From: Buttiauxella agrestis
Lineage (GTDB): Bacteria > Pseudomonadota > Gammaproteobacteria > Enterobacterales > Enterobacteriaceae
Direction: 5' to 3'
Length of the DNA stretch: 64,000 bases
Assembly (NCBI RefSeq): GCF_900446255.1
Contig: NZ_UIGI01000001.1
Span: forward strand, 1,824,763-1,888,762
Made by a program: the position numbers and the translations under genes
Notes under the pieces: generated by a model
Databases searched by the model: none
What the model saw: the letters and a program-made list of their open reading frames with translations, nothing else
Told to the model about the DNA's origin: nothing
Shown here: piece by piece, positions 1 to 64,000 of the stretch
Layout of the letters: each line of letters starts with the position of its first letter
How positions within the stretch are numbered: position 1 is the stretch's first letter

Positions 1-620
1 CGACTAAAGTATTTAATACCTTTGAGGGCGGGGCGATAATATGCCCGGATGCAAAAACCAAACAGCGTATTGATTATTTAAAAAACTTCGGTTTCGCTGA
101 TGAAACGGTAGTTATGGCTCCAGGGATAAATGCCAAAATGAATGAGGTACAGGCATCGTTTGGAATGTTGCAATTACAGTATATTGATACAGCGCTTAAC
201 GATCGCGCAGAAATATACCGTTACTATGTCGAATTAATTCAGTCGGAATTACCTGAAGTTGAGTTTTTGGCACCGCCAGAAAACGTTGAGTGGAATTACG
301 CCTATTTCCCGGTGATGATTCGCCCTGGGCTCGCCGCGACAAGAGATGGCGTTTATCAAGCACTACGCCAGCAGAATATCTTTACGCGTCGTTATTTCTT
401 CCCCCTTATCAGCTCATTCTCTATGTACCGCCATTTGCCTTCGGCCAAAATTGAAGGCTTACAAGTGGCAGATGCTGCCTCACAGGCGGTGCTGTGCTTA
501 CCGATTTATCCTGGCCTTAGCCGTGCCGATCAGGAAAGAATTATCACGATTATGGCATCAAGCTTACGACCGCAAAAATCACCAGCGTTATCGCCTGAAC
601 TTAATTTATTAAGCGCATAG
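1..620 (+). CDS. DegT/DnrJ/EryC1-family PLP sugar aminotransferase, C-terminal part
   Basis: The gene enters the window already open; the frame reads from base 3 and encodes 205 residues. The first codons give T-K-V-F-N-T-F-E-G-G, the conserved PLP-lysine segment of DegT/DnrJ/EryC1 aminotransferases, so the catalytic lysine is the codon at 6-8 and the N-terminal half lies upstream. The remainder (NEVQASFGMLQL, YAYFPVMI, the RYFFPLIS substrate-loop region) is typical of the family. These enzymes transfer an amino group from glutamate to a keto sugar nucleotide. It heads an operon of sugar-modification genes, so it probably makes an amino sugar for a surface glycan or flagellin. The exact sugar cannot be read from sequence. 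Confidence 0.9.
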   Translation, partial: TKVFNTFEGGAIICPDAKTKQRIDYLKNFGFADETVVMAPGINAKMNEVQASFGMLQLQYIDTALNDRAEIYRYYVELIQSELPEVEFLAPPENVEWNYAYFPVMIRPGLAATRDGVYQALRQQNIFTRRYFFPLISSFSMYRHLPSAKIEGLQVADAASQAVLCLPIYPGLSRADQERIITIMASSLRPQKSPALSPELNLLSA

Positions 621-637
621 AATAGAGTGGTTTAGGT

Positions 638-1336
638 ATGAAGATTGCCATTATGCAACCCTATTTTTTTCCTTACATTGGCTATTTTCAGCTGATGGCG
701 GTGGTGGATACTTTCGTAGTTTATGACAACATAAAGTACACCAAAAAAGGATGGATAAATCGTAACCGTATGCTGAGCAATGGCCAGGATGCGACATTTA
801 GTTTGCCACTAAAAAAAGCATCGGATTCACTTTGCATCGTCGACCGCGAGCTATCACCTGAGTTTGATAAGCAAAAATTACTCAATCAAATTCGTGGTGC
901 TTACGCTAAAGCCCCTTATTTCCAAGATATTTTTCCCCATATTGAAACTATCGTGAATTACCCTGCGGGGAATCTTTTCGATTATCTGTATCACTCCATA
1001 CGCAAAATAGCGGCGCTTCTCGAGCTAAAAACAAAATTCGTTATCTCTTCTTCACTGCCCGTTGATTCGACATTAAAAGGCCAGGATAAAGTTCTGTCCA
1101 TTTGCCGTGCATTAGATGCTCAAAGTTATATCAATGCGATTGGTGGTAGAGAGCTTTACAGCAAGGAAGATTTTTCCCAACAGGGTATTTCCCTGAGTTT
1201 TATCCAATCCGATGCGTTTGAATATCCTCAGTTTGGTTCTTCTTTTGTGCCCTGGTTGTCGATTCTCGATGTGTTGATGTTTAACTCCCTTGATGCGGTG
1301 TGTCACCGCATCAGGCATAACTACTCTCTGGTATAA
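638..1336 (+). CDS. WbqC-like family protein
   Basis: The product has 232 residues. Its opening (M-Q-P-Y-F-F-P-Y-I-G-Y-F-Q-L) is the hallmark of the WbqC-like family, found in O-antigen, capsule and flagellar glycosylation clusters. The family's biochemical function is not firmly established; members sit beside nucleotide-sugar aminotransferases and acyl or formyl transferases. The gene starts 18 bp after the aminotransferase stop and ends immediately before the next ATG, so it is in the same operon. No signal peptide or membrane segment is evident; a cytoplasmic role in sugar-nucleotide modification is inferred. Confidence 0.8.
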   Translation: MKIAIMQPYFFPYIGYFQLMAVVDTFVVYDNIKYTKKGWINRNRMLSNGQDATFSLPLKKASDSLCIVDRELSPEFDKQKLLNQIRGAYAKAPYFQDIFPHIETIVNYPAGNLFDYLYHSIRKIAALLELKTKFVISSSLPVDSTLKGQDKVLSICRALDAQSYINAIGGRELYSKEDFSQQGISLSFIQSDAFEYPQFGSSFVPWLSILDVLMFNSLDAVCHRIRHNYSLV

Positions 1337-2302
1337 ATGATGTTCCATTGGAAAAAGCTCGGGAAAGTATTTACCCCGCAAAAGGTGACTGGTCGCCCGT
1401 GGCTTAATGCGTTCGCTCAAGCCCCTGCAACGCTGATTTTTGATGATTTTATTCGGGTCTATTTTTCATGCCGACCTGCTGCTGACGCAGCGGGTCAGTA
1501 TGTGAGTTACTCCGCATGGGTGGATCTTGACCGCAAGAATTTGCTCAATGTGCTCAGGGTTTCTGAGCAGCCAATTCTTCCACTTGGAGAATATGGGGAG
1601 TTCGATGAATTCGGAACTTATCCGGTGTCAGTGGCCCGTGACGGCGATAAAGTTCGGGCCTGGTATGCGGGCTGGACGCGTTGTGAATCGGTGCCTTTTA
1701 ATGTTGCCATCGGCACCGCTATTAGCGAAGACAACGGCGTAAGTTTTAAAAGAACGGGTTGCGGCCCGGTCATTAGCTATTCACCTGATGAACCGTTTGT
1801 GATGAGCGGCCCGAAAATTCGCCGTTTCGGTGAGCAGTGGCAGCTGTTTTATATCGCAGGACGCAAGTGGAAGTTGGTCGAAGGACGGGCGGAGCCAGTA
1901 TACAAAATCAGAATGGCAACCTCCGATGATGGGCTGCACTGGCAAAAGCTTAACCGAGATTTGATTGCTAGCCGTATTGAAGAAGATGAAGCTCAGGCAA
2001 GCCCTGACGTGATCTATGCAAACGGTAAATACCACATGTTTTTCTGCTACCGATACAGCAGTTTTTATCGCAGTAAACAGCATGGCTATCGCATTGGCTA
2101 CGCCTCCAGCGAAAATCTGATCGACTGGCTGCGCGACGACAGTAAAGCGGGTATTGATGTCTCAGAAGAAGGATGGGATGCCGAGATGATCAGCTATCCG
2201 CATGTTTTTGAACTGGATGGGAAAACGTACATGTTTTACCTCGGGGATGGTGTCGGGCGTGAAGGCTTTGGTCTGGCTGAATTGCAGGGAGAATTAGAAT
2301 GA
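1337..2302 (+). CDS. Glycosidase-like five-bladed beta-propeller protein, copy 1
   Basis: The product has 321 residues. Repeated Y-x-M-F-F-C-Y / Y-M-F-Y-L-G strands, S-x-D-G-L-H-W blade motifs and G-Y-R-I-G-Y-A repeats indicate a five-bladed propeller like GH43/GH130-type glycoside hydrolases and phosphorylases. No classical signal peptide is seen, which fits an intracellular enzyme acting on a nucleotide sugar or glycan precursor rather than an exported hydrolase. The start abuts the WbqC-like stop codon. The 3-prime end overlaps the next gene by 4 bp (ATGA), and that next gene encodes a paralogue. The substrate is unknown. Confidence 0.65.
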   Translation: MMFHWKKLGKVFTPQKVTGRPWLNAFAQAPATLIFDDFIRVYFSCRPAADAAGQYVSYSAWVDLDRKNLLNVLRVSEQPILPLGEYGEFDEFGTYPVSVARDGDKVRAWYAGWTRCESVPFNVAIGTAISEDNGVSFKRTGCGPVISYSPDEPFVMSGPKIRRFGEQWQLFYIAGRKWKLVEGRAEPVYKIRMATSDDGLHWQKLNRDLIASRIEEDEAQASPDVIYANGKYHMFFCYRYSSFYRSKQHGYRIGYASSENLIDWLRDDSKAGIDVSEEGWDAEMISYPHVFELDGKTYMFYLGDGVGREGFGLAELQGELE

Positions 2303-3267
2303 CTTTGCAATGGCAGGACCACGGTAAAATCTTTGACCCGACCGAATATGAATTTGCTGGCCGCAAAGGGCTATTCGCACAATCTCCTCAGACACTAGTA
2401 TTTGACGATTTTATTCGCATCTATTTTTCTACCCGCTCGGTCGACCCTAAAAATGGGAAGTATGTCAGCCATGTTTCTTACGTTGATATGGATAAAAGCC
2501 TGCGTAAAGTGATTGCGACCAATCGAGAGGCTGTTATTCCAGAAGGGGAACTTGGATGTTTTGATGAGCATGGCATCTTTCCATTCAATGTCGTGAGCCA
2601 CCAGGATAAGGTTTTTGCGTTTACGACCGGCTGGAATCGGCGAGTTTCTGTTTCTGTCGATACGGCAATTGGTTTAGCTATAAGCGACGATGACGGGAAA
2701 ACCTTCCGTCGACACGGAATGGGGCCAGTGATGGCCGCATCACTGCATGAGCCTTGCCTGGTCGCGGATGCGTTTGTGAAAGTCATCCGTGACACTTTTC
2801 ACATGTGGTACATCTTTGGCACGGGCTGGAAGCAGTACGAGTCGGGAGGCGTCCCGGATCGTACTTATAAAATTGGCTATGCGCGTTCAGAAGATGGAAT
2901 TAACTGGCAGCGTGAAGAGGCACACCAGATTATACCCGATGTGCTCGGTGCGGATGAAAGTCAGGCACTGCCAAGCGTGATTTACACACGTGGCCGTTAC
3001 CACATGTTTTTCTGTTATCGAGAATCCTGGAATTTCCGCCAGGCCGTAGGCCGTGGTTATCGTCTGGGATACGCATGGTCTGTAGATGGGCTGACCTGGA
3101 CCCGCGATGATTCGCAGGTGCCTGATGTGGGGAACGCTGGCGAATGGAACAGCGATATGCAGTGTTATCCCCATATATTTGAATGCGACGGTAGAATTTG
3201 CCTGCTGTATAACGGAAACGAATTTGGCCGCACCGGATTTGGCCTTGCTGAACTGAAATCACGATGA
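2299..3267 (+). CDS. Glycosidase-like five-bladed beta-propeller protein, copy 2
   Basis: The product has 322 residues and is clearly paralogous to its upstream neighbour: shared W-x-x-x-G-K-(I/V)-F, F-A-Q-(S/A)-P-x-T-L-(V/I)-F-D-D-F-I-R-(I/V)-Y-F-S, S-E-D-G-I-N-W, Y-H-M-F-F-C-Y-R and F-G-L-A-E-L motifs. A tandem duplication that has since diverged is the simplest reading. It starts in the ATGA overlap with copy 1, and its stop overlaps the acetyltransferase start in the same way, showing translational coupling. The propeller fold suggests carbohydrate binding or processing. Catalytic residues cannot be assigned with confidence. Confidence 0.65.
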   Translation: MTLQWQDHGKIFDPTEYEFAGRKGLFAQSPQTLVFDDFIRIYFSTRSVDPKNGKYVSHVSYVDMDKSLRKVIATNREAVIPEGELGCFDEHGIFPFNVVSHQDKVFAFTTGWNRRVSVSVDTAIGLAISDDDGKTFRRHGMGPVMAASLHEPCLVADAFVKVIRDTFHMWYIFGTGWKQYESGGVPDRTYKIGYARSEDGINWQREEAHQIIPDVLGADESQALPSVIYTRGRYHMFFCYRESWNFRQAVGRGYRLGYAWSVDGLTWTRDDSQVPDVGNAGEWNSDMQCYPHIFECDGRICLLYNGNEFGRTGFGLAELKSR

Positions 3268-3704
3268 ATGATATTGAAGTTTGCGCAGGGCATGCGAGCG
3301 CTGAACAGGTGGCAGAGCATTTAAACTTATGTGACGCCCTTTTTCAGCCGAAACTCAGCAGTAAAGTTAACATTGCTAACTATGCAAAGAAATTAACCGA
3401 TCATGCGCTCTGCCTGGAAACCTGGCAGCAGGGGACTTTGGTTGGGTTGCTGTGCGTTTACTGCAACGATCCTCAAAATGGAGCGTTTGTGACTAACGTG
3501 AGTGTCGTTCCTGATTTCCAGGGGCGGGGTATTGCGAGTGAACTCCTGCGTAATGCAATTGAAACTGTTCGAGAAATTGGTTTCGATACGCTGAAACTTG
3601 AGGTCAATGAAACCAATATTGCCGCGATGCGACTATATCAGCAGTTTGGATTTGTCTCGGAACAGGTGACATCTCAATCGACAATGATGATATTGAATTT
3701 GTAG
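3264..3704 (+). CDS. GNAT-family N-acetyltransferase
   Basis: The product has 146 residues. GNAT motif A is visible at about residues 80-95 (N-V-S-V-V-P-D-F-Q-G-R-G-I-A-S), with the Q-x-x-G-x-(A/G) acetyl-CoA pyrophosphate loop. Motif B follows (L-E-V-N-E-T-N-I-A-A-M-R-L-Y-Q-Q-F-G-F). It would transfer an acyl group from acyl-CoA to an amine. Coupled to the glycosidase-like gene by an ATGA overlap and located in a cluster with a sugar aminotransferase, it most likely N-acylates the amino sugar made by that enzyme; this is inference from context. Confidence 0.8.
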   Translation: MNDIEVCAGHASAEQVAEHLNLCDALFQPKLSSKVNIANYAKKLTDHALCLETWQQGTLVGLLCVYCNDPQNGAFVTNVSVVPDFQGRGIASELLRNAIETVREIGFDTLKLEVNETNIAAMRLYQQFGFVSEQVTSQSTMMILNL

Positions 3705-3714
3705 AGAACAGAAA

Positions 3715-4458
3715 ATGATTGAATCTCGTGATTACAATAAAGAAATTAATGATGCGGCAGATCATCAATATGCCTATAACTTTGACTTCGGCATCATGCA
3801 TCCTTTTATGATCCGCTCATTTCAGCCTTTCTTTAATAAAGGAAGCCTGCTTGAGTTAGGCAGTTTTAAAGGCGATTTCACGCGCCGTTTTCTTGAGCAT
3901 TTTGATGATATTACTTGCGTTGAAGCCTCGGATTTAGCAATTAAACAGGCGCATTCGAAGCTTGGCGAGAATGTTAAATATATCCACTCAATGTTTGAGC
4001 AGGCTGAATTACCCAAGCGTTACGATAATATTGTTCTTACGCATGTTCTTGAGCATATTGACGATCCCGTAAAAGTGCTTCGCCGTATCAATGATGAGTG
4101 GCTTGCTGAAGGAGGCCGATTCTTCCTTGTTTGTCCAAATGCCAATGCGCCTTCTCGTCAGATTGCTGTCAAAATGGGCTTGATTTCACATAATTCAGCG
4201 GTGACGCAAGCGGAAGCAGAACATGGGCATCGTTGTACATACAGCCTCGATACTCTGGAACGTGATGCGACCGCTGCGGGTCTGAAAGTTGTCCATCGTT
4301 CTGGTATTTTTTTTAAAGCTTTGGCTAATTTCCAATGGGATCGCTTGTTACAAACTGACATTATTTCCTCGGAATATCTTGAGGGGTGCTATCAATTAGG
4401 GCAGCAATATCCTGATCTCTGCTCAAGCATATTTTTGATGTGTGAAAAAGGTAAATGA
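3715..4458 (+). CDS. Class I SAM-dependent methyltransferase
   Basis: The product has 247 residues. SAM-binding motif I is at about 45-55 (L-L-E-L-G-S-F-K-G-D-F). The acidic motif II residue follows (C-V-E-A-S), and motif IV-like N-I-V-L-T-H-V-L-E-H-I-D-D-P is typical of methyltransf_11/23 proteins in surface-glycan clusters. It is the last gene of the sugar-modification operon, 10 bp after the acetyltransferase, and is followed by a strong terminator. O-methylation of a glycan or glycosylated residue is the likely role; the acceptor is unknown. Confidence 0.8.
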   Translation: MIESRDYNKEINDAADHQYAYNFDFGIMHPFMIRSFQPFFNKGSLLELGSFKGDFTRRFLEHFDDITCVEASDLAIKQAHSKLGENVKYIHSMFEQAELPKRYDNIVLTHVLEHIDDPVKVLRRINDEWLAEGGRFFLVCPNANAPSRQIAVKMGLISHNSAVTQAEAEHGHRCTYSLDTLERDATAAGLKVVHRSGIFFKALANFQWDRLLQTDIISSEYLEGCYQLGQQYPDLCSSIFLMCEKGK

Positions 4459-4465
4459 TCCAATG

Positions 4466-4503
4466 GGGCAAAACATTTTCCTTTTCAGGAAAATGTTTTG
4501 CCC
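4466..4503 (+). terminator. Rho-independent terminator after the sugar-modification operon
   Basis: A perfect 16-bp inverted repeat (4466-4481 and 4488-4503) with a 6-nt loop lies 8 bp after the methyltransferase stop. The stem ends in GCCC followed by TTGTT. It separates the island from fliA. Confidence 0.8.
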
Positions 4504-4584
4504 TTGTTACCCATAACCCCCAAATAACCCCTCATTTCACCCACTATTCTTGCGATTAAAAACCCTCCAGAAACGGATAATCAT

Positions 4585-4592
4585 GCCGATAA
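4585..4592 (+). promoter_or_regulatory. FliA (sigma 28) -10 element of fliA
   Basis: GCCGATAA matches the sigma-28 -10 consensus exactly, 25 bp before the fliA GTG. The spaced -35 region is only a weak match to TAAAGTTT. The E. coli fliA leader carries the same element, so autoregulated flagellar class 2/3 expression is expected. Confidence 0.65.
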
Positions 4593-4617
4593 CTCAACTA
4601 ACGCAGGGCTGTTTATC

Positions 4618-5337
4618 GTGAATTCACTGTATACCGCTGAAGGTGTGATGGATAAACACTCGCTGTGGCAGCGTTATGTACCGCTGGTGCGTCACGAAGC
4701 ATTGCGCCTGCAGGTACGCCTGCCCGCGAGTGTGGAGCTTGACGACCTGCTACAGGCGGGCGGCATCGGGTTGTTAAACGCAGTGGACCGTTATGATGCC
4801 CTGCAAGGAACGGCATTTACTACCTACGCGGTGCAGCGCATCCGTGGGGCGATGCTTGATGAGTTGCGCAGCCGTGACTGGGTGCCCCGCAGCGTCAGGC
4901 GTAACGCCCGCGGCGTTGCGCAGGCAATTGGTCAACTGGAGCAAGAGCTGGGCCGTAATGCGACGGAAACTGAAGTGGCAGAACGGTTGGATATCCCGCT
5001 CAACGAGTACCGTCAGATGTTGCTCGACACCAACAACAGCCAACTTTTCTCTTATGACGAGTGGCGTGAAGAGCATGGCGATAGTATCGAACTGATTACT
5101 GAAGAGCATCAGCAGGCGAACCCGCTGCAACAATTGTTGGAGGGGAATTTACGCCAACGCGTGATGGACGCCATTGAGGCGCTGCCCGATCGTGAAAAAA
5201 TGGTGCTGACCCTTTATTACCAGGAAGAGCTGAATCTCAAAGAGATCGGCGCGGTACTGGAAGTGGGGGAGTCGCGTGTCAGTCAGTTGCACAGCCAGGC
5301 GATTAAACGCTTACGCACTAAGCTCGGAAAGCTGTAG
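4618..5337 (+). CDS. fliA: Flagellar sigma factor FliA (sigma 28)
   Basis: The product has 239 residues, the same length as E. coli FliA and near-identical to it. It begins at GTG with M-N-S-L-Y-T-A-E-G-V-M-D-K. Region 2 (D-D-L-L-Q-A-G-G-I-G-L-L-N-A, then T-Y-A-V-Q-R-I-R-G-A-M-L-D-E) binds core RNA polymerase and the -10 element. Region 4 at the C-terminus (L-N-L-K-E-I-G-A-V-L-E-V-G-E-S-R-V-S-Q) is the -35-binding helix-turn-helix. It directs transcription of late flagellar and chemotaxis genes and is held by the anti-sigma factor FlgM. In E. coli fliC lies just upstream; here a glycan island occupies that spot. Confidence 0.98.
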   Translation: MNSLYTAEGVMDKHSLWQRYVPLVRHEALRLQVRLPASVELDDLLQAGGIGLLNAVDRYDALQGTAFTTYAVQRIRGAMLDELRSRDWVPRSVRRNARGVAQAIGQLEQELGRNATETEVAERLDIPLNEYRQMLLDTNNSQLFSYDEWREEHGDSIELITEEHQQANPLQQLLEGNLRQRVMDAIEALPDREKMVLTLYYQEELNLKEIGAVLEVGESRVSQLHSQAIKRLRTKLGKL

Positions 5338-5374
5338 GGAGTGCCGCATATTATAAGACGACCGGGATAACATC

Positions 5375-5926
5375 ATGACGGTGCAGCAATTAAAAAAACG
5401 GCCATTAAGCCGCTTCTTAAAAGACTTTAAACACACGCAAACACATTGTGCGCAGTGCGCAAAATTGCTCGACCGCATCACGCTTACGCGCCGCGGTGAA
5501 ATTGTCAGCAAAACGGCAATCGCACAACTGGATACCTTAATTGATGAAAATGGCTGGCAGGTTGAGCGTCAGTCATGGGCGGCATTGTGCCGTTTTTGTG
5601 GTGATTTGTACTGCAAAGAGCAGCAGCACTATTTCGATATCATCGGCTTTAAAGAGTATCTTTTTGACCAGACTGAGATGAGCCACGGCACTATCCGCGA
5701 ATATGTGGTGCGCCTGCGCCGTCTCGGAAATCATCTGGCCTCGCAGAATATTCCCGCTCCTTCCTCCGCTAAAGGTTATTTCGACGACTCACTTGAACCC
5801 TGGTTGCCGACGACCAGCACCAATAACTACCGCATTGCGCTACGCAAGTACGGGCAGTTTCAAACCCTGAACCAAAATACCAGTGCCCAATACCAGGAAA
5901 ATAAATCAACTTCTGATATATATTAA
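5375..5926 (+). CDS. fliZ: Flagellar regulator FliZ
   Basis: The product has 183 residues and matches FliZ end to end (M-T-V-Q-Q-L-K-K-R-P-L-S-R-F-L-K-D-F). FliZ is a DNA-binding protein with a recombinase-like core-binding fold (residues about 80-165). In E. coli it antagonises RpoS-dependent promoters, and in Salmonella it supports FlhDC activity. It lies 38 bp after fliA in the usual fliAZ operon. Cysteine pairs C-A-Q-C and C-R-F-C are present in the N-terminal half. Confidence 0.97.
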   Translation: MTVQQLKKRPLSRFLKDFKHTQTHCAQCAKLLDRITLTRRGEIVSKTAIAQLDTLIDENGWQVERQSWAALCRFCGDLYCKEQQHYFDIIGFKEYLFDQTEMSHGTIREYVVRLRRLGNHLASQNIPAPSSAKGYFDDSLEPWLPTTSTNNYRIALRKYGQFQTLNQNTSAQYQENKSTSDIY

Positions 5927-6011
5927 AATGGCATAAGTTGTAGCGTAGTGTTTTTGATTGATTATATTAAGTCGCTACAATACAACCAAATTATCAATCT
6001 TCGGGGTGACT

Positions 6012-6812
6012 ATGAAATTTGCAATGGTAGGGCGTCAGGCGCTGATGGGCGTACTGGCAGTGGCAATGGTCGCGGGTGCGAGCGTAAAAACTTTTGCGGC
6101 AGAAAATTTACTTAATAAAGTGAAAGAGCGCGGCACGCTGTTGGTTGGGCTGGAAGGAACTTATCCTCCGTTTAGCTTCCAGGGTGATGACGGCAAGCTG
6201 ACCGGCTTTGAAGTGGAATTTGCCGAGCAACTGGCACAACACCTGGGCGTGAAAGCGTCTCTCAAACCAACTAAATGGGATGGCATGCTGGCGTCGCTCG
6301 ATTCCAAACGCATCGACGTGGTGATTAACCAGGTCACCATTTCTGACGAACGTAAGAAAAAATATGATTTCTCCACGCCGTACACCGTTTCGGGTATTCA
6401 GGCGCTGGTGAAAAAGGGCAATGAAGGCAGCATTACCGGGCCGGATTCGCTGAAAGGCAAAAAAGTCGGCGTGGGCCTTGGGACTAACTACGAAGAGTGG
6501 TTGCGTGCCAATGTGCAGGGCGTTGATATCCGCACTTATGATGATGACCCGACTAAATATCAGGATCTGCGCGTAGGCCGTATTGACGCGATTCTGGTTG
6601 ACCGCCTGGCCGCGCTCGATCTGGTCAAGAAAACCAAAGACACTCTGGCCGTAGCGGGTGATGCGTTCTCGCGTCAGGAAGCCGGTGTCGCCGTGCGTAA
6701 AGGCAACGAAGACCTGGTCGAAGCGATTAACAAAGGTATCGCTGAGATGCAGAAAGACGGCTCTTTAGCCAAACTTTCTGAGAAGTGGTTTGGCGCTGAC
6801 GTCACCAAATAA
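6012..6812 (+). CDS. tcyJ: L-cystine ABC transporter periplasmic binding protein TcyJ (FliY)
   Basis: The product has 266 residues. The chosen ATG (6012) lies after a GGGGTG ribosome site and gives the signal peptide M-K-F-A-M-V-G-R-Q-A-L-M-G with cleavage near A-x-A (T-F-A-A). The mature part is a solute-binding protein family 3 domain (G-T-Y-P-P-F-S-F, F-E-V-E-F, D-V-V-I-N-Q-V-T-I). It binds cystine in the periplasm and delivers it to TcyL/TcyN. The gene is followed by a terminator; dcyD and the permease genes lie downstream, as in E. coli. Confidence 0.97.
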   Translation: MKFAMVGRQALMGVLAVAMVAGASVKTFAAENLLNKVKERGTLLVGLEGTYPPFSFQGDDGKLTGFEVEFAEQLAQHLGVKASLKPTKWDGMLASLDSKRIDVVINQVTISDERKKKYDFSTPYTVSGIQALVKKGNEGSITGPDSLKGKKVGVGLGTNYEEWLRANVQGVDIRTYDDDPTKYQDLRVGRIDAILVDRLAALDLVKKTKDTLAVAGDAFSRQEAGVAVRKGNEDLVEAINKGIAEMQKDGSLAKLSEKWFGADVTK

Positions 6813-6831
6813 TTTCTCAAAACCTGAAAAA

Positions 6832-6857
6832 AGGTGCTGATTTCAGCACCTTTTTTA
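6832..6857 (+). terminator. Terminator after tcyJ
   Basis: Inverted repeat AGGTGCTGA / TCAGCACCT flanked by an A-run and a T6 run, 20 bp after the tcyJ stop. The flanking A and T runs make it potentially bidirectional. Confidence 0.85.
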
Positions 6858-6936
6858 TTTGTATTTGCGGGCATTTTGCCCGGCTGGTGCATAATGAATA
6901 AATCTGGATTTTATTCAAAGTGTAATGGAGTTGCTC

Positions 6937-7923
6937 ATGTCACTGCACAATCTGACGCGCTTTCCGCGTCTGGAATTTATCGGCGCACCGACGCCTCTCG
7001 AATATCTGCCGCGTTTTTCCGATTACCTCGGGCGAGAAATTTATATTAAACGTGACGACACCACGCCAATGGCTATGGGCGGTAATAAGCTGCGTAAGCT
7101 TGAGTTCCTGGCGGCTGACGCGTTGCGTGAAGGTGCAGATACCCTGGTTACGGCCGGTGCGATTCAGTCGAACCACGTTCGCCAGACTGCGGCGGTTGCC
7201 GCAAAACTCGGATTGAAATGTGTCGCCCTGCTGGAAAACCCGATTGGTACTAAGGCTGAAAACTACCTCACTAACGGCAACCGTTTGATGCTCGATTTGT
7301 TTGATGCCGAAATCGAAATGTGTGATGCGCTGCATTCGCCAGATAGCCAACTGGAAGAGATCGCCGTGCGCCTTGAAGCGCAGGGTTTTCGCCCGTATGT
7401 GATTCCGGTTGGCGGTTCAAACGCGCTGGGTGCTTTGGGTTATGTTGAAAGCGCCCTGGAAATCGCGCAGCAGTGTGAAGGCGCGGTGAATGTGTCGTCT
7501 GTTGTGGTCGCATCAGGTAGCGCGGGGACGCATGCCGGGTTGGCTGTAGGGCTTGAGCAAGTGATGCCTGATGTTGATTTAATCGGCGTTACCGTTTCAC
7601 GCTCGATTGCCCAACAGTTGCCGAAAGTGGAAGCGTTACAGCATGCCGTTGCGCAGTCTCTGAGTGTCAGCGCAAATAATCCGATCGTGCTTTGGGATGA
7701 TTATTTCGCGCCGGGCTACGGCACGCCTAATGAAGAAGGGCTTGAGGCGATTAAATTACTGGCGCGCCTGGAAGGGATTTTGCTCGATCCGGTTTATACC
7801 GGCAAAGCGATGGCGGGTTTAATTGATGGCGTGGCGCAGAAGCGTTTTAAAGACGACGGCCCGATTATCTTTATTCATACCGGTGGTGCGCCGGCATTGT
7901 TCGCTTACCATCCGCATATTTAG
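6937..7923 (+). CDS. dcyD: D-cysteine desulfhydrase
   Basis: The product has 328 residues, the same length as E. coli DcyD. The start [10 protein letters not shown] at 6937 lies 6 bp after a GGAG ribosome site. It is a PLP-dependent fold-type II enzyme of the ACC deaminase/D-cysteine desulfhydrase family: the PLP lysine is in G-G-N-K-L-R-K-L-E, the phosphate-binding loop is [10 protein letters not shown], and S-N-H-V-R-Q follows the active site. It converts D-cysteine to pyruvate, sulfide and ammonia. Its place between the cystine transporter genes supports a role in handling D-cyst(e)ine taken up by that transporter. Confidence 0.97.
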
Positions 7924-7938
7924 AAAAACAGGGTATCT

Positions 7939-8607
7939 ATGCAAGAAAGTATTCAACTGGTGCTGGATTCGGCACCATTCCTGCTCAAAGGGGCCGTCTT
8001 TACGCTGCAACTCAGCATCGGCGGCATGTTCTTTGGGCTGATTCTCGGCTTTTTATTGGCGCTGATGCGTTTATCGCCATTTTGGCCGTTTTCGTGGTTA
8101 TCACGTTTTTACGTGTCGATTTTCCGCGGTACGCCATTAATCGCCCAGCTATTTATGATTTATTACGGCCTGCCACAGTTTGGTATCGAACTGGATCCCA
8201 TCCCGGCGGCCATGATTGGTCTGTCTCTGAATACGGCGGCTTATGCCTCTGAAACCTTGCGTGCGGCGATTTCGTCAATCGAGAAGGGGCAGTGGGAAGC
8301 GGCGGCGAGTATCGGTATGACACCCTGGCAAACGCTGCGCCGGGCGATTTTACCGCAGGCGGCGCGGGTGGCATTGCCTCCGCTGAGCAATAGCTTTATT
8401 AGCCTGGTGAAAGATACTTCGCTGGCAGCGACCATTCAGGTTCCTGAACTGTTCCGCCAGGCGCAACTGATCACTTCGCGTACGCTTGAGGTATTTACCA
8501 TGTATCTCGCGGCTTCATTGATTTACTGGGTGATGGCAACGGTGCTTTCCACGTTGCAAAACTACTTTGAAAATCAACTTAATCGCCAGGACAGGGATCC
8601 AAAATGA
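7939..8607 (+). CDS. tcyL: L-cystine ABC transporter permease TcyL (YecS)
   Basis: The product has 222 residues, an inner-membrane polar amino-acid permease with about five hydrophobic segments. The EAA loop that docks on the ATPase is visible (E-A-A-S-I-G-M-T-P-W-Q-T). It forms the membrane channel with TcyN. It starts 15 bp after dcyD and overlaps tcyN by 4 bp, so the three genes are translationally linked. Confidence 0.97.
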   Translation: MQESIQLVLDSAPFLLKGAVFTLQLSIGGMFFGLILGFLLALMRLSPFWPFSWLSRFYVSIFRGTPLIAQLFMIYYGLPQFGIELDPIPAAMIGLSLNTAAYASETLRAAISSIEKGQWEAAASIGMTPWQTLRRAILPQAARVALPPLSNSFISLVKDTSLAATIQVPELFRQAQLITSRTLEVFTMYLAASLIYWVMATVLSTLQNYFENQLNRQDRDPK

Positions 8608-9356
8608 GCGCCATCGACGTAAAACAACTGGTCAAAAAATTCCACGGGCAGACGGTGCTGCACGGGATCGATCTGGAAGTGAAAGCCGGCGAAGTGGTGG
8701 CGATTATCGGGCCGAGCGGTTCGGGTAAAACCACACTGCTGCGCTGTATTAACTTGCTGGAACAGCCGGAGTCCGGAACTATTAAAGTCGGCGAGATTAC
8801 GATTGATGCCGCGCAATCGCTGAGTAAACAGAAAAATCGCGTGCGCGAATTACGCCAGCATGTCGGTTTCGTGTTCCAGAGTTTTAATCTTTTCCCTCAT
8901 CGGACGGTGATTGAAAATATCATTGAAGGGCCGGTGATTGTAAAAGGTGAGCCGAAAGAAGAGGCGATTGCGCGAGCGCGTGAATTGTTGGCAAAAGTCG
9001 GGTTGAGCGGTAAAGAAACCAGCTACCCGCGTCGTCTCTCTGGCGGTCAACAGCAGCGAGTGGCGATTGCTCGTGCGCTGGCGATGCGTCCGGAAGTGAT
9101 TCTGTTTGACGAACCGACTTCTGCGCTTGATCCAGAGCTGGTGGGCGAAGTGTTAAGTACCATTCGCCAACTGGCCGAAGAAAAACGCACGATGGTGATT
9201 GTGACCCACGAAATGAGCTTTGCGCGTGATGTGGCAGACCGCGCAATTTTTATGGATCAAGGGCGCATCGTTGAGCAAGGGCCAGCCCGCGAACTGTTTG
9301 CAAATCCTAAGCAGCCGCGCACTCAGCAATTTCTCGAAAAATTCCTCACGCAGTAA
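8604..9356 (+). CDS. tcyN: L-cystine ABC transporter ATPase TcyN (YecC)
   Basis: The product has 250 residues. Walker A is G-P-S-G-S-G-K-T-T (36-44), the ABC signature is L-S-G-G-Q-Q-Q-R, Walker B is V-I-L-F-D-E-P-T, and the switch histidine is in I-V-T-H-E-M. It powers cystine import through TcyL. It overlaps tcyL by 4 bp (ATGA) and is followed by a hairpin terminator. Confidence 0.98.
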   Translation: MSAIDVKQLVKKFHGQTVLHGIDLEVKAGEVVAIIGPSGSGKTTLLRCINLLEQPESGTIKVGEITIDAAQSLSKQKNRVRELRQHVGFVFQSFNLFPHRTVIENIIEGPVIVKGEPKEEAIARARELLAKVGLSGKETSYPRRLSGGQQQRVAIARALAMRPEVILFDEPTSALDPELVGEVLSTIRQLAEEKRTMVIVTHEMSFARDVADRAIFMDQGRIVEQGPARELFANPKQPRTQQFLEKFLTQ

Positions 9357-9360
9357 TCTT

Positions 9361-9385
9361 GTTGGCCCTGTTCGGGCCAACATTA
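9361..9385 (+). terminator. Terminator after tcyN
   Basis: GTTGGCCC / GGGCCAAC perfect 8-bp stem with a 5-nt loop, directly after the tcyN stop. The T-run is short. Confidence 0.7.
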
Positions 9386-9471
9386 AAATACATTAATAAT
9401 TTTGATAAATGTGATAGCGTTAAACATAACTTTCGAGAATGATTTAAGTGTCAGGAGAAACGCCAGACATA

Positions 9472-10194
9472 ATGGATGATCACAACTTTTTTCGCTGGCG
9501 ACAGGATGTACTTAATATCTTCCAGTCGGTTACCGAGGCGGATGAAATAACAAAAATTCTTCATCAGCAAACAGAATTGATGGAATTTGATTATTTCTCT
9601 CTGTGTATTCGCCACCCGGTGCCTTTTACCCGCCCTAAAACGTCGCTCAGGTCGTCGTATCCGCAAAGCTGGCTTGATCACTATCATGCTGCTAATTATT
9701 TCGCGATTGACCCGGTGTTGCGTCCTGAAAATTTCATGCGCGGTAATCTGCCCTGGGACGATGCGCTTTTTGGCGATACGCAGGAATTCTGGGATGCGGC
9801 GAGGGATCATGGTCTGCGGCGCGGCATCAGTCAGTGCGTGATGTCGCCGAATCGTGCGTTGGGTTTTTTGTCTGTTTCACGCACCGCTAATAAAGGAAAA
9901 ATATTAGCCGATGATCTCCTGCAATTGCGTCTGCAATATTTGGGTGAATTAAGCCTGATGACATTAACACGTCTTAATGATTCAACAATGGACGCAGTGA
10001 CATTGAAACTCAGTAAGCGTGAGCGGGAAATATTGCAATGGACGGGCGAAGGGAAAACATCTGCTGAGATCGCGATTATTTTGTCGATATCAGAAAATAC
10101 CGTGAATTTTCACCAGAAAAATATGCAGAAGAAGTTTAATGCGCCGAATAAAACGCAAATTGCCTGTTACGCCGCAGCGATTGGGATAATTTGA
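9472..10194 (+). CDS. sdiA: LuxR-type quorum-sensing regulator SdiA
   Basis: The product has 240 residues from the ATG chosen because M-D-D-H-N-F-F-R-W-R aligns with the start of E. coli SdiA (also 240 residues); an in-frame GTG at 9448 would add 8 residues. The N-terminal autoinducer-binding domain includes the conserved S-L-C-I-R-H-P-V-P-F-T-R-P-K and the D-P-V-L segment. The C-terminal LuxR helix-turn-helix reads K-R-E-R-E-I-L-Q-W-T-G-E-G-K-T-S-A-E-I-A. SdiA senses acyl-homoserine lactones made by other species. It lies next to uvrY, a known regulatory neighbour. Confidence 0.96.
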   Translation: MDDHNFFRWRQDVLNIFQSVTEADEITKILHQQTELMEFDYFSLCIRHPVPFTRPKTSLRSSYPQSWLDHYHAANYFAIDPVLRPENFMRGNLPWDDALFGDTQEFWDAARDHGLRRGISQCVMSPNRALGFLSVSRTANKGKILADDLLQLRLQYLGELSLMTLTRLNDSTMDAVTLKLSKREREILQWTGEGKTSAEIAIILSISENTVNFHQKNMQKKFNAPNKTQIACYAAAIGII

Positions 10195-10227
10195 AGTAAA
10201 GGAATTGAGAGGGTGGGGCTAACAAAA

Positions 10228-10256
10228 CGGCTGGAGAATGAGAACTCATCCAGCCG
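10228..10256. terminator. Bidirectional hairpin between sdiA and yecF
   Basis: CGGCTGGA / TCCAGCCG stem with an inner TGAG/CTCA stem, lying between the convergent sdiA and yecF stops. It probably ends both transcripts. Confidence 0.7.
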
Positions 10257-10267
10257 CTGCGCAGAGA

Positions 10268-10492
10268 TTACTGACGGTAAGCCTGTTTAATTTGCTTAAC
10301 AGTGTTACCAAACACCTCTGCGTGGGACGAGTCTTCCATTTGAGCAATTTGCTTTTCCATTTTGATGATAACCTTGCCTGCATCGGCTTGGCCCATGGCT
10401 TTCAGCATCTGAGTCAGCATCGCTTTCAGGCAGGTGACTTCAATAGCCAGTTCACTACTGTTATCTGCAGTGGAAAAATCAGGAGTGCTCAT
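10268..10492 (-). CDS. yecF: YecF family protein (DUF2594)
   Basis: The product has 74 residues and closely matches E. coli YecF (M-S-T-P-D-F-S-T-A start, K-Q-I-K-Q-A-Y-R-Q end). It is a small, charged, probably helical cytoplasmic protein of unknown function (DUF2594). It is convergent with sdiA and divergent from uvrY, as in E. coli. Confidence 0.95.
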
Positions 10493-10915
10493 TTGTGTTC
10501 CTCGGTCTCGGTTGGTACACCGTCATTAAGTGTAACGGCTTCGTAAGGCGGCGGAGTATAGCACACTCATAAACCATTTTATTAGTGCTTAAGCATATAG
10601 GGCAGATTGCTATCTGTACGATGCAGTGGATTTGTTTTAAAGATGTTTATTAATAGTTAAAAAGCAGGGTGTTTATCAACATTATAAATACTTGTAATTA
10701 TTAATGGGTTATCGTTTTTTTTAATATGAAAAGCATTTTTATTATTTGGTTATATGAATTAAACAGCAGGTGTGTACAGTTTCCACTGTACAATTAAATT
10801 TCCAAAAGCAGTTTGAATTCTTAAAATCTGCTTTTAGATTTTAAAGTTGCCGAAAAACCCGTTAATATGTCCTGGTAATTTTAGCAGCGTAATCCCTTTT
10901 CTGGAGAGTTCCCCT
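10493..10915. other. yecF-uvrY divergent intergenic region
   Basis: About 420 bp without a supported gene, very AT-rich between 10560 and 10840. It must hold the divergent promoters of yecF and uvrY. In E. coli uvrY is regulated by SdiA, but I could not place a binding site here by eye. Confidence 0.5.
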
Positions 10916-11575
10916 TTGATCAACGTACTTCTTGTTGATGACCACGAACTGGTGCGCGCAGGGATACGACGCATTCTTGAAGATATCAAAGGGATCAAGA
11001 TATCAGGTGAAGCAAATTGCGGTGAGGATGCCGTTAAATGGTGCCGTAGTCATCCGGTTGATGTTGTCCTGATGGACATGAATATGCCGGGAATGGGTGG
11101 TCTTGAAGCAACACGTAAAATCGCGCGATATTCAAATGATATCAAAGTGATTATGTTGACGATTCACACTGAAAACCCGCTGCCAGCAAAAGTCATGCAA
11201 GCAGGTGCCTCCGGTTATTTAAGTAAAGGTGCCGCGCCGCAGGATGTTGTGAACGCTATTCGTTCGGTTAACGCCGGCCAGCGTTACATCGCGTCCGATA
11301 TTGCTCAGCAGATGGCATTAAGCCAGATTGAACCGGAGAAAACGGATACCCCGTTTGCCAGTTTGTCTGAGCGCGAATTACAGATTATGCTGATGATCAC
11401 CAAAGGCCAGAAGGTCAATGAAATCTCAGAGCAGCTTAATCTCAGCCCGAAAACGGTCAACAGTTACCGTTACCGCATGTTTAGTAAACTGAATATCAGT
11501 GGCGATGTTGAGCTGACACACCTTGCAATTCGTCATGGTTTATTTAGTGCGGAGACGTTAATCAGTAGTGAGTGA
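10916..11575 (+). CDS. uvrY: BarA-UvrY response regulator UvrY
   Basis: The product has 219 residues from the TTG at 10916, giving [16 protein letters not shown], as in E. coli uvrY which also starts at TTG; a GGAGAG ribosome site lies just upstream. The receiver domain has phospho-acceptor D54 in [10 protein letters not shown], and the C-terminal LuxR/FixJ HTH reads [14 protein letters not shown]. UvrY is phosphorylated by BarA and drives csrB/csrC transcription, controlling carbon metabolism and motility. An upstream in-frame ATG at 10847 is less likely. The 3-prime end overlaps uvrC by 8 bp. Confidence 0.97.
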
Positions 11576-13400
11576 AATTTTTGACCCACGCGCTTTTCTC
11601 AAAACTGTCACCAGCCAACCTGGCGTCTATCGCATGTATGACGCCAGCGAAACGGTTATTTACGTTGGTAAAGCCAAAGATCTCAAAAAGCGCCTGTCGA
11701 GCTACTTCAGGAGCAATCTTGCCAGCCGTAAAACCGAAGCCCTGGTGGCATTAATCCAGCATATTGATGTGACGGTAACTCATACCGAAACAGAAGCACT
11801 GCTGCTGGAACACAACTACATCAAGCTTTATCAGCCGCGCTATAACGTGCTGCTGCGTGATGACAAATCCTATCCTTTTATTTTCCTCAGCGGTGACACA
11901 CATCCGCGGCTGGCTATGCACCGTGGAGCGAAACACGCGAAAGGCGAATATTTCGGGCCGTTCCCGAATGGTTATGCCGTGCGTGAAACGCTGGCGTTGC
12001 TACAAAAAATCTTCCCGATTCGCCAGTGCGAAAACAATGTTTATCGCAACCGCTCGCGTCCTTGCCTGCAATACCAGATTGGGCGTTGCCTGGGTCCGTG
12101 TGTGGCAGGTTTAGTCAGCGAAGAGGATTACGCTCAACAAGTTGAATATGTGCGCTTATTCCTTTCCGGAAAAGACGACCAGGTTCTGAATCAACTGATT
12201 GAGCGAATGGAGCAGGCGAGCAAAAATCTTGAGTTTGAAGAGGCCGCGAGAATTCGTGACCAGATTCAGGCTGTACGTCGCGTCACGGAAAAACAGTTTG
12301 TTTCAAACACTGGCGACGACCTGGATGTGATAGGCGTCTCCTTCGATGCGGGCATGGCGTGCGTACATGTTCTCTTTATCCGTCAGGGCAAAGTGTTGGG
12401 CAGCCGCAGTTACTTCCCGAAGGTGCCAAATGGCACCGAGCTTGCGGAAGTCGTCGAAACGTTTGTGGGGCAGTTCTATTTGCAAGGCAGCGCGATGCGC
12501 ACATTGCCTTCTGAAATTCTGCTCGATTTCAACTTGCCGGATAAAACATTGCTGTCTGACTCCCTCACCGAGTTAGCCGGGCGGCGAATTAACGTGCAAA
12601 CCAAGCCTCGGGGCGATCGTGCACGTTACCTGAAACTCGCCCGTACCAACGCCGCAACGGCTTTGGTGACTCGTCTGGCGCAGCAGTCCACGATACATCA
12701 ACGTCTGGCGGCCTTAGCCAGCGTGCTGGAATTACCGGCCATTAAAAGAATGGAGTGTTTTGATATCAGCCACACGATGGGTGAGCAGACCATCGCTTCC
12801 TGCGTGGTGTTTGATGCCAATGGTCCATTACGCGCTGAGTATCGTCGCTACAACATCGAAGGGATCACGCCTGGCGATGATTACGCGGCGATGAATCAAG
12901 TTCTGCGCCGCCGTTATGGTAAGGCCATTGACGAAAGCAAAGTGCCAGACGTCATTCTTATTGATGGCGGTAAAGGGCAATTAGGGCAGGCGAAAAAGGT
13001 TTTCGCGGAGCTGGACGTGCCGTGGGATAAAAATCATCCTCTGTTGCTGGGCGTGGCGAAGGGCGTTGACCGAAAAGCTGGCCTGGAGACATTGTTCTTT
13101 GAACCGGAAGGAGAGGGCTTCTCGCTACCGCCAGATTCCCCGGCGCTTCATGTCATCCAGCATATCCGTGATGAATCCCATGACCACGCGATTTCCGGGC
13201 ATCGTAAAAAACGCGCAAAAGTAAAAAATACCAGTGCTCTGGAGACTATCGAAGGCGTTGGTCCGAAACGTCGCCAGATGTTGTTGAAATATATGGGGGG
13301 ATTGCAACCATTAAAGAATGCATCCGTAGAAGAAATTGCAAAAGTGCCAGGTATCTCGCAAGCGTTAGCAGAAAAGATCTTCTACTCGTTGAAACATTAA
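11568..13400 (+). CDS. uvrC: UvrABC excinuclease subunit C
   Basis: The product has 610 residues, the same length as E. coli UvrC. The N-terminal GIY-YIG nuclease domain ([21 protein letters not shown]) makes the 3-prime incision. The central UVR motif (about 204-239) binds UvrB. An RNase H-like nuclease domain ([16 protein letters not shown]) makes the 5-prime incision, and tandem helix-hairpin-helix motifs close the protein (I-E-G-V-G-P-K-R-R). It starts at GTG within uvrY. Confidence 0.98.
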
Positions 13401-13457
13401 GGCCTCTGTAGCAACATAGAGACAATTTCCACTTACGACAGACAGTTAACCAGCACT

Positions 13458-14006
13458 ATGCAATTTAATATCCCAACATTGCTTACTCTGTTTCGTATCG
13501 TCCTTATCCCATTCTTTGTGCTGGCTTTTTATCTGCCGTTTAGCTGGGCGCCATTCCTATGCGCGTTTATCTTCTGGTTTGCCGCTATCACTGATTGGTT
13601 CGATGGTTTTCTGGCGCGTCGCTGGAATCAAAGCACCCGTTTCGGGGCCTTCCTTGATCCGGTAGCGGATAAAGTGATGGTCGTCGTCGCGCTGGTGCTG
13701 GTGGTTCAGCACTATCACGCATGGTGGGTGACACTGCCTGCGGCGACCATGATTGCTCGTGAAATTATTATTTCTGCGTTACGTGAATGGATGGCTGAAA
13801 TCGGCAAACGCAGCAGTGTGGCGGTTTCCTGGATTGGCAAAGCCAAGACTATGGCACAAATGCTGGCGCTGATAGGAATGCTCTGGCGTCCAAATATGTG
13901 GATCGAGTACACCGGTATCGGTTTATTCTTCATTGCTGCGGTATTAACTTTCTGGTCAATGTTCCAATATTTGGCCGCCGCAAGGGGCGATTTGCTCGAA
14001 CCGTGA
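13458..14006 (+). CDS. pgsA: CDP-diacylglycerol-glycerol-3-phosphate 3-phosphatidyltransferase
   Basis: The product has 182 residues, an integral membrane CDP-alcohol phosphotransferase with several hydrophobic helices. The complete catalytic signature D-x2-D-G-x2-A-R-x8-G-x3-D-x3-D is at residues 46-71 (D46, D49, D67, D71). It makes phosphatidylglycerophosphate, the committed step to phosphatidylglycerol and cardiolipin. It follows uvrC by 57 bp and precedes the glyW tRNA cluster, as in E. coli. Confidence 0.98.
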
Positions 14007-14056
14007 TCGGTCCGGTGCAAATTTCAGCAAACGGAACGCGGTGGTGGAAAATTTCA

Positions 14057-14084
14057 TTGACTCACCGCGCCATCTAAGTAGAAT
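14057..14084 (+). promoter_or_regulatory. Promoter of the glyW-cysT-leuZ tRNA operon
   Basis: TTGACT (14057-14062), a 16-bp spacer, then TAGAAT (14079-14084), about 80 bp before the first tRNA. Confidence 0.65.
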
Positions 14085-14164
14085 GCAACGCATCGAACGG
14101 CAGCACAGCTTGCCAGAAGATAGTAAAATCAAATGATTAGCGTTAAGCTTCATTAAAAGATTTT

Positions 14165-14240
<76 letters not shown>

Positions 14241-14289
14241 AATTTATGTAGCAGAAATTCTGTTACAGCCTGCAAAGGTAAAAAGTTTT

Positions 14290-14363
14290 GGCGCGTTAGC
14301 AAAGCGGTTATGTAGCGGATTGCAAATCCGTCTAGTCCGGTTCGACTCCGGAACGCGCCTCCA
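14290..14363 (+). tRNA. cysT: tRNA-Cys (GCA)
   Basis: A 74-nt cloverleaf with encoded CCA. Acceptor GGCGCGT pairs with ACGCGCC, the anticodon arm GGATTGCAAATCC carries GCA, and the T-loop is GGTTCGACTCC. Confidence 0.98.
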
Positions 14364-14375
14364 CTTTCTTCCCGA

Positions 14376-14462
14376 GCCCGGGTGGTGAAATCGGTAGACA
14401 CAAGGGATTTAAAATCCCTCGGCGTTCGCGCTGTGCGGGTTCAAGTCCCGCCCCGGGCACCA
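14376..14462 (+). tRNA. leuZ: tRNA-Leu (TAA)
   Basis: An 87-nt class II tRNA with a long variable arm, encoded CCA and anticodon TAA (GGGATTTAAAATCCC arm). The part from 14408 onward is the phage attachment repeat, so the 3-prime half of this functional copy was supplied by the integrated phage. Confidence 0.98.
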
Positions 14463-14532
14463 TGGGAATAAAAGCTATAAAATCAATGATAAAGCAGTGT
14501 CGTGAAAACCACCTTCGGGTGGTTTTTTATTG
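14408..14532. repeat. attL: 125-bp direct repeat at the 3-prime end of leuZ
   Basis: Identical to 54770-54894. It begins in the anticodon arm of tRNA-Leu (TTTAAAATCCC), runs through the CCA end and includes the downstream terminator, ending 5 bp after the T-run. The repeat therefore rebuilds both the tRNA and its terminator. Confidence 0.97.
14507..14528 (+). terminator. tRNA operon terminator carried inside attL
   Basis: AACCACC-TTCG-GGTGGTT stem-loop followed by a T-run. A second copy lies at 54869-54890 in attR. Confidence 0.85.
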
Positions 14533-14592
14533 ACTGAAAATCGTTTTCCTAACATCTTTCCTAACATGATATTCCCCTGTTTGCATAAATAA

Positions 14593-15609
14593 TCACTTAC
14601 CCTGACCGCCGACAACAGGGACAATTTGCACCTTGCGGTCATAACGCGCAGTCTGAGTGATCGTTTTGTGTCCAGATATTTGTTGTTTCTCTTGGAGGGT
14701 TCCTTCAAGATCAGAAACACCTTTTGCCTTCAAGTCGTGAAACGTAAAGTCAAAACTCAGGTGTGGAAATTTTTGCCGCGCCACCTCTCTTGCTACCTCC
14801 CACCTGCTGTTAAATCCATCCCTCGTATATTTCTGCCCATCTGCTTTATGCAGTACATAGATCGAAGACATGCTGGGTTTTAATGGCAAATCTTTTGCCA
14901 TCGTGATTACGGCTCTCAACCTATTAGACCAGGCTTTGATTTGTTTCTTTCCTGTCTTGCCTTGAGCGATGAACATGCCAGCATCAAGTAGCTCGGATTT
15001 TTTTAGAGCCAGAACATCTTTTTGTCTGGCGAGGCACAAATACGCTATTTCCATTGCTACCTTCACCAATAAAGGGCTAACACTGTAAAGTGCGTTATAT
15101 TCTTCGTCGGTAATATAGCGGTCGCGTGCTTCCTCCTTAAACTGACGAACTCCCTTGCATGGGTTTAACTTCACTTTTCCTCGCTCGTAAGCCCAGCTAT
15201 ACAGACGGGATAAAAACGCTTTTTCCCGGTTGGCCTGTGTTTGACTGGCAACCCCGCGTTTATCCATATATTTTCGAATATGCTGCGGTTTAATACAATC
15301 TGGATCCATATTCCCAAATACAGGCATTAACTTATTTGAGTATTTTCTATAATCCTTCCTGGTATCGAGGCTTAATTTTGTGAAATCAGCTGATTCGAAA
15401 AATTCTTCAGCCAGCGCATGCAGATTTGATGCTGCCTCTTTTTTTGCCTTTTCAGCTTCGAATTTTGCCCAGACAAGTGAAATAGGCGAGTTGAGAGGGC
15501 AGAGTGAAATTGAGCCGCCACCTGCTGGGTGGTATTCAAATTTTGACTTCCCCCGGTATACTCGAGGAGGAAAGATATTGTCATTGGGACTTTTACGTTT
15601 TCCGACCAT
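14593..15609 (-). CDS. int: Phage tyrosine integrase
   Basis: The product has 338 residues from the ATG at 15609 (M-V-G-K-R-K-S-P-N-D), one base after the upstream stop, indicating coupled translation. The catalytic set is R195 (C-L-A-R-Q-K-D-V-L), K218, H291 and K294 (H-D-L-K-A-K-G, with Lys in place of the usual HxxR arginine), H314 (S-G-H-K) and nucleophile Y323 (A-R-Y-D-R-K). A core-binding domain lies at about 60-155. Its 3-prime end is 60 bp from attL, the usual arrangement for a phage integrase acting at its own att site. It catalyses recombination at the leuZ 3-prime end. Confidence 0.95.
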   Translation of the reverse strand: MVGKRKSPNDNIFPPRVYRGKSKFEYHPAGGGSISLCPLNSPISLVWAKFEAEKAKKEAASNLHALAEEFFESADFTKLSLDTRKDYRKYSNKLMPVFGNMDPDCIKPQHIRKYMDKRGVASQTQANREKAFLSRLYSWAYERGKVKLNPCKGVRQFKEEARDRYITDEEYNALYSVSPLLVKVAMEIAYLCLARQKDVLALKKSELLDAGMFIAQGKTGKKQIKAWSNRLRAVITMAKDLPLKPSMSSIYVLHKADGQKYTRDGFNSRWEVAREVARQKFPHLSFDFTFHDLKAKGVSDLEGTLQEKQQISGHKTITQTARYDRKVQIVPVVGGQGK

Positions 15610-15610
15610 A

Positions 15611-15859
15611 TTACATAGCTTCAAAGTTTGGCTCTGTACGGGATGCATCAGCAGACTGTAGGTTGAGCAAGCTTAGGGGATGGTTAACGTGATACCAGGT
15701 TGTTGATGGGTGACCACTACGACCCGGCATGAACCAAATTCCGGCAGATGCCAGCCACTGACGCTGCTTTTTAGGCTGCTTGTATCCAGTAAGAGATCTA
15801 AGAGCCTCAGGTGAGAGAACATCGTTCCCCTGAGTATGCTCATTAACTAAATTAACCAT
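15611..15859 (-). CDS. DUF4224 family protein, excisionase-like
   Basis: The product has 82 residues with the DUF4224 pattern (L-S-P-E-A-L-R-S-L-T-G-Y-K-Q-P-K-K-Q-R then W-L). Such proteins sit directly upstream of phage integrases and probably act as recombination directionality or DNA-binding factors. A GGAG ribosome site lies 8 bp before the start. Stop and int start are separated by one base. Confidence 0.8.
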   Translation of the reverse strand: MVNLVNEHTQGNDVLSPEALRSLTGYKQPKKQRQWLASAGIWFMPGRSGHPSTTWYHVNHPLSLLNLQSADASRTEPNFEAM

Positions 15860-15907
15860 GTGATTTCTCCATAAAACCCGGCTGCACCCGGGCGTAATGA
15901 ATAACTA

Positions 15908-16477
15908 CTATTCGCTAGTGATTGACGGGATCAGGCGTTGCCAGATAGCCGAGACATATTTCGCCTGGTGGCGAGCGTCAGCCAGAGCGTTATGCGCCAC
16001 CCCATCAAACGGCATATCGCGCTTCGGGTCGATATTGATTTCACGACCCAGCATTACGATGGTCCGCACATCACTATCATTCCAGAGCTGCCACGGGCAT
16101 ATATGGCCTGCGCGCTCGTAAGCGCCGCGAATGATGACGTTATCGAAATTGGCGCCGTTACCCCACACCTTGAGATAGCGGGGGTTGTCAGAGTTACGAC
16201 TGATAAAATAACTGAGAGCAGAAAGCGCCTCTCCAATATCAAGAACATCATCGGTACAAATCGCGGCACGAGCTTCCGTGCTTTGTTTTAGCCACCAAAT
16301 GATGGTGTCGCCGTCTGGTTTTGCTCCTTGCTCCATGGAGCTGGCGAGGTTTACTGGAGAGTAAAATTCACCACCAATCGCACCAGTGCGTGGGTCAAAG
16401 AACACAGCGCCGATCGCTACAATTGGTGCACTTGGCTTGTTGCCCATAGTTTCTAAATCAATCATTAAATGGTTCAT
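15908..16477 (-). CDS. DEDDh-family 3-5 exonuclease, exonuclease VIII-like
   Basis: The product has 189 residues. All DEDDh acidic and histidine residues are present: D7 and E9 in M-I-D-L-E-T-M-G, D112 in N-F-D-N-V-I, H162 and D167 in H-N-A-L-A-D-A-R. It belongs to the phage exonuclease group related to Rac RecE-type and RNase T-like enzymes, which degrade nucleic acid from a 3-prime end using two metal ions. It is in the leftward operon ahead of xis/int. Whether DNA or RNA is the substrate is not certain. Confidence 0.85.
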   Translation of the reverse strand: MNHLMIDLETMGNKPSAPIVAIGAVFFDPRTGAIGGEFYSPVNLASSMEQGAKPDGDTIIWWLKQSTEARAAICTDDVLDIGEALSALSYFISRNSDNPRYLKVWGNGANFDNVIIRGAYERAGHICPWQLWNDSDVRTIVMLGREINIDPKRDMPFDGVAHNALADARHQAKYVSAIWQRLIPSITSE

Positions 16478-16523
16478 GTATGGCCTTATTTTTAAAATAA
16501 TTTATCTATTTAGCTCTTTAATA

Positions 16524-16550
16524 ACCCACTACGCACTTTGTGGGTCTTAT
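16524..16550. terminator. Hairpin between the exonuclease and yfdR genes
   Basis: ACCCAC / GTGGGT inverted repeat with a 10-nt loop in an AT-rich 170-bp gap between two leftward genes. A weak terminator or processing site; its strand preference is unclear. Confidence 0.4.
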
Positions 16551-16644
16551 TTGGTATTTTGTGAATGAAATTCCACTTATTTAGGTTATTTATGAGCTAT
16601 GACTGTCATCTTTCAGCTTAGCCATCTCGCTCGTGGACATTTGT

Positions 16645-17181
16645 TTAAGCGTGAGATACGGCCTCCGTCAGTTCATTAAAGCGATTCAGGAACATGCCGT
16701 AAGCCATGCCCGGTTTAAGTGGGGTGATATTGATCATGTCCGATGTCGGGATGCCATCCAGTACCGGCCAGAATGAACCGTCATCCAGCTCGAGATCCCG
16801 CCGCTCGGTTGCCAGCATGACCAGATCTGCGTACTTCACTGGCTTGCTCATCTCTGCCGGCAGGTCGAATTTATGACGAATGACAATGTCGATACGTTCT
16901 TCCATGCGTTGATAGTCAGGCAGCAGGCGTTTGAGCGGGGCAGGTATGTCCTGGCAGTATGCCTCTGCGGCATCGTGCATCAGCGCTTCAAAGGCAAACT
17001 CAGCCGGAACGATGAGGCTGCATAGTACGGCGTGCTGGGCCACGCTGTAGAACTCAGGGACGTGCCCAGCAAAGCGGCAGATATTGGACAATGCGACAGC
17101 AATATCTTCGATGTTGATATGGTCGGTGTGGATATTGGTGTAATCAAAATGCTGGCCGGTAAAAGTTCTGATAAAAGGCAT
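16645..17181 (-). CDS. yfdR: HD-domain phosphohydrolase YfdR (5-deoxynucleotidase-like)
   Basis: The product has 178 residues from the ATG at 17181, preceded by GGAG at optimal spacing; the length equals that of E. coli CPS-53 YfdR. The HD signature is A-L-M-H-D-A-A-E-A-Y (H69, D70), preceded by the conserved histidine in S-V-A-Q-H. The protein resembles YfbR-type dNMP phosphohydrolases and is cytoplasmic. It is followed leftward by the exonuclease and preceded by yfdQ, the CPS-53-like order. Confidence 0.92.
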   Translation of the reverse strand: MPFIRTFTGQHFDYTNIHTDHINIEDIAVALSNICRFAGHVPEFYSVAQHAVLCSLIVPAEFAFEALMHDAAEAYCQDIPAPLKRLLPDYQRMEERIDIVIRHKFDLPAEMSKPVKYADLVMLATERRDLELDDGSFWPVLDGIPTSDMINITPLKPGMAYGMFLNRFNELTEAVSHA

Positions 17182-17312
17182 ATTTTCTCCATATATTCGC
17201 AGCTGCACCTGCGGCTGATTTTGGTTGCACGAATCCCTCGCCGGGTGGCGATAATTAACGGAATTACGCTTCACTAATTGCCCCGACATGCAGGGCAATT
17301 AAGGCAGAGCAA

Positions 17313-18140
17313 TTACGCTTTAAAGTTACCGATATAGGTGTCCACTGGTTTCTCGTTGAACTTGCCGATCAGCAGGTCACGGAATTCATTAGCGATAGCT
17401 TCTTCCTGGGCTTCCAGTTGGACGATACGCAGCACGAAACATGGCTCGCTGCTTTTCAGCAGGCTATTACGCATGCTGAAGGCACGTTCACCCAGGCCTT
17501 CATACGGGACACATTTGAACTCAAAGGCCACTGGCATAACGTCTTTACTGGTGGCTTCAATGCTTTCCATCAGGGACTTTTTACCGCTGAAATCACCGTC
17601 TTCGTGGTCAGCCTGGGTTGCCTGCTGAATGGTAATGCGGCGTACCGCTTGCGCAGCCTGTGCAATAGACATGACATTACCGTCAGCATCGAACGCAGTC
17701 AGGTAGTCACTCCAGTCTTCCAGCCATTCAGCGATTTGCTTCTGATTCAGGCGGTCGCCATTGATCGCCAGCAGTGCACGGAACGGAGCTGTTTGTTTCA
17801 GCTTGATGGTTGAAACGTTATCGGCGTGGCCTGGATTGTCGAGTGTGCCGATATTGAAGACAGAGCGGGCACTCATGTTTTGCGCATCAATAAAGCAGCG
17901 TGCCGGTTCTTCAGCACTGGCGTAACCAACAGAGTAACGAACAAAGTCATCGATGCTGGTCGTATCCATGGCGCCACGGAAGCGGAAGCGTGCCAGGCCA
18001 AAGCGCTCCAGGCTTTCTACGCTTACGTCTTTTGGCAGCATGGCAGTAGGGCAGGCAAGACCACCAATATCACCAAGATGATAACCAGAAAGGACCAGGT
18101 CTTTTACTTGCTGGATAGCGCTGCCGTCTAATTGAGACAT
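17313..18140 (-). CDS. yfdQ: YfdQ family protein (DUF2303)
   Basis: The product has 275 residues, close in length and sequence to E. coli CPS-53 YfdQ (DUF2303). It shows no catalytic signature or membrane segment, and its function is unknown. It sits in the leftward early operon between yfdP and yfdR, a gene order conserved across enterobacterial lambdoid prophages. Confidence 0.9.
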   Translation of the reverse strand: MSQLDGSAIQQVKDLVLSGYHLGDIGGLACPTAMLPKDVSVESLERFGLARFRFRGAMDTTSIDDFVRYSVGYASAEEPARCFIDAQNMSARSVFNIGTLDNPGHADNVSTIKLKQTAPFRALLAINGDRLNQKQIAEWLEDWSDYLTAFDADGNVMSIAQAAQAVRRITIQQATQADHEDGDFSGKKSLMESIEATSKDVMPVAFEFKCVPYEGLGERAFSMRNSLLKSSEPCFVLRIVQLEAQEEAIANEFRDLLIGKFNEKPVDTYIGNFKA

Positions 18141-18199
18141 ACAAAATTCCTTATAAATAAATTGGTAGAAGTAATCACAGTGAATTAATCAGTCGCGGT

Positions 18200-18571
18200 T
18201 CACTGAGCCGCTTTAAGCTTTCCGTCAGTGGCGCCGTTGATCCCGAAGAGTTGCCCCTGATCTTCCTGCAAGATGGTGAGCTTGCCGCCACGGTTAACCC
18301 ACATAGGGGTTTCGGTAGTGTCTTCTTCCGTCGCCTTGCCGCGTGGAGTAGGGGTGGTGTACTGCAATTTGTGCTTGATCTTGACGCGCTTCTCTTCGAC
18401 AGAGTTACCCATACGTTCAATATCAAAAGTCAGAACCACTTTGCCTTTTCCGCCGTTATTCAGCGTGCCGAGTGCAGTGGTATTGAGTGAGGCGGCGATC
18501 TTATTCATGAAGACGCCAGCATCCAGTTCGCCCAGGAAATCGGGCACTACGGTCATGCGATCATTACTCAT
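18200..18571 (-). CDS. yfdP: YfdP-like phage protein
   Basis: The product has 123 residues from the ATG at 18571 (M-S-N-D-R-M-T-V-V-P), near the size of E. coli YfdP (120). It is small and soluble, with a G-K-G-K-V-V-L-T-F-D-I strand pattern and no recognised catalytic motif. It lies 60 bp ahead of yfdQ and directly downstream (in its own direction) of the long structured, gene-free stretch at 18.6-19.1 kb. Confidence 0.85.
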   Translation of the reverse strand: MSNDRMTVVPDFLGELDAGVFMNKIAASLNTTALGTLNNGGKGKVVLTFDIERMGNSVEEKRVKIKHKLQYTTPTPRGKATEEDTTETPMWVNRGGKLTILQEDQGQLFGINGATDGKLKAAQ

Positions 18572-18621
18572 AGCATTTCCTCTCGGTTTAGCGGCTGCCG
18601 CCGCCGTAAGTTTCTCCATAC

Positions 18622-18708
18622 ACAACAGGGAAGGGCATCTGCGCCCGCCGCAACGCCCGAGTGGGTTGGGTTATGAGCCCGTCGCCCGGTGATGCCCTTC
18701 TCTGTTGT
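18622..18708 (-). ncRNA. Structured element B: 18-bp stem around a tRNA-fMet-like anticodon arm
   Basis: Arms 18622-18639 and 18691-18708 pair at 17 of 18 positions. On the minus strand the enclosed part contains CGACGGGCTCATAACCC, identical to the anticodon arm of initiator tRNA with a CAT anticodon. No canonical T-arm is present, so it is not a functional tRNA. Most likely part of a structured leader RNA upstream of yfdP, or a tRNA mimic. Confidence 0.45.
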
Positions 18709-18716
18709 ATAAAAAG

Positions 18717-18777
18717 GGCGGTACCGCGGGAGAACATTATCTTCGTCCTCCAGAAGGTTGAAGACCCGGGTACCGCC
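18717..18777 (-). ncRNA. Structured element C: GGCGGTACC stem with nested hairpins
   Basis: GGCGGTACC (18717-18725) pairs perfectly with GGTACCGCC (18769-18777). On the minus strand the interior folds again (GTCTTC/GAAGAT around CCTTCTGGAGG). It lies 8 bp from element B in the same gene-free stretch. Confidence 0.4.
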
Positions 18778-18911
18778 AAGACTACACACAGCAATTCGTT
18801 GTGATGGGGCTGTCACTTAGGCGTATGGTCAACCTGACAACCCGGTGCCATTAACACAGATGAAGGAGAGCACCTGGCCATACTTACCGCCGCGCCGTTT
18901 CGCGGATTACC

Positions 18912-19040
18912 ACAACGAAGAGAGCACTGCCGGTGTCCGAATTGAACGGACCTTTTCCCTGCCCAACCCACCCATCTAAATGGGTCTGTCTGGAATTGAA
19001 CCAGCACTAATGCCTTGCTCGTCAATGCTCTCATCGTTGT
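18912..19040 (-). ncRNA. Structured element A: 15-bp closing stem with three arms, two with tRNA T-loop consensus
   Basis: Arms 18912-18926 and 19026-19040 pair at 14 of 15 positions. Inside are three hairpins: 18935-18951 and 18990-19004, each with loop TTCAATT on the minus strand (the tRNA T-loop consensus with G53 and C61), and 18970-18985 with a 6-bp ACCCAT/ATGGGT stem. The result is a cloverleaf-like fold that is not a normal tRNA. Confidence 0.45.
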
Positions 19041-19052
19041 GTGCCGAGATGT

Positions 19053-19078
19053 TTAACCACTCCCGGCACGTGGTTTTT
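19053..19078 (+). terminator. Terminator-like hairpin with T6 on the plus strand
   Basis: AACCAC and GTGGTT pair around TCCCGGCAC and are followed by a T-run (19072-19078). This would stop a rightward transcript coming out of the structured region. On the leftward strand the same bases would form the start of the RNA. Confidence 0.45.
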
Positions 19079-19097
19079 TGCCCAAAGCTGCTGGGCG

Positions 19098-19140
19098 CTA
19101 AGTGGTAGAGTGAATTTGCAATTTATAACCAACCACTTAG
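19098..19140. promoter_or_regulatory. 9-bp inverted repeat upstream of the 19149 gene
   Basis: CTAAGTGGT (19098-19106) and ACCACTTAG (19132-19140) are perfect inverted copies 25 bp apart, flanking an AT-rich TTTATAA segment just before the ribosome site of the next gene. Probably an operator or RNA stem over a promoter; no partner protein is identified. Confidence 0.4.
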
Positions 19141-19148
19141 GAAATTTA

Positions 19149-19379
19149 ATGGAATCTCAAACCACCCAATTCAGTCCTGAAATAAAACTTGCCGGAATGG
19201 AAGCGCTTATTTCGCTTATTCTTTCCACTATGAGCGTGGAGCAGCGCGTTGGGCTGTCAGTCCATGGACTTGAGTTAATTAAGTTGATGAAAAATCAACC
19301 ACCATCTTTACGCGAACGCGGGCAAGAGATTTGTGAGTACATTTCTGAAATTCTTGATACTTCAGTAGATCTTTCATAG
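19149..19379 (+). CDS. Small hypothetical protein
   Basis: The product has 76 residues (M-E-S-Q-T-T-Q-F-S-P-E-I-K-L-A), preceded by an AGGA ribosome site at good spacing. It is soluble, mostly helical in character, with no recognised domain. The 3-prime end overlaps the leftward gene 19279-19593 by 101 bp in the opposite strand, so one of the two may be spurious or they may regulate each other. It lies between the structured RNA region and the immunity region of the prophage. Confidence 0.5.
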   Translation: MESQTTQFSPEIKLAGMEALISLILSTMSVEQRVGLSVHGLELIKLMKNQPPSLRERGQEICEYISEILDTSVDLS

Positions 19380-19593
19380 CAAAATGACTCAAAGAGGCGG
19401 CGAGCCTTTTAAATCCACATTCACTATCACTAGATGCATTAATTTGATGTAACTCGATGAATGCGTCTTTGATATTCCGAGCCAGAGGTTTCGCTGGCTC
19501 GCTTTCAATTTCAGTACCCATACCCTCCAAAATTGAACACAGCGTGCGTACTGCCACTTTTTGAAAGTCAGATGGTAGATCTGTAAATTCCAT
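19279..19593 (-). CDS. Hypothetical protein, first gene of the leftward early operon
   Basis: The product has 104 residues with an excellent ribosome site (GGAGGG, 4 bp before ATG). It lies directly downstream of the operator pair at 19702-19739 and a likely leftward promoter, in the position occupied by N in lambda. The basic C-terminal part (K-C-T-H-K-S-L-A-R-V-R-V-K) could bind nucleic acid, but no N-type arginine-rich N-terminus is seen, so antitermination is not claimed. Its last 101 bp overlap the opposite-strand gene 19149-19379. Confidence 0.55.
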   Translation of the reverse strand: MEFTDLPSDFQKVAVRTLCSILEGMGTEIESEPAKPLARNIKDAFIELHQINASSDSECGFKRLAASLSHFAMKDLLKYQEFQKCTHKSLARVRVKMVVDFSST

Positions 19594-19701
19594 ACCCCCT
19601 CCGTTGAAAGATGCGAATCATCCGGTCATTCATATGCCACCGGCGGCTACTTCGTGGGCGTCCTGCCTGTTCGCTGTTGATGGAGTGAAGATAAAATAAT
19701 A

Positions 19702-19739
19702 TTGCGAATTGCGCAAGTAATAAAATGCGTAATTCGCAA
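19702..19739. promoter_or_regulatory. Left operators OL (two 15-bp CI/Cro sites) and leftward promoter
   Basis: TTGCGAATTGCGCAA (19702-19716) and ATGCGTAATTCGCAA (19725-19739) fit the palindrome TTGCG-N5-CGCAA shared with the right operators. On the minus strand TTGCGC (19716-19711), a 17-bp spacer, then TATCTT (19693-19688) forms a plausible pL overlapping the first operator. Confidence 0.75.
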
Positions 19740-19795
19740 TATCACGGGCGAAAAAAAACCGCCAGGATGATGGCGGCTCTTTATAGGAGACTTAA

Positions 19796-20491
19796 TTACC
19801 CGTGTCTTTTAACCGATTGCGATTGGCTAATCATTACTTTGCCATACACATAAAAGCGCTCTTCGTTCGATTGGTCTACTGACCATTCTCGATACTTGGG
19901 GTTATCAGATATTACCAATATCTTATCAGGAATCATCTGTAACCTTTTTACATAAATTTTATCATCGAAACCAAAAACATAGATACCATCGCCATCGAAT
20001 TCATTGACCGAAACATCAACAAAAATCAAATCACCAGGCTCAATAGTTTCAGCCATGCTGTCACCGCGAACGTTAATCACCTTAACAGTATCTGGTGTCC
20101 TGCCACCAAACAGGGCTAGTGCACGTTCATTGTTGTATTCAATTGATCTGATGACATCAATAACATCACTGCCTTGTATGAAACCCTTGCCTGCGCTTGC
20201 ACTCACATCAAGCATTTCGACTCTAAACACCGGGTCACCCTCTCCATAAACTGGATTTTTACTACTGGATTTAAATACAGTAGTTTCATTTATAGATGGT
20301 GTAAAGAGCTCAGAGACATCAACACCCAAAGCATGTGCATATTTGCTAAGCGATTGTTCAGTAAATGACTTTTGTTTTCCTGTCTCTACTCGAGAGACGT
20401 TCGCACCGTCAATACCAACAGCATCGGCAAGGTCTGAAATTTTCATGCCTCTTGCGAGGCGCAATTCTCGAATACGGTTTCCTATGTTCAT
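19796..20491 (-). CDS. CI-like lysogeny repressor (XRE HTH plus S24 peptidase)
   Basis: The product has 231 residues. An XRE helix-turn-helix is at 1-60 (I-S-D-L-A-D-A-V-G-I-D-G-A-N-V-S-R-V-E-T-G). The C-terminal LexA/CI-type autoprotease has the Ala100-Gly101 cleavage site (S-A-S-A-G-K-G), nucleophile S145 (V-R-G-D-S-M-A) and general base K182 (Y-V-K-R-L-Q). It should maintain lysogeny and be cleaved upon RecA activation, making the prophage SOS-inducible. It is flanked by the operator clusters at 19702-19739 and 20512-20574. Confidence 0.95.
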   Translation of the reverse strand: MNIGNRIRELRLARGMKISDLADAVGIDGANVSRVETGKQKSFTEQSLSKYAHALGVDVSELFTPSINETTVFKSSSKNPVYGEGDPVFRVEMLDVSASAGKGFIQGSDVIDVIRSIEYNNERALALFGGRTPDTVKVINVRGDSMAETIEPGDLIFVDVSVNEFDGDGIYVFGFDDKIYVKRLQMIPDKILVISDNPKYREWSVDQSNEERFYVYGKVMISQSQSVKRHG

Positions 20492-20511
20492 GCATCCATT
20501 ACAGGTTGTTT

Positions 20512-20574
20512 TTGCGTGATATGCAAAGCAACTTGCGCAAGTCGTAAGTACACACTAATATGCGCAATACGCAA
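20512..20574. promoter_or_regulatory. Right operators OR (three 15-bp sites) with promoter pR
   Basis: TTGCGTGATATGCAA (20512-20526), TTGCGCAAGTCGTAA (20533-20547) and ATGCGCAATACGCAA (20560-20574) all fit TTGCG-N5-CGCAA with few changes. pR is TTGCGC (20533-20538), 17 bp, TAATAT (20556-20561), so both its elements lie within or touch operators, as in lambda. The cI start is 20 bp left and the cro start 14 bp right. Confidence 0.85.
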
Positions 20575-20588
20575 TTACAGGAGGCATT

Positions 20589-20852
20589 ATGCAATCACCG
20601 TTAAGGAATTTGCGAAAATCGCAAGGGTTAACTCTCTCATTTGTCGCTAATTTGGTGGGTATTGATCCTGCCAACCTTAGCCGGATTGAGCGAGGGCAAC
20701 AAATCGCATCACTTGACGTCACTGAACGGTTGGTCAAGTTTTATTCCGGGAAAATCAACGAACTCCAGATTTTATATCCACAGCGTTATGGAAAGGTTAC
20801 TGAAGAATGCACTGAAGGAACACCGCTGGAAAAGGAGGCAAGCCGTGGGTAA
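20589..20852 (+). CDS. Cro-like XRE helix-turn-helix repressor
   Basis: The product has 87 residues, with an HTH at about 10-55 (L-T-L-S-F-V-A-N-L-V-G-I-D-P-A-N-L-S-R-I-E-R-G). It is the first rightward gene after OR, divergent from cI, so it fills the Cro position. GGAGG lies 7 bp before the ATG. It has no protease domain. It overlaps the next gene by 8 bp. Confidence 0.9.
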   Translation: MQSPLRNLRKSQGLTLSFVANLVGIDPANLSRIERGQQIASLDVTERLVKFYSGKINELQILYPQRYGKVTEECTEGTPLEKEASRG

Positions 20853-21396
20853 TGAGCCGCAATGGAAAGTAGAAAAGCAACCATTCTGGCTGGTGGCTGC
20901 GTTGAAGAAAACAATCACTGAGTTGTCTGGTGGTTATGCCGAGGCTGCTGATTGGTTGGGAGTGACAGAAAACGCACTATTTAACCGCCTGCGTGCTGAT
21001 GGTGATCAAATCTTCCCGCTGGGTTGGGCGCTAGTGCTGCAGCAGGCTGGTGGCACTAACCACGTAGCTGAAGCTGTTGCGCGCAATTCTGGTGGGGTGT
21101 TTGTCCCGCTGGTGGATCTGAATAGCGTGGACAATGCCGATATTAACCAGCGTTTGATGGAGTCGATTGAGTGGATAGGCCGTCACTCGGAGCGCGTGCG
21201 CCAGGCCATCGAGGATGGTGTGATTGATTCAGACGAACGCCAGGATCTTGATGAAACCAGCTACCGGGTAATGGCGAAGTGGCAGGAGCACATCACGCTG
21301 CTTTATCGCGTTTATTGCCCGCCAGAAAAGAGTGACGCCCGCGAGTATGCAGCTCCGGGCGTCTTGGCGAATAACTCTACGTGTATGGAGAAATAA
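20845..21396 (+). CDS. Phage regulatory protein, CP76/YmfL (CII-like) family
   Basis: The product has 183 residues from a GTG at 20845 that follows AAAGGAGG, a near-perfect ribosome site; an upstream in-frame ATG inside cro is ignored because it lacks one. The pattern W-L-V-A-A-L-K-K-T-I-T-E-L-S-G-G-Y, A-A-D-W-L-G-V-T-E-N-A-L-F-N-R-L-R matches the Phage_CP76/YmfL regulators that take the CII position. It probably binds DNA through this helix-turn-helix and activates the lysogenic promoter of the phage. Confidence 0.75.
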   Translation: MGNEPQWKVEKQPFWLVAALKKTITELSGGYAEAADWLGVTENALFNRLRADGDQIFPLGWALVLQQAGGTNHVAEAVARNSGGVFVPLVDLNSVDNADINQRLMESIEWIGRHSERVRQAIEDGVIDSDERQDLDETSYRVMAKWQEHITLLYRVYCPPEKSDAREYAAPGVLANNSTCMEK

Positions 21397-21400
21397 TCGC

Positions 21401-21580
21401 ATGAACATTTTAACGACAAAGTGCCGTTTACCGCAACTACGGATGGCCCCGACTTCTGGGCTTCCATTGTTTCGGTATGAGCGCATGGTACGCGGGAAAT
21501 GGGTTCCATGTAACCACAGTCGGGCATCTGCAATTGTGGGGGTATTCAACCGGAGGGCTGCGCAATGGTTCAGCAAGTAA
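21401..21580 (+). CDS. Small hypothetical phage protein
   Basis: The product has 59 basic residues (M-N-I-L-T-T-K-C-R-L-P), starting 5 bp after the preceding stop and overlapping the antirepressor gene start by 16 bp. It sits in the rightward early operon. No domain is recognised; the tight packing and ATAATCGC-ATG context support expression. Confidence 0.55.
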   Translation: MNILTTKCRLPQLRMAPTSGLPLFRYERMVRGKWVPCNHSRASAIVGVFNRRAAQWFSK

Positions 21581-22272
21581 ATAACACTACGGCCTTTGCG
21601 CTGGTACCGACTTTTGTAGCTGGCAACGTAACGATGAGTAGTCGGGAGATTTCCGATCTGGTTGAGTCGCGCCATGCTGATGTGTGCCGAACCATTGAAA
21701 GATTGGCAGCAGCAGGGGCAATCCAGGGGTATACGCCAACGCCGTATACCCACCTTCAGAACGGTCGAACCTACAAAGAGTACTTGATTGGCAAGCGCGA
21801 CAGCTATGTAGTGGTTGCGCAGTTGTCTCCGCAATTTACCGCTCGCTTAGTAGATAGATGGCAGGAACTTGAAAGCAAATCTGCCATCCCTCAGTCACTC
21901 CCTGAAGCGCTTCGCCTGGCGGCTGATATGGCCGAGCAGAACGTGCAGCTTGCTAACAAGGTCAAGCAAGACGCTCCGAAGGTCGCATTCGTCAATCACT
22001 ATGTCGAAGCCGGTGGCAATAAAAGCCTGCGTGAAACAGCGAAGATCCTAAACATGCCTGAGAAGGCGATGATTGATTCACTTCTGCGCGACAAAGTTCT
22101 TTTTCGTCAGTCTGGCAACTTGCTGCCCCACGCACTACGCCAGCGCGACGGGTTCTTCACTGTCAAAACTGGGACATCTGATTTTGGTCACGCCTATACC
22201 CAGACCCGAGTTACCCCGCGTGGTGTCCAGTGGATCGCTGAACGCTACGCTTCTGAACTGATGGGAGGCTGA
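21565..22272 (+). CDS. Phage antirepressor (Rha-like N-terminus, KilAC C-terminus)
   Basis: The product has 235 residues. The N-terminal half resembles Rha-type phage regulators (M-S-S-R-E-I-S-D-L-V-E-S-R-H-A-D-V). The C-terminal half (about 125-230) is a KilAC/ANT DNA-binding domain (S-L-R-E-T-A-K-I-L-N-M-P, L-L-P-H-A-L-R-Q-R-D-G-F-F-T-V-K, T-R-V-T-P-R-G-V-Q-W-I). Such proteins counter phage repressors and modulate early expression. An AGGGCTGCGC context precedes the start. Its target is unknown. Confidence 0.85.
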   Translation: MVQQVNNTTAFALVPTFVAGNVTMSSREISDLVESRHADVCRTIERLAAAGAIQGYTPTPYTHLQNGRTYKEYLIGKRDSYVVVAQLSPQFTARLVDRWQELESKSAIPQSLPEALRLAADMAEQNVQLANKVKQDAPKVAFVNHYVEAGGNKSLRETAKILNMPEKAMIDSLLRDKVLFRQSGNLLPHALRQRDGFFTVKTGTSDFGHAYTQTRVTPRGVQWIAERYASELMGG

Positions 22273-22273
22273 T

Positions 22274-22453
22274 ATGGAAGAGAATATTCAGACTCTTGAC
22301 CGCCTGTATAAAGATCATCATGGCGTTGTTGTGAACGTTATTGGATATGACCGTATTGGCCAGCGTGTGATTTATCGCCGTACAGGTTACGAGTGGGAAT
22401 GTGCTGCGCCGCTAATCATCTTCCGTGCCCGGTTCAGGAGGATAGATAAGTGA
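22274..22453 (+). CDS. DUF4222 family small phage protein
   Basis: The product has 59 residues (M-E-E-N-I-Q-T-L-D-R-L-Y-K-D-H-H-G-V-V-V-N-V). The pattern D-x-x-G-x-x-V-x-V-x-x-Y-D-x-x-x-x-x-V-I-Y-R-R-x-G-Y-x-W-x-C fits DUF4222 proteins found before lambdoid replication genes. It starts 1 bp after the antirepressor stop with GGGAGG upstream, and its stop overlaps the next GTG by 4 bp. Function is unknown. Confidence 0.75.
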   Translation: MEENIQTLDRLYKDHHGVVVNVIGYDRIGQRVIYRRTGYEWECAAPLIIFRARFRRIDK

Positions 22454-23484
22454 GCGTTAAATTATCCGCCTACGTCTGGGATGGTTGCGCGGCTGCCGGC
22501 ATTAAAGGCAACAAACTGCTGATCATGCTGCGCCTGGCTGACTTCGCCAGCGACGAGGGCATTGCATACCCGAGCGTGGCAACCATTGCGCGACAGCTCG
22601 GTGCTGGCCGTAGCACGGTTATATCTCTGATTAGTGAACTAGAGAAGGGCGGCTGGTTGGTGAAGAAGGAACGCCGTCAGGGCCAACGTAATACCAGCAA
22701 TCTCTACACCCTCAACGTTACCAGGCTACGCCACGCTGCTGCCGGTGCTTATTCTGATAGTCCAATTCCTGAACGTTCAGAAGTTGAACATCCAGAAACT
22801 GAACGTCCAGATTTTGAACGTCCGGGAGAGAGTGAAAAAGCGGGTTCTCAGGGTCCAGAAATTGGACACGATCCGTCAGTAAATTCAAAACCAGATCCAT
22901 CAGATCTAAAACCTGTTGGTCAGTCGCCGCTGGCAACCGACCCGCAGCAGCCCGATTCTCTGAAAATCGATTACCCCGCTGTGCTGGAGGCGTACCACAC
23001 CACTCTGCCCGAAATGCCCACCGTTCTGGACATGACCGACGACCGCCGCAAGAAACTCCGCAGCCTCTGGAAGAAGTACGATTTTAACCTGGACCGCTGG
23101 CAGGCCTACCTGCGCTACATCGCCAAATACTGCCGCTGGATGATGGAAAACCGCCCGGATACCACGACAGGAAAGACCTGGCGCAAGAAGAACTTCGACT
23201 ACCTCGTCACCGAAAAATGCTACCTAGCGGTGAAAGAGGAACGCGCCAACGACCTGCCGAAAGTGGCCCGCGTGGACATTACCGAACGGGATACTGCGTT
23301 TGTCCGCCTGGTAGCCCAGGGTAAGAAACCTGCAGGGCGAGTCGAAGAGCTGGCAAAAGCTGCCGCCGGTAAAGCAGGTCTGGGGCGAATGAACGAAGTG
23401 ATGGCGCGTGCGTCGTGGAAGTCCATCTGGACGCAGGCAGTAACACAGGCAAGCGAAGAAGACCTTGCGAGGATTGCATCATGA
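22450..23484 (+). CDS. Phage replication initiation protein (lambda O-like role)
   Basis: The product has 344 residues. A winged-helix HTH_36 domain at about 1-95 (P-S-V-A-T-I-A-R-Q-L-G-A-G-R-S-T-V-I) probably binds origin DNA. A low-complexity linker (about 107-122) is encoded by four 15-bp iterons. The C-terminal region contains a W-rich D-R-W-Q-A-Y-L-R-Y-I-A-K-Y-C-R-W segment common in phage replication proteins. It occupies the O position of lambda. No P or DnaC-like loader follows, so helicase loading must rely on this protein or the host. The start is GTG with AGGAGG upstream. Confidence 0.75.
   Translation: MSVKLSAYVWDGCAAAGIKGNKLLIMLRLADFASDEGIAYPSVATIARQLGAGRSTVISLISELEKGGWLVKKERRQGQRNTSNLYTLNVTRLRHAAAGAYSDSPIPERSEVEHPETERPDFERPGESEKAGSQGPEIGHDPSVNSKPDPSDLKPVGQSPLATDPQQPDSLKIDYPAVLEAYHTTLPEMPTVLDMTDDRRKKLRSLWKKYDFNLDRWQAYLRYIAKYCRWMMENRPDTTTGKTWRKKNFDYLVTEKCYLAVKEERANDLPKVARVDITERDTAFVRLVAQGKKPAGRVEELAKAAAGKAGLGRMNEVMARASWKSIWTQAVTQASEEDLARIAS
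22769..22828 (+). repeat. Four tandem 15-bp iterons, probable replication origin
   Basis: Units start at 22769, 22784, 22799 and 22814, exactly 15 bp apart, with consensus (C/T)TGAACGTCCAGAnn. They lie in frame inside the replication gene and encode a 5-residue repeat (E-R-P-x-x). Lambda has the same design, with iterons inside O. A related GTCCAGAAATTGGAC palindrome follows at 22852-22866. Confidence 0.75.
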
Positions 23485-23963
23485 GAGTGCAGATACAAAA
23501 CCTGATCCTGAATTTCATCAGTGAAAACCCTGGTACCCAGATCTCCGCAGTCGTCAAAGGTCTGCCTGATATTGATCGTTCGTCGGTATCGTCTGCACTG
23601 ACCCGCCTGACGATGCAGGGAAAACTCACCCGCGTTGAGGGCAATGGTGGTCGCTTTGAATACACCATCACCGCGGGCGAAATTCTCCCGGTCGCTGCCG
23701 AACCTCTGCCAGTTGTCGCTGTGGTACCGAACCAGAGAGTCATCAGCCCCGACGAGTGGGAGCGCCGTTTTAGCAAAGCAGAAGAGCTGCTGGTCAAAGG
23801 ATTATCGCGCCGCGCAAACCAAGCGTTTCTGGAATTACTCGACGTGACATCGGAAACAACGTTACGCGAGAAAATTGTTAGCTGCCGGAGCCGCTGTGGA
23901 AGCAAACCTTCTGGCGATAGCTCAACTGTGGCAGGTCACTTTGTGGGTATGGGGTTGATATGA
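23481..23963 (+). CDS. Winged-helix protein with PerC-like C-terminus
   Basis: The product has 160 residues. A winged-helix domain fills 1-65 (L-I-L-N-F-I-S-E-N-P-G-T-Q-I-S-A-V, S-S-V-S-S-A-L-T-R-L). The C-terminal part (K-A-E-E-L-L-V-K-G-L-S-R-R-A-N-Q-A-F-L-E-L-L-D) matches PerC-family transcription regulators found in phages, some of which control host virulence genes. It starts inside the stop of the replication gene (ATGA) and overlaps the next gene by 4 bp. Confidence 0.75.
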   Translation: MRVQIQNLILNFISENPGTQISAVVKGLPDIDRSSVSSALTRLTMQGKLTRVEGNGGRFEYTITAGEILPVAAEPLPVVAVVPNQRVISPDEWERRFSKAEELLVKGLSRRANQAFLELLDVTSETTLREKIVSCRSRCGSKPSGDSSTVAGHFVGMGLI

Positions 23964-25726
23964 CAATTCATGTTGTTAGTTTTTCCGGTGGGCGTACTTC
24001 CGCATATTTGGTGCATTTAATGGAGCAACGGCGTGCTGCGGGTGAGAGTGTGCATTACACCTTTATGGACACTGGAGCTGAGCATCCAAAAACTTACGAG
24101 TTTATCCGTAATTTAGTGAATTACTGGAATATCCCGCTGGTGTGTTTGAGAGTGGTTATTAACCCAGAGCTTGGTTCGGCGAATAGCTATCGTATCGTTG
24201 AAATCAGCGAGATTGGTCCTGACTTGCAGCCCTGGCGAGATATCAGTTCAAAGTACGGAATGCCATATTTTGGTGGTCCGTTATGCACTCGGGCAATGAA
24301 GACGGAGGTTTTCAAGCGTTACTGTGTCGATAAGTTTGGCAAGGATGGCTATCACACGTGGCTGGGTATACGTGTGGACGAACCAAAACGTCTGATTGAA
24401 CGAGCGCGAGTGAACTATCTGGCAGATATCAGTCCATTTGAGAAACAGGATGTTCTGGCATGGTGGAAAGAACAGCCATTCGATCTGCAAATTCCTGAGC
24501 ACCTGGGGAACTGCGTTTTTTGTATCAAAAAAGGGCTGAACAAAATAGCACTTGCTGCCCGTGATGAACCTGAACTTGCCAGTGACTTCTGGGAAATGAT
24601 CAACGCTCCTGCGGTGCGCGATGTTGAAGGCCGCCAGTATGACGGCAGTATCATGTACCGGAAACACCACTCGCTTGAAAGTGTCATTGCATTGTTTGCT
24701 GAGCACTCCCGTGCAGAAATCGCATCGACCATCAGAGGGGGGGGCGGTTATGAATCAGGCTCCTGCACCGAAAGCTGCGAAGCTTTGACCTGTGATATCG
24801 ATGAAGAGGGTAACGATCTGCCGGAAGAGACCCAACTCAAGAACATAAGCCCGTATTGCCTGGCACTAAACGATTTGCGGCAGCGTCCCTCGCACAAGCT
24901 TAAAGAGGTTGGTGATCAGTGGCGCACACCTGATCTGCTGTTCTGGGGAATCAATGCGATGTTCGGCCCGCTGGTGCTGGACCTATTCGCCGACGACAGT
25001 AACGCCAAATGCCCCACCTGGTACACGGCAGAAGATAACTCGCTGACACAGGACTGGTCAGAACGACTGGCGGATCTCGGCGGCGCTGCGTTTGCCAACC
25101 CACCATACAGTCGCTCGTCGTATCACGAAAAGCAGGCGATCACCGGCATGACCCACATCATTAACCATGCGCTGGCAATGCGGGAGAAGGGCGGGCGTTA
25201 CGTGTTCCTCATCAAAGCAGCAACCAGCGAAACCTGGTGGCCTGACAGTGCCGATCACATTGCTTTCATTCGTGGGCGCATTGGATTTGACCTGCCGTCT
25301 TGGTTCATACCTGCTGACGATAAGCAGCAGCCAAGCGGCGCATTCTTTGCGGGTGCCATTGCTGTGTTCGATAAGACATGGCGTGGTGAGCGTTTCAGCT
25401 ATATCCAGCGTACCGATCTGGAAGCGAAAGGTAGCGCATTTATGGCATTGGTGCAGTTTGCCGCTGGACGTATTCAGCCGGCAGCGGTGGAGGCTGCTCC
25501 GGAATCGAAGCCTGTCACGGTTATCGCAGAGCAACAGCCAGAAGAAGAACGAATCTATCCACTGGAAGTGAATCTGCTGATCGGTGATTTACCCGAGCTG
25601 GGTAAACTCCAGAGTGCTAAACAGCAGCAAGTCAAAGGCCATATCTATAGCCGGTGGCTCGAGCGTGCCAGCCGCGAGGAAATCATTGGTGAGGTCAGGG
25701 CGCTTATCGTTGGAATAGCAGCATGA
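23960..25726 (+). CDS. Fusion: PP-loop/PAPS-reductase-like domain plus phage Dam-type N6-adenine methyltransferase
   Basis: The product has 588 residues. Residues 1-250 are a PP-loop ATP pyrophosphatase domain of the PAPS reductase family (F-S-G-G-R-T-S at 8-14; C109; C-x2-C at 185-188). Residues 260-280 form a Gly-then-Cys-rich linker (G-G-G-G-Y-E-S-G-S-C-T-E-S-C). Residues 305-480 are a phage DNA N6-adenine methyltransferase with Q-W-R-T-P, D-L-F-A-D and the catalytic N-P-P-Y-S (380-384). These two activities are usually separate adjacent phage genes. A G8 run (24737-24744) encodes the linker. DNA modification against host restriction is the likely role. The gene overlaps both neighbours by 4 bp. 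Confidence 0.85.
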   Translation: MTIHVVSFSGGRTSAYLVHLMEQRRAAGESVHYTFMDTGAEHPKTYEFIRNLVNYWNIPLVCLRVVINPELGSANSYRIVEISEIGPDLQPWRDISSKYGMPYFGGPLCTRAMKTEVFKRYCVDKFGKDGYHTWLGIRVDEPKRLIERARVNYLADISPFEKQDVLAWWKEQPFDLQIPEHLGNCVFCIKKGLNKIALAARDEPELASDFWEMINAPAVRDVEGRQYDGSIMYRKHHSLESVIALFAEHSRAEIASTIRGGGGYESGSCTESCEALTCDIDEEGNDLPEETQLKNISPYCLALNDLRQRPSHKLKEVGDQWRTPDLLFWGINAMFGPLVLDLFADDSNAKCPTWYTAEDNSLTQDWSERLADLGGAAFANPPYSRSSYHEKQAITGMTHIINHALAMREKGGRYVFLIKAATSETWWPDSADHIAFIRGRIGFDLPSWFIPADDKQQPSGAFFAGAIAVFDKTWRGERFSYIQRTDLEAKGSAFMALVQFAAGRIQPAAVEAAPESKPVTVIAEQQPEEERIYPLEVNLLIGDLPELGKLQSAKQQQVKGHIYSRWLERASREEIIGEVRALIVGIAA

Positions 25727-26772
25727 GGGCAATTCTTACTCCTGAAATTGCTCCGCGTCTCGGCCTGGCATTGTTCCGCCCAGGCTCTGATGTAATGGCT
25801 CTGTTCCATCAGGGACGCGTGCTGATTGAGAGTGTTCCTGAGCATTTACAGCACCTGCCGTCCGGTATTGTACCGGCGGCATTACAACCGCTATCTGGTG
25901 ATAAGGCTCTGTTGGCCTTTTTCACCAATGCGCGAGTGATTCAGGCTGCTGGTGGCCTTTCGACCCTTAACACATCCCTCCTCAGGGAGAATGGTTGTCA
26001 GTATCCGCACGGTGATTACCACCACCCTCAAATGGTCATCATGCCTTATCCACCAGGGTCAATTCGCGTTTGCTGGCACTGCGATAACGAGGTGCGGGAA
26101 CAGGCGACTGAACTTCTTGCGGATCTAGCCCACCGGAACGTGGTGGAATTCGTGATTGCTTCAGCGCTGCGTAACCTTGGGTTTGATGATACTCATCAGC
26201 TGACACTGCCAGAGCTCTGCTGGTGGGCGATACGTTACGACCTGGTTGATTGCCTGCCAGAAGGGATGGCCCGTAAAGCGTTGAGAAAGCCGGAAGAACC
26301 GATTCTGTCGGTATACAAAGAGAGTGACATTGTGCCCTCACTTCCGGCCACCAGCATTGTTAAGGAGAAAGTGAAAGCGGTCAGTGCAGTAGTTAGAGCT
26401 CACGCAGATACGCTCGAAGAGCCGATTAAACCTGTTCTGAAACTTATCGCTAATCCGGAAAGCCCTGAATCATTCATGCTGCGACCGAAGCGGCGTCGCT
26501 GGATAAATCCGGTTTATACGCGATGGGTGAAAACTCAACCCTGCGAATGCTGCCGCCGACCCGCTGACGATCCCCACCATATCATCGGGCATGGTATGGG
26601 TGGTACAGCCACAAAAGCCCACGACCTCTTCGTGATCCCTCTGTGCAGAGAGTGTCACGACGAATTGCACGCTGACTTAGCAGCATTCGAACTGAAATAT
26701 GGAACCCAGCTTGAGCTGGTGTTTCGTTTTCTGGATCGCGTGATGGCAATTGGCGTAATAGTTAAAGCGTAA
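25723..26772 (+). CDS. DUF968 family phage protein with HNH-like zinc motif
   Basis: The product has 349 residues. The C-terminal 100 residues carry C-E-C-C-R-R-P-A-D-D-P-H-H-I-I-G-H-G, then C-R-E-C-H-D-E-L-H, an HNH-endonuclease-like, zinc-binding arrangement typical of DUF968. Such proteins occur in the nin-type recombination region of lambdoid phages just before Q. The N-terminal 220 residues show no recognised domain. A nuclease role in recombination is plausible but unproven. It overlaps the preceding gene by 4 bp. Confidence 0.8.
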   Translation: MRAILTPEIAPRLGLALFRPGSDVMALFHQGRVLIESVPEHLQHLPSGIVPAALQPLSGDKALLAFFTNARVIQAAGGLSTLNTSLLRENGCQYPHGDYHHPQMVIMPYPPGSIRVCWHCDNEVREQATELLADLAHRNVVEFVIASALRNLGFDDTHQLTLPELCWWAIRYDLVDCLPEGMARKALRKPEEPILSVYKESDIVPSLPATSIVKEKVKAVSAVVRAHADTLEEPIKPVLKLIANPESPESFMLRPKRRRWINPVYTRWVKTQPCECCRRPADDPHHIIGHGMGGTATKAHDLFVIPLCRECHDELHADLAAFELKYGTQLELVFRFLDRVMAIGVIVKA

Positions 26773-26789
26773 GTGTATGGAGATGAGCA

Positions 26790-27134
26790 ATGCGTGATAT
26801 ATATGAAGTATTAGACCGTTGGGGCGCTTGGGCTGCTTGTGATAGCAGTGGGGTTGACTGGCAACCTATTGCAGCAGGTTTTAAAGGCCTGCTCCCACAC
26901 GGTAAGAAATCACGCCCTCAGTGTTGTGACGATGAAGGGATCATGATTGATGGCTGTGTTGCTCGACTGAGGAAGTATAAGCCAGATGAATATGAGCTTG
27001 TGATTGCTCACTTTGTTATCGGTATTTCGCTGCGCGCGATAGCGAAAAGGCGGAAGTGTTCGGATGGGACGATTAGAAAGGATTTGCAGACGGCTCTTGG
27101 TTTCATTATCGGGGTTATTAGTACAATGAATTGA
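26790..27134 (+). CDS. Phage late antitermination protein Q
   Basis: The product has 114 residues and fits the short antiterminator Q family (PF06530-like): R-D-I-Y-E-V-L-D-R-W-G-A-W, then Y-E-L-V-I-A-H-F-V-I-G-I-S-L-R-A-I-A-K-R-R-K-C-S-D-G-T-I-R. A helix-turn-helix lies near the C-terminus. Q modifies RNA polymerase near the late promoter so that the lysis and structural genes are read. Here a minus-strand cargo operon of almost 1.9 kb lies directly downstream, between Q and the late genes. Confidence 0.88.
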   Translation: MRDIYEVLDRWGAWAACDSSGVDWQPIAAGFKGLLPHGKKSRPQCCDDEGIMIDGCVARLRKYKPDEYELVIAHFVIGISLRAIAKRRKCSDGTIRKDLQTALGFIIGVISTMN

Positions 27135-27161
27135 GGAAAGCCGGCTAAGCCGGCTAAAATT

Positions 27162-27623
27162 TCAGAAGCTTTTTATATATTTGTTTTTTATTTTTTCATT
27201 TATATTTTGGATTTCATGTAATGTTGTACCAACTTTGCTAATTTCATATTTTGCATCGTTTGTACAAGACTGCCGTAGTTCAGCAATAAAACCGGTATCT
27301 TTGGTTTTTTTACTATCTAATATTTCTATTCTCTCACAAATAAATTCGACATGCCTGACAGATGAAGTAAAGATATAATAAGAAACACGCTTATCTTTTT
27401 CATTGTCTTCTAAAAGTTCGAGCATTTCATTATAAATGAAATCTAATTTATAAAATAACTCATCAATTAATCTGTTGGTTTCTAATTTCTTTAAGTTTTT
27501 AGAGTTGTTAGCTCTTGCAAATAAAGCAGTGACAATCCATCCTATGATGGTTAATCCAATACCTACTATTGCTATTATAGTAGCCGGCATGGTCCATAGA
27601 CTTTGTGGAACAGCTTGATTCAT
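27162..27623 (-). CDS. Small membrane-anchored protein of the GHKL/STAS operon
   Basis: The product has 153 residues from the ATG at 27623, 7 bp after GGAGAA. One strong transmembrane helix is at about residues 13-35 (T-I-I-A-I-V-G-I-G-L-T-I-I-G-W-I-V). A charged, helical cytoplasmic part follows, with coiled-coil-like heptads (K-N-L-K-K-L-E-T-N-R-L-I-D-E-L). I do not recognise the family. It is the last gene of a three-gene, AT-rich operon whose first two products are a GHKL ATPase and a STAS-like protein; the STAS stop lies 2 bp before this start. It may be the membrane effector or sensor of the set. Confidence 0.65.
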   Translation of the reverse strand: MNQAVPQSLWTMPATIIAIVGIGLTIIGWIVTALFARANNSKNLKKLETNRLIDELFYKLDFIYNEMLELLEDNEKDKRVSYYIFTSSVRHVEFICERIEILDSKKTKDTGFIAELRQSCTNDAKYEISKVGTTLHEIQNINEKIKNKYIKSF

Positions 27624-27625
27624 TA

Positions 27626-27940
27626 TCAAATTCTCCTTAGAGCGTCATTGATATATGAAACAACCTCAGCGGTTAAGGAAGGATCTTTGCTTTTGAGATT
27701 TTTCTTAAGAGATTCAATCTTGTTACGACTTATGCCTTTTCGGACCAATCCACCAAATGCTTCCTCAAGGAAGGAGGATCCATACCCAAACACACCATCA
27801 AAGTCCACGCAGACCAGATCGTTGTCCATTATTGCAGGTATCAAGAATGAGTCGCGGAATTTTTCACCACTATTTTCACCAAGAGATTCATACCTAGGTC
27901 CTGGATACTTAGAGAAGTCTTTGATGTATATGGTTTTCAT
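27626..27940 (-). CDS. STAS-like DUF4325 protein
   Basis: The product has 104 residues from the ATG at 27940, which follows AGAGGA and overlaps the ATPase stop (ATGA). It resembles DUF4325 proteins: the V-C-V-D-F-D-G-V-F-G-Y-G-S-S-F-L-E-E-A-F-G-G-L-V segment has the beta-strand/D-F-x-G pattern and the S-S-F-x-x-E-A-F-G helix start of STAS-like domains. In anti-anti-sigma factors such as SpoIIAA the equivalent position carries the phosphorylated serine. Pairing with a GHKL ATPase in one operon suggests partner-switching. Confidence 0.7.
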   Translation of the reverse strand: MKTIYIKDFSKYPGPRYESLGENSGEKFRDSFLIPAIMDNDLVCVDFDGVFGYGSSFLEEAFGGLVRKGISRNKIESLKKNLKSKDPSLTAEVVSYINDALRRI

Positions 27941-29037
27941 AATGTTCCTCTTTCTGTAGGAAGTGGAATGCTCCACTCAACAATTGTACCGTTGATAGAT
28001 TTTTTTGCATCCCACAACTTTTCAGGCTCTGATCTCTTATGCTCAGTATATCTATAATTTCCATTGTTGGAAATAATCCGTAACTGAGCATTCTTAAAGT
28101 TTTCGATGATAGATTGTAAATCTGTACCACCTTTTCCTCTATAACCTAATTTGGTTCTGGTTCTTTTAACTTGAAGTGATGCTTTTATATGCTCTGAGTC
28201 TAACTCAATTGGTTTTCCCATTAATTCTATCAATTTAGATAAAACTTTCTCTCCTTGAGTTAATTTTAAGGTTCTAGGGATGCCAACACCAAGATCACAA
28301 ATTAGCAGTACCAACTTATTATTCATAATGGCAGCAAAGCACCACCATTTATTTTTATTGGTTTTTTTCTGATTGTCATAGAGATCATCCCTGTATGCAT
28401 GTTCAACAGAGTTTGACATCGCTTCAATTAAGGGTCGATAAAGATCTGTGTATTCTTCACCCATTTTCGCAGCTACAGTTTCCAGCAACTTACCTGCCAT
28501 TTCAGAGTCAACTAATTCCCCTCGAATGACCTCCCAACATTTGACGGATGGATTTTCTTTCATTTCTCTACCTTTAACACCGAAGGCAGAATAAATTCCG
28601 ATTCTGTTTAATACGCTGTCAACAACATGATGTTCACCTTTCTTGGTAGTTTTGAAAGGAGGTCTGGTTACAGTGTATTTCACAAGTGGATAATTACTTC
28701 TAAGATTTTCGAGTTTAGCAAGTAAATATAATCCTGCGGCAGCTGAGATATAAATGGTGTTTCTAAAGCAAATGAATAATCCGTGGGATTTAGAATGTTC
28801 TTGCTCCGCTCTTCGCTCTATAGTCTCAATGAAATTTAATACGTTCTCATGGTGATTTGGGTTGTAAATATCTAATATTGTCGGCGCAACAATTTTATTT
28901 GTAGATGATTTTTTCTTTTTACCATTTCGTTTCGTCTTGCTGCCTTTAATGTTTTTGTTACTAACAATAGAACGCAAAAATTTCTTTTTTATTAATCGTT
29001 TTATTGCTTTATTAAACAATTTTTCGATTTTTTTCAC
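27937..29037 (-). CDS. GHKL (HATPase_c-like) ATP-binding protein
   Basis: The product has 366 residues from a GTG at 29037 with AAGGA 10 bp upstream. The N-terminal 45 residues are extremely Lys-rich. Residues 90-150 have alternating beta/alpha character and may be a degenerate STAS-like region. The C-terminal half has the GHKL boxes: N-box L-I-E-A-M-S-N-S-V-E-H-A-Y, G1 D-L-G-V-G-I-P, and G2-like G-Y-R-G-K-G-G-T-D-L. No His-phosphotransfer (DHp) domain is present, so it resembles anti-sigma-factor kinases (SpoIIAB/RsbW type) or MORC/Hsp90-type ATPases rather than a sensor kinase. It heads the minus-strand operon. Confidence 0.7.
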   Translation of the reverse strand: MKKIEKLFNKAIKRLIKKKFLRSIVSNKNIKGSKTKRNGKKKKSSTNKIVAPTILDIYNPNHHENVLNFIETIERRAEQEHSKSHGLFICFRNTIYISAAAGLYLLAKLENLRSNYPLVKYTVTRPPFKTTKKGEHHVVDSVLNRIGIYSAFGVKGREMKENPSVKCWEVIRGELVDSEMAGKLLETVAAKMGEEYTDLYRPLIEAMSNSVEHAYRDDLYDNQKKTNKNKWWCFAAIMNNKLVLLICDLGVGIPRTLKLTQGEKVLSKLIELMGKPIELDSEHIKASLQVKRTRTKLGYRGKGGTDLQSIIENFKNAQLRIISNNGNYRYTEHKRSEPEKLWDAKKSINGTIVEWSIPLPTERGTL

Positions 29038-29069
29038 GCTTTTCAGTTCCTTATGCTGTAGTCAACGCT

Positions 29070-29098
29070 ATCTTACAAAATTGCTAACGCGTACGCAA
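29070..29098 (-). promoter_or_regulatory. Promoter of the GHKL/STAS operon
   Basis: On the minus strand TTGCGT (29098-29093), a 17-bp spacer, then TAAGAT (29075-29070), 33 bp before the GTG start. The -35 lies in a TTGC..GCAA inverted repeat (29081-29098) that shares one half-site with the CI operators, but it is not a full operator. Confidence 0.5.
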
Positions 29099-29155
29099 AA
29101 ACTATCGTAATGTGATAAGACATGTCACTAAGACACCGCACTTATTTAAGTCACA

Positions 29156-29178
29156 AACCTCGCCTTGGCGGGGTTTTG
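29156..29178 (+). terminator. Terminator-like hairpin downstream of Q and the cargo operon
   Basis: AACCTCGCC-TT-GGCGGGGTT followed by TTG. Located between the cargo operon promoter and the late genes; it could be the tR-prime terminator that Q overrides. Confidence 0.55.
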
Positions 29179-29513
29179 TCGTATTAGGCGGTCGAAAATG
29201 AAGTAGCAAAGCGGTGATACCGTAAATACAGATGCTTGATTGATTTCAGGCGCGCGACGACGGCGTTATCTGTGGTCGGGTTCCCACGGCGACGTAGTGA
29301 GGGAAAGGAAGTGAAGGCGCATAGCGCTGTGGCATCACTGAGTTTGGATTGGCAACCCGATTAACGCAGCAAACAGCCTAAAAAATTCGACGGTGCGCCG
29401 CGACACCTATAGCGGCAAGTTAACAGCGCAAAATGCGCGCTAGCACGCCCAAATATTCATTCATATCTTGCTGTGTGTTTTGTTCAGAGTTACATGTGTG
29501 TCATACACAAAAA
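29179..29513. other. Gene-free region before the late operon
   Basis: About 330 bp without a supported gene. The Q-dependent late promoter is expected here or close by, but no clear -35/-10 pair stands out. The stretch is GC-richer than the cargo operon on its left. Confidence 0.35.
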
Positions 29514-29717
29514 ATGGATAAAGACATGCTAAATCAGAAAGATATGACGGAAACAGCAAAGGCTGTTTTCAATGAGTTAAGCGAGAAGCCAGCTACGGCT
29601 GGGGAAATTGCCCAGAATACACACCTGACGCGCGAACGCTGCCAGTTAATACTGACGCAGTTGGTGATGGCGGGTTTATCAGATTACCAGTTTGGATGTT
29701 ACAAGCGCCTCCAGTAA
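29514..29717 (+). CDS. Small winged-helix-like phage protein
   Basis: The product has 67 residues from the ATG at 29514; later in-frame ATGs (29526, 29544) are possible starts because no strong ribosome site marks any of them. The helix-turn-helix pattern A-V-F-N-E-L-S-E-K-P-A-T-A-G-E-I-A-Q-N-T-H-L-T-R-E-R-C-Q-L-I-L-T-Q-L-V-M-A-G-L suggests a DNA-binding protein. It is followed by a GGCTGGTG/CACCAGCC hairpin (29742-29771). Confidence 0.6.
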   Translation: MDKDMLNQKDMTETAKAVFNELSEKPATAGEIAQNTHLTRERCQLILTQLVMAGLSDYQFGCYKRLQ

Positions 29718-29865
29718 CAGGAGGCTTCTGCTGTGAAATGGGCGGCTGGTGGGTGTTATAGTACTCACCAGCCATTCGCTCATGTCTAGAGGTCACAAGC
29801 GAACCCTGGCCCACAGCTTTAGCGCTAAAGCAATTTGAGCCTAACAAACGGACGCTTAAAGGTCT

Positions 29866-30933
29866 ATGGCTTTTACTGTAAATAAATCCAGTATTACGCT
29901 GGTGAATGCCGACTCACTCGAGTACATCAAAATCCTTCCTGATAACAGCATCGATCTTATATGTACCGATCCGCCTTACTTTAAGGTGAAGCCTCATGGT
30001 TGGGATAACCAGTGGCGGGGCGATGAAGACTATCTGCTCTGGCTTGATAGCTACCTAGTTGAGTTCTGCCGCGTACTCAAGCCAGCCGGTTCGTTGTATA
30101 TGTTTAGCGGTCACCGGCTGGCTGCTGACATTGAACTACTCGTTCGCAACCGCTTTAACATCCTCAACCACATCATCTGGGCAAAACCCAGTGGCCGATG
30201 GAATGGGTGTCATAAAGAGGATCTGCGCAGCTATTTCCCGGCGACCGAGCGCGTGCTGTTTGCTGAGCATTACCCTGGCCCTTATCGCGGGAAGAGTGAC
30301 GGTTACAGCGCGAGTTGCGATGACCTGCGTCGCCATATTATGACGCCGCTTATCGATTATTTTCGCAATGCGCGCGCCGAACTCGGGGTAACGGCTCAAC
30401 AAATAGCTGAAGTCACGGGCAAGAAAAATATGGTGTCGCATTGGTTCGGTGCCAGCCAGTGGCAGTTGCCCAGCGAAGTAGACTATGCAAAGTTGCAGAA
30501 GCTGTTTGATGATATTGCCTGGGAAAGACGGCAACAGTCCGGCCTGGGTATAAACCGTCAGCAACTCAGCGAGAACTACCAGGCATTAAACCGGCATTAT
30601 CTCGATCTGGCTGACGAGTTTAAACGACTGCGTCGATCGTTCACTGTAAGTGCAGCTGTGCCGTATACGGACGTATGGTGCTATAAGCCGGTGCAATTCT
30701 ATCCGGGTAAACACCCATGTGAGAAACCTGCCGATATGTTGCGTGACATCATCAATGCCAGCAGCAGGCCAGGTGATGTGGTGGCAGATTTCTTTATGGG
30801 GTCTGGTTCAACAATCAAAGCTGCATTGGCACTAGGACGCGGGGCGATTGGTGTTGAACTGGAGTTGAAACGATTTGAACAAACTAGAATGGAAATTTGT
30901 ACAAAAATGTCTCGTGTAGACATATTTAAATGA
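29866..30933 (+). CDS. DNA methyltransferase (N4-cytosine/N6-adenine, DPPY type)
   Basis: The product has 355 residues. The catalytic motif D-P-P-Y is at 35-38 and the SAM-binding motif near the C-terminus (V-A-D-F-F-M-G-S-G-S-T, about 307-317), so the order is catalytic motif first, SAM motif last (beta class). A central insertion (about 150-245) contains an XRE-like stretch (L-G-V-T-A-Q-Q-I-A-E-V-T-G-K-K-N-M-V-S-H-W) that may give sequence specificity. It is an orphan methyltransferase with no restriction partner next to it, probably protecting phage DNA. It is the second methyltransferase of this prophage. Confidence 0.9.
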   Translation: MAFTVNKSSITLVNADSLEYIKILPDNSIDLICTDPPYFKVKPHGWDNQWRGDEDYLLWLDSYLVEFCRVLKPAGSLYMFSGHRLAADIELLVRNRFNILNHIIWAKPSGRWNGCHKEDLRSYFPATERVLFAEHYPGPYRGKSDGYSASCDDLRRHIMTPLIDYFRNARAELGVTAQQIAEVTGKKNMVSHWFGASQWQLPSEVDYAKLQKLFDDIAWERRQQSGLGINRQQLSENYQALNRHYLDLADEFKRLRRSFTVSAAVPYTDVWCYKPVQFYPGKHPCEKPADMLRDIINASSRPGDVVADFFMGSGSTIKAALALGRGAIGVELELKRFEQTRMEICTKMSRVDIFK

Positions 30934-31026
30934 GAACATTTAATGCTTTATCTCGGTTAATCAATAAAAAATCATTCAGTTCCATCAAAGCATGTTGGAA
31001 GATATTTTTTTAAATGATTAGGGATA

Positions 31027-31425
31027 ATGCAAATGGAAAAAAATTTTTTAGGCTTGGCTGAAGATAAATTTGGCGATTGCATTTCAATGAATTTAACTCA
31101 GGTTAGCGGAGTTAAGGTTACATTTTTAGGTGATTTTAACGGCGGTGACGCATCTATAACCTTCGGAAATTCTGGTTTGGTTTCACCTTTCAGCGTGGTG
31201 GGTATTCAAGGTGATAATTCCGTTCAGTTGGTCAATAGTGCTGGTCAAGTCGCGTGGACCCTGCATGGTGAAAGGAGCACTCAATCGGAGATGGGTACCG
31301 ATGGAATCAAATTCTTCCCAGATCTTCCTTTGGCTCAGGAGCAGACGTTACGTCTTGCTCGTCCACGTATGGCCACGGAATATAGTGCTCACTACAAGCT
31401 AAGAGTTAATTGCTTGTCAATATAA
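31027..31425 (+). CDS. Hypothetical protein, probable moron
   Basis: The product has 132 residues. It is rich in beta-type hydrophobic/glycine alternation (I-T-F-G-N-S-G-L-V-S-P-F-S-V-V-G-I-Q-G-D) with no signal peptide or membrane helix, and I do not recognise the family. It stands alone between the methyltransferase and the lysis genes, follows an AT-rich 90-bp leader, has an AGGGAT ribosome site and its own strong terminator 27 bp downstream. An independent transcription unit of this kind is typical of morons expressed from the lysogen. Confidence 0.55.
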   Translation: MQMEKNFLGLAEDKFGDCISMNLTQVSGVKVTFLGDFNGGDASITFGNSGLVSPFSVVGIQGDNSVQLVNSAGQVAWTLHGERSTQSEMGTDGIKFFPDLPLAQEQTLRLARPRMATEYSAHYKLRVNCLSI

Positions 31426-31451
31426 CCAAGGTTTCAATGAGTCCTTTTCTA

Positions 31452-31476
31452 AGCCCACTTTTGGTGGGCTTTTTTT
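31452..31476 (+). terminator. Strong terminator after the 31027 gene
   Basis: AGCCCAC-TTTTG-GTGGGCT stem with a T7 run. It would insulate the moron from the lysis genes, unless overridden by Q-modified polymerase. Confidence 0.88.
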
Positions 31477-31494
31477 AGCCCAAAAGGTGGCTGT

Positions 31495-31842
31495 ATGCTT
31501 GAAAAAGAACCTGGCCTGCTCGGATGGTTATCAGCTACCGGTGCATGGTTGCTTAGCCACCCCTACGCCAGCTGGGGAAGCCTAACAGCCTTCCTCGCTG
31601 CGTTATGGTCTGCCTTGAAAGACGGTAAAGGCTGGTGTGCTTCAACATTCGCTGGAGTGCTGGCAATCGCAATCACTTTAAGTGTGCTGGCCGTCATGCG
31701 TAAGACTGGCTTACACGAAGAGTGGATGCCATTGGTTGGCATGCTGGTCGGTTTTATCGGTGCGGATCGTATTCGTGCTGCTGTAGTTGGAGCGTGGGAC
31801 TCACGCAAAATTCATTTGAAAGGAGATGACAAAAATGGGTGA
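31495..31842 (+). CDS. Phage holin
   Basis: The product has 115 residues with three hydrophobic segments (about 9-40, 48-68, 77-95) and a short charged C-terminus (K-I-H-L-K-G-D-D-K-N-G), fitting a class I holin. It would accumulate in the inner membrane and open holes that release the endolysin. Its 3-prime end overlaps the endolysin gene, and it follows the Q-controlled region, as expected for the lysis cassette. Confidence 0.85.
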   Translation: MLEKEPGLLGWLSATGAWLLSHPYASWGSLTAFLAALWSALKDGKGWCASTFAGVLAIAITLSVLAVMRKTGLHEEWMPLVGMLVGFIGADRIRAAVVGAWDSRKIHLKGDDKNG

Positions 31843-32188
31843 TATTTCCCCGCATTTTAACCGCAGTGAATTTGCATGTAAGTGCGGCTGTGGATTTTCT
31901 GCTGTAGATAAGGAGCTTAACGCTGTTCTGGAAGATGTACGAACGCATTTCAATTCCCCGCTTGTGATTGACTGCGCTTGCCGCTGCCCATCACATAACG
32001 CAGATGTAGGTGGGGTTGCTGATAGCCAGCACGTATATGGTATGGCAGCTGATATCAAGGTTAATGGTGTTAGCCCTGACGACGTGGCCAGCTATATTGA
32101 AAAGGCACACCCAAATGGTGGTGTTGGTCGATATGACACTTTCACGCATGTTGATGTTCGAGGTTACTCTGCCCGTTGGAATGGATAA
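31835..32188 (+). CDS. Endolysin: peptidase M15 family (D-Ala-D-Ala carboxypeptidase/L,D-endopeptidase type)
   Basis: The product has 117 residues from the ATG at 31835, 9 bp after AAAGGAG; an ATG at 31826 abuts that site and is less likely. The zinc ligands and catalytic residues of M15_3 peptidases are visible: S-Q-H-V-Y-G-M-A-A-D-I and T-H-V-D-V-R. It should cut peptidoglycan stem peptides after the holin opens the inner membrane. The N-terminal C-x-C-G-C-G segment is common in this subfamily. Confidence 0.9.
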   Translation: MGDISPHFNRSEFACKCGCGFSAVDKELNAVLEDVRTHFNSPLVIDCACRCPSHNADVGGVADSQHVYGMAADIKVNGVSPDDVASYIEKAHPNGGVGRYDTFTHVDVRGYSARWNG

Positions 32189-32210
32189 ACCGGCTTTACT
32201 GGCCGGTTTT
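32189..32210 (+). terminator. Hairpin after the endolysin gene
   Basis: ACCGGC / GCCGGT stem followed by TTTTGAG, between the endolysin stop and the convergent small gene. Confidence 0.6.
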
Positions 32211-32215
32211 GAGTT

Positions 32216-32395
32216 TTAACGCTTACTGTCTGGAGTGCGTTTTACAGGTACCCAAGAGCTGTTGGGGTTCTGTGTTGGTGGTGCTTTTGTGTTATCCGCA
32301 ATGGTGGAAAAGTTGTCCTTTTTACCACCACGGGGACCTTGCTCTTGGTAAATCCCACCATTTTTACCTGTGCTCTGACCTGGTTTTAATGCCAT
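32216..32395 (-). CDS. Small conserved hydrophilic protein (G-K-N-G-G-I-Y-Q-E motif)
   Basis: The product has 59 residues from the ATG at 32395 (M-A-L-K-P-G-Q-S-T-G-K-N-G-G-I-Y-Q-E). It is basic, Gly/Pro-rich and probably disordered, ending V-P-V-K-R-T-P-D-S-K-R. Similar short proteins occur in enterobacterial genomes and prophages without known function. It is convergent with the endolysin gene in a region otherwise read rightward, so it has its own promoter: a moron candidate. GGAAAT lies upstream. Confidence 0.6.
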   Translation of the reverse strand: MALKPGQSTGKNGGIYQEQGPRGGKKDNFSTIADNTKAPPTQNPNSSWVPVKRTPDSKR

Positions 32396-32561
32396 TTTTA
32401 TATTTCCAATGAGCACCACGAATTGTGGCAATAAAAATATGGTGCTGAAAGTTAATCGTTTCAATAGTCAGTAATAAAATAAGAGATAAAAATACAAATA
32501 TATAAACATTCTTATTTGTATTTAATTAATGAATTTGATTTAAATTACCCGAGGTAAATAA

Positions 32562-32849
32562 ATGAAGAGATCCATAATCGCATTAATTTGCGTGGTTTCT
32601 GCCTGTGTGCTATCTGGCTGCACCAGTGACCAGCTCAAATCGGAACAAAAAGCCGAACGTGAAGCCATGAGCGCTAAACAAACCGCTGATCGCAAGGCAG
32701 AGCACGCCGAAGTCGCGTTGGCAACATCTACTGCAACAACGGCAGCAGCCGCTGCAAATCTGGCTGCTAAGAAACAAGAGCAGAAGCAAGCCGATGCAGA
32801 CCTTCAGCAATTAATCTGCCCTGAATCGGATCCAGCACCGGCTCAATAA
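32562..32849 (+). CDS. Small lipoprotein, alanine-rich helical
   Basis: The product has 95 residues. A type II signal with lipobox L-S-G-C puts the lipidated cysteine at residue 20. The rest is an Ala/Glu/Lys-rich, coiled-coil-like helix (A-E-R-E-A-M-S-A-K-Q-T-A-D-R-K-A-E), reminiscent of Lpp. Located between the endolysin and terminase genes, it could take the place of an outer-membrane spanin, but no inner-membrane Rz partner is seen and it lacks the C-terminal membrane helix of a u-spanin. It may instead be a lysogenic conversion lipoprotein. Confidence 0.6.
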   Translation: MKRSIIALICVVSACVLSGCTSDQLKSEQKAEREAMSAKQTADRKAEHAEVALATSTATTAAAAANLAAKKQEQKQADADLQQLICPESDPAPAQ

Positions 32850-33178
32850 TCACTACAGGGTGTCATTACGATGGCGCCCGAGAGTGACTATTGTGGAGTG
32901 TTATGCGATGAGCCGTAAAGAGCCAACCCCCTGCCCGCAAACCGTGAGGAAGCGAAGCTACTCAGACCTGTACAGGCACCGGCAGGACCACCAGCCCGGT
33001 AGCGGTTTGATTTTCCCAAGGTACTCCCGGCGGGGTGGCTGCTCCACGGGGGCGACTGACCGCGGGGAACGGCTAGTTTTTTGCATTTTATTGGCTTCAT
33101 CATCATGTAGTTAATGTATTGATTTTGCTTGTTATTATATTTTAAGGATGTCGAAATGATTATTTTGTGTTCATCATC
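32850..33178. other. Gene-poor region before the terminase, candidate cos region
   Basis: About 330 bp. The right half (33010-33080) is G/C-rich with several short inverted motifs. The position just left of the terminase small subunit is where cos lies in lambda-like phages with GpA-type terminases. No confident cosN sequence can be named. A 68-codon open frame (32911-33111) has no recognisable features. Confidence 0.3.
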
Positions 33179-33682
33179 ATGGATAACGAACTAAAGAATT
33201 TCCGCCTCAACATCAACCAGCTTGCGGCTATGACGGATCTGCACCGACAGACCATCGCCAGTAGGTTGTCAAACGTTCCTCTGGCGCCAGGCAGTAATCC
33301 GAAATTAAAACTCTATTCGGTTCTCGATCTTCTGGTCGTGCTGCTGAGCCGTACTGCTGACCCGGCACAGATAAAAGTTGATGAAATGTTGCCACCCGAT
33401 CGCAAAGCGTGGTTTCAGTCTGAGCGCGAGCGGCTCAAGTTCGAGCAGGAGACGTCGCAGCTTATCCCTGCCAGTGAGGTAATGCGGGAATTTTCATCCA
33501 TGGCAAAGGCCATGGTCCAGGTGCTGGAAACGCTGCCCGATATTCTGGAGCGCGACTGTGGTTTACAACCTTCCGCAGTATCCCGCGTTCAGTCTGTTAT
33601 CGATGACCTGCGGGATCAGGTAGCGCAGCGGGTCTTTGATGCTGACATAGCTGATGAGGAGGATGATCCACAGGAGGTATAA
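33179..33682 (+). CDS. Terminase small subunit (DUF1441/Nu1-like)
   Basis: The product has 167 residues from the ATG at 33179; an in-frame GTG at 33167 would add four. The N-terminal winged-helix (L-N-I-N-Q-L-A-A-M-T-D-L-H-R-Q-T-I-A-S-R-L) resembles lambda Nu1 and the DUF1441 family and recognises cos or pac DNA. A central helical region (K-F-E-Q-E-T-S-Q-L-I-P-A-S-E-V-M-R-E-F) mediates assembly. Its stop overlaps the large subunit ATG (TAATG). Confidence 0.85.
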   Translation: MDNELKNFRLNINQLAAMTDLHRQTIASRLSNVPLAPGSNPKLKLYSVLDLLVVLLSRTADPAQIKVDEMLPPDRKAWFQSERERLKFEQETSQLIPASEVMREFSSMAKAMVQVLETLPDILERDCGLQPSAVSRVQSVIDDLRDQVAQRVFDADIADEEDDPQEV

Positions 33683-35772
33683 TGCTGAATCAGGCAACGG
33701 CCAGCAGGGCGAGGAAAAATATCGCCGGCATTATCCGGGCACCCCGGCGTATGCCGGTTGCTGATGCGGTCGCACAGTTCATGCGTGTGCCCATGGGCGC
33801 GGGCAACTCAGTCCCATGGGATCCGCTGGTGGCGCCCTACGTCATCGAGCCGATGAATTGTCTGACCTCCCGAGAATATGACGCGGTGATTTTTATAGGG
33901 CCAGCGCGTACGGGTAAAACTATCGGGTTAATTGACGGATGGGTGGTTTACAACATTATCTGTGACCCGGCCGACATGCTGATTATCCAGATGACGGAAG
34001 AGAAAGCGCGTGAACACTCGAAGAAACGCCTGGCCCGAACGTTTCGATCAAGTCCCGAGGTGGTTAAGCGACTCAGCCCTAACCGTAACGACAACAACGT
34101 ATACGACCGGACCTTCCTCGCGGGCAACTACCTGAAAATTGGTTGGCCGTCCGTCAACATCATGTCGTCGTCAGATTATAAGTGCGTGGCGCTGACTGAT
34201 TATGATCGCTTCCCCGAGAATATTGACGGAGAGGGCGATGCATTTTCTCTGGCTTCAAAGCGTACAACAACTTTTATGTCGTCCGGTATGACGCTGGTGG
34301 AGAGCTCTCCCGGACGTGATGTTGTTGATGTCAAATGGCGACGTCGCACGCCGCATGAAGCCCCGCCTGCTACCGGGATCCTTTCACTGTACAACCGTGG
34401 TGACCGCCGACGCTGGTACTGGCCATGCCCGCACTGCGATGAATACTTCCAGCCCATTGGCGATACCGTTGCTGGCTATCATGATCTCCATGATCCGGTG
34501 CTGGCGAGCGAGGCTGCATATGTCCAGTGTCCGTACTGTGCCGGGAAGATCAACCCGGAGCAAAAGCGTGAGCTCAACGGTCTTGGCGTCTGGTTACGTG
34601 ATGGCGAGACTATCGATGCGGGTGGCAAGCGTGGTGGAGAGCCGCGACGCTCTCGAATTGCATCATTCTGGATGGAAGGACCCGCAGCGGCCTATCAGAC
34701 CCTCTCCCAGCTTGTCTATAAACGCCTGACCGCAGAGCAGGATTACGAGGCGACAGGCAGCGAAGAAACCCTGAAAACCGTCATTAATACCGACTGGGGG
34801 CAACCCTACCTGCCACGTTCGGCAATGGACCAGCGGCAAAGCGATGAACTGATGGCGCGCGCCGAAGATTATGGCAAGCGCCTGGTACCGCCAGAAGTGC
34901 GCTTTATCGTGGCCACCGTGGATGTGCAGGGCGGGAAAAAGCGACGTTTCGTTGTGCAGATGATTGGTTATGGCCAGCACGGTGAGCGCTGGCTGATTGA
35001 CCGTTACAACATTAAAACGTCGCTGCGATGTGATGCCCATGGCGAGGCGTTGCCCGTAGATCCGGGTGGCTATCCCGAAGACTGGGATCTGCTTATCTCC
35101 GATGTTCTTGAGAAAGAGTACGCGCTGGAAACCGATCCAAGCCGCACCTTGCCGGTGTTATGCATGGCGGTGGATAGTGGCGGCGAAGATGGCGTGACGG
35201 ATAACGCCTACAAGTTCTGGCGCCGCTGCAGGCGTAACGGTGATGGAAAGCGTGTGTATCTCTTTAAGGGCGACAGCTCAACCCGGGCAAAACTCATCAC
35301 CCGCACCTACCCGGACAACACCAACCGAAGCGACCGCAAAGCGGGTGCGCGCGGCGATGTGCCTCTTTATCTGTTACAGACGGACAAGCTCAAAGACAGC
35401 ATTCACAACAACCTGAAGCGAGAGACCGCCGGGCCGGGATTCATCCATTTTCCCGACTGGATCGGGGAGTGGTTTTATGACGAGCTGACCTACGAGGTGC
35501 GAGCAACCGACGGCAAATGGCGTAAGCCCGGCAACGGCGCGAATGAGGCGCTGGATCTGTTTTGCTACGGTCATGCGCTGGCGGTTCTGCGGGGATATGA
35601 GCGAATCAAAGACTGGAGTAAACCGCCATCCTGGGCAATGTCTCAGCATTTATCCGCTGCTCCTGGCGGCCCCGCAAAAACGAAGCCGCCAGAAAAAGCC
35701 GGACGGCAGCCGGTGAATCAGGTTTCGAGCGGCCAATTAAAGAAAGGAAAAAGGATGCAGGTGACTAAGTGA
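33682..35772 (+). CDS. Terminase large subunit, GpA family
   Basis: The product has 696 residues. Walker A is in I-F-I-G-P-A-R-T-G-K-T-I-G (about 71-83), and Walker B-like A-L-T-D-Y-D-R-F follows. Zinc-type C-P-H-C and C-P-Y-C pairs lie mid-protein, and the nuclease domain contains V-A-T-V-D-V-Q-G-G and M-A-V-D-S-G-G. It packages DNA into proheads and cuts it. The GpA-type terminase goes with the lambda-type portal downstream, not with a P2-type head, although the tail is P2-like. Confidence 0.95.
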   Translation: MLNQATASRARKNIAGIIRAPRRMPVADAVAQFMRVPMGAGNSVPWDPLVAPYVIEPMNCLTSREYDAVIFIGPARTGKTIGLIDGWVVYNIICDPADMLIIQMTEEKAREHSKKRLARTFRSSPEVVKRLSPNRNDNNVYDRTFLAGNYLKIGWPSVNIMSSSDYKCVALTDYDRFPENIDGEGDAFSLASKRTTTFMSSGMTLVESSPGRDVVDVKWRRRTPHEAPPATGILSLYNRGDRRRWYWPCPHCDEYFQPIGDTVAGYHDLHDPVLASEAAYVQCPYCAGKINPEQKRELNGLGVWLRDGETIDAGGKRGGEPRRSRIASFWMEGPAAAYQTLSQLVYKRLTAEQDYEATGSEETLKTVINTDWGQPYLPRSAMDQRQSDELMARAEDYGKRLVPPEVRFIVATVDVQGGKKRRFVVQMIGYGQHGERWLIDRYNIKTSLRCDAHGEALPVDPGGYPEDWDLLISDVLEKEYALETDPSRTLPVLCMAVDSGGEDGVTDNAYKFWRRCRRNGDGKRVYLFKGDSSTRAKLITRTYPDNTNRSDRKAGARGDVPLYLLQTDKLKDSIHNNLKRETAGPGFIHFPDWIGEWFYDELTYEVRATDGKWRKPGNGANEALDLFCYGHALAVLRGYERIKDWSKPPSWAMSQHLSAAPGGPAKTKPPEKAGRQPVNQVSSGQLKKGKRMQVTK

Positions 35773-35984
35773 ACATTGCAGAAGTAAAAGCCATGCGTGA
35801 CAAGGTGCTTAAGGCCTATACCGACGCTCTTGATGCTGAAAGCATGGGGATGAACGGTCGTAACCTGACGCGCCAGAGCCTGGATTCGCTAAAAACCCAG
35901 TACGAATACTGGGATCGCAAATATCGACAGGCTCTCGGAAAAGCGAAGCCTTATTCGCTGGTTAATTTTACGGGGCGCAAATGA
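35769..35984 (+). CDS. Small head-completion protein, gpW-like position
   Basis: The product has 71 residues. It lies between the terminase and portal genes with 4-bp overlaps on both sides (ATGA), the place of gpW in lambda. The sequence (K-A-Y-T-D-A-L-D-A-E, R-Q-S-L-D-S-L-K-T-Q-Y-E-Y-W-D-R-K-Y) is helical and matches the small DUF6148/gpW-like proteins of this gene order. A head-tail joining role is inferred. Confidence 0.7.
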   Translation: MNIAEVKAMRDKVLKAYTDALDAESMGMNGRNLTRQSLDSLKTQYEYWDRKYRQALGKAKPYSLVNFTGRK

Positions 35985-37519
35985 ACCTGATCACCAAAGC
36001 AGTATCCCTTTTTTCTCCGGGCTGGGCCGCACGCAGGTTGCGCGCCGAGATACAGGTTCAGGCGTATGAAGCCGCGAGGCCAACACGGACGCACGCTGCA
36101 CGACGTGAGAGCCGAAGTGCTAATACCGCCATCTTTGCTGCCGGCGCATCTATCCGCGAGCAGGCGCGATGGCTGGATGAAAACCACGATATAGCCATCG
36201 GGATCCTCGACAAGCTGGAAGAGCGGGTTGTTGGTGCGCGCGGGATTCAGATAGAGCCGCAGCCACTGAGTGCTGACGGGAAGGTTCACGAGCAATTCGC
36301 CGCGCTAATATCTGCTGCCTGGGAGCGGTGGGCGGAATCACCTGAAGTCACTGGAAGCTTCAGCCTGGCAGAAGCGGAGCGCCTAATGCTGCGTTCTGCT
36401 GTCCGGGATGGCGAGGTGTTCACGCAGCTGATCCGCGGCCCGGTGAAAGGCGTCAGTTACAACAGCAATGTGCAGTTTTCTTTTGAAATGCTCGAAGCTG
36501 ATTTCGTCCCTCTCAATCTAACGGGTGCCAACGAAGGCTTTAACACCATCCAGGGCGTTAATGTAAATGCCTGGGGTCGGGCGCTGTCCTACAACGTTTA
36601 TAAGTTTCATCCTCAGAGCGGTCTGGGCGCGAGTCAGACCAAAATCATCCCGGCTGAACGCATGCTGCATCTCGCCATGCGAAAGCGCCTGCACCAGGTG
36701 CGCGGAATGTCCATTTTTGCGGGAGTTCTGCAGCGTCTTTCCGATGTGAAAGAGTACGAAGATTCGGAGCGTATCGCTGCGCGGATAGCGGCTTCGCTCG
36801 GGTTTTTTATTAAGCGTGGTGATGGTTCGGTTTATGCGGATGATGCCAGCGACTGGCAGAAACCCGACAAAGAAAATCGCGATTTTGAAATGTCAGCGGG
36901 CATGATTTATGACGGGCTGGCCCCAGGCGAAGAGCTTGAAATGCTGGAGTCAAACCGACCGAACACCAACATGCTTGGGTTTCGAAGCGGTCAGCTACGT
37001 GCAGCTGCAGCAGGAACGCGTACGGGTTATTCATCGATTGCTCGTGATTACAACGGCACCTACAGCGCCCAGCGACAAGAGCTGGTGGAAAGCTTCGAGG
37101 GGTATGGCGTCCTGCAGGAGTGGTTTGTTTCACGCACAGCCCGCCCTCTGTACCGCGAATGGCTGAAAATGTTCCTGCTCAGCGGCGTTGAAATCCCGTC
37201 CGATATTGATCCTGATTCGCTCTACAACGCGACCTATATGGCTCCGGTTATGCCATGGATTGATCCGGTAAAAGAAGGCGACGCCTGGAAAACCCAGATC
37301 CGCGGCGGCGCAGCCACCGAGGCCGAGTGGATCAGGGCGCGTGGACTTAGCCCGCGACAGGTTAAATCACAACGTATGCGGGAGATTGATTTCAACCGTG
37401 ATCACGATCTGGTGTTCGACACCGACCCCGCTAATGACAAAGGAAGCACTCCGAATGAGCAAGCGACAAACAATGCTGGTGGCACCGCAAGCCAGCGGCC
37501 AGATCCAGGCGATGAATAA
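35981..37519 (+). CDS. Phage portal protein, lambda family
   Basis: The product has 512 residues. Lambda-type portal features include the R-D-G-E-V-F motif after the N-terminal wing, W-G-R-A-L-S-Y-N-V-Y, and the crown-proximal Y-S-S-I-A-R-D-Y-N-G-T-Y-S-A-Q-R-Q-E-L segment that is highly conserved in the family. It forms the dodecameric DNA channel at one capsid vertex. Its 3-prime end overlaps the protease-capsid gene by 65 bp, in a different frame. Confidence 0.93.
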   Translation: MNLITKAVSLFSPGWAARRLRAEIQVQAYEAARPTRTHAARRESRSANTAIFAAGASIREQARWLDENHDIAIGILDKLEERVVGARGIQIEPQPLSADGKVHEQFAALISAAWERWAESPEVTGSFSLAEAERLMLRSAVRDGEVFTQLIRGPVKGVSYNSNVQFSFEMLEADFVPLNLTGANEGFNTIQGVNVNAWGRALSYNVYKFHPQSGLGASQTKIIPAERMLHLAMRKRLHQVRGMSIFAGVLQRLSDVKEYEDSERIAARIAASLGFFIKRGDGSVYADDASDWQKPDKENRDFEMSAGMIYDGLAPGEELEMLESNRPNTNMLGFRSGQLRAAAAGTRTGYSSIARDYNGTYSAQRQELVESFEGYGVLQEWFVSRTARPLYREWLKMFLLSGVEIPSDIDPDSLYNATYMAPVMPWIDPVKEGDAWKTQIRGGAATEAEWIRARGLSPRQVKSQRMREIDFNRDHDLVFDTDPANDKGSTPNEQATNNAGGTASQRPDPGDE

Positions 37520-39488
37520 TCACTGGTACGAAATCCGGGCGGCGGCCAACAGTTCTCCGGGTGAAATTCACATTTACGATCAGATTGGCGGTTGGGGTAT
37601 CTCAGCCAGCCGTTTTCTCAGAGAGGTCAGCGAAGCTGGCCTTTTTAATGCCTCGCAGGTGGATATCCGTATTCATTCACCGGGTGGCAGCACCCTGGAT
37701 GGCTTTGCCATTTTCAACACTTTAAAGCGCTTGTCCGGTTCGGTGAGCGTATACGTCGACGGCATCGCGGCATCCATGGCGTCGGTCATCGCCATGCTGC
37801 CCGGTGCGACGGTCCACATCCCATCAAACGCCTTCATTATGATCCATAACCCATGGGGCGGAGCGATGGGGGAGGCGTCAGACCTGCGGGATTATGCAGA
37901 TCTTCTGGATAAGAACGCCAAAAACATGCTCGACGCGTATGCCGAAAAAACAGGCCTGCCGCGCGAGGAACTGGAGACCATGATGAGCGAGGAAACCTGG
38001 ATGACGGGTGCCGAAGCTGTTGAAAAGGGTTTCGCCGATGTGTTGCTACCAGAAATGGCGATGGCGGCATGTATCAACGATAACGTGACAAAGGAGTTTT
38101 CAAAAATGCCAAAGGCAGCACAAACATGGTTCGCACCACGCGCAACGGGTAGTCAGCAACAACAGCAACCTCAGACGCCGACGACTCCTGCGCAGATTGA
38201 TATGACTGCACTGGCCCAGCAGATGCAGCAGCAAATGCAGGCGCGCGAGACAGAGCGTCGCACTGCAATATCAGGGGTATTTTCTGCATTTGCTAATCAT
38301 CCCGGCATTTCAGAACTTCAGGCTGCATGTATTACCGATCAGTTCTGCGACGCTGGCGCTGCGCAGCAAAAGCTGCTGGCGAAGCTTGCAGAGGATACGA
38401 CGTCCATTTCAGGCAGTTATGCGCATATCCATGCAGGCAACGGCAATATTGTTGGGGATTCTGTCCGTAACGTGATTATGACGCGTGCTGGCTACGGCGA
38501 ACGCCAGACGGACAACCAGTTCAATGGCATGTCTCTTATGGAGCTGGCTCGTGCATCGCTTTCTCACCGAAATATTGGTGTTGCCAGCCTCGATCGTATG
38601 GGCATCGTGGGCATGGCCTTTACCCACAGCAGCAGCGATTTTGCTTATATTCTGATGGATGTGGCGAACAAGTCAGCGCTGGCGGGCTGGGATGATGCCG
38701 ATGAAACGTTTGATATCTGGACACGCACGGGTGAACTTCCCGACTTTAAGCCAGGGCATCGCGTAGGGATGGAAGCCTTCCCGAGTCTGCGCCAGGTGCG
38801 TGCTGGTGCGGAATATAAATATGCCACGCTGAGTGATACTGGCGCATCGATCGCGCTGGCCACTTACGGGGAACTGTTCAGCATCGATCGCCAGGCCATT
38901 ATTAATGATGACATGAGCTTTATTACCCGCATCCCGCAGTCTATGGGGCGCGCGGCAAAGGCAACGGTCGGGGATCTGGTTTATGCGGTGTTAACCGGGA
39001 ATCCTGAATTTAACGGGTCGTCACTTTTCAGTGCCGAACGTGACAACCTGGTGGACGGTGAGTTATCTGTCGACACCCTGGCTGATGCCCGCTCACAGAT
39101 GAAACGTCAGAAATCTGGCACGCGCACGCTCAATATCTCCCCCGCGTTCTTACTGGTGCCAACGCTCCAGGAGGCTTATGCCGATCAGATTATCCACTCG
39201 ACATCAGTACCGGGTGCGGATGCTAACTCTGGCATTAAAAACCCAGTACTGAACATGGCTACGATTGTTGCGGAGCCGCGCCTTGATGATGCAGACGAAG
39301 ATGCCTGGTATCTGACTGCTGCCAAAGGGCGAGACACCATTGAGGTGGCTTACCTTGACGGTAACGCCGCGCCAACAGTTGAAAGCACCTCCGGATTCAC
39401 TGTTGATGGAGTGACCATGAAAGTGCGCATCGATGCGGGTGTGGCACCGATGGATTATCGCGGTCTGCTGAAATCAACGGGCAAATAA
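37455..39488 (+). CDS. Fused ClpP/S49-type head maturation protease and major capsid protein
   Basis: The product has 677 residues from the ATG at 37455 inside the portal gene. Residues about 30-215 form a ClpP-like protease with nucleophile in D-G-I-A-A-S-M-A-S, His in I-M-I-H-N-P-W-G, and the H-S-P-G-G-S oxyanion region. A Gln-rich linker (Q-Q-Q-Q-P-Q-T-P) follows at about 235-250. The C-terminal 400 residues are a Mu-like major head subunit/HK97-fold region. The protease presumably releases itself and matures the capsid. Such fusions occur in several temperate phages. Confidence 0.9.
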   Translation: MSKRQTMLVAPQASGQIQAMNNHWYEIRAAANSSPGEIHIYDQIGGWGISASRFLREVSEAGLFNASQVDIRIHSPGGSTLDGFAIFNTLKRLSGSVSVYVDGIAASMASVIAMLPGATVHIPSNAFIMIHNPWGGAMGEASDLRDYADLLDKNAKNMLDAYAEKTGLPREELETMMSEETWMTGAEAVEKGFADVLLPEMAMAACINDNVTKEFSKMPKAAQTWFAPRATGSQQQQQPQTPTTPAQIDMTALAQQMQQQMQARETERRTAISGVFSAFANHPGISELQAACITDQFCDAGAAQQKLLAKLAEDTTSISGSYAHIHAGNGNIVGDSVRNVIMTRAGYGERQTDNQFNGMSLMELARASLSHRNIGVASLDRMGIVGMAFTHSSSDFAYILMDVANKSALAGWDDADETFDIWTRTGELPDFKPGHRVGMEAFPSLRQVRAGAEYKYATLSDTGASIALATYGELFSIDRQAIINDDMSFITRIPQSMGRAAKATVGDLVYAVLTGNPEFNGSSLFSAERDNLVDGELSVDTLADARSQMKRQKSGTRTLNISPAFLLVPTLQEAYADQIIHSTSVPGADANSGIKNPVLNMATIVAEPRLDDADEDAWYLTAAKGRDTIEVAYLDGNAAPTVESTSGFTVDGVTMKVRIDAGVAPMDYRGLLKSTGK

Positions 39489-39493
39489 CCAGC

Positions 39494-39512
39494 GGGGCTT
39501 CGGCCCCCTTTT
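39494..39512 (+). terminator. Terminator-like hairpin between the capsid and cement genes
   Basis: GGGGC-TTCG-GCCCC followed by C and four T. It may reduce downstream expression relative to the capsid gene. Confidence 0.6.
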
Positions 39513-39524
39513 GTGAGAACAATC

Positions 39525-39875
39525 ATGGCTAAAAACTATTACGAAGACGGCAAGACAATGGACTGGTCCAACAGTACCGGCACGAATTATAAATCGGGCG
39601 ATCCGGTTCCCGTGGGGGCGGTGACGGGGGTGGCGCACGACGATATTCCTGATGGATCGGACGGCGTCCTGCACATGTGTGGCGTCTGGGTGCTACCGAA
39701 AAACGGTGCAGATACATGGGATCGTGGCGAGAAGCTGTACCTAATTCCCGCATCAGGTCTGGTAACAAACGCATCTGATGATGGTGCTGGTGGTGATCCG
39801 TACCCGGTTGCGGGTATTGCCTGGGTTTCAATCAATCCTGCCGATACTGAGTGCCGGGTTCGTCTGGAATACTGA
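39525..39875 (+). CDS. Capsid cement/decoration protein (DUF2190-like)
   Basis: The product has 116 residues (M-A-K-N-Y-Y-E-D-G-K-T-M-D-W). The beta-rich pattern G-D-P-V-P-V-G-x-V-x-G-V-A and G-E-K-L-Y-L-I-P-A-S-G matches DUF2190 capsid-decoration proteins that trimerise on the capsid surface. It follows the capsid gene, as lambda D is close to E. Confidence 0.85.
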   Translation: MAKNYYEDGKTMDWSNSTGTNYKSGDPVPVGAVTGVAHDDIPDGSDGVLHMCGVWVLPKNGADTWDRGEKLYLIPASGLVTNASDDGAGGDPYPVAGIAWVSINPADTECRVRLEY

Positions 39876-39876
39876 T

Positions 39877-40230
39877 ATGGATTTTAATTCGCTGATGGCT
39901 TCGGCGGATGATGTCCTGATCTCCACCTTCAATATTGAGGGTGGAGTAACCCTCTGGCCGGGTGAGCCACGGGAAGTGCAGATAGAGGCGATTTTTGATA
40001 ATGATTTCGCCCGAACGGACATACCGGACGGCGGGAAAATTATGGGTAGCGATCCCTCTTTCACCGCGCATGACAGAGACATCATCGGTCTGAAAAAAAA
40101 CGATGCTTTGTTGATATCGGGCAGCCTCTGGTATGCGAAAGAGCCACAACCGGACGGTACCGGGATCACGCGCGTATTCCTTTCAAAGTATCAAAAATCC
40201 TCTTTTGATAGACCCGGGAGTCGCCTGTGA
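39877..40230 (+). CDS. Head-tail joining protein (phage_attach/FII-like)
   Basis: The product has 117 residues from the ATG at 39877, 1 bp after the preceding stop. Its placement and size fit the Phage_attach family; D-x-P-D-G-G-K-I-M-G and L-L-I-S-G-S-L-W-Y are family-like. It should sit at the head-tail interface. It overlaps the next gene by 4 bp. Confidence 0.7.
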   Translation: MDFNSLMASADDVLISTFNIEGGVTLWPGEPREVQIEAIFDNDFARTDIPDGGKIMGSDPSFTAHDRDIIGLKKNDALLISGSLWYAKEPQPDGTGITRVFLSKYQKSSFDRPGSRL

Positions 40231-40862
40231 GTGGATTCACTATCGATATTGCTCAGCTGCGCGCGGTGCAGGCAGCGGTTGGGGCAACAGAGTCACAGTT
40301 TATTGCTGCTTACCATAAGGCGCTGAAACAAACTACGGCCCGGTTATATAAAGCATCCACCGCGCTGATGATCAACACCGTGGGCGCAAAAGGAAAGCAG
40401 ATAACGCAACGTCGCGTGCGGGCTTTTGTTTCAAAGGTGTCACGGGATAAGCCGGGTGGTGGCAAAATCTGGTTTGGCCTGAACGACATGCCCGTAAGTA
40501 CCCTGAAGGGTTCAATGCGTAATCCTCGTAAAGTTAAACGCCGTCGTGACGAAAAAGGTCGTTTTGTAAAATCAAAGGGTGCGCGTGGGGCGACGTTTAT
40601 CCCTAAGTCCTCATCACTTTCACCATCTTCTTTCCCCAACTCGTTTGTCGCCACCGTGAAGGGCAAGAGGTCGATTTATATTCGCCAGGCAAATGGATTT
40701 TTGACAGAGGCGCGGGAGCCAGTTTACGACCCGATGGTTGGTGCTATAGGCGGGGATATTTTTCCGCAAGCCGGCGAGATGTTGCTGGACTATTTTACCA
40801 AAGATATTAATGGGCGCGTGGCGGGGAATGTTCATCTGAATAGTAAAGGAAAACGGGCATGA
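40227..40862 (+). CDS. Tail completion protein, minor tail Z-like
   Basis: The product has 211 residues. It is basic, with R-L-Y-K-A-S-T-A-L-M-I-N near the start, a Lys/Arg-rich middle (R-K-V-K-R-R-R-D-E-K-G-R-F) and an I-F-V-A-T-V-type strand pattern as in Minor_tail_Z proteins. Its position between head-tail joining and tail-terminator genes supports a tail-completion role. Confidence 0.75.
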   Translation: MSGFTIDIAQLRAVQAAVGATESQFIAAYHKALKQTTARLYKASTALMINTVGAKGKQITQRRVRAFVSKVSRDKPGGGKIWFGLNDMPVSTLKGSMRNPRKVKRRRDEKGRFVKSKGARGATFIPKSSSLSPSSFPNSFVATVKGKRSIYIRQANGFLTEAREPVYDPMVGAIGGDIFPQAGEMLLDYFTKDINGRVAGNVHLNSKGKRA

Positions 40863-41425
40863 ATGGCATTTTCTGGCTGGATGAGTATCAGGATGCTGTA
40901 TTTGCAGAGCTCAAAAAAATTCCCTGGGCCAAAACGACAGGCATTTATCCGGAATTGCCAGACGGTTTTCCCACTCCGGCAGTCTTCTTTGATGTGTCCG
41001 GCTGGGAGCGTTCTGGCAGTGAGATAGGGGGCAATGTCACGCTCGAGCTTACCTGCAATCTTTATATTCTTCGTAGTTTTGTGTCAGCGGGTGGACAGGA
41101 TGAGGAAGAGCGTGGCGTAACTGAAACACAGGTCCGCAACGCAGCTCTAAAGATGTCCGACTGGATCCATGGTCGTCAGTTCGGTAACGGGAGCGCGCCT
41201 GCTGCTCTGGTATCTGCTGAACCCATGGTGTGGGAAAAAGGTGAATCGGCGCCGGAGCATGCCATCTGGGGTGTCACTTTCACCCAGAGGTTGCCTGTGG
41301 GTGCCGACCCGTTTGAGGAGCCTGACGCACCTGTGCTGAAAGAGTTCTGGCTGGGGATCTTCCCTGATGTGGGACCAGAACACGCCGACGACTATATCCT
41401 CGTTGCAAAATCGGAGGAGAGTTAA
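40859..41425 (+). CDS. Tail terminator-like protein
   Basis: The product has 188 residues with Y-P-E-L-P-D-G-F-P-T-P-A-V-F-F-D-V-S-G-W-E and a V-T-L-E-L-T-C-N-L-Y-I strand. The order Z-like, this gene, tail tube matches the tail terminator/completion slot. Homology is not strong enough by eye for a family name. It has 4-bp and 1-bp overlaps with its neighbours. Confidence 0.6.
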   Translation: MNGIFWLDEYQDAVFAELKKIPWAKTTGIYPELPDGFPTPAVFFDVSGWERSGSEIGGNVTLELTCNLYILRSFVSAGGQDEEERGVTETQVRNAALKMSDWIHGRQFGNGSAPAALVSAEPMVWEKGESAPEHAIWGVTFTQRLPVGADPFEEPDAPVLKEFWLGIFPDVGPEHADDYILVAKSEES

Positions 41426-41931
41426 TGGCTGTTTATCGTGGTTGCCGGCTGTTTATGAACAGCTTCGAAATTGCCGATTCAGTGACGTATTCCCCACCAG
41501 AAATATCTATCGAGCGGGCCTGGTTCAAAGCTGGCGGAATGAATGCACCCATCCCCATTGACCGGGGGACGAAGGCGATGACGGCTTCCTATAAGGTTCA
41601 GGGGCCGACCGCTGCATCGTTTCTGTTTCTTGGCATTATCCCTGGCGTGACCGCACGTCTGACCGTTCGACGTGCCTATCGTGGGATTGAAGGTGTCGAT
41701 TATCTGGAAGAAGAAATCGAAGGATTTATCGATACCATCCACGCCGACGAGCATGGAAACGACAATAAAATCGATGTTGGCCATACGATGACGCTATCGG
41801 TCAACTACTACAAAATCTCGGCAAACGGGATTATTCCCCTGCTGGAAATTAACCCGATCCTCGGTCTGCGCAAGGTCTGCGGGATAAATGTCCTGGGGAT
41901 ACCTGCCAACTTTATGAGCCTCATCCTATGA
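41425..41931 (+). CDS. Phage tail tube protein, gpFII family, copy 1
   Basis: The product has 168 residues. The FII signature is clear: G-I-I-P-G-V-T-A-R-L-T-V-R-R-A-Y-R, E-E-I-E-G-F-I-D-T-I, D-V-G-H-T-M-T-L-S-V-N-Y-Y-K and E-I-N-P-I-L-G-L-R. A second FII-like gene lies at 48364-48876 after the sheath gene, the canonical place. This upstream copy is coupled (4-bp overlap) to a gpU-like gene. It may be a specialised connector or alternative tube subunit. Confidence 0.8.
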   Translation: MAVYRGCRLFMNSFEIADSVTYSPPEISIERAWFKAGGMNAPIPIDRGTKAMTASYKVQGPTAASFLFLGIIPGVTARLTVRRAYRGIEGVDYLEEEIEGFIDTIHADEHGNDNKIDVGHTMTLSVNYYKISANGIIPLLEINPILGLRKVCGINVLGIPANFMSLIL

Positions 41932-42551
41932 ATATTGATCCGCTGGCGCTGATAGGCGCGAATATTCGCGAGCAGACGGAAAATTATCTCGATCAGCTCC
42001 CACCGCTCATGATGTGGGGCGATTTCATTTTCCAGCTGAGCACGCTGGCTTACAGCAAACTGACGGTTCAGGACTCCTGGAACTGGGTGGCGCAGGGGCG
42101 GTTTGGCAAGCGAGAGACGCTCCAGTACACCGGCAAAAAATCGCCGACCATTAAATTCGATTGTGAGCTCTATTCTGAGCTCGTTAACTCCTCTTTGCTG
42201 ACTCGCGGACTGCAGCGCTACGGATTGCTGCAGGATGTGGCTGTCGACCCTGTAGAGCATCTGCGGCTGCAGGGCGATTTGAAAGCGCCCTGCATGCTCG
42301 TTACCGGCGCGGGAAAAGTGATGGGATTTTGGGTCCTCACGGGTCTGGATCAGACGATTGATGAGTTTAAACCGAACAGTCACGCCAAACACCAGACAAT
42401 CAGTCTGTCCATGCAGTTTTATGGCCCTCGCCTTAACGAAAGTGATGCCGTTCCTGAGTTTGCCTCGCTCGGCTTTACGAGCAAAGAGAGCAAGATGCAG
42501 GACGCCCTGAAAAAGATGAACGACTTCCTGGAGGAACACGGTGTCGGCTGA
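41928..42551 (+). CDS. Tail terminator/completion protein gpU-like
   Basis: The product has 207 residues. The P2 gpU signature L-M-M-W-G-D-F-I-F-Q-L-S-T-L-A-Y and W-x-W-V-A-Q-G-R-F-G-K-R is at about 26-65. A Q-T-I-S-L-S-M-Q-F-Y-G strand follows. In P2 gene U lies after the tape-measure gene; here it sits before V, directly after an extra tail-tube gene, and is missing from the usual place. It overlaps V by 11 bp. Confidence 0.82.
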   Translation: MNIDPLALIGANIREQTENYLDQLPPLMMWGDFIFQLSTLAYSKLTVQDSWNWVAQGRFGKRETLQYTGKKSPTIKFDCELYSELVNSSLLTRGLQRYGLLQDVAVDPVEHLRLQGDLKAPCMLVTGAGKVMGFWVLTGLDQTIDEFKPNSHAKHQTISLSMQFYGPRLNESDAVPEFASLGFTSKESKMQDALKKMNDFLEEHGVG

Positions 42552-43221
42552 CTATACCCTTGCGGACTTATCCCGCCGTGTCTCTCAGATGCTGAGGCGC
42601 GGAACCATTCACAGCGTGCAGGCAAAGCCGCCGCGCTGCCGTGTTTCGTTCGGCACCGACCCATTAAGCGGGGAAGAGCATAAAACAGACTGGCTGCTCT
42701 GGTTCGCGCATGCAGACAGTGAGCGACAGGACTGGAGTATGCCTGCCGTGGGCGCGCCTGCGCTGGTGCTGAGCGTCGGCGGGGAACCGACCGGCGGGAT
42801 AGTTTTCTCCGGCCTGCTGACTGACGACCAGACGCCGCCGTCAGACAATCCAAACCAACACGTTACTAAATATAGTGATGGCGCAACGGTGATGTATGAC
42901 AGCAGCGCACATCAGGCGACAGTAACGCTCCCCGATGGCGGAAAAGTAACGGTCGTAGCCGCGGGTGGCATACTGCTGCAGGGCGATACGACGGTCGACG
43001 GCAACTTTACAGTCACTGGTGATTCGAAGGTCGATGGTAATTCTAAGGTCGATGGAAAGTCGGACGTCGACGGCGACATTATCGCGGGTGGTGATATCAA
43101 GGACAAAGGCGGCGCGTCTGGCTCGGTGCAGCAAATCCGCGAAACGTTCGACGACCACGACCATCCAGAAAATGGCGACGGTGGAGGCACGACAAGCCCA
43201 CCAAACCAGAAAATGAACTGA
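42541..43221 (+). CDS. Baseplate central spike protein gpV
   Basis: The product has 226 residues. An OB-fold hub domain lies at 15-95 (V-S-F-G-T-D-P-L-S-G-E-E-H-K-T-D-W-L). A triple-stranded beta-helix needle follows, made of short D-G-(N/K)-S-K-V-D-G repeats (about 145-190). The apex has the iron-binding H-x-H pattern in D-H-D-H-P-E-N-G. It punctures the outer membrane upon sheath contraction, so the phage is a myovirus. The P-P-N-Q-K-M end is P2-like. Confidence 0.93.
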   Translation: MSADYTLADLSRRVSQMLRRGTIHSVQAKPPRCRVSFGTDPLSGEEHKTDWLLWFAHADSERQDWSMPAVGAPALVLSVGGEPTGGIVFSGLLTDDQTPPSDNPNQHVTKYSDGATVMYDSSAHQATVTLPDGGKVTVVAAGGILLQGDTTVDGNFTVTGDSKVDGNSKVDGKSDVDGDIIAGGDIKDKGGASGSVQQIRETFDDHDHPENGDGGGTTSPPNQKMN

Positions 43222-43253
43222 CCCGCTCCGGCTGGTTTTTTATTGGGGGAAGT

Positions 43254-43589
43254 ATGCAGGGAATGAGCAGAACGAGCGGAAAACCGCTCTACAGCACAGA
43301 CCATATTCGGCAATCAGTGACCGATATCCTCAGTACGCCGCTGCTTTCACGCCGGATGCTGCCGGAATACGGGAGCAATCTCCCGAATCTTGTTGATTAC
43401 ACCTCCGACCGTTCAACCGAAATCCGGGTCATTATGGCAACCGCCGTCGCGCTGGCCAGATGGGAACCGCGTATTCGTGTTGATTCAATCAATGCGGTGG
43501 AGGTGAGCGCGGGGAAAATATCGGTCACTATTGCGGCGACGGATATTGAATCCGGGCAGGGAATGCTGCTTGAGGATATAGAGATATGA
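43254..43589 (+). CDS. Baseplate wedge protein gpW (GPW/gp25 family)
   Basis: The product has 111 residues. L-S-T-P-L-L-S-R-R-M-L-P-E-Y-G-S-N-L and I-R-V-I-M-A-T-A-V-A-L-A-R-W-E-P-R-I match the gp25-like lysozyme-fold wedge protein that initiates sheath polymerisation. GGGGGA lies 5 bp before the ATG. It overlaps J by 4 bp. Confidence 0.92.
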   Translation: MQGMSRTSGKPLYSTDHIRQSVTDILSTPLLSRRMLPEYGSNLPNLVDYTSDRSTEIRVIMATAVALARWEPRIRVDSINAVEVSAGKISVTIAATDIESGQGMLLEDIEI

Positions 43590-44506
43590 GTGAAGTTATC
43601 GACCTGAGCCAGCTTCCGCCACCTGCTGTAATTGAAATGCCGGCATTTAAAGACCTGAAGGCGCAGCGGCTGGCAGAACTACAGGGATTAGATCCGACGT
43701 TTAACGCTTTGCTGGAAAGTGACCCGGCGATAAAATTGCTGGAAATTACGTGTTATCGCGAGATGGTGAGCGTTGGCCGGACGAACTCCGGGGTCTGGGC
43801 TGTCATGCTGGCGTATGCCAAAGGTGCTGACCTCGACCAGTTGGCCGCGAACTTTGATGTCTACCGTCTGACCATTATGCCAGAGGATGATACAACAATC
43901 CCGCCGACGCCGGCTGTGATGGAAGGCGACGATGCTTTTCGTCTGCGTATTCGCCTCAGCTGGTATGCACGCAATACCGCCGGTTCGACGCAGGCCTACG
44001 AGTATTTTTCACTGTCAGCTGATGGAACGGTCCTCGATGCAAAAGCCTACGGGCCGAATGATGATAGTTCTGTTTTACCTGGTCACGTTGAGGTTTACAT
44101 CCTGAGCAGCGACGGCAGTGGTGTTCCCTCACAGGCGCTGCTCGATACAGTAAACGGGGTATTAAGCGGTGATTTTACCCGACCGTTGACGGATTACGTC
44201 CTGGTCAAACCGGCAACGCTCAAAGAGTACACCGTTACAGCGACGCTTGTTATTGGTGCAGGGCCGGATGCTACGACGGTTACTCAGGCAGCACAGGAAG
44301 CGATGCAGCGTTATGCGGACAGCGTTCATCGCATCGGCGTTCCCATGTCATTAGCCGGTGTTTACCGCGCGCTGAAGCAGCCGGGTGTGACGGACGTCGT
44401 GCTGAGCGACCCAACAGCAACGATAGCGGTCGGGAAGGGTGAGGCGAGTTATTGCACCGGAATAAATCTCGGAACGGATCTGCCAGGTATCAAGGAGGCT
44501 CCATGA
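43586..44506 (+). CDS. Baseplate assembly protein gpJ
   Basis: The product has 306 residues, the P2 J size. Features include L-A-Y-A-K-G-A-D-L-D-Q-L-A-A-N, F-R-L-R-I-R-L-S-W and the G-S-T-Q-A-Y-E-Y-F-S-L-S-A-D segment typical of baseplate J proteins. It forms the wedge arms with gpI and carries tail fibres. The stop overlaps the I start (ATGA). Confidence 0.93.
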   Translation: MSEVIDLSQLPPPAVIEMPAFKDLKAQRLAELQGLDPTFNALLESDPAIKLLEITCYREMVSVGRTNSGVWAVMLAYAKGADLDQLAANFDVYRLTIMPEDDTTIPPTPAVMEGDDAFRLRIRLSWYARNTAGSTQAYEYFSLSADGTVLDAKAYGPNDDSSVLPGHVEVYILSSDGSGVPSQALLDTVNGVLSGDFTRPLTDYVLVKPATLKEYTVTATLVIGAGPDATTVTQAAQEAMQRYADSVHRIGVPMSLAGVYRALKQPGVTDVVLSDPTATIAVGKGEASYCTGINLGTDLPGIKEAP

Positions 44507-45039
44507 CGTTTCAGAGCCTACTCCCACCTAATGCCACTCAGGATGAGCTCGCGCAGGAGATGGTGCATAGCCATGTCGGCGACGTACTTTTCGATGTCCG
44601 TGACGTGAAAAACCCGGATACATGCCCGCCCGACATTCTGCCCTGGCTGGCATGGGAGTTCGGCGTCACGTGGTGGGACAACCAGTGGACCGAAGAGCAG
44701 AAGCGCAGCAACATCAAAAATGCCGCTGCAGTGAACAAAACACGCGGGACACTGGGAGCGGTTAAACAATCTCTCGCGTCAGTGGGTTACAGCATCAATG
44801 TTATCGAATGGTTCAGCGAAACTCCGCAGGCTGACCCTTACACCTTCCGTGTCGAAGTCATCGGCAACAGCATAACGAAAGACACCCTCGACAAAATTTA
44901 CAGTCAGATCATTGATACAAAAAACTGTCGGAGCTGGCTTTCCTCCATCGATATCGGGCCAAACGACATTGCCGGCGTCTGCTACGTGGGCGGCGCGGTT
45001 GTGGCTACGCTAAAGGCAGAAATAGGGACGAGTGAATGA
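44503..45039 (+). CDS. Phage tail protein gpI
   Basis: The product has 178 residues from the ATG at 44503, preceded by AAGGAGG. P-W-L-A-W-E-F-G-V-T-W-W-D and W-T-E-E-Q-K-R-S-N-I-K-N-A-A-A-V-N-K-T-R-G-T are the gpI consensus. It is a wedge component next to J that links to the tail fibre. It overlaps the fibre gene by 4 bp. Confidence 0.92.
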   Translation: MTFQSLLPPNATQDELAQEMVHSHVGDVLFDVRDVKNPDTCPPDILPWLAWEFGVTWWDNQWTEEQKRSNIKNAAAVNKTRGTLGAVKQSLASVGYSINVIEWFSETPQADPYTFRVEVIGNSITKDTLDKIYSQIIDTKNCRSWLSSIDIGPNDIAGVCYVGGAVVATLKAEIGTSE

Positions 45040-46373
45040 GCGATTTTTATGTGATTTTGACGGATGCCGGACAAGCACTGATGGCTGCAGCGACAGCGGG
45101 AGGTGCGCCGGTTGCTCTGTCTCAGTTCGGGGTCGATGACGGAAATGGTGCTGCCATTACGCCAGACCCGGCACAAACGACCCTGGTTAATGAAGTTTAC
45201 CGGGGTGATATCAGTATCCTTTCAGCGACCGGAAATACGATTAAAGCGCAGCTGGTTATCCCGAAGGACTCCGGGGGGTACACCATCCAGGGATTCGGGT
45301 TGTACACCGATGACGGAACATTGTTCAGCATCTGTAATTTCCCGGCACAGGAGAAGCCGCTACCGTCCAGTGGGTACGCAGTGAAAATGGACACGGATTA
45401 TTACCTGCAGGTCAGTGATACGTCAGTCGTGACGCTCCAGTTCGACGGCGACGATTATCTGACGCGGGAACAGGCCGACACGATTTATCTGCAAATCGGC
45501 AATAACCTGTCAGAAATAGCGGCAGCAGGTGCAGCAGCTCAGCAGGCGGCGCGGGATAATATTGATTTGGGTTCAGCAGCAACTCTTGACGCGCAAACAT
45601 CAAAGGACGATGTAACGCCAGGGCGAGTCTTGGTTAATGGTAGCGCTATTGCTGTGCGGTCATTTCGTGCTTCAGGGGATGCGGGAGGTGATACGACTGA
45701 CGCAAACAACCTTCCTGCAAACTCAGTAAGTTTTGTTTATTCATCTGCAACCAATTCACCTGATTTTGAAGCGTCAGTGTTGGATTTTGGAGGGCTAGAC
45801 GGAACTTATAACACACAGTTAGCCGCCAGCTATTCAACACCGGGATTGATAAAATTCCGGGCTAAGAATGGGGATAACGATACATGGAATGTTTGGCACA
45901 GTTTTTACACCACAGGTAACAAGCCCACAGCCGCCGATACTGGTGCGCTGCCTGTTGACGGCACAGCAGCAGCCGCAACAAAACTGGCAACTGCCCGAAA
46001 TATAAACGGCGTGCCATTTGATGGCACAGTGGACATCACCATTTCTGCAAGTGCGGTGGGTTCATATACCAAAGAAGAATCAGACGGGAAATATCAACTT
46101 AAAAACGCGTCGGGGAATGCTACCAATGGATGGTTTAAAGATTCATCGACAGGTGTCATAACACAATGGGGGATGACAACATCCGTCTCCGCAAGCCAGC
46201 CCATAAATTTTCCCATTGCATTTCCTTCAGTGTGCGTAGGCATTCAAGTCACTGCATTTACAAATGGTGTGGCGGGAACGATGGAGACAGGTTGCTCAGC
46301 ATATTCAAACACCGCGGCGACATTGACTGCAAACCAGCCATTCAGCTTATTTTGGGTAGCAACAGGATATTAA
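45036..46373 (+). CDS. Tail fibre protein (gpH-like)
   Basis: The product has 445 residues. The N-terminal domain (about 1-160) is the baseplate-attaching DUF3751-type part ([12 protein letters not shown]). A shaft with [18 protein letters not shown] follows, and the C-terminal gp53-like tip ends [13 protein letters not shown]. It is shorter than P2 H (669) and determines host receptor binding together with the assembly protein downstream. Confidence 0.9.
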
Positions 46374-46377
46374 AAGC

Positions 46378-46815
46378 ATGTCTAAATACATTTACTCTCC
46401 GTCACAGAATGCGTTTTACCCTGTGAAATTAAGTCGCGCCTACAAGTTAAGCGGAACATGGCCAACCGACGGAAAAGAAGTTGCCGATGAAATTTATATC
46501 GAATATGCCGCCAAAGTCTCACCCCCCGGAAAAATCCGCGAGGCCGGAGAAGACGGGATGCCCTCATGGGTAGACGCCCCGGTCCCAACGCCGGAAGAAG
46601 CTGCTTTTATGGCAGAGTCAAAAAAATCCACACTCATGAAATCAGCCAATAACATGATTGCGCCGCTTCAGGACGCCGCAGATTTAATCATAGCGACAGA
46701 ATCGGAATTAAAGGCTCTTGCTGAATGGAAAAAATATCGTGTTTTATTGAGTCGGATTGATACAACAAAACCGCCTGAAATTGAATGGCCACCCTTACCG
46801 AATTTTATCAGCTGA
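46378..46815 (+). CDS. Tail fibre assembly chaperone (Tfa/gpG family)
   Basis: The product has 145 residues. The C-terminal caudo_TAP consensus is clear: [28 protein letters not shown]. It helps the preceding fibre trimerise. It starts 4 bp after the fibre gene and is followed by a terminator, making an exchangeable fibre-chaperone cassette. Confidence 0.93.
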
Positions 46816-46818
46816 TAC

Positions 46819-46844
46819 AGCCCGCCAAATGAGCGGGCTTTTTT
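46819..46844 (+). terminator. Terminator after the tail-fibre cassette
   Basis: AGCCCGC / GCGGGCT 7-bp stem, 7-nt loop, then T6, immediately after the tfa stop. Confidence 0.88.
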
Positions 46845-46857
46845 ATGGGAGTAACTT

Positions 46858-48351
46858 ATGGATCTTCATGGCGTCCGCACACAAGAAACGGACAATCAGA
46901 CGAAGGCTATCACGACGGTAAATATGAGCGTCATCGGTCTTGTCGGAACGGCACCTGATGCGCTGACAGGTACGGCGGCGACAGTGACAGTCGGCAGTAC
47001 GATTCTCGATAATGCGCTGGTCTTTACTGCGGCTGAGGTTGGCGCAGGCGGGAACCAGCTGCAGGTACTGGCGGTGTCAGCAATACTTGATACTGAAACG
47101 CCGGTCGCGATCCCGTCGTCTGCAGCTTACGCTGACGAACGGCTAACAATCACGCTCGGAATTGATGATGCAGGAACAGTCACAGCAACAGCCTCTGATG
47201 TGGTGGCAGCAGTGGCAGCGGTCGCTACTTCTGGAATAACTGCTGCGTTATATTCCGGTATCACCGGCGCGGGTGTTGTCGACCCGTTCGGTGCGACGAA
47301 GCTGGCCAGTGGTGCTGATGAGCCATTTCCGCTTTATACCCCGGCCATTATTTCCGGGAGCCGAAGCAAGGCGAAGCAGCTTGGTTATAGCGGGACGCTT
47401 TACGCTGATATGGTTGATATTCTCGCGCAGATCGGCGCACTGGTTATTGTTATCCGTGTTGATGAGAACGACGACGAAGAGCAGCAGCGCGCCAATATCA
47501 TCCAGGGTATCGAGGCGATGGCGCTCGCGCAGGGCACGTTGAATTATCAACCGCGTATTCTTATCGCGCCGGAATGGAGCACTGATGACGGCGTCGGTAA
47601 AGCGCTGGAAAGTACAGCTAACCAGCTCCGGGCAATCACTTATCTTGATATGCCGAGCATGGCCACTGGCGAAGACGCTGCGCGACGTGCGCAGATGTAC
47701 GGGGCGCGGGTCGAAATTCTCCGACCGCGTATCATGGTGACAGATGACGTCACCGGCAAGATTAACGCCCGCCCATACTCAGCCGCCGCAGCTGGACACC
47801 GCATGCGCATCGATAATGCCTTCGGCTACTGGTGGTCAAAATCGAATAAAGAGGTTTATGGCTTCTCCGGGCTGGAGCAGGTCGATTCGTTCGTCACTGG
47901 CGATGAGACGTGCGTCGCTAACCAGCTCAATCAGGCCAACGTCAGCACGATCATCATGCTGGACTCTTATCGACACTGGGGAAACAGGCTCTGCTCCAGT
48001 GACCCGCAGTGGCGCTTTGAAGCTGTTCGCCGCACTGCCGACGCGATTGAAGACTCTATTCAGGTTATGGTCACGAAAAATTATGTCGACCGCCCAATCG
48101 ATAAAGCCTTTTCGACATCACTAGTCGGTTCGGTGAATAGCTATATGCGCCAGCAGACAAAAGCGGGTGTTATCAACGGCGGTCGCTGCTGGCTTGATCC
48201 TGATTTAAATACTGCGGAAACACTGGCTGCAGGCAAAGTTTATCTGAACGTCGCATTCGGTCCGAAATCGCCGGCGGAAGAAATCATTATCACGTATTCC
48301 ATCGATAACACTTACACCGTCCAGGCGTTGGGGCTTAGCGCTGCAGCCTGA
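46858..48351 (+). CDS. Tail sheath protein gpFI
   Basis: The product has 497 residues, about 100 longer than P2 FI. The N-terminal G-V-R-T-Q-E-T and the C-terminal sheath consensus (D-N-A-F-G-Y-W-W-S-K-S-N-K, G-V-I-N-G-G-R-C-W-L-D, V-Y-L-N-V-A-F-G-P) are present. The extra length is an inserted domain at about 35-140 rich in Ala/Thr/Val that probably decorates the sheath surface. The sheath contracts to drive the tube. Confidence 0.93.
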   Translation: MDLHGVRTQETDNQTKAITTVNMSVIGLVGTAPDALTGTAATVTVGSTILDNALVFTAAEVGAGGNQLQVLAVSAILDTETPVAIPSSAAYADERLTITLGIDDAGTVTATASDVVAAVAAVATSGITAALYSGITGAGVVDPFGATKLASGADEPFPLYTPAIISGSRSKAKQLGYSGTLYADMVDILAQIGALVIVIRVDENDDEEQQRANIIQGIEAMALAQGTLNYQPRILIAPEWSTDDGVGKALESTANQLRAITYLDMPSMATGEDAARRAQMYGARVEILRPRIMVTDDVTGKINARPYSAAAAGHRMRIDNAFGYWWSKSNKEVYGFSGLEQVDSFVTGDETCVANQLNQANVSTIIMLDSYRHWGNRLCSSDPQWRFEAVRRTADAIEDSIQVMVTKNYVDRPIDKAFSTSLVGSVNSYMRQQTKAGVINGGRCWLDPDLNTAETLAAGKVYLNVAFGPKSPAEEIIITYSIDNTYTVQALGLSAAA

Positions 48352-48363
48352 TAGGGAGACAAC

Positions 48364-48876
48364 ATGTCTGATTTAACCTACGTATACAGTAAATCCGCGT
48401 TATGGACGCAGGACAGCGTCCGGATCGCGGGCCTGAATGCTTTCACTGCGCCAGCCATCACAGCGACCATCGGCAACAAAAAAACGACCTGGATGGATAT
48501 GGCCATACCGGTCGATAACGGTCTGGAGCCGATGTCCTGTGAATTTAAAACCGATGCTGATATCGATGTTCTCGGGCTGTTTGGCTTTATGCCTGGCAGA
48601 ACTACCCGAGTGCAGGCGCGCCGAACGTACCGCGATAATAACGGGGGGCTGCATACGTTTGTCGACGAGCTCGAAGGGTTGATCGGCACAATTACGCCCG
48701 ATGAGAGTGGCACCGACAGCAAAGAGGGCGTCGGGCTTTCGGTAACGATGAACCTGAGCTATTACAAACTGACGGTCGATGGGGCAGAGATTTACGAGAT
48801 TGACCCTCAAAACATGATCCGTTCTGTTAACGGCACCAATGTCATGCAGGACGAGAAAGACGCCTTGCTGATGTAA
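48364..48876 (+). CDS. Major tail tube protein gpFII, copy 2 (canonical position)
   Basis: The product has 170 residues. FII motifs: G-F-M-P-G-R-T-T-R-V-Q-A-R-R-T-Y-R, D-E-L-E-G-L-I-G-T-I, M-N-L-S-Y-Y-K-L-T-V and E-I-D-P-Q-N-M-I-R-S-V-N-G. Directly after the sheath gene as in P2, so this is the presumed main tube protein. It is paralogous to 41425-41931. Confidence 0.92.
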   Translation: MSDLTYVYSKSALWTQDSVRIAGLNAFTAPAITATIGNKKTTWMDMAIPVDNGLEPMSCEFKTDADIDVLGLFGFMPGRTTRVQARRTYRDNNGGLHTFVDELEGLIGTITPDESGTDSKEGVGLSVTMNLSYYKLTVDGAEIYEIDPQNMIRSVNGTNVMQDEKDALLM

Positions 48877-48903
48877 TTCGCCACTTCGTTCTAAAAACAC
48901 TTC

Positions 48904-48928
48904 ATAGCGCCGCGTAGGCGCTATTTTT
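48904..48928 (+). terminator. Terminator between tail tube and chaperone genes
   Basis: ATAGCGCC-GCGTA-GGCGCTAT followed by T4. It should lower chaperone and tape-measure expression relative to tube protein. Confidence 0.8.
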
Positions 48929-48948
48929 CTATACAAGGATTATCACCC

Positions 48949-49236
48949 ATGAATTACCCGGCAAATACGATTGTTATCACTCTGTCTCGTCCATTCAAAC
49001 TCAACGGCGAAGAAGTCACCGAACTTACCCTGCGTGAACCACGTGTCGTCGATAAGCTCACTTACGAAAAAACGGCGGGCGGTCCACTGGTGAAAGAATC
49101 GACAATGATTGCAACGTTATGTGGTCTGAATGCCAGTGATATTCACAACCTTCCGGCGTATGACTACGAACAGTTAACGGATGCGGTGAATCGTTTTTTG
49201 CTCCCGCCCGAAGAACGCGAGAGTCAGAGTTCCTGA
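48949..49236 (+). CDS. Tail assembly chaperone gpE
   Basis: The product has 95 residues, near P2 E in size (91). L-S-R-P-F-K-L-N-G-E-E-V-T-E-L-T-L-R-E-P is typical. It contains the slippery heptamer T-TTT-TTG near its end, so ribosomes also make the longer E+E-prime form. Both forms bind the tape-measure protein before tube assembly. Confidence 0.9.
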   Translation: MNYPANTIVITLSRPFKLNGEEVTELTLREPRVVDKLTYEKTAGGPLVKESTMIATLCGLNASDIHNLPAYDYEQLTDAVNRFLLPPEERESQSS

Positions 49237-49352
49237 ACGACCAGCCTTACATAACGAAATATTGTCACGTTACGCTGAGTGAGCAACTGGAATTACCGCT
49301 CAGCGTCTATAAGCGTTATCGCGAAATGGCGCTGAAAAGGAGTAAGGCCTGA
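48949..49352 (+). CDS. gpE+E-prime, -1 programmed frameshift product
   Basis: Zero-frame decoding of 84 codons to the TTG at 49198-49200, then a -1 shift at T-TTT-TTG (49194-49200), continues for 50 codons to TGA at 49350-49352, giving 134 residues (P2 E+E-prime is about 142). The extension contains P-Y-I-T-K-Y-C-H-V-T-L-S-E-Q-L-E-L-P-L and ends next to the tape-measure ATG. This explains the 115 bp between E and T that would otherwise be empty. Confidence 0.85.
49194..49200 (+). promoter_or_regulatory. Slippery site T-TTT-TTG for -1 frameshifting
   Basis: The heptamer X-XXY-YYZ is correctly phased with the gpE frame (CG-T TTT TTG) and matches the P2-type site. Confidence 0.88.
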
Positions 49353-51052
49353 TGGCTAAAACGCAGCAGTTTAACGCCTCGGTTAATTTTGGGGCGACTG
49401 TCGATGGTTCCGTCGGTAAAACGCTTAACCGGCTGACGGGTGGCATCGAAGATATCGGCAGCGTATCCCTGAAAACGATGGGCATCCAGACAAAGTGGAT
49501 GCGTGACCTGCAGTCTGGTTCTGCCAGTACAGCCAGCAAGATGAAAACGATGGAGCAGGCGACGTCCGCCTTGCTGAAAAAGCAGGAGGCACTCGAAAAA
49601 GAGATTAGGGAAAGCACCAAAAGCGGCAAGGGTGGGACAGCTGCGCTCGTTGAGGACTATAAAAAAGTTGGTGTGGCCATCAAGCGCGCCACTGATGAAA
49701 TGGAGCAACTCAGCAAAGAGCAGGCCAAAGAGCAGAAGCGGGCAGAGCGTGGCGCTCGCTTCCGTTCTGGTATGTCATCTATCGGGCATGGCTTAGGCAA
49801 AGGGGCCGGGGGCATTGGTCGCAGTATGATGACCGCGACCCGATGGGCCGGAGCAGGTCTTTTGGGTGGGGCGGCGGCTGCAATTGCCAGCCCTATTGCG
49901 CTTAATTCTGAGACGGCAGAAAGCGCGGGTCTGGCTAAATCATATGGGATGAGTATCAAACAGTTTCAGGGCATGGGGATAATCGCCAGGCAGGCAGGTC
50001 TGAACGCGGAGAACGGGGGCGACCTGGCTGAAGAGTTTGTGAATAAGCTCAAAGAACAGGGGAACGAAAAAACCCTGAATCCTATGTTAAGGCAGATAGG
50101 GCTATCTAAAAGTTTTCTTAACGGCAAAAGCCGGGAGGACGCGTTTAACGAAGTGATGTCCAGGCTGTCCCGGATGAAAGACACCGGCGCAGCGGCATCG
50201 CTCGCAGATCAGCTTATGGGCGGCGAGGCGAATAAGTTTCTCACCTATATACACTCGACCGGGAAGTCGTTCGAGCAGGCGATGGCCAACGCACAGCGCT
50301 ATAACCTGCTGACGCAGGAAGGCGCAGACGGTGCAATGAAAGCGAACACGGCTGTCGGTAATCTCTGGGGCGTTGCTGTTTCAGGTATGGAAGATACTAT
50401 CGGGAAAATAACCGGCCAACTGGCTCCGACTGTAGATGATGCAGCGTTACAACTGGCTGACTGGTTAAAAGGGATGCAACCGAAAATCACTGATGCGGTT
50501 ACTGACTGGCTCAAGCCAGACGGAAGCAATAAAACAGGGCCGCAGCGGCTCTGGGATAGTGTGGTTAAGTTCGGTAATGGCGTGGAAACGGTAGCAGATG
50601 AAGTTTTAGCTGTAGCGGCTAAGTTGAAATGGCTCCTCCCAGAGAGTAGAAGTCCTGCTGAAATGGAAAATGTAGATCAGGCCAGACGTAGAGGTGTGGA
50701 ACTGGCTGCGCAGGAAGCAGATAGCCAGGGGCTGGGATATTGGGATAGCAGTCGTCTTGCCAATCAACGTGCGGATGAGGCTGAGCAGGCATGGAAAGAT
50801 GCTCACAGTATTGCAAATGTTCCTGACTATGTTGGTTTTGATGATAGTACTTTTGGAGGCTCGATTCCTGAACTACCTGGAGCGGGGTCTCCAGCAAACA
50901 AGGTCAGTCAGACAAGTAATAATCAGTTTTATTTCAATATCACGATGGAGCCGGGAACACCTGAAGAGCAGGCTCAGTCACTGCATGACCAGTTTAAAAC
51001 TTTGATTGGTAATACACCGTCATTTTCACCGACTTTTGATGTTCCCAATTAA
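49352..51052 (+). CDS. Tail tape-measure protein gpT
   Basis: The product has 566 residues, shorter than P2 T (815), which predicts a shorter tail. The N-terminal part is helical (L-K-K-Q-E-A-L-E-K-E-I-R-E). A hydrophobic Gly/Ala stretch at about 155-190 (W-A-G-A-G-L-L-G-G-A-A-A-A-I-A) is typical, and a conserved G-M-S-I-K-Q-F-Q-G-M-G-I-I-A-R-Q-A-G-L follows. It sets tail length and is ejected with DNA. It starts within the stop codon of E-prime. Confidence 0.9.
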   Translation: MAKTQQFNASVNFGATVDGSVGKTLNRLTGGIEDIGSVSLKTMGIQTKWMRDLQSGSASTASKMKTMEQATSALLKKQEALEKEIRESTKSGKGGTAALVEDYKKVGVAIKRATDEMEQLSKEQAKEQKRAERGARFRSGMSSIGHGLGKGAGGIGRSMMTATRWAGAGLLGGAAAAIASPIALNSETAESAGLAKSYGMSIKQFQGMGIIARQAGLNAENGGDLAEEFVNKLKEQGNEKTLNPMLRQIGLSKSFLNGKSREDAFNEVMSRLSRMKDTGAAASLADQLMGGEANKFLTYIHSTGKSFEQAMANAQRYNLLTQEGADGAMKANTAVGNLWGVAVSGMEDTIGKITGQLAPTVDDAALQLADWLKGMQPKITDAVTDWLKPDGSNKTGPQRLWDSVVKFGNGVETVADEVLAVAAKLKWLLPESRSPAEMENVDQARRRGVELAAQEADSQGLGYWDSSRLANQRADEAEQAWKDAHSIANVPDYVGFDDSTFGGSIPELPGAGSPANKVSQTSNNQFYFNITMEPGTPEEQAQSLHDQFKTLIGNTPSFSPTFDVPN

Positions 51053-51064
51053 TAGAGAGTTTAA

Positions 51065-51307
51065 TTAAAGTTTATTTTTCTCATTCTTTATAGATTCTTC
51101 TAATAAGTTCATCCCATATGAGCGATTCTTTGAAGTGTGCGGAACAGAGCACATTAATATAGAGGAAAGAAGTGGGGTGAATAAAATAGAACAAACAAAC
51201 CATCCTAACCATAACCTTCCCGTTTGATAGGCTACGCTAGCCACAGCAAGCGACCCACCAACCCATAGCCAAATAAAAATTAAATAATCAGATATGAAAT
51301 AAAACAT
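51065..51307 (-). CDS. Small membrane protein, opposite strand inside the tail operon
   Basis: The product has 80 residues with two hydrophobic helices (about 4-26 and 30-54) and a polar C-terminal tail (H-T-S-K-N-R-S-Y-G-M-N-L-L-E-E). GGAG lies 12 bp before the ATG. It is the only minus-strand gene within the late tail operon, between T and X where P2 has U, and it is AT-rich. Small membrane proteins of this kind in late operons are often superinfection-exclusion or conversion factors. I do not recognise the family. Confidence 0.5.
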   Translation of the reverse strand: MFYFISDYLIFIWLWVGGSLAVASVAYQTGRLWLGWFVCSILFTPLLSSILMCSVPHTSKNRSYGMNLLEESIKNEKNKL

Positions 51308-51340
51308 AGTTATTTTAACTCCTTAGATAATAGAGGGTTT

Positions 51341-51547
51341 ATGCAATATACAACCAAAAACGGAGAGAAACTCGACGTTATTTGTTTCAAAAAATATGGT
51401 TTCGTGAATAACGCCGTTGAACAGGCTCTTTACGAGCCAGCGAACTATGACCTCACGACGAGCGAAGTCTTTTCAGCAGGAACTGAAATTGACCTTCCAG
51501 TCATCAAACCGGATGAGAAAAAACAAGAATATTCATTGTGGGAATGA
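51341..51547 (+). CDS. Tail protein gpX (LysM-like)
   Basis: The product has 68 residues, like P2 X. G-E-K-L-D-V-I-C-F-K-K-Y-G, A-V-E-Q-A-L-Y-E and a final I-D-L-P-V-I fit the LysM-type tail X family that helps attach the hub to the tube. It lies 3 bp before D. Confidence 0.92.
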   Translation: MQYTTKNGEKLDVICFKKYGFVNNAVEQALYEPANYDLTTSEVFSAGTEIDLPVIKPDEKKQEYSLWE

Positions 51548-51550
51548 TTC

Positions 51551-52594
51551 ATGACTCAATATATCAAATCTGGCTCAATGCCGTGGCAACCGAATTTTTC
51601 CCTCACGGTTGAAGGGGAAGATATAACGGAAATTGTAAGAGCTAACCTCATAAATCTCACACTTACCGACTATGGCGGCAGTGAGAAGAAGAGCGATCAG
51701 ATTTCGTTTGCCGTTGTCTCTCCGGATATGAAACTGCCAGCGAAGGGCGTGAAAATATCAATCGGGCTGGGGTTTGGGCTGGAACTGACAGACAAGGGGA
51801 CGTATATAGTCGACTCTACGACGTCCGGGTTTTCAACCTCGTCGCCGCGAATTATTGAAGTTACCGCTCGGGCATTTTCGAAGAGTAACGAGAGGGGCCA
51901 TAGTACGCTGCAGTCGCAAAAAACGCGTTCGTTCTCCGGCGTAACTCTCGGAGACCTGGTAAACAAAGTCGCAACCGAACACGCTCTCACGCCGCGAGTT
52001 CCTGCGAGTCTGGCCAGCATTCAGATCCCCCATGTTGATCAGCTAGGTGAATCCGACATGAACCTGCTGACAAGGCTGGCGGACCGATATAGTGCAGTGA
52101 GTAAAGTCTCCCACGGCTACTGGATTTTGACGCCCCGGGAAGGGACGACAACAGTCAACGGAAACGAACTGCAGAAGCTGGTCATCACGCCGGATATGGT
52201 TTCGACAGCAAGCTATCACAACAATAGCGATCATCCTGACGCATCGAGCGCCAACAGTGGGACCAATGTTATTTCTTATGTTGATGTTACCGACGGTGGG
52301 AAGATAAAGACCATTACGGTAGGGAGTGGAGAGCCGGTTACACATAACGAGTTTCCTATGCCATCTCTGGCCTCAGCGCAGGAAGTTGCAGGTAGTACGA
52401 CGACCAAAAACAAAAAGAAGCTCAAAGGGATGAGTATAAGCCTACCTGCTGCGCCTGAATTAATGGGGTTAACGGCGCAATGCCTGATAGAAACATCTGG
52501 GTTCGGCTCAGTAGAGGACCAGCAATGGCATATCAGTAAGCTCGACATGACCCTCGCTGAGCAGGGTTTTACATTTAAGCTGGAGCTCGAGTGA
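51551..52594 (+). CDS. Tail hub protein gpD (late control D)
   Basis: The product has 347 residues. Phage_GPD features: L-T-D-Y-G-G-S-E-K-K-S-D-Q-I, G-F-S-T-S-S-P-R-I-I-E-V-T-A-R-A, then L-T-R-L-A-D-R-Y. It forms the baseplate hub under the tube and binds gpV. Its stop overlaps the next ATG (TGATG). Confidence 0.93.
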   Translation: MTQYIKSGSMPWQPNFSLTVEGEDITEIVRANLINLTLTDYGGSEKKSDQISFAVVSPDMKLPAKGVKISIGLGFGLELTDKGTYIVDSTTSGFSTSSPRIIEVTARAFSKSNERGHSTLQSQKTRSFSGVTLGDLVNKVATEHALTPRVPASLASIQIPHVDQLGESDMNLLTRLADRYSAVSKVSHGYWILTPREGTTTVNGNELQKLVITPDMVSTASYHNNSDHPDASSANSGTNVISYVDVTDGGKIKTITVGSGEPVTHNEFPMPSLASAQEVAGSTTTKNKKKLKGMSISLPAAPELMGLTAQCLIETSGFGSVEDQQWHISKLDMTLAEQGFTFKLELE

Positions 52595-53760
52595 TGGCGA
52601 CGATATCAGGAATTTTTAATGACCCCTTTAGTCAGCCGCTGGCTAATGTGGTTCTTCAACTGACGGCAAGAACGACAACATCAGTAACTTTCACCGGGAC
52701 GAACGCCGCAGCAGTTACAGCTGCAGACGGTAGCTATTCGATGGTTGTACTACCGGGTGTATACGCAGTAACTGCCAAAATCAAAGGAGCCCCCGACTAT
52801 CTTGGAGTTATTCAGGTTTACGCAGACAGCCCGGATGCATCCCTAAATCAATACCTGGCAGCGTTTAACCCTGATGATGTGACGCCGGTTGTCCTGGCAG
52901 AGATGCAGGCAATATTACTGGCAACGTTGGCAGCAGCAAAAGCCGCAGAAGAATCGGCAGAAAAAGCGGCAAGCTACGCGCTGAGATTTCTCGGGCCATA
53001 TGATGCTGCAACGGCTTACGAGAAAAACGACGTCGTCTTCTGGGATGGAAGCCAATATAAGGCATTAGTAGGTACTCAGGGGACACCGCCGTCCGGTGCG
53101 CCGTGGGAACTATATGTCGAGAAAGGGGAAGATGGAGAGCCGGGACCCGCAAATATTCTGAATATAGGGACGATAACCACTCTGCCAGCCGGCAGCGCTG
53201 CAACGGCTGAAATTATTGGCGACTCTCCAGAACAATCGTTAAATCTCGGTATTCCGCAGGGGCAGGAAGGGGACGTCATTCCTGATTTCGAGGCGCCCGG
53301 TTTTATTGGTTTTTTTGTTGTACAAACGGGCGCTTCATCGGTTTATTTTCGTCCTGGTGATGAAGTCGCAGCTAGTGAAATTGCGTATAGTGCCGTCAGT
53401 GACCCAGCTTTTTACATGCTCCAGGCTAATGTAAACCCTGCCGGTGGAACGTGGCGATGCCTGGGATATGCAGCCAGCCAAGGACAGTCTGGAGGTAAGG
53501 CGGTGATGCCGTTTCAGCGTTGTGATGTGATTTCACTAGCGCTTCTTTCACTGAAAGAGGCCGCGGTTATTGAGATTGAAAACTGCCAATTCTCAGCACC
53601 CGATAAAGTGATGATTGACTGCGAGATAGTTTTCAATGGGAAAAGACATCCGTTCACAGCCAGCCAGCATGATGTAACAACATACGGCCCGATCATTTAT
53701 CAGAATGCAGTGAATGGGCTGTACGGGGAAGTGGCTGCTTATTCTGCGCCTGCGGCATAG
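52594..53760 (+). CDS. Second tail fibre/spike-like protein (prophage tail fibre N-terminal family)
   Basis: The product has 388 residues from the ATG at 52594. The N-terminal domain (M-A-T-I-S-G-I-F-N-D-P-F-S-Q-P-L-A-N-V-V-L) is the phage_tail_N family that carries side fibres of lambdoid phages. A carbohydrate-binding-like A-Y-E-K-N-D-V-V-F-W-D-G-S-Q-Y motif and a short G-E-D-G-E-P-G-P collagen-like stretch follow. The C-terminal 150 residues are unrecognised and form the likely receptor tip. It follows gpD, so the phage may carry two different fibres. Confidence 0.75.
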   Translation: MATISGIFNDPFSQPLANVVLQLTARTTTSVTFTGTNAAAVTAADGSYSMVVLPGVYAVTAKIKGAPDYLGVIQVYADSPDASLNQYLAAFNPDDVTPVVLAEMQAILLATLAAAKAAEESAEKAASYALRFLGPYDAATAYEKNDVVFWDGSQYKALVGTQGTPPSGAPWELYVEKGEDGEPGPANILNIGTITTLPAGSAATAEIIGDSPEQSLNLGIPQGQEGDVIPDFEAPGFIGFFVVQTGASSVYFRPGDEVAASEIAYSAVSDPAFYMLQANVNPAGGTWRCLGYAASQGQSGGKAVMPFQRCDVISLALLSLKEAAVIEIENCQFSAPDKVMIDCEIVFNGKRHPFTASQHDVTTYGPIIYQNAVNGLYGEVAAYSAPAA

Positions 53761-53815
53761 AATAGTCATGAGTAACACCCGCAGAGTGTTTGGGAAATAA
53801 ATGGGGTTTATGTTT

Positions 53816-53857
53816 TCTGATGCAGAGTTGTAGTTCGAAGGCTCTGCATCAGATATT
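53816..53857. terminator. Hairpin between the last tail gene and the acetyltransferase
   Basis: TCTGATGCAGAG / CTCTGCATCAGA perfect 12-bp stem with a 14-nt loop followed by ATATTT. Lies between convergent genes, probably bidirectional. Confidence 0.75.
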
Positions 53858-53861
53858 TAAA

Positions 53862-54452
53862 TTAAATATCGTCTGAGATATTTTCTTTGATAATTATTCT
53901 GGAAGTTTTGTCTGTAATATATGTGCAGTTTGATGGGATGTTGGATTTTATAAATGACATGGCCCCAATTTTAACATTGTCACCAATTTTAACGGATAAT
54001 CCTATAATACAAGTGTTTGCACCAATATCTACATTATTACCAATCGATATGCGTAAAGCTTTACTATCGGTATCTATTTGCCCTATAACAGTATTCTGTC
54101 TAATAACGAAGTTTTCTCCGATATCTACGAGGCTATGAATCACAATTCCTGAGTGGTGCGGGATCATGAGTCCTTTACCTATATGGGCACCAAGACCAAT
54201 CTCGCAACCAAATCTTTCTATAAGTTTATTGTTTAGTTTTTCGGCTGCTTTTCTTTGTGGTTTATTACCATTTATGTACATCTCATTTGCAAGCCTCCAC
54301 CAGAAAAGAAAATTTCTATGGCGTAATTTCTTCTCACGCAAAAGTCGAACGACGGAAAAATAAGGTCGTCTTATTATTTCCATTTGCCAGTAGTACCAAA
54401 GTTTTTCGTTTTTTCCGAAAATAACAAACAGCAATGAATGTAGATAAAGCAT
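53862..54452 (-). CDS. Serine O-acetyltransferase-like hexapeptide-repeat acetyltransferase
   Basis: The product has 196 residues from the ATG at 54452, 6 bp after GAGG; an upstream TTG adds eight more. The C-terminal half is a left-handed beta helix of hexapeptide repeats (I-G-L-G-A-H-I-G-K-G-L-M-I, P-H-H-S-G-I-V-I, I-G-N-N-V-D-I-G-A-N-T-C-I-I), as in CysE and capsule-cluster acetyltransferases. It is very AT-rich, on the opposite strand at the edge of the prophage, and probably a conversion gene acetylating a surface glycan. A metabolic CysE role is unlikely because the N-terminal CysE domain is absent. Confidence 0.75.
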   Translation of the reverse strand: MLYLHSLLFVIFGKNEKLWYYWQMEIIRRPYFSVVRLLREKKLRHRNFLFWWRLANEMYINGNKPQRKAAEKLNNKLIERFGCEIGLGAHIGKGLMIPHHSGIVIHSLVDIGENFVIRQNTVIGQIDTDSKALRISIGNNVDIGANTCIIGLSVKIGDNVKIGAMSFIKSNIPSNCTYITDKTSRIIIKENISDDI

Positions 54453-54769
54453 GTAATCCTCTGGAAAACTTAACAATTTTGCGCCGTATTTTATAGTTGA
54501 AGATTGTTAGAGTATTGATATACGACATGTTTAAGCTTGTTGCAGTGACTCCAAAAGCACGTAAAGAATAACGTGCCAGTCTTGACGCTAATGCATCTCA
54601 GTGCTGAGTGCCACGTACCTTGTGCGTTTAACGCATAAAAATTTTTTAATGTAGCTTGCTATGTTCCTAAGATGATTCCAGCGAAACTAGCAATATCAGT
54701 ACTTAAGTGAAGCAAACATGTTAGGATTAAGTTAGTTAAACGACTGATTTTATTTGTTCTCAGGAGGAT
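54453..54769. other. AT-rich non-coding right end of the prophage
   Basis: About 315 bp without a supported gene. It contains short hairpins GCACGT/ACGTGC (54556-54575) and TGCGT/ACGCA followed by an A/T run (54623-54646). It must hold the promoter of the acetyltransferase and probably the right attP arm sites. Confidence 0.4.
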
Positions 54770-54894
54770 TTTAAAATCCCTCGGCGTTCGCGCTGTGCGG
54801 GTTCAAGTCCCGCCCCGGGCACCATGGGAATAAAAGCTATAAAATCAATGATAAAGCAGTGTCGTGAAAACCACCTTCGGGTGGTTTTTTATTG
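54770..54894. repeat. attR: second copy of the 125-bp att repeat
   Basis: Identical to 14408-14532. 54770-54824 is the 3-prime fragment of tRNA-Leu (from the anticodon arm to CCA) and 54869-54890 the terminator. This is the original host end, displaced by integration; it is not a functional tRNA gene because the 5-prime 32 bases are missing. Confidence 0.97.
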
Positions 54895-55139
54895 TCTGAA
54901 ATTCGCCTTTCTGTCATTTCTCCTCAAACCGACTCCATAAAGTTTTCTTCATCCGTTCTGGCTACCTCCTGCTCTGCTGATCCTCAAGAATATGATTGCC
55001 GTCACATTCCATCATCAAAGAATAAATTATTCCTTTTAAAATTATTTGTAATAATTAATTATTCCTTCATCTGTGAGGTTCTCTTCATTTAACCTTTACG
55101 CCACAGCAAGCCATGTTAACAATCCACTGCGAGACACTG

Positions 55140-56051
55140 ATGAAAATTGATTTATCTGCCCTGACAACCGAAGGCCGCAACACTGATAGTGAAAACATCG
55201 ACATGCTTTCGACCGAGGAGATGTTGAGAGTCATCAATAAAGAAGATCAAAAAGTCGCTCTGGCTGTCGAAAAGACCATTCCGGCCATTACTCAAGCCGT
55301 TGACGCCATTGTGGATGCATTCACGAAAGGGGGGCGCTTAATTTATAGTGGCGCGGGTACGTCTGGTCGCCTGGGTATCCTTGATGCCAGTGAATGTCCT
55401 CCGACTTATGGTACTCCACGAGAGCAGGTTGTCGCGCTGATAGCCGGTGGACATCAGGCTATTTTGCAGGCCGTTGAAAATGCGGAAGATAACCTGGTGA
55501 TGGGCGAAGATGACCTTAAAAACATTCAGTTCAATGCCTCTGACGTGCTGGTGGGCATTGCGGCAAGTGGTCGCACGCCATATGTGGTCGCGGCGCTGAA
55601 CTATGCCAAAAGTATTGGTGCAACAACTGTGGCATTGACCTGCAACGCTGGAAGCGAAATCACACAAATAGCGGATATCGCCATTACGCCAGTAGTCGGG
55701 GCTGAAGTGGTGACAGGATCGTCTCGTATGAAAGCAGGCACAGCTCAAAAACTGGTGCTCAATATGCTAACTACTGGCGCGATGATCCGCAGCGGAAAAG
55801 TTTACGGAAACCTGATGGTTGATGTCGAGGCCACAAACCAGAAGCTGGTGCAGCGCCAGATTAATATCGTGATGCAGGCGACGGATTGCGACCAACCAAC
55901 CGCTTCCGATGCGCTACGCAGCTGCAACGGGCACTGCAAAACAGCGATTGTCATGGTCCTGGGAAATCTCAGCGCGACTGAAGCAAATCAACTTCTCAAT
56001 GAGAGCAACGGATTTATTCGCAAAGCATTAGCCAACAGGACGAGTGAATAA
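55140..56051 (+). CDS. murQ: N-acetylmuramic acid 6-phosphate etherase
   Basis: The product has 303 residues from the ATG at 55140. The SIS domain signature [26 protein letters not shown] and the [16 protein letters not shown] block are MurQ-specific. It cleaves the lactyl ether of MurNAc-6-P to GlcNAc-6-P and D-lactate in the cytoplasm during cell-wall recycling or MurNAc use. Its stop overlaps the murP ATG by 1 bp. No murR regulator is adjacent within the window. Confidence 0.96.
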
Positions 56052-57493
56052 TGGCCAAAATCACGGAACAGATGATTGCCTCAATTTTGCAACTGGTCGG
56101 CAATAAAAAAAATGTTCAGAACTGCGGAAACTGTATGACGCGTTTGCGCTTGACGCTGAACAACGACCAGTTAATTGAACATGACAAATTGAAAGCGCTC
56201 CCGGGAGTTTTGGGCGTGATTAATACCGACGACCAGCTGCAAATTATTCTGGGTCCAGGGAAAGCGCAGACCGCCGCAGAAATGATGAACCTGATGATTA
56301 ATTCGCAGGCTAATGACTCTCCAGAACCCGCGGATCTGCGTTCGGTAACCAGTGACAACAAACAAAAAATGAAGGCGAAACAAACCAGCGTGGTGCATCA
56401 GTTTCTCGCTAAGTTTGCCACCATCTTCACGCCTCTCATTCCGGGGTTTATTGCGGCGGGTATGTTGCTGGGGTTCGCCACATTAATCGAACAAAGCTTG
56501 CTGGCAGGTGCGGCTGAAAAGAATGCGACAATCGTTCATATCGTCGGTTATATGAAAATATTCGGTAAAGGGTTATTCACCTTCTTACCTATATTGATTG
56601 GTTACAACGCACAGAAAGCCTTTGGTGGCTCTGGGGTTAACGGGGCGATAATTGCTTCTTTATTCCTGTTAGGCTATTCCCCGGACGCGACAGTCGGGTA
56701 CTTTTCCGGCATCGATAATTTCTTTGGTATGGGCATCGACCCGCGCGGGAATATTATTGGCGTGTTGATTGCCGCCATTTTGGGCGCGTGGATTGAACGC
56801 CAGGTGCGCAAAATTATTCCTGATAACCTCGATATGATCCTCACTTCGTTGTTGACGCTGCTCATCACCGGCGCGCTGACATTTACCGTGATCATGCCGT
56901 TTGGTGGCGAACTGTTTAAAGGGATGTCATGGTTATTTTTACACCTGAACGGTAATCCGTTCGGTTGCGCTATTCTGGCTGGTTTGTTCTTGATTGCCGT
57001 GGTGTTTGGCGTTCATCAGGGATTTATCCCGGTCTATTTCGCGTTAATGGATGTTCAGGGCTTCAACTCTTTGTTCCCTATTCTGGCCATGGCCGGTGGC
57101 GGGCAAGTCGGTGCGGCACTCGCTCTTTACTTCCGCTCGGCGAAAGATTCTGCCACGCGTATTCAGGTCAAAGGTGCCATTATTCCGGGTCTTTTGGGGG
57201 TAGGGGAACCCTTGATTTATGCGGTTACGCTACCTCGTGTGAAGCCTTTTGTGACCGCCTGTCTCGGTGGCGCTTGCGGTGGTTTCTTCATTGGTCTGGT
57301 GGCATGGTTGGGTCTGCCAGTCGGTTTAAATACCGTGTTTGGCCCATCAGGACTGGTCTCACTGCCATTGATGACCTCGCATGAGGGAATTTATGCCGGT
57401 ATGGGCGTGTATGCCGTCGGGATAGTCATCTCGTACGCCAGCGGTTTTATTCTGACCTGGTTCTTTGGCCATAAAGATGTTGATCTAGCTTAA
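56051..57493 (+). CDS. murP: N-acetylmuramic acid PTS transporter EIIBC
   Basis: The product has 480 residues. The EIIB domain (1-85) has the phospho-cysteine in [10 protein letters not shown]. The EIIC membrane domain (about 115-475) includes the H-Q-G-F-I-P-V-Y and [12 protein letters not shown] segments, almost identical to E. coli MurP. It imports and phosphorylates MurNAc, feeding MurQ. There is no EIIA domain, as in E. coli MurP, which uses a glucose-type EIIA. Confidence 0.95.
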
Positions 57494-57656
57494 GATCATG
57501 GGCAGGCGGCTTCCCCCTTCAACTCATATTGCCGTTTGCCCACTTTTATTACCGGAGGAAACCGGATTTATATTGCCTGAAAATCCTCTTTCCTGACATC
57601 ATTCACCCATTCCGCTAACCCGGCCAGAAAATCGAACAATCTCAGGAGTAAATATT

Positions 57657-58241
57657 ATGAATCACGGGCCTCTAAACGAAGAAGAACTGGAATGGCTGGA
57701 TGACACGCTGACCCAATACGGCAACGATGATTCTGTGCTGGATGTCTCTGAACTGGACGGTATGCTCACCGCGATACTTTCTGCTCCAACCGTGCTTCCG
57801 GCGGCTGATTGGCAATTAGCTTTGTGGGGCGGTGAGGATCAACTCCCGAACTGGGAGTCTGAAGAAGAAATGAATCGTTTTAACTCACTCGCACTGCAAC
57901 ATATGAATGATATTGCAGAGCGTTTACGGGATGCTCCAGACCAGTTTGAACCCCTTTTCGGTTATCGCGAAATGGACGGCAAAGACTACACCATCGTTGA
58001 AGAGTGGTGTTTTGGTTATATGCGCGGATTAACGCTAGTTGAGCGTACAGCGTTGCCAGCAGCACAACAAAAAATGCTCGATGTCATTGCACTTCACGGC
58101 AATGAAGAGAGCATTACCACGCTGGAAAAAATGACCGAAGAAGAATATGAAGCCAGTCAGGCAGAAATTGGGCCTGCGGCATTACAGCTTTATCATTACT
58201 GGCAAGAACAGCGTGATGCTGAGTCCAAAACGCTACATTAA
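57657..58241 (+). CDS. yecA: YecA family protein lacking the C-terminal SEC-C zinc motif
   Basis: The product has 194 residues. The UPF0149 domain is well conserved (G-P-L-N-E-E-E-L-E-W-L-D-D-T-L, E-L-D-G-M-L-T-A-I-L-S, I-V-E-E-W-C-F-G-Y-M-R-G). E. coli YecA has 221 residues and ends in a SEC-C zinc motif (P-C-P-C-G-S-G-K-K); this copy stops before it. In E. coli yecA lies right after leuZ, so the neighbourhood is syntenic once murQP and the prophage are removed. Lack of SEC-C may alter ribosome or Sec-related binding. Confidence 0.88.
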   Translation: MNHGPLNEEELEWLDDTLTQYGNDDSVLDVSELDGMLTAILSAPTVLPAADWQLALWGGEDQLPNWESEEEMNRFNSLALQHMNDIAERLRDAPDQFEPLFGYREMDGKDYTIVEEWCFGYMRGLTLVERTALPAAQQKMLDVIALHGNEESITTLEKMTEEEYEASQAEIGPAALQLYHYWQEQRDAESKTLH

Positions 58242-58269
58242 TCACAACAGCAATATATTTGTTCTGAAC

Positions 58270-58304
58270 AATCAGGCAGCGATTGAGTGTGCTGCCTGAT
58301 TTGC
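58270..58304 (+). terminator. Terminator after yecA
   Basis: AATCAGGCAGC / GCTGCCTGATT perfect 11-bp stem with a 10-nt loop, 28 bp after the yecA stop. Confidence 0.75.
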
Positions 58305-58552
58305 CAGCCTACCGTCTGAACCCTCGTTCTCTCGCGACATAAATTAAAAAAGCAGGGCTAAATGTTGCTCTCGCTATCCCTTGCAAAACAAACACCCACA
58401 TCGCATAGACCCGAAAGCCACACCGGTTGAAAATCACCTCATGTTAGTAACATTGCCTTTTACAATTCCTCACACCGAAGCCGCGGGAACTTTACAAATA
58501 TGATATAATCAGGTGAGAAAGGAATGTATCAATAACGATAATTCAATGAATA
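58305..58552 (+). promoter_or_regulatory. Leader of the exopolysaccharide operon with an extended -10 promoter
   Basis: TGATATAAT (58501-58509) is a perfect extended -10 (TG-N-TATAAT); no good -35 lies 17 bp upstream. The first gene starts 44 bp later. No ops/JUMPstart (GGCGGTAG) element was found in this leader. Confidence 0.55.
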
Positions 58553-59980
58553 ATGAGTCTAATGATGCTGAGCAATTCACTGAAAATTACCCATGGAGGG
58601 TACCCGGTATTTATCAAGCTGGCAGACTTTGTCGCTATTACCACGGTTTTAATAATCAGCGCATGGTTATTAGCGATAGCGCCTATGAGCAGTGTGATAA
58701 TGTACAGCTTACTTTTTGCTACCTCTTTTTTGTTATTCGGGGAGTACACTGAGCTTTACATTCGTAATCTCAAAAATATGAGATTGCGCAGCCAACTTCG
58801 CTTGTTTTTGTGCACATTTCTCTCTATCTGCTTTGTTGAAATTATCCGCATCTTGACCGATGGGTTGCCCTCTCTGGGATATTTGAGTGCGCTCGAAAAC
58901 CCATTTATACCCGCTGTATTGCTTTGGTATCTCATCTCACTGATTCCGCTCTATTTGATCCGACTTTTTGTTTTTAAGTATTCCATCAGGAAAAATATTC
59001 GCGTGGCCATCGTTGGGGTAACGGCGAATGGTCTGGCTGCGGAAACAGCATTACTGAAAGAATATTCCAATATGCAGCTGGATTTGGCTTTTTACGACGA
59101 ACGAGATGCGTCACGGTTTAGCGATCTGTTTGCCCAAATAAAAAGTCCATTCAAAGGCTCGGTTAGCGGCCTGGTTGAAGACGCACAGGCGGGGAGGGTA
59201 GATGAAATCTATATCGCCTTACCGATGGTTGCGCTGGAACGCATACGCCACTTTCTGGCCGTGATGTCAGACACCACGGTTGATACCTACATTGTGCCGG
59301 ACTTCAACTCCTACAGTACGCATATGTCGCAGCTGCGCTCGATAGATAACTTGCAAACGATCAGCATTTTCAGCTCGCCGTTTGAGGGGGTGGGTTCCTT
59401 TATCAAACGAGCCGAAGATTTAGTGCTTGGGAGCATTATCCTGGTCATGATCTCTTCGTTGTTGCTGGTGATAGGCATCGGCATCAAACTCACATCGCGC
59501 GGCCCGGTATTTTTCAAACAAGACCGGTATGGTCTTAGCGGGCAAAAAATTAAGGTCTGGAAGTTTCGAACCATGCGCGTGATGGAAAATTCGGACACGG
59601 TCATTCAGGCAACAAAAGATGACCCACGCGTTACGCCGTTTGGTGCGTTTCTACGCCGCACATCGCTTGATGAACTCCCGCAATTTTTCAATGTAATACA
59701 AGGCAGTATGTCGATTGTCGGTCCGCGTCCCCACGCGGTGACACATAATGAGCAATATCGTAAGCAAGTAGAGAACTACATGATTCGCCATAAAGTTAAG
59801 CCGGGGATCACAGGTTTAGCGCAAATTAACGGCTACAGAGGCGAAATCGACGCATTATATAAAATGGAAAAACGTGTCGAATACGATATCGAATATATTC
59901 AAAACTGGTCATTATGGTTGGATATAAAAATCATAATTAAAACTATTTTTAAAGGATTTGTCGGCAAAAATGCATATTAA
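58553..59980 (+). CDS. Undecaprenyl-phosphate sugar-1-phosphate transferase, WcaJ/WbaP type
   Basis: The product has 475 residues. Four to five N-terminal membrane helices (20-130) are followed by a CoA-binding-like domain (about 145-260, V-A-I-V-G-V-T-A-N-G) and a C-terminal bacterial sugar transferase domain (from 285) with F-F-K-Q-D-R-Y-G, K-F-R-T-M-R, R-R-T-S-L-D-E-L-P-Q-F and V-G-P-R-P-H-A. It loads glucose- or galactose-1-phosphate onto undecaprenyl phosphate, the first step in exopolysaccharide repeat-unit synthesis. First gene of the operon. Confidence 0.93.
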   Translation: MSLMMLSNSLKITHGGYPVFIKLADFVAITTVLIISAWLLAIAPMSSVIMYSLLFATSFLLFGEYTELYIRNLKNMRLRSQLRLFLCTFLSICFVEIIRILTDGLPSLGYLSALENPFIPAVLLWYLISLIPLYLIRLFVFKYSIRKNIRVAIVGVTANGLAAETALLKEYSNMQLDLAFYDERDASRFSDLFAQIKSPFKGSVSGLVEDAQAGRVDEIYIALPMVALERIRHFLAVMSDTTVDTYIVPDFNSYSTHMSQLRSIDNLQTISIFSSPFEGVGSFIKRAEDLVLGSIILVMISSLLLVIGIGIKLTSRGPVFFKQDRYGLSGQKIKVWKFRTMRVMENSDTVIQATKDDPRVTPFGAFLRRTSLDELPQFFNVIQGSMSIVGPRPHAVTHNEQYRKQVENYMIRHKVKPGITGLAQINGYRGEIDALYKMEKRVEYDIEYIQNWSLWLDIKIIIKTIFKGFVGKNAY

Positions 59981-61256
59981 ATATATTGTTGCTGCCGGAA
60001 TGGTTTTATCACAACCGGCCATAGCGGACTTAACACCGAAATCGCATATCGGCATTGCGGGTATTGATTTTCAAAGCAATGTTGGGGTGAATTACGGTCA
60101 TGAAAGCAATGTGACTTATCAGCCCTATGATAACGACGCGATTAGCTCAGGTTTTGTGAGCGTAACGCCGATGTTGAGCATGATCGGCGAGCGCTACCAG
60201 GATAAATATCTATTAATGTACTCGGGTGATTATCGCAGTTATAACAGTGACTCTGCTGATAATTACGCTGACCATTTTTTCCGTTTTAATGGTGCCTGGC
60301 GATATGGGCAAATGCATGGCCTGATGTTTAACATTGAGGACTCTTTAGGCCATGAAGAACGTGGGCGCGGAGTGACTGAAGGTTTTGTACCTGAGCAATT
60401 TCAACAGTTTGGTGTTAATTCCCCCCTAAGCACTAACTTGCTTAATAGTGAATTACGTTACAGTTACGGGGCTCCAGAGGGGCGTGGAAAAGCAGAATTC
60501 GCGCTGCTGTATAAGAAATTGCGATTTGGAAATACTCAGGATACGCAAAATACTGATGAGGATTTTTACAATTATATTCGCGAGCAGGAATGGCACGAAA
60601 ATAGCCTGATTGCAGAAATTTTCGATCAATACACATCACAAACACGCTTCCGTTATAGCTTTATTACCAACCAGCGGCATTACGATAATGCGTCAGAAAA
60701 AGACAGTAACGAATATTATTTGCGTTATGGCGTGAAATCGCAGCTGACGGGTAAAACCAACATCGATATGAATCTTGCATGGCTGTATAAAACATTTGAA
60801 AACAATCCCAACTCGCAAGATTTTAATGGACTAAACTGGGATATTCAGGCTGAGTGGAAACCACTCAAACAGTCTATTTTTACGGCACATACCTCGCAGC
60901 GTATTAAAGACCCTTCGGAAGTGGGGGGTTATATTCTGGTTTCTCAGTACGGTATTTCTTACCAGCATTATTGGTTAGATGATCGCTTCTCTGCCTTGTT
61001 AGATTACTCGTACACCACGGAAGACTATAAAAAACAGGACAAGGACAGGAACGATAAAGATGGTGTATTCACCGTCACCATGAGTTATGACTTCAGGCCT
61101 TCAATTAATTTTGAACTTAAATATCAGATAGATACATTGCGCTCAAATAAAGATACCGATTCGTTTTACATCGGTCCTGACGACAACCGGGAAGTCCTGA
61201 GAACGTTGGGTTATGACAACTCGCTGATAATGTTTACAGCTAAGGTGCAGATTTAA
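59970..61256 (+). CDS. Outer-membrane beta-barrel protein of the exopolysaccharide operon (BBP2-like)
   Basis: The product has 428 residues from the ATG at 59970 (M-H-I-K-Y-I-V-A-A-G-M-V-L-S), giving a signal peptide cleaved after P-A-I-A; a TTG at 59958 is closer to the AAAGGA site and cannot be excluded. The mature part is an alternating aromatic/polar beta-barrel sequence ending in A-K-V-Q-I. It resembles BBP2/DUF2320-type outer-membrane proteins that accompany synthase genes in exopolysaccharide loci and may act in glycan secretion. It overlaps the transferase by 11 bp. Confidence 0.75.
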   Translation: MHIKYIVAAGMVLSQPAIADLTPKSHIGIAGIDFQSNVGVNYGHESNVTYQPYDNDAISSGFVSVTPMLSMIGERYQDKYLLMYSGDYRSYNSDSADNYADHFFRFNGAWRYGQMHGLMFNIEDSLGHEERGRGVTEGFVPEQFQQFGVNSPLSTNLLNSELRYSYGAPEGRGKAEFALLYKKLRFGNTQDTQNTDEDFYNYIREQEWHENSLIAEIFDQYTSQTRFRYSFITNQRHYDNASEKDSNEYYLRYGVKSQLTGKTNIDMNLAWLYKTFENNPNSQDFNGLNWDIQAEWKPLKQSIFTAHTSQRIKDPSEVGGYILVSQYGISYQHYWLDDRFSALLDYSYTTEDYKKQDKDRNDKDGVFTVTMSYDFRPSINFELKYQIDTLRSNKDTDSFYIGPDDNREVLRTLGYDNSLIMFTAKVQI

Positions 61257-61257
61257 A

Positions 61258-61815
61258 ATGAAAATAATTAAACTGTGGGCATTTTTATTACTCAGTACAC
61301 TTTTGGCCGGATGTAGCACCTCGACGCCACCATTAATGGATAGCCCGGATGCTGGCTCAAAAGGGTACCAACTTGATGCGGGTGATGCTGTGAATATTAG
61401 CGTTTACGGCGAACCCGATATGACAATGAAATTTTTAATCGATAAAAGTGGAACGATTACTTTCCCTTATATTGGTGAGTTAGTTCTGAAGGGAAAAACG
61501 CCTGAACAGGTTAGTGAAGAGCTAACAAATCGTTTGCGCGGTGATTATCTGCAAAACCCAATGGTGTCGGTGAGCATCACCGAATTCCGTAAATTTTATA
61601 TCTCAGGTGAGGTGGCAAACCCTAATGGGTACGCTTACGAACCGGGTTTGACCGTTGAGAAAACCATCGCACTGGCGGGCGGTTTCACTGACCGGGCCGA
61701 TCGCAAAGATATCAACATCCGTTTATCTGGCACTAATCAATTGCTTGAAAACGTGGACGTAAGACATTCCGTTCACCCAGGCGACGTCGTGATCATTGGC
61801 ATGGGGTTCTTCTAA
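61258..61815 (+). CDS. Polysaccharide export lipoprotein, short Wza-like
   Basis: The product has 185 residues, roughly half of E. coli Wza. The lipobox L-L-A-G-C puts the lipidated Cys at 19. The Poly_export domain (Y-Q-L-D-A-G-D-A-V-N-I-S-V-Y-G-E-P, F-P-Y-I-G-E-L-V-L-K-G-K) and one SLBB domain (F-Y-I-S-G-E-V-A-N-P-N-G) are present. The outer-membrane helix at the Wza C-terminus is absent, so it probably works with the beta-barrel protein encoded upstream, as in GumB/EpsA-type systems. Confidence 0.88.
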   Translation: MKIIKLWAFLLLSTLLAGCSTSTPPLMDSPDAGSKGYQLDAGDAVNISVYGEPDMTMKFLIDKSGTITFPYIGELVLKGKTPEQVSEELTNRLRGDYLQNPMVSVSITEFRKFYISGEVANPNGYAYEPGLTVEKTIALAGGFTDRADRKDINIRLSGTNQLLENVDVRHSVHPGDVVIIGMGFF

Positions 61816-61817
61816 CT

Positions 61818-63956
61818 ATGAAACTATCAATAGTGGAAAATGGCAAGAACCGGGAAAGCGCTATCGACTTCTCAAGATTTGCCAAAGAATTGAAAAAGAA
61901 CAGTTGGAAAATCCTGCTCGCGGGTGTGATTGCGGGGGCAATCGCTTATCCGCTTATCAGCATGATGACGTCGAAATATGTCTCAACGGCAACGGTGCTG
62001 GTGAAGGCGCAGCCCGATAATATTTCGCCATTCCCGCAGGTTGATGGCTATGACTCGACACGCAACGGCTACTACGAAACACAGTATGCATTAATGCAGT
62101 CGAGAATTGTGTTGGAGCAGGCAGTCAAGAATTTGAAACTGGATGAGAATCCCGATTTCAACGGCGTCAAGGCAGGGAGCAAACAGGCAAACACCCCTGA
62201 TAATCAACAGCAGCGCGTCGATCGTGCATTGAAGACGATGCTCAAAAACCTGACGTTTAACCCGGTTCGCACCACACATCTGGCGACTATTTCTTACGAA
62301 TCGGCCTCGCCACAGCTTGCAGCGGAAATCGCAAACGGAGTGGCACAGGCGTTTATTGACTACACCGTTGAACAAAAACGGACGAATACGCTGAAAGCTC
62401 GTGAGAGTAATCAGCAGCGAATGGATGAGTTGCAAAAGCAGATAACCGAACAAAAACTGGCGATTAATGACTATCTGAAAAAAGAAGGTCTGCTGACATT
62501 TCGTGGCGTCGATGGTTTTGAAACAGAACAATTGGGCATCGTCACCAATCGTTTAGCCGATGCCACTCAGCGTCGTATTGCGGCGGCTTCGCTGTATAAC
62601 GAAGTGCGCCATAACGCCGGGAAATCATTGGAAGATGTGATTTCACTGCCCGCCATTTCTAGTCACGCGCAGATTCAGGACTTGCGTATCGCGCTCATTC
62701 AGGCGAAACGTTCGCTTTACGAACTACGAAAATCGTATGGCCCGAAACACGCTAAAATTCTGGAAGCGCAGGCTCAGGTTCAGGCAATTCAGGATCAAAC
62801 CTCTATCGTCCTGGGTGAACTGGAATCGGGCTTACGTCAGCAGTATCAGGCCGCGTTGACGGACGAAAATAGCTATCAGCAGCAATTGGAGCAGCAAAAA
62901 GAAATCTTCCAGAAAATTGCATCGAAGCGCGATGGCTATAATGGCCTGAAACTGGCGCTCGATAAAACCGAAGACATGTACAAAACGCTTTATCAGCGCA
63001 CCCAGGAACAGTCTTTATCCGGCAGCTACGCCGATGCCGATGCGGTTTTATATGACCCGGCGGTACCTGCCGATCGCCCAGCCAAGCCGAATAAGTCTCT
63101 GCTACTGATCATGATCGTGATGCTGGCGCTGGCGTTCTTCATCATGTACATCATTGTGAAAACCGCGATGGACAGCACCATCAATAACCTCAGCCAAATG
63201 CGAAAACGTTTGAAACTCGAACCGTTAGGCGAGATTCGCCGTTATCCTGGTGTCGGGAGTCGGGCGCAAATCCGTGACGTTATTGCCAATAACCCATTGA
63301 ACGCCGACATCATTCACAGCATTCGCACGCGCATTATGCTGGATAATCGGCAGCTTCAAACCATAGCGATTACGTCGTCAGAGCACGGCGAAGGGCGCAC
63401 ACTGCTGGCGAATTTGCTGGCTAACTCCTTTAGCTTTGATCAAAAAACACTGCTGATTGACTTAGATTTTTTCAACAAAGATGGGCTGTCGAGTGAGCTG
63501 GCTAAACCGGCGGCACCCGGCGTTGCCGAGCTGCTTCGGGGTGAAGCGACGCTTGAAAATCTGAGCGTTAAGGTGAATGAGAATCTCGATTTCCTGGCGC
63601 GTGGCAATGCCAAAGTCTCATCGTTGCTGATGCTGTCATCAGAAAATCTTGAGCATTTAATGCGTGAATTAAGAAGCCGCTATCAACGCATTATCATTGA
63701 TGTCGCTGCGCTGAACCAAAGCCAGGATGTCCAACTGATTAGCCGCGTAACGGATGGCCTGATTTTCGTACTCAAAGCCGGGACGGCGCCTGCGGAAAAT
63801 ATTAGTCAGACGCTGGATAAAATCGAATCAAACCAGTCGGTTATTATTGGTGCTGTTATCAATCAGGTGATTGATAAAAATCTGGAAACGAAAGAGGGAT
63901 TACGCTCACTTAACCTCCAGACGAATGAACTGATGCACGGTACAGGTCAGTTATGA
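61818..63956 (+). CDS. Wzc/GumC-like chain-length determinant with degenerate BY-kinase domain
   Basis: The product has 712 residues. A Wzz domain with two membrane helices (about 30-50 and 425-450) encloses a long periplasmic coiled-coil (200-385). The cytoplasmic C-terminal part resembles a bacterial tyrosine autokinase, but Walker A reads S-E-H-G-E-G-R-T with Arg527 in place of the essential Lys, Walker A-prime is L-L-I-D-L-D-F, and the Tyr-rich tail is missing. It likely controls polymerisation and export without kinase activity, or depends on a separate kinase. It overlaps the next gene by 4 bp. Confidence 0.85.
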   Translation: MKLSIVENGKNRESAIDFSRFAKELKKNSWKILLAGVIAGAIAYPLISMMTSKYVSTATVLVKAQPDNISPFPQVDGYDSTRNGYYETQYALMQSRIVLEQAVKNLKLDENPDFNGVKAGSKQANTPDNQQQRVDRALKTMLKNLTFNPVRTTHLATISYESASPQLAAEIANGVAQAFIDYTVEQKRTNTLKARESNQQRMDELQKQITEQKLAINDYLKKEGLLTFRGVDGFETEQLGIVTNRLADATQRRIAAASLYNEVRHNAGKSLEDVISLPAISSHAQIQDLRIALIQAKRSLYELRKSYGPKHAKILEAQAQVQAIQDQTSIVLGELESGLRQQYQAALTDENSYQQQLEQQKEIFQKIASKRDGYNGLKLALDKTEDMYKTLYQRTQEQSLSGSYADADAVLYDPAVPADRPAKPNKSLLLIMIVMLALAFFIMYIIVKTAMDSTINNLSQMRKRLKLEPLGEIRRYPGVGSRAQIRDVIANNPLNADIIHSIRTRIMLDNRQLQTIAITSSEHGEGRTLLANLLANSFSFDQKTLLIDLDFFNKDGLSSELAKPAAPGVAELLRGEATLENLSVKVNENLDFLARGNAKVSSLLMLSSENLEHLMRELRSRYQRIIIDVAALNQSQDVQLISRVTDGLIFVLKAGTAPAENISQTLDKIESNQSVIIGAVINQVIDKNLETKEGLRSLNLQTNELMHGTGQL

Positions 63957-64000
63957 GTTTACTCAGGAGCGCATCCACTATAGCCGGTTCATCAGTCATT
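63953..64000 (+). CDS. Start of the next operon gene, probable Wzx-type flippase (partial)
   Basis: Sixteen codons (M-S-L-L-R-S-A-S-T-I-A-G-S-S-V-I) run off the window, starting in the ATGA overlap with the Wzc-like gene. The short N-terminus resembles MOP/Wzx flippases, which begin with a brief polar segment before the first helix. The call rests on context and is tentative. Confidence 0.4.
   Translation, partial: MSLLRSASTIAGSSVI

Follow-up and report, generated by a model that had tools for sequence, protein, structure and literature searches.

INTRODUCTION

Pairs of a kinase and a STAS protein are known from VapKSC and CapKS. VapKSC consists of the kinase VapK, the STAS antitoxin VapS, and the PIN RNase VapC; the kinase phosphorylates the antitoxin, freeing the RNase (PMC13373217, 2026). 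Together the three proteins protect Escherichia coli by about 2 logs against one phage, protection is lost on changing VapC D28, VapS S48, or VapK F54, and VapS is a proven antitoxin (PMC13373217). In CapKS, the ssDNA-activated kinase CapK, which carries an HTH, phosphorylates CapS, whose C-terminal winged helix represses a promoter; activation of VapK itself by ssDNA is a prediction of the same study (PMC13373217). Another study reports that phages carry defense cargo in known and in further hot spots (PMC11364771). Here we analyze a prophage-borne cassette, K-S-X, whose nearest relative is VapKSC and which has a membrane protein in the place of the RNase.

RESULTS

The window (the whole 64,000-nucleotide stretch of Buttiauxella agrestis DNA analyzed here) is a stretch of enterobacterial chromosome followed by a prophage that houses the genes K, S, and X. 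Its features are as follows.

29037-27937, minus strand: gene K, GTG start, 366 aa
27940-27626, minus strand: gene S, ATG start, 104 aa, DUF4325
27629-27162, minus strand: gene X, TTG start, 155 aa; ATG alternative at 27623
26790-27134: Q-like gene, one flank of the K-S-X cassette
29866-30933: methylase-like gene (identity by reading of the translation), other flank
4507-8998: region of fliA, fliZ, dcyD, tcyJ, and tcyL, 77.8% match to E. coli
14165-14462: three tRNA genes
After the tRNA genes: integrase-like and repressor-like genes, named by reading of the translations

K and S overlap by 4 nucleotides (ATGA), as do S and X provided that the TTG start of X is used. The cassette's two 1-kb bins have a GC content of 35 to 36%, versus 46 to 55% in the flanking bins. 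A first-pass annotation of this DNA had described three overlapping minus-strand genes, rich in AT and placed next to Q, as phage cargo; coordinates, composition, and neighbors agree with that description. K, S, and X likewise come after a gene annotated "antiterminator Q family protein" in two E. coli strains, p10A and PSUO2. In Escherichia phage LLS, the genes run HNH, Q, methylase, pinholin, and the DNA of the HNH and methylase genes matches window sequence to either side of the cassette. Because LLS shares this flanking DNA but carries other small genes at the cassette's place, we infer that K-S-X is replaceable cargo.

K-S-X shares with VapKSC the gene order kinase-STAS-third gene, in which the third VapKSC gene encodes the toxin, as well as a kinase with a GHKL domain and no HTH, a short STAS protein with Ser/Thr at a helix start, and carriage on mobile elements. 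The two sets differ in the third protein, which is a PIN RNase in VapKSC and a membrane protein without a PIN match in K-S-X; in the invariant Ser at S56, where VapS has Pro; and in the long basic N-tail of K, for which the charge figures come from K proteins alone. K-S-X would work like VapKSC but is not VapKSC, because it lacks the PIN toxin that is one of the defining parts. As in CapKS, a GHKL kinase gene adjoins the gene of its STAS partner, but K has no HTH and S, at 104 aa, has no room for a winged helix. Unlike the SpoIIAB/SpoIIAA and RsbW/RsbV pairs, the cassette includes no sigma factor and has a third, membrane protein.

A VapKSC-type locus on a human fecal phage contig (L181, positions 1402 to 3192) encodes a GHKL/STAS_2 protein, a DUF4325 protein, and a PIN protein, and its VapS-like protein has the DUF4325 Pfam family in common with S. 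In profile comparisons, the GHKL part of K aligned with the L181 kinase (probability 96%, E = 3.4e-9), and S aligned weakly with the L181 antitoxin (hhalign, probability 6.5%, E = 0.0057). The contig also carries a resolvase-like gene, by reading of its translation. Searches with the published VapS fragment returned 0 viral contigs and a single locus on a plasmid, where the annotation gives the DUF4325 gene as a short fragment, and a search with L181 DNA gave no match in E. coli genomes. PADLOC v2.0.0 (2023) assigned 0 families to K, S, or X at E values up to 1. Our literature search found DUF4325 in two papers, VapKSC in PMC13373217 only, and no paper on the membrane variant, its scope lying outside subscription journals, bioRxiv, and the supplements of PMC13373217, which may include the variant. 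The first-pass annotation did not recognize the set as a named defense system; PADLOC has no model of it, but its kinase-STAS pair is known from CapKS and VapKSC (2026).

Scans with S yielded 250 relatives in species genomes and, in viral contigs, 139 and 176. The survey covered the 80 best-scoring of each of these three sets, a sample biased toward query-like S proteins; these 240 loci (L018 to L177 and L185 to L264) include 186 distinct by S DNA. In 176 of the 186, K is the gene immediately upstream of S, and in 165 an X-family gene immediately follows S. Among the 21 loci without an X-family match, 17 have a third frame with a hydrophobic N-terminal segment (KD of at least 1.27), and 4 hold something else (L073, L078, L167, and L197). 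The K-S-X arrangement is more than chance. In sum, the co-occurrence that the first-pass annotation had proposed to tabulate is found, the kinase boxes fall on GHKL folds (see below), and no identity to a named system was found.

By record title, the loci come from Proteobacteria, Bacteroidota, Clostridia, Deferribacteraceae, Omnitrophota, and Sumerlaeia, with many metagenome bins. The kinase-STAS pair, which the first-pass annotation had placed in Firmicutes, is not confined there: most surveyed loci belong to Proteobacteria and viral contigs. Among E. coli prophages, 8 of 5,426 complete genomes have a place covering 72 to 77% of the 2.6-kb query. An S match is present in 17 of 298 genomes of the genus to which Pseudomonas viridiflava (L019) belongs, the center genome included and one match being weak (E = 2.8e-4). 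A scan with a divergent S as query gave two loci only (L183 and L184), with S identical to the query. Plasmid cassettes occur in Vibrio, Acinetobacter, Leptospira, and a prophage-like Pasteurella plasmid; a Novosphingobium plasmid locus has no third gene in its annotation, and on an Acinetobacter plasmid (L016) the annotated K, which follows an IS element, is only 163 aa. In the isolated Marinobacter phage AS1, the cassette adjoins a Cro/CI gene. Since plasmids and an isolated phage also carry it, K-S-X is a mobile cassette, in line with its first reading as phage cargo. A role in lysis timing was dropped because the cassette also lies beside CI/Cro-type genes and on plasmids.

The neighbor scan took in the genes around 80 genome loci, 141 of them upstream and 139 downstream. 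Near further loci outside the 240, toxin-antitoxin genes include PemK/MazF with a MazE-like gene (L011), RelE/ParE with NadS (L012 and L016), and a HepT-like gene with a nucleotidyltransferase (L014). With this company, and with the cassette on plasmids and in prophages, the same biochemistry could serve an addiction module, whose benefit would be prophage or plasmid retention rather than defense. We regard this as rather improbable, given that the sister system VapKSC protects against a phage and that some loci adjoin matches to defense models: among the matches listed at E values up to 1e-10, PADLOC found type I R-M, Thoeris, MADS, IetA, and Mza in neighbors, a record of presence and not of enrichment. 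Pfam matches listed for the 141 upstream neighbors include six S24 peptidases and four integrases.

K is organized as a basic N-tail, a probable STAS-like domain, and a GHKL kinase domain of the SpoIIAB/RsbW type. Searched alone against Pfam, it matched HATPase_c_2 best (E = 0.13), and its single sequence found no match in the PDB; the K profile was informative against the PDB, with chance matches below the first five rows (aminotransferase and ferritin are among the chance rows of the K and S profiles). Residues E205, N209, D248, G250, G301, G303, G350, and T351 are invariant across 106 aligned K proteins, and the features of the RsbW/SpoIIAB class (N-box Glu and Asn, G1 and G2 boxes) are present. 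Structure lists for the modeled C-terminal domain (residues 169 to 361) give the serine kinases SpoIIAB and RsbW as the best fold matches. K had been annotated as a GHKL protein, recognizable by its boxes and lacking DHp, and both points hold. The N-tail has a median net charge of +14, with at least +5 in 102 of the 106 proteins, and is modeled as one short and one long helix only; in the putative STAS part that follows, strands and helices alternate. Profile search did not find STAS in K, and in the family Pfam STAS matched 3 and STAS_2 matched 2 of 106 members. Pfam found no HTH in K alone or in the 106 members. At the position guessed to be the ssDNA residue of VapK and CapK, K has no conserved aromatic, so an ssDNA trigger is proposed by analogy.

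SpoIIAB and RsbW are single-domain anti-sigma factors, and with these as the closest folds of K the cassette might be imagined as a classical anti-sigma partner switch on a host or phage sigma factor. That reading is highly improbable: its constant third partner is a membrane protein, and among the matches listed, sigma-70 domains, with the full housekeeping domain set, occur in just 2 of the 141 upstream neighbors.

An Aeromonas record (L182, positions 2965 to 4249) carries a short K of 175 aa, the GHKL part only, together with S and a membrane X. A repeated stretch (the same translated frames at 1203 to 2702 and 4753 to 6252) flanks this set on both sides, and the set is possibly a truncated or minimal version.

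S is a DUF4325 protein (Pfam, E = 4.2e-15) with no other Pfam family, which bears out its initial description as STAS-like. Residue 56 is Ser in all 186 distinct loci and residue 55 is Ser or Thr in 174 of them; positions 55 and 56 were left free in the search pattern, which prescribed letters only in the LEE.FGGL stretch that follows them. This conservation makes S55 and S56 candidate phosphoacceptors. In the PDB, the S profile matched first the STAS protein 3t6o (E = 0.044, a weak match, with unrelated chains from E = 0.22) and second the Escherichia VapS 9z7o (E = 0.15, not significant alone, with chance from 0.22); matches below these two rows were chance, and a search with the single S sequence returned two unrelated chains only (E > 1). 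In the weak match to 9z7o, VapS Ser48 (66 minus an 18-residue tag, by our arithmetic) aligned with S55, and VapS has Pro at the place of S56. Because of this alignment either S55 or S56 may be the acceptor, and the phosphoacceptor may be shifted by one residue relative to VapS. S also matches positions 343 to 439 of PHROG 5816, a phage family of 441 positions, which suggests a natural fusion of S with another domain; no K-S, S-X, or K-X fusions occur in the 240 loci.

X has one hydrophobic segment (residues 18 to 36, KD 2.51), the single N-terminal membrane helix that had been noticed at first sight. An AF2 model (pLDDT 90) places helices at 13 to 74, 80 to 104, 113 to 123, and 130 to 153; the long first helix starts with the membrane segment, and the remainder forms a helical bundle. 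The model is consistent with an N-terminal membrane helix plus a cytosolic helical domain, and X is the candidate effector. Searches of Pfam gave nothing convincing, PIN included, and none of 70 X members matched PIN at E = 0.01. Profiles trained on four-fifths of 143 X clusters recognized held-out clusters in 134 of 143 cases and reversed controls in 0 of 143. The 70-protein profile matched 217 open frames across the 240 loci, and the third genes that it matched also number 217; the held-out test is the fair figure for the family, because the 70-protein profile was built partly from the tested proteins. In six distant loci (L058, L070, L086, L087, L093, and L095), the third protein is missed by the X profile, is about 200 aa long, and has two hydrophobic segments. 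Thus, the membrane anchor outlasts sequence similarity.

No toxin fold is recognizable in X, whose fold matches are generic helical bundles. Against the PDB, the X profile found coiled-coil and helical noise (best E = 0.0026). The one good viral fold match is a 159-residue protein (TM 0.71, E = 5.8e-4), which equals the X of Marinobacter phage AS1 in length and may be the same protein. A membrane anchor with a soluble helical domain would also suit a sensor: X might hold S, or K and S, at the inner membrane and report the envelope disturbance of an adsorbing phage, the output being superinfection exclusion or changed binding of K to another target. Several weak fold neighbors of X are sensor domains of chemoreceptors and kinases, but four-helix bundles of this kind are common, and the best Foldseek match in the PDB reaches only E = 0.24. 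With a gene order equal to that of VapKSC, whose third gene is a toxin, we consider a sensor or anchor role unlikely.

The sequence before K contains the following features.

29068-29151, minus strand: conserved promoter-like block, about 70 bp
29084-29101, minus strand: block core TTTTTGCGTACGCGTTAG, 18 bases, once in the window
29098-29093 and 29075-29070: candidate promoter reading, -35 TTGCGT, 17 nucleotides, -10 TAAGAT

The first-pass annotation had given the cassette its own promoter. In favor of this, the block is kept in four of five aligned sequences (L103 is without it) and in many other phage contigs; a consensus promoter scan was uninformative (10 sites versus 7.9 expected). The 8-base center of the block precedes only 4 of 122 K genes. 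It is therefore a block of enterobacterial phages and not of the K family. Perfect palindromes of at least 10 bp were no commoner before K than 540 to 700 bp upstream (21 of 122 versus 27 of 122), so no family-wide operator is claimed. No paper with 13 bases of the core as text was found in the literature searched.

The core occurs in at least 120 viral-contig stretches, with at least 122 matches and at least 92 distinct contexts. Among the matches listed, 105 have a complete open frame behind them. These frames form 46 clusters by a rough word-sharing rule; several are visibly related, and there are therefore fewer true families. A scan of 44 cluster representatives, drawn from L269 to L388 and excluding that of K and a 72-aa frame, gave PADLOC-type matches among those listed to PDC-M53A (4 of 44) and PDC-S42 (3 of 44), and 2 of 44 are AAA ATPases near the OLD, Gabija, and Septu models. 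The commonest Pfam family is NA37, a 37-kD nucleoid-associated protein (8 of 44). In the commonest clusters, the genes on the other side of the core are endolysin, methylase, or holin genes, by reading. The block looks like the shared promoter of a cargo slot beside lysis genes, its promoter activity being putative. Behind the same block, proteins of 186 to 194 aa (L297:1935-2519, L320:2138-2698, and L381:205-768) have an N-terminal hydrophobic stretch and a charged remainder, a layout like that of X by eye.

The conserved sequence before K, and the resemblance of K and S to CapK and CapS in parts, would also fit transcriptional control of the CapKS kind, with S as a repressor and K de-repressing a promoter. 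Such control seems very doubtful. S consists of DUF4325 only and has no winged-helix region, and the block, which also precedes unrelated cargo and has its center before so few K genes, is therefore not specific to S.

DISCUSSION

We propose that K-S-X is a three-part, kinase-triggered toxin-antitoxin or abortive-infection cassette that is sister to VapKSC but has an effector at the membrane, and put the probability of this reading at roughly 0.55. A kinase-released membrane effector is the best reading because the layout is that of VapKSC and S shares its Pfam family with the L181 antitoxin. At rest, S would act as a STAS antitoxin, sitting on the cytosolic helical domain of X and keeping X inactive. 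K would be activated by a stress signal, for which ssDNA from phage replication or from DNA damage is the likeliest candidate, and with ATP would phosphorylate S at the serine pair S55/S56. Phosphorylated S would then release X, and freed X would assemble in or perturb the inner membrane, stopping growth before the invading phage matures. From sequences and models, the architecture is well supported: an operon, an RsbW/SpoIIAB-type kinase domain, an invariant Ser, a membrane anchor, and family-wide linkage. Phosphorylation of S, its antitoxin role, and the ssDNA trigger are suggested by analogy with the described systems; X would be toxic, without direct precedent, and the function in defense is likewise putative.

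More broadly, the kinase-STAS pair may be a general stress switch with exchangeable outputs (the CapKS repressor, the VapKSC RNase, and here a membrane effector), the membrane branch being an undescribed abortive-infection system on phages, plasmids, and chromosomes of several phyla; we hold this wider view at a little under even odds. A bench test is warranted by the nature of the cassette, by its distribution, and by an X family that lacks an explanation. If the view is correct, a common unnamed DUF4325 operon would become an immune system that can be tested and that acts through a membrane effector, and DUF4325, the "STAS-like domain of unknown function," would gain a role as a phospho-switched antitoxin. 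The X proteins would make up a new family of inner-membrane toxins that a kinase sets free, and one kinase-STAS trigger would fire chemically very different outputs in bacteria and their prophages.
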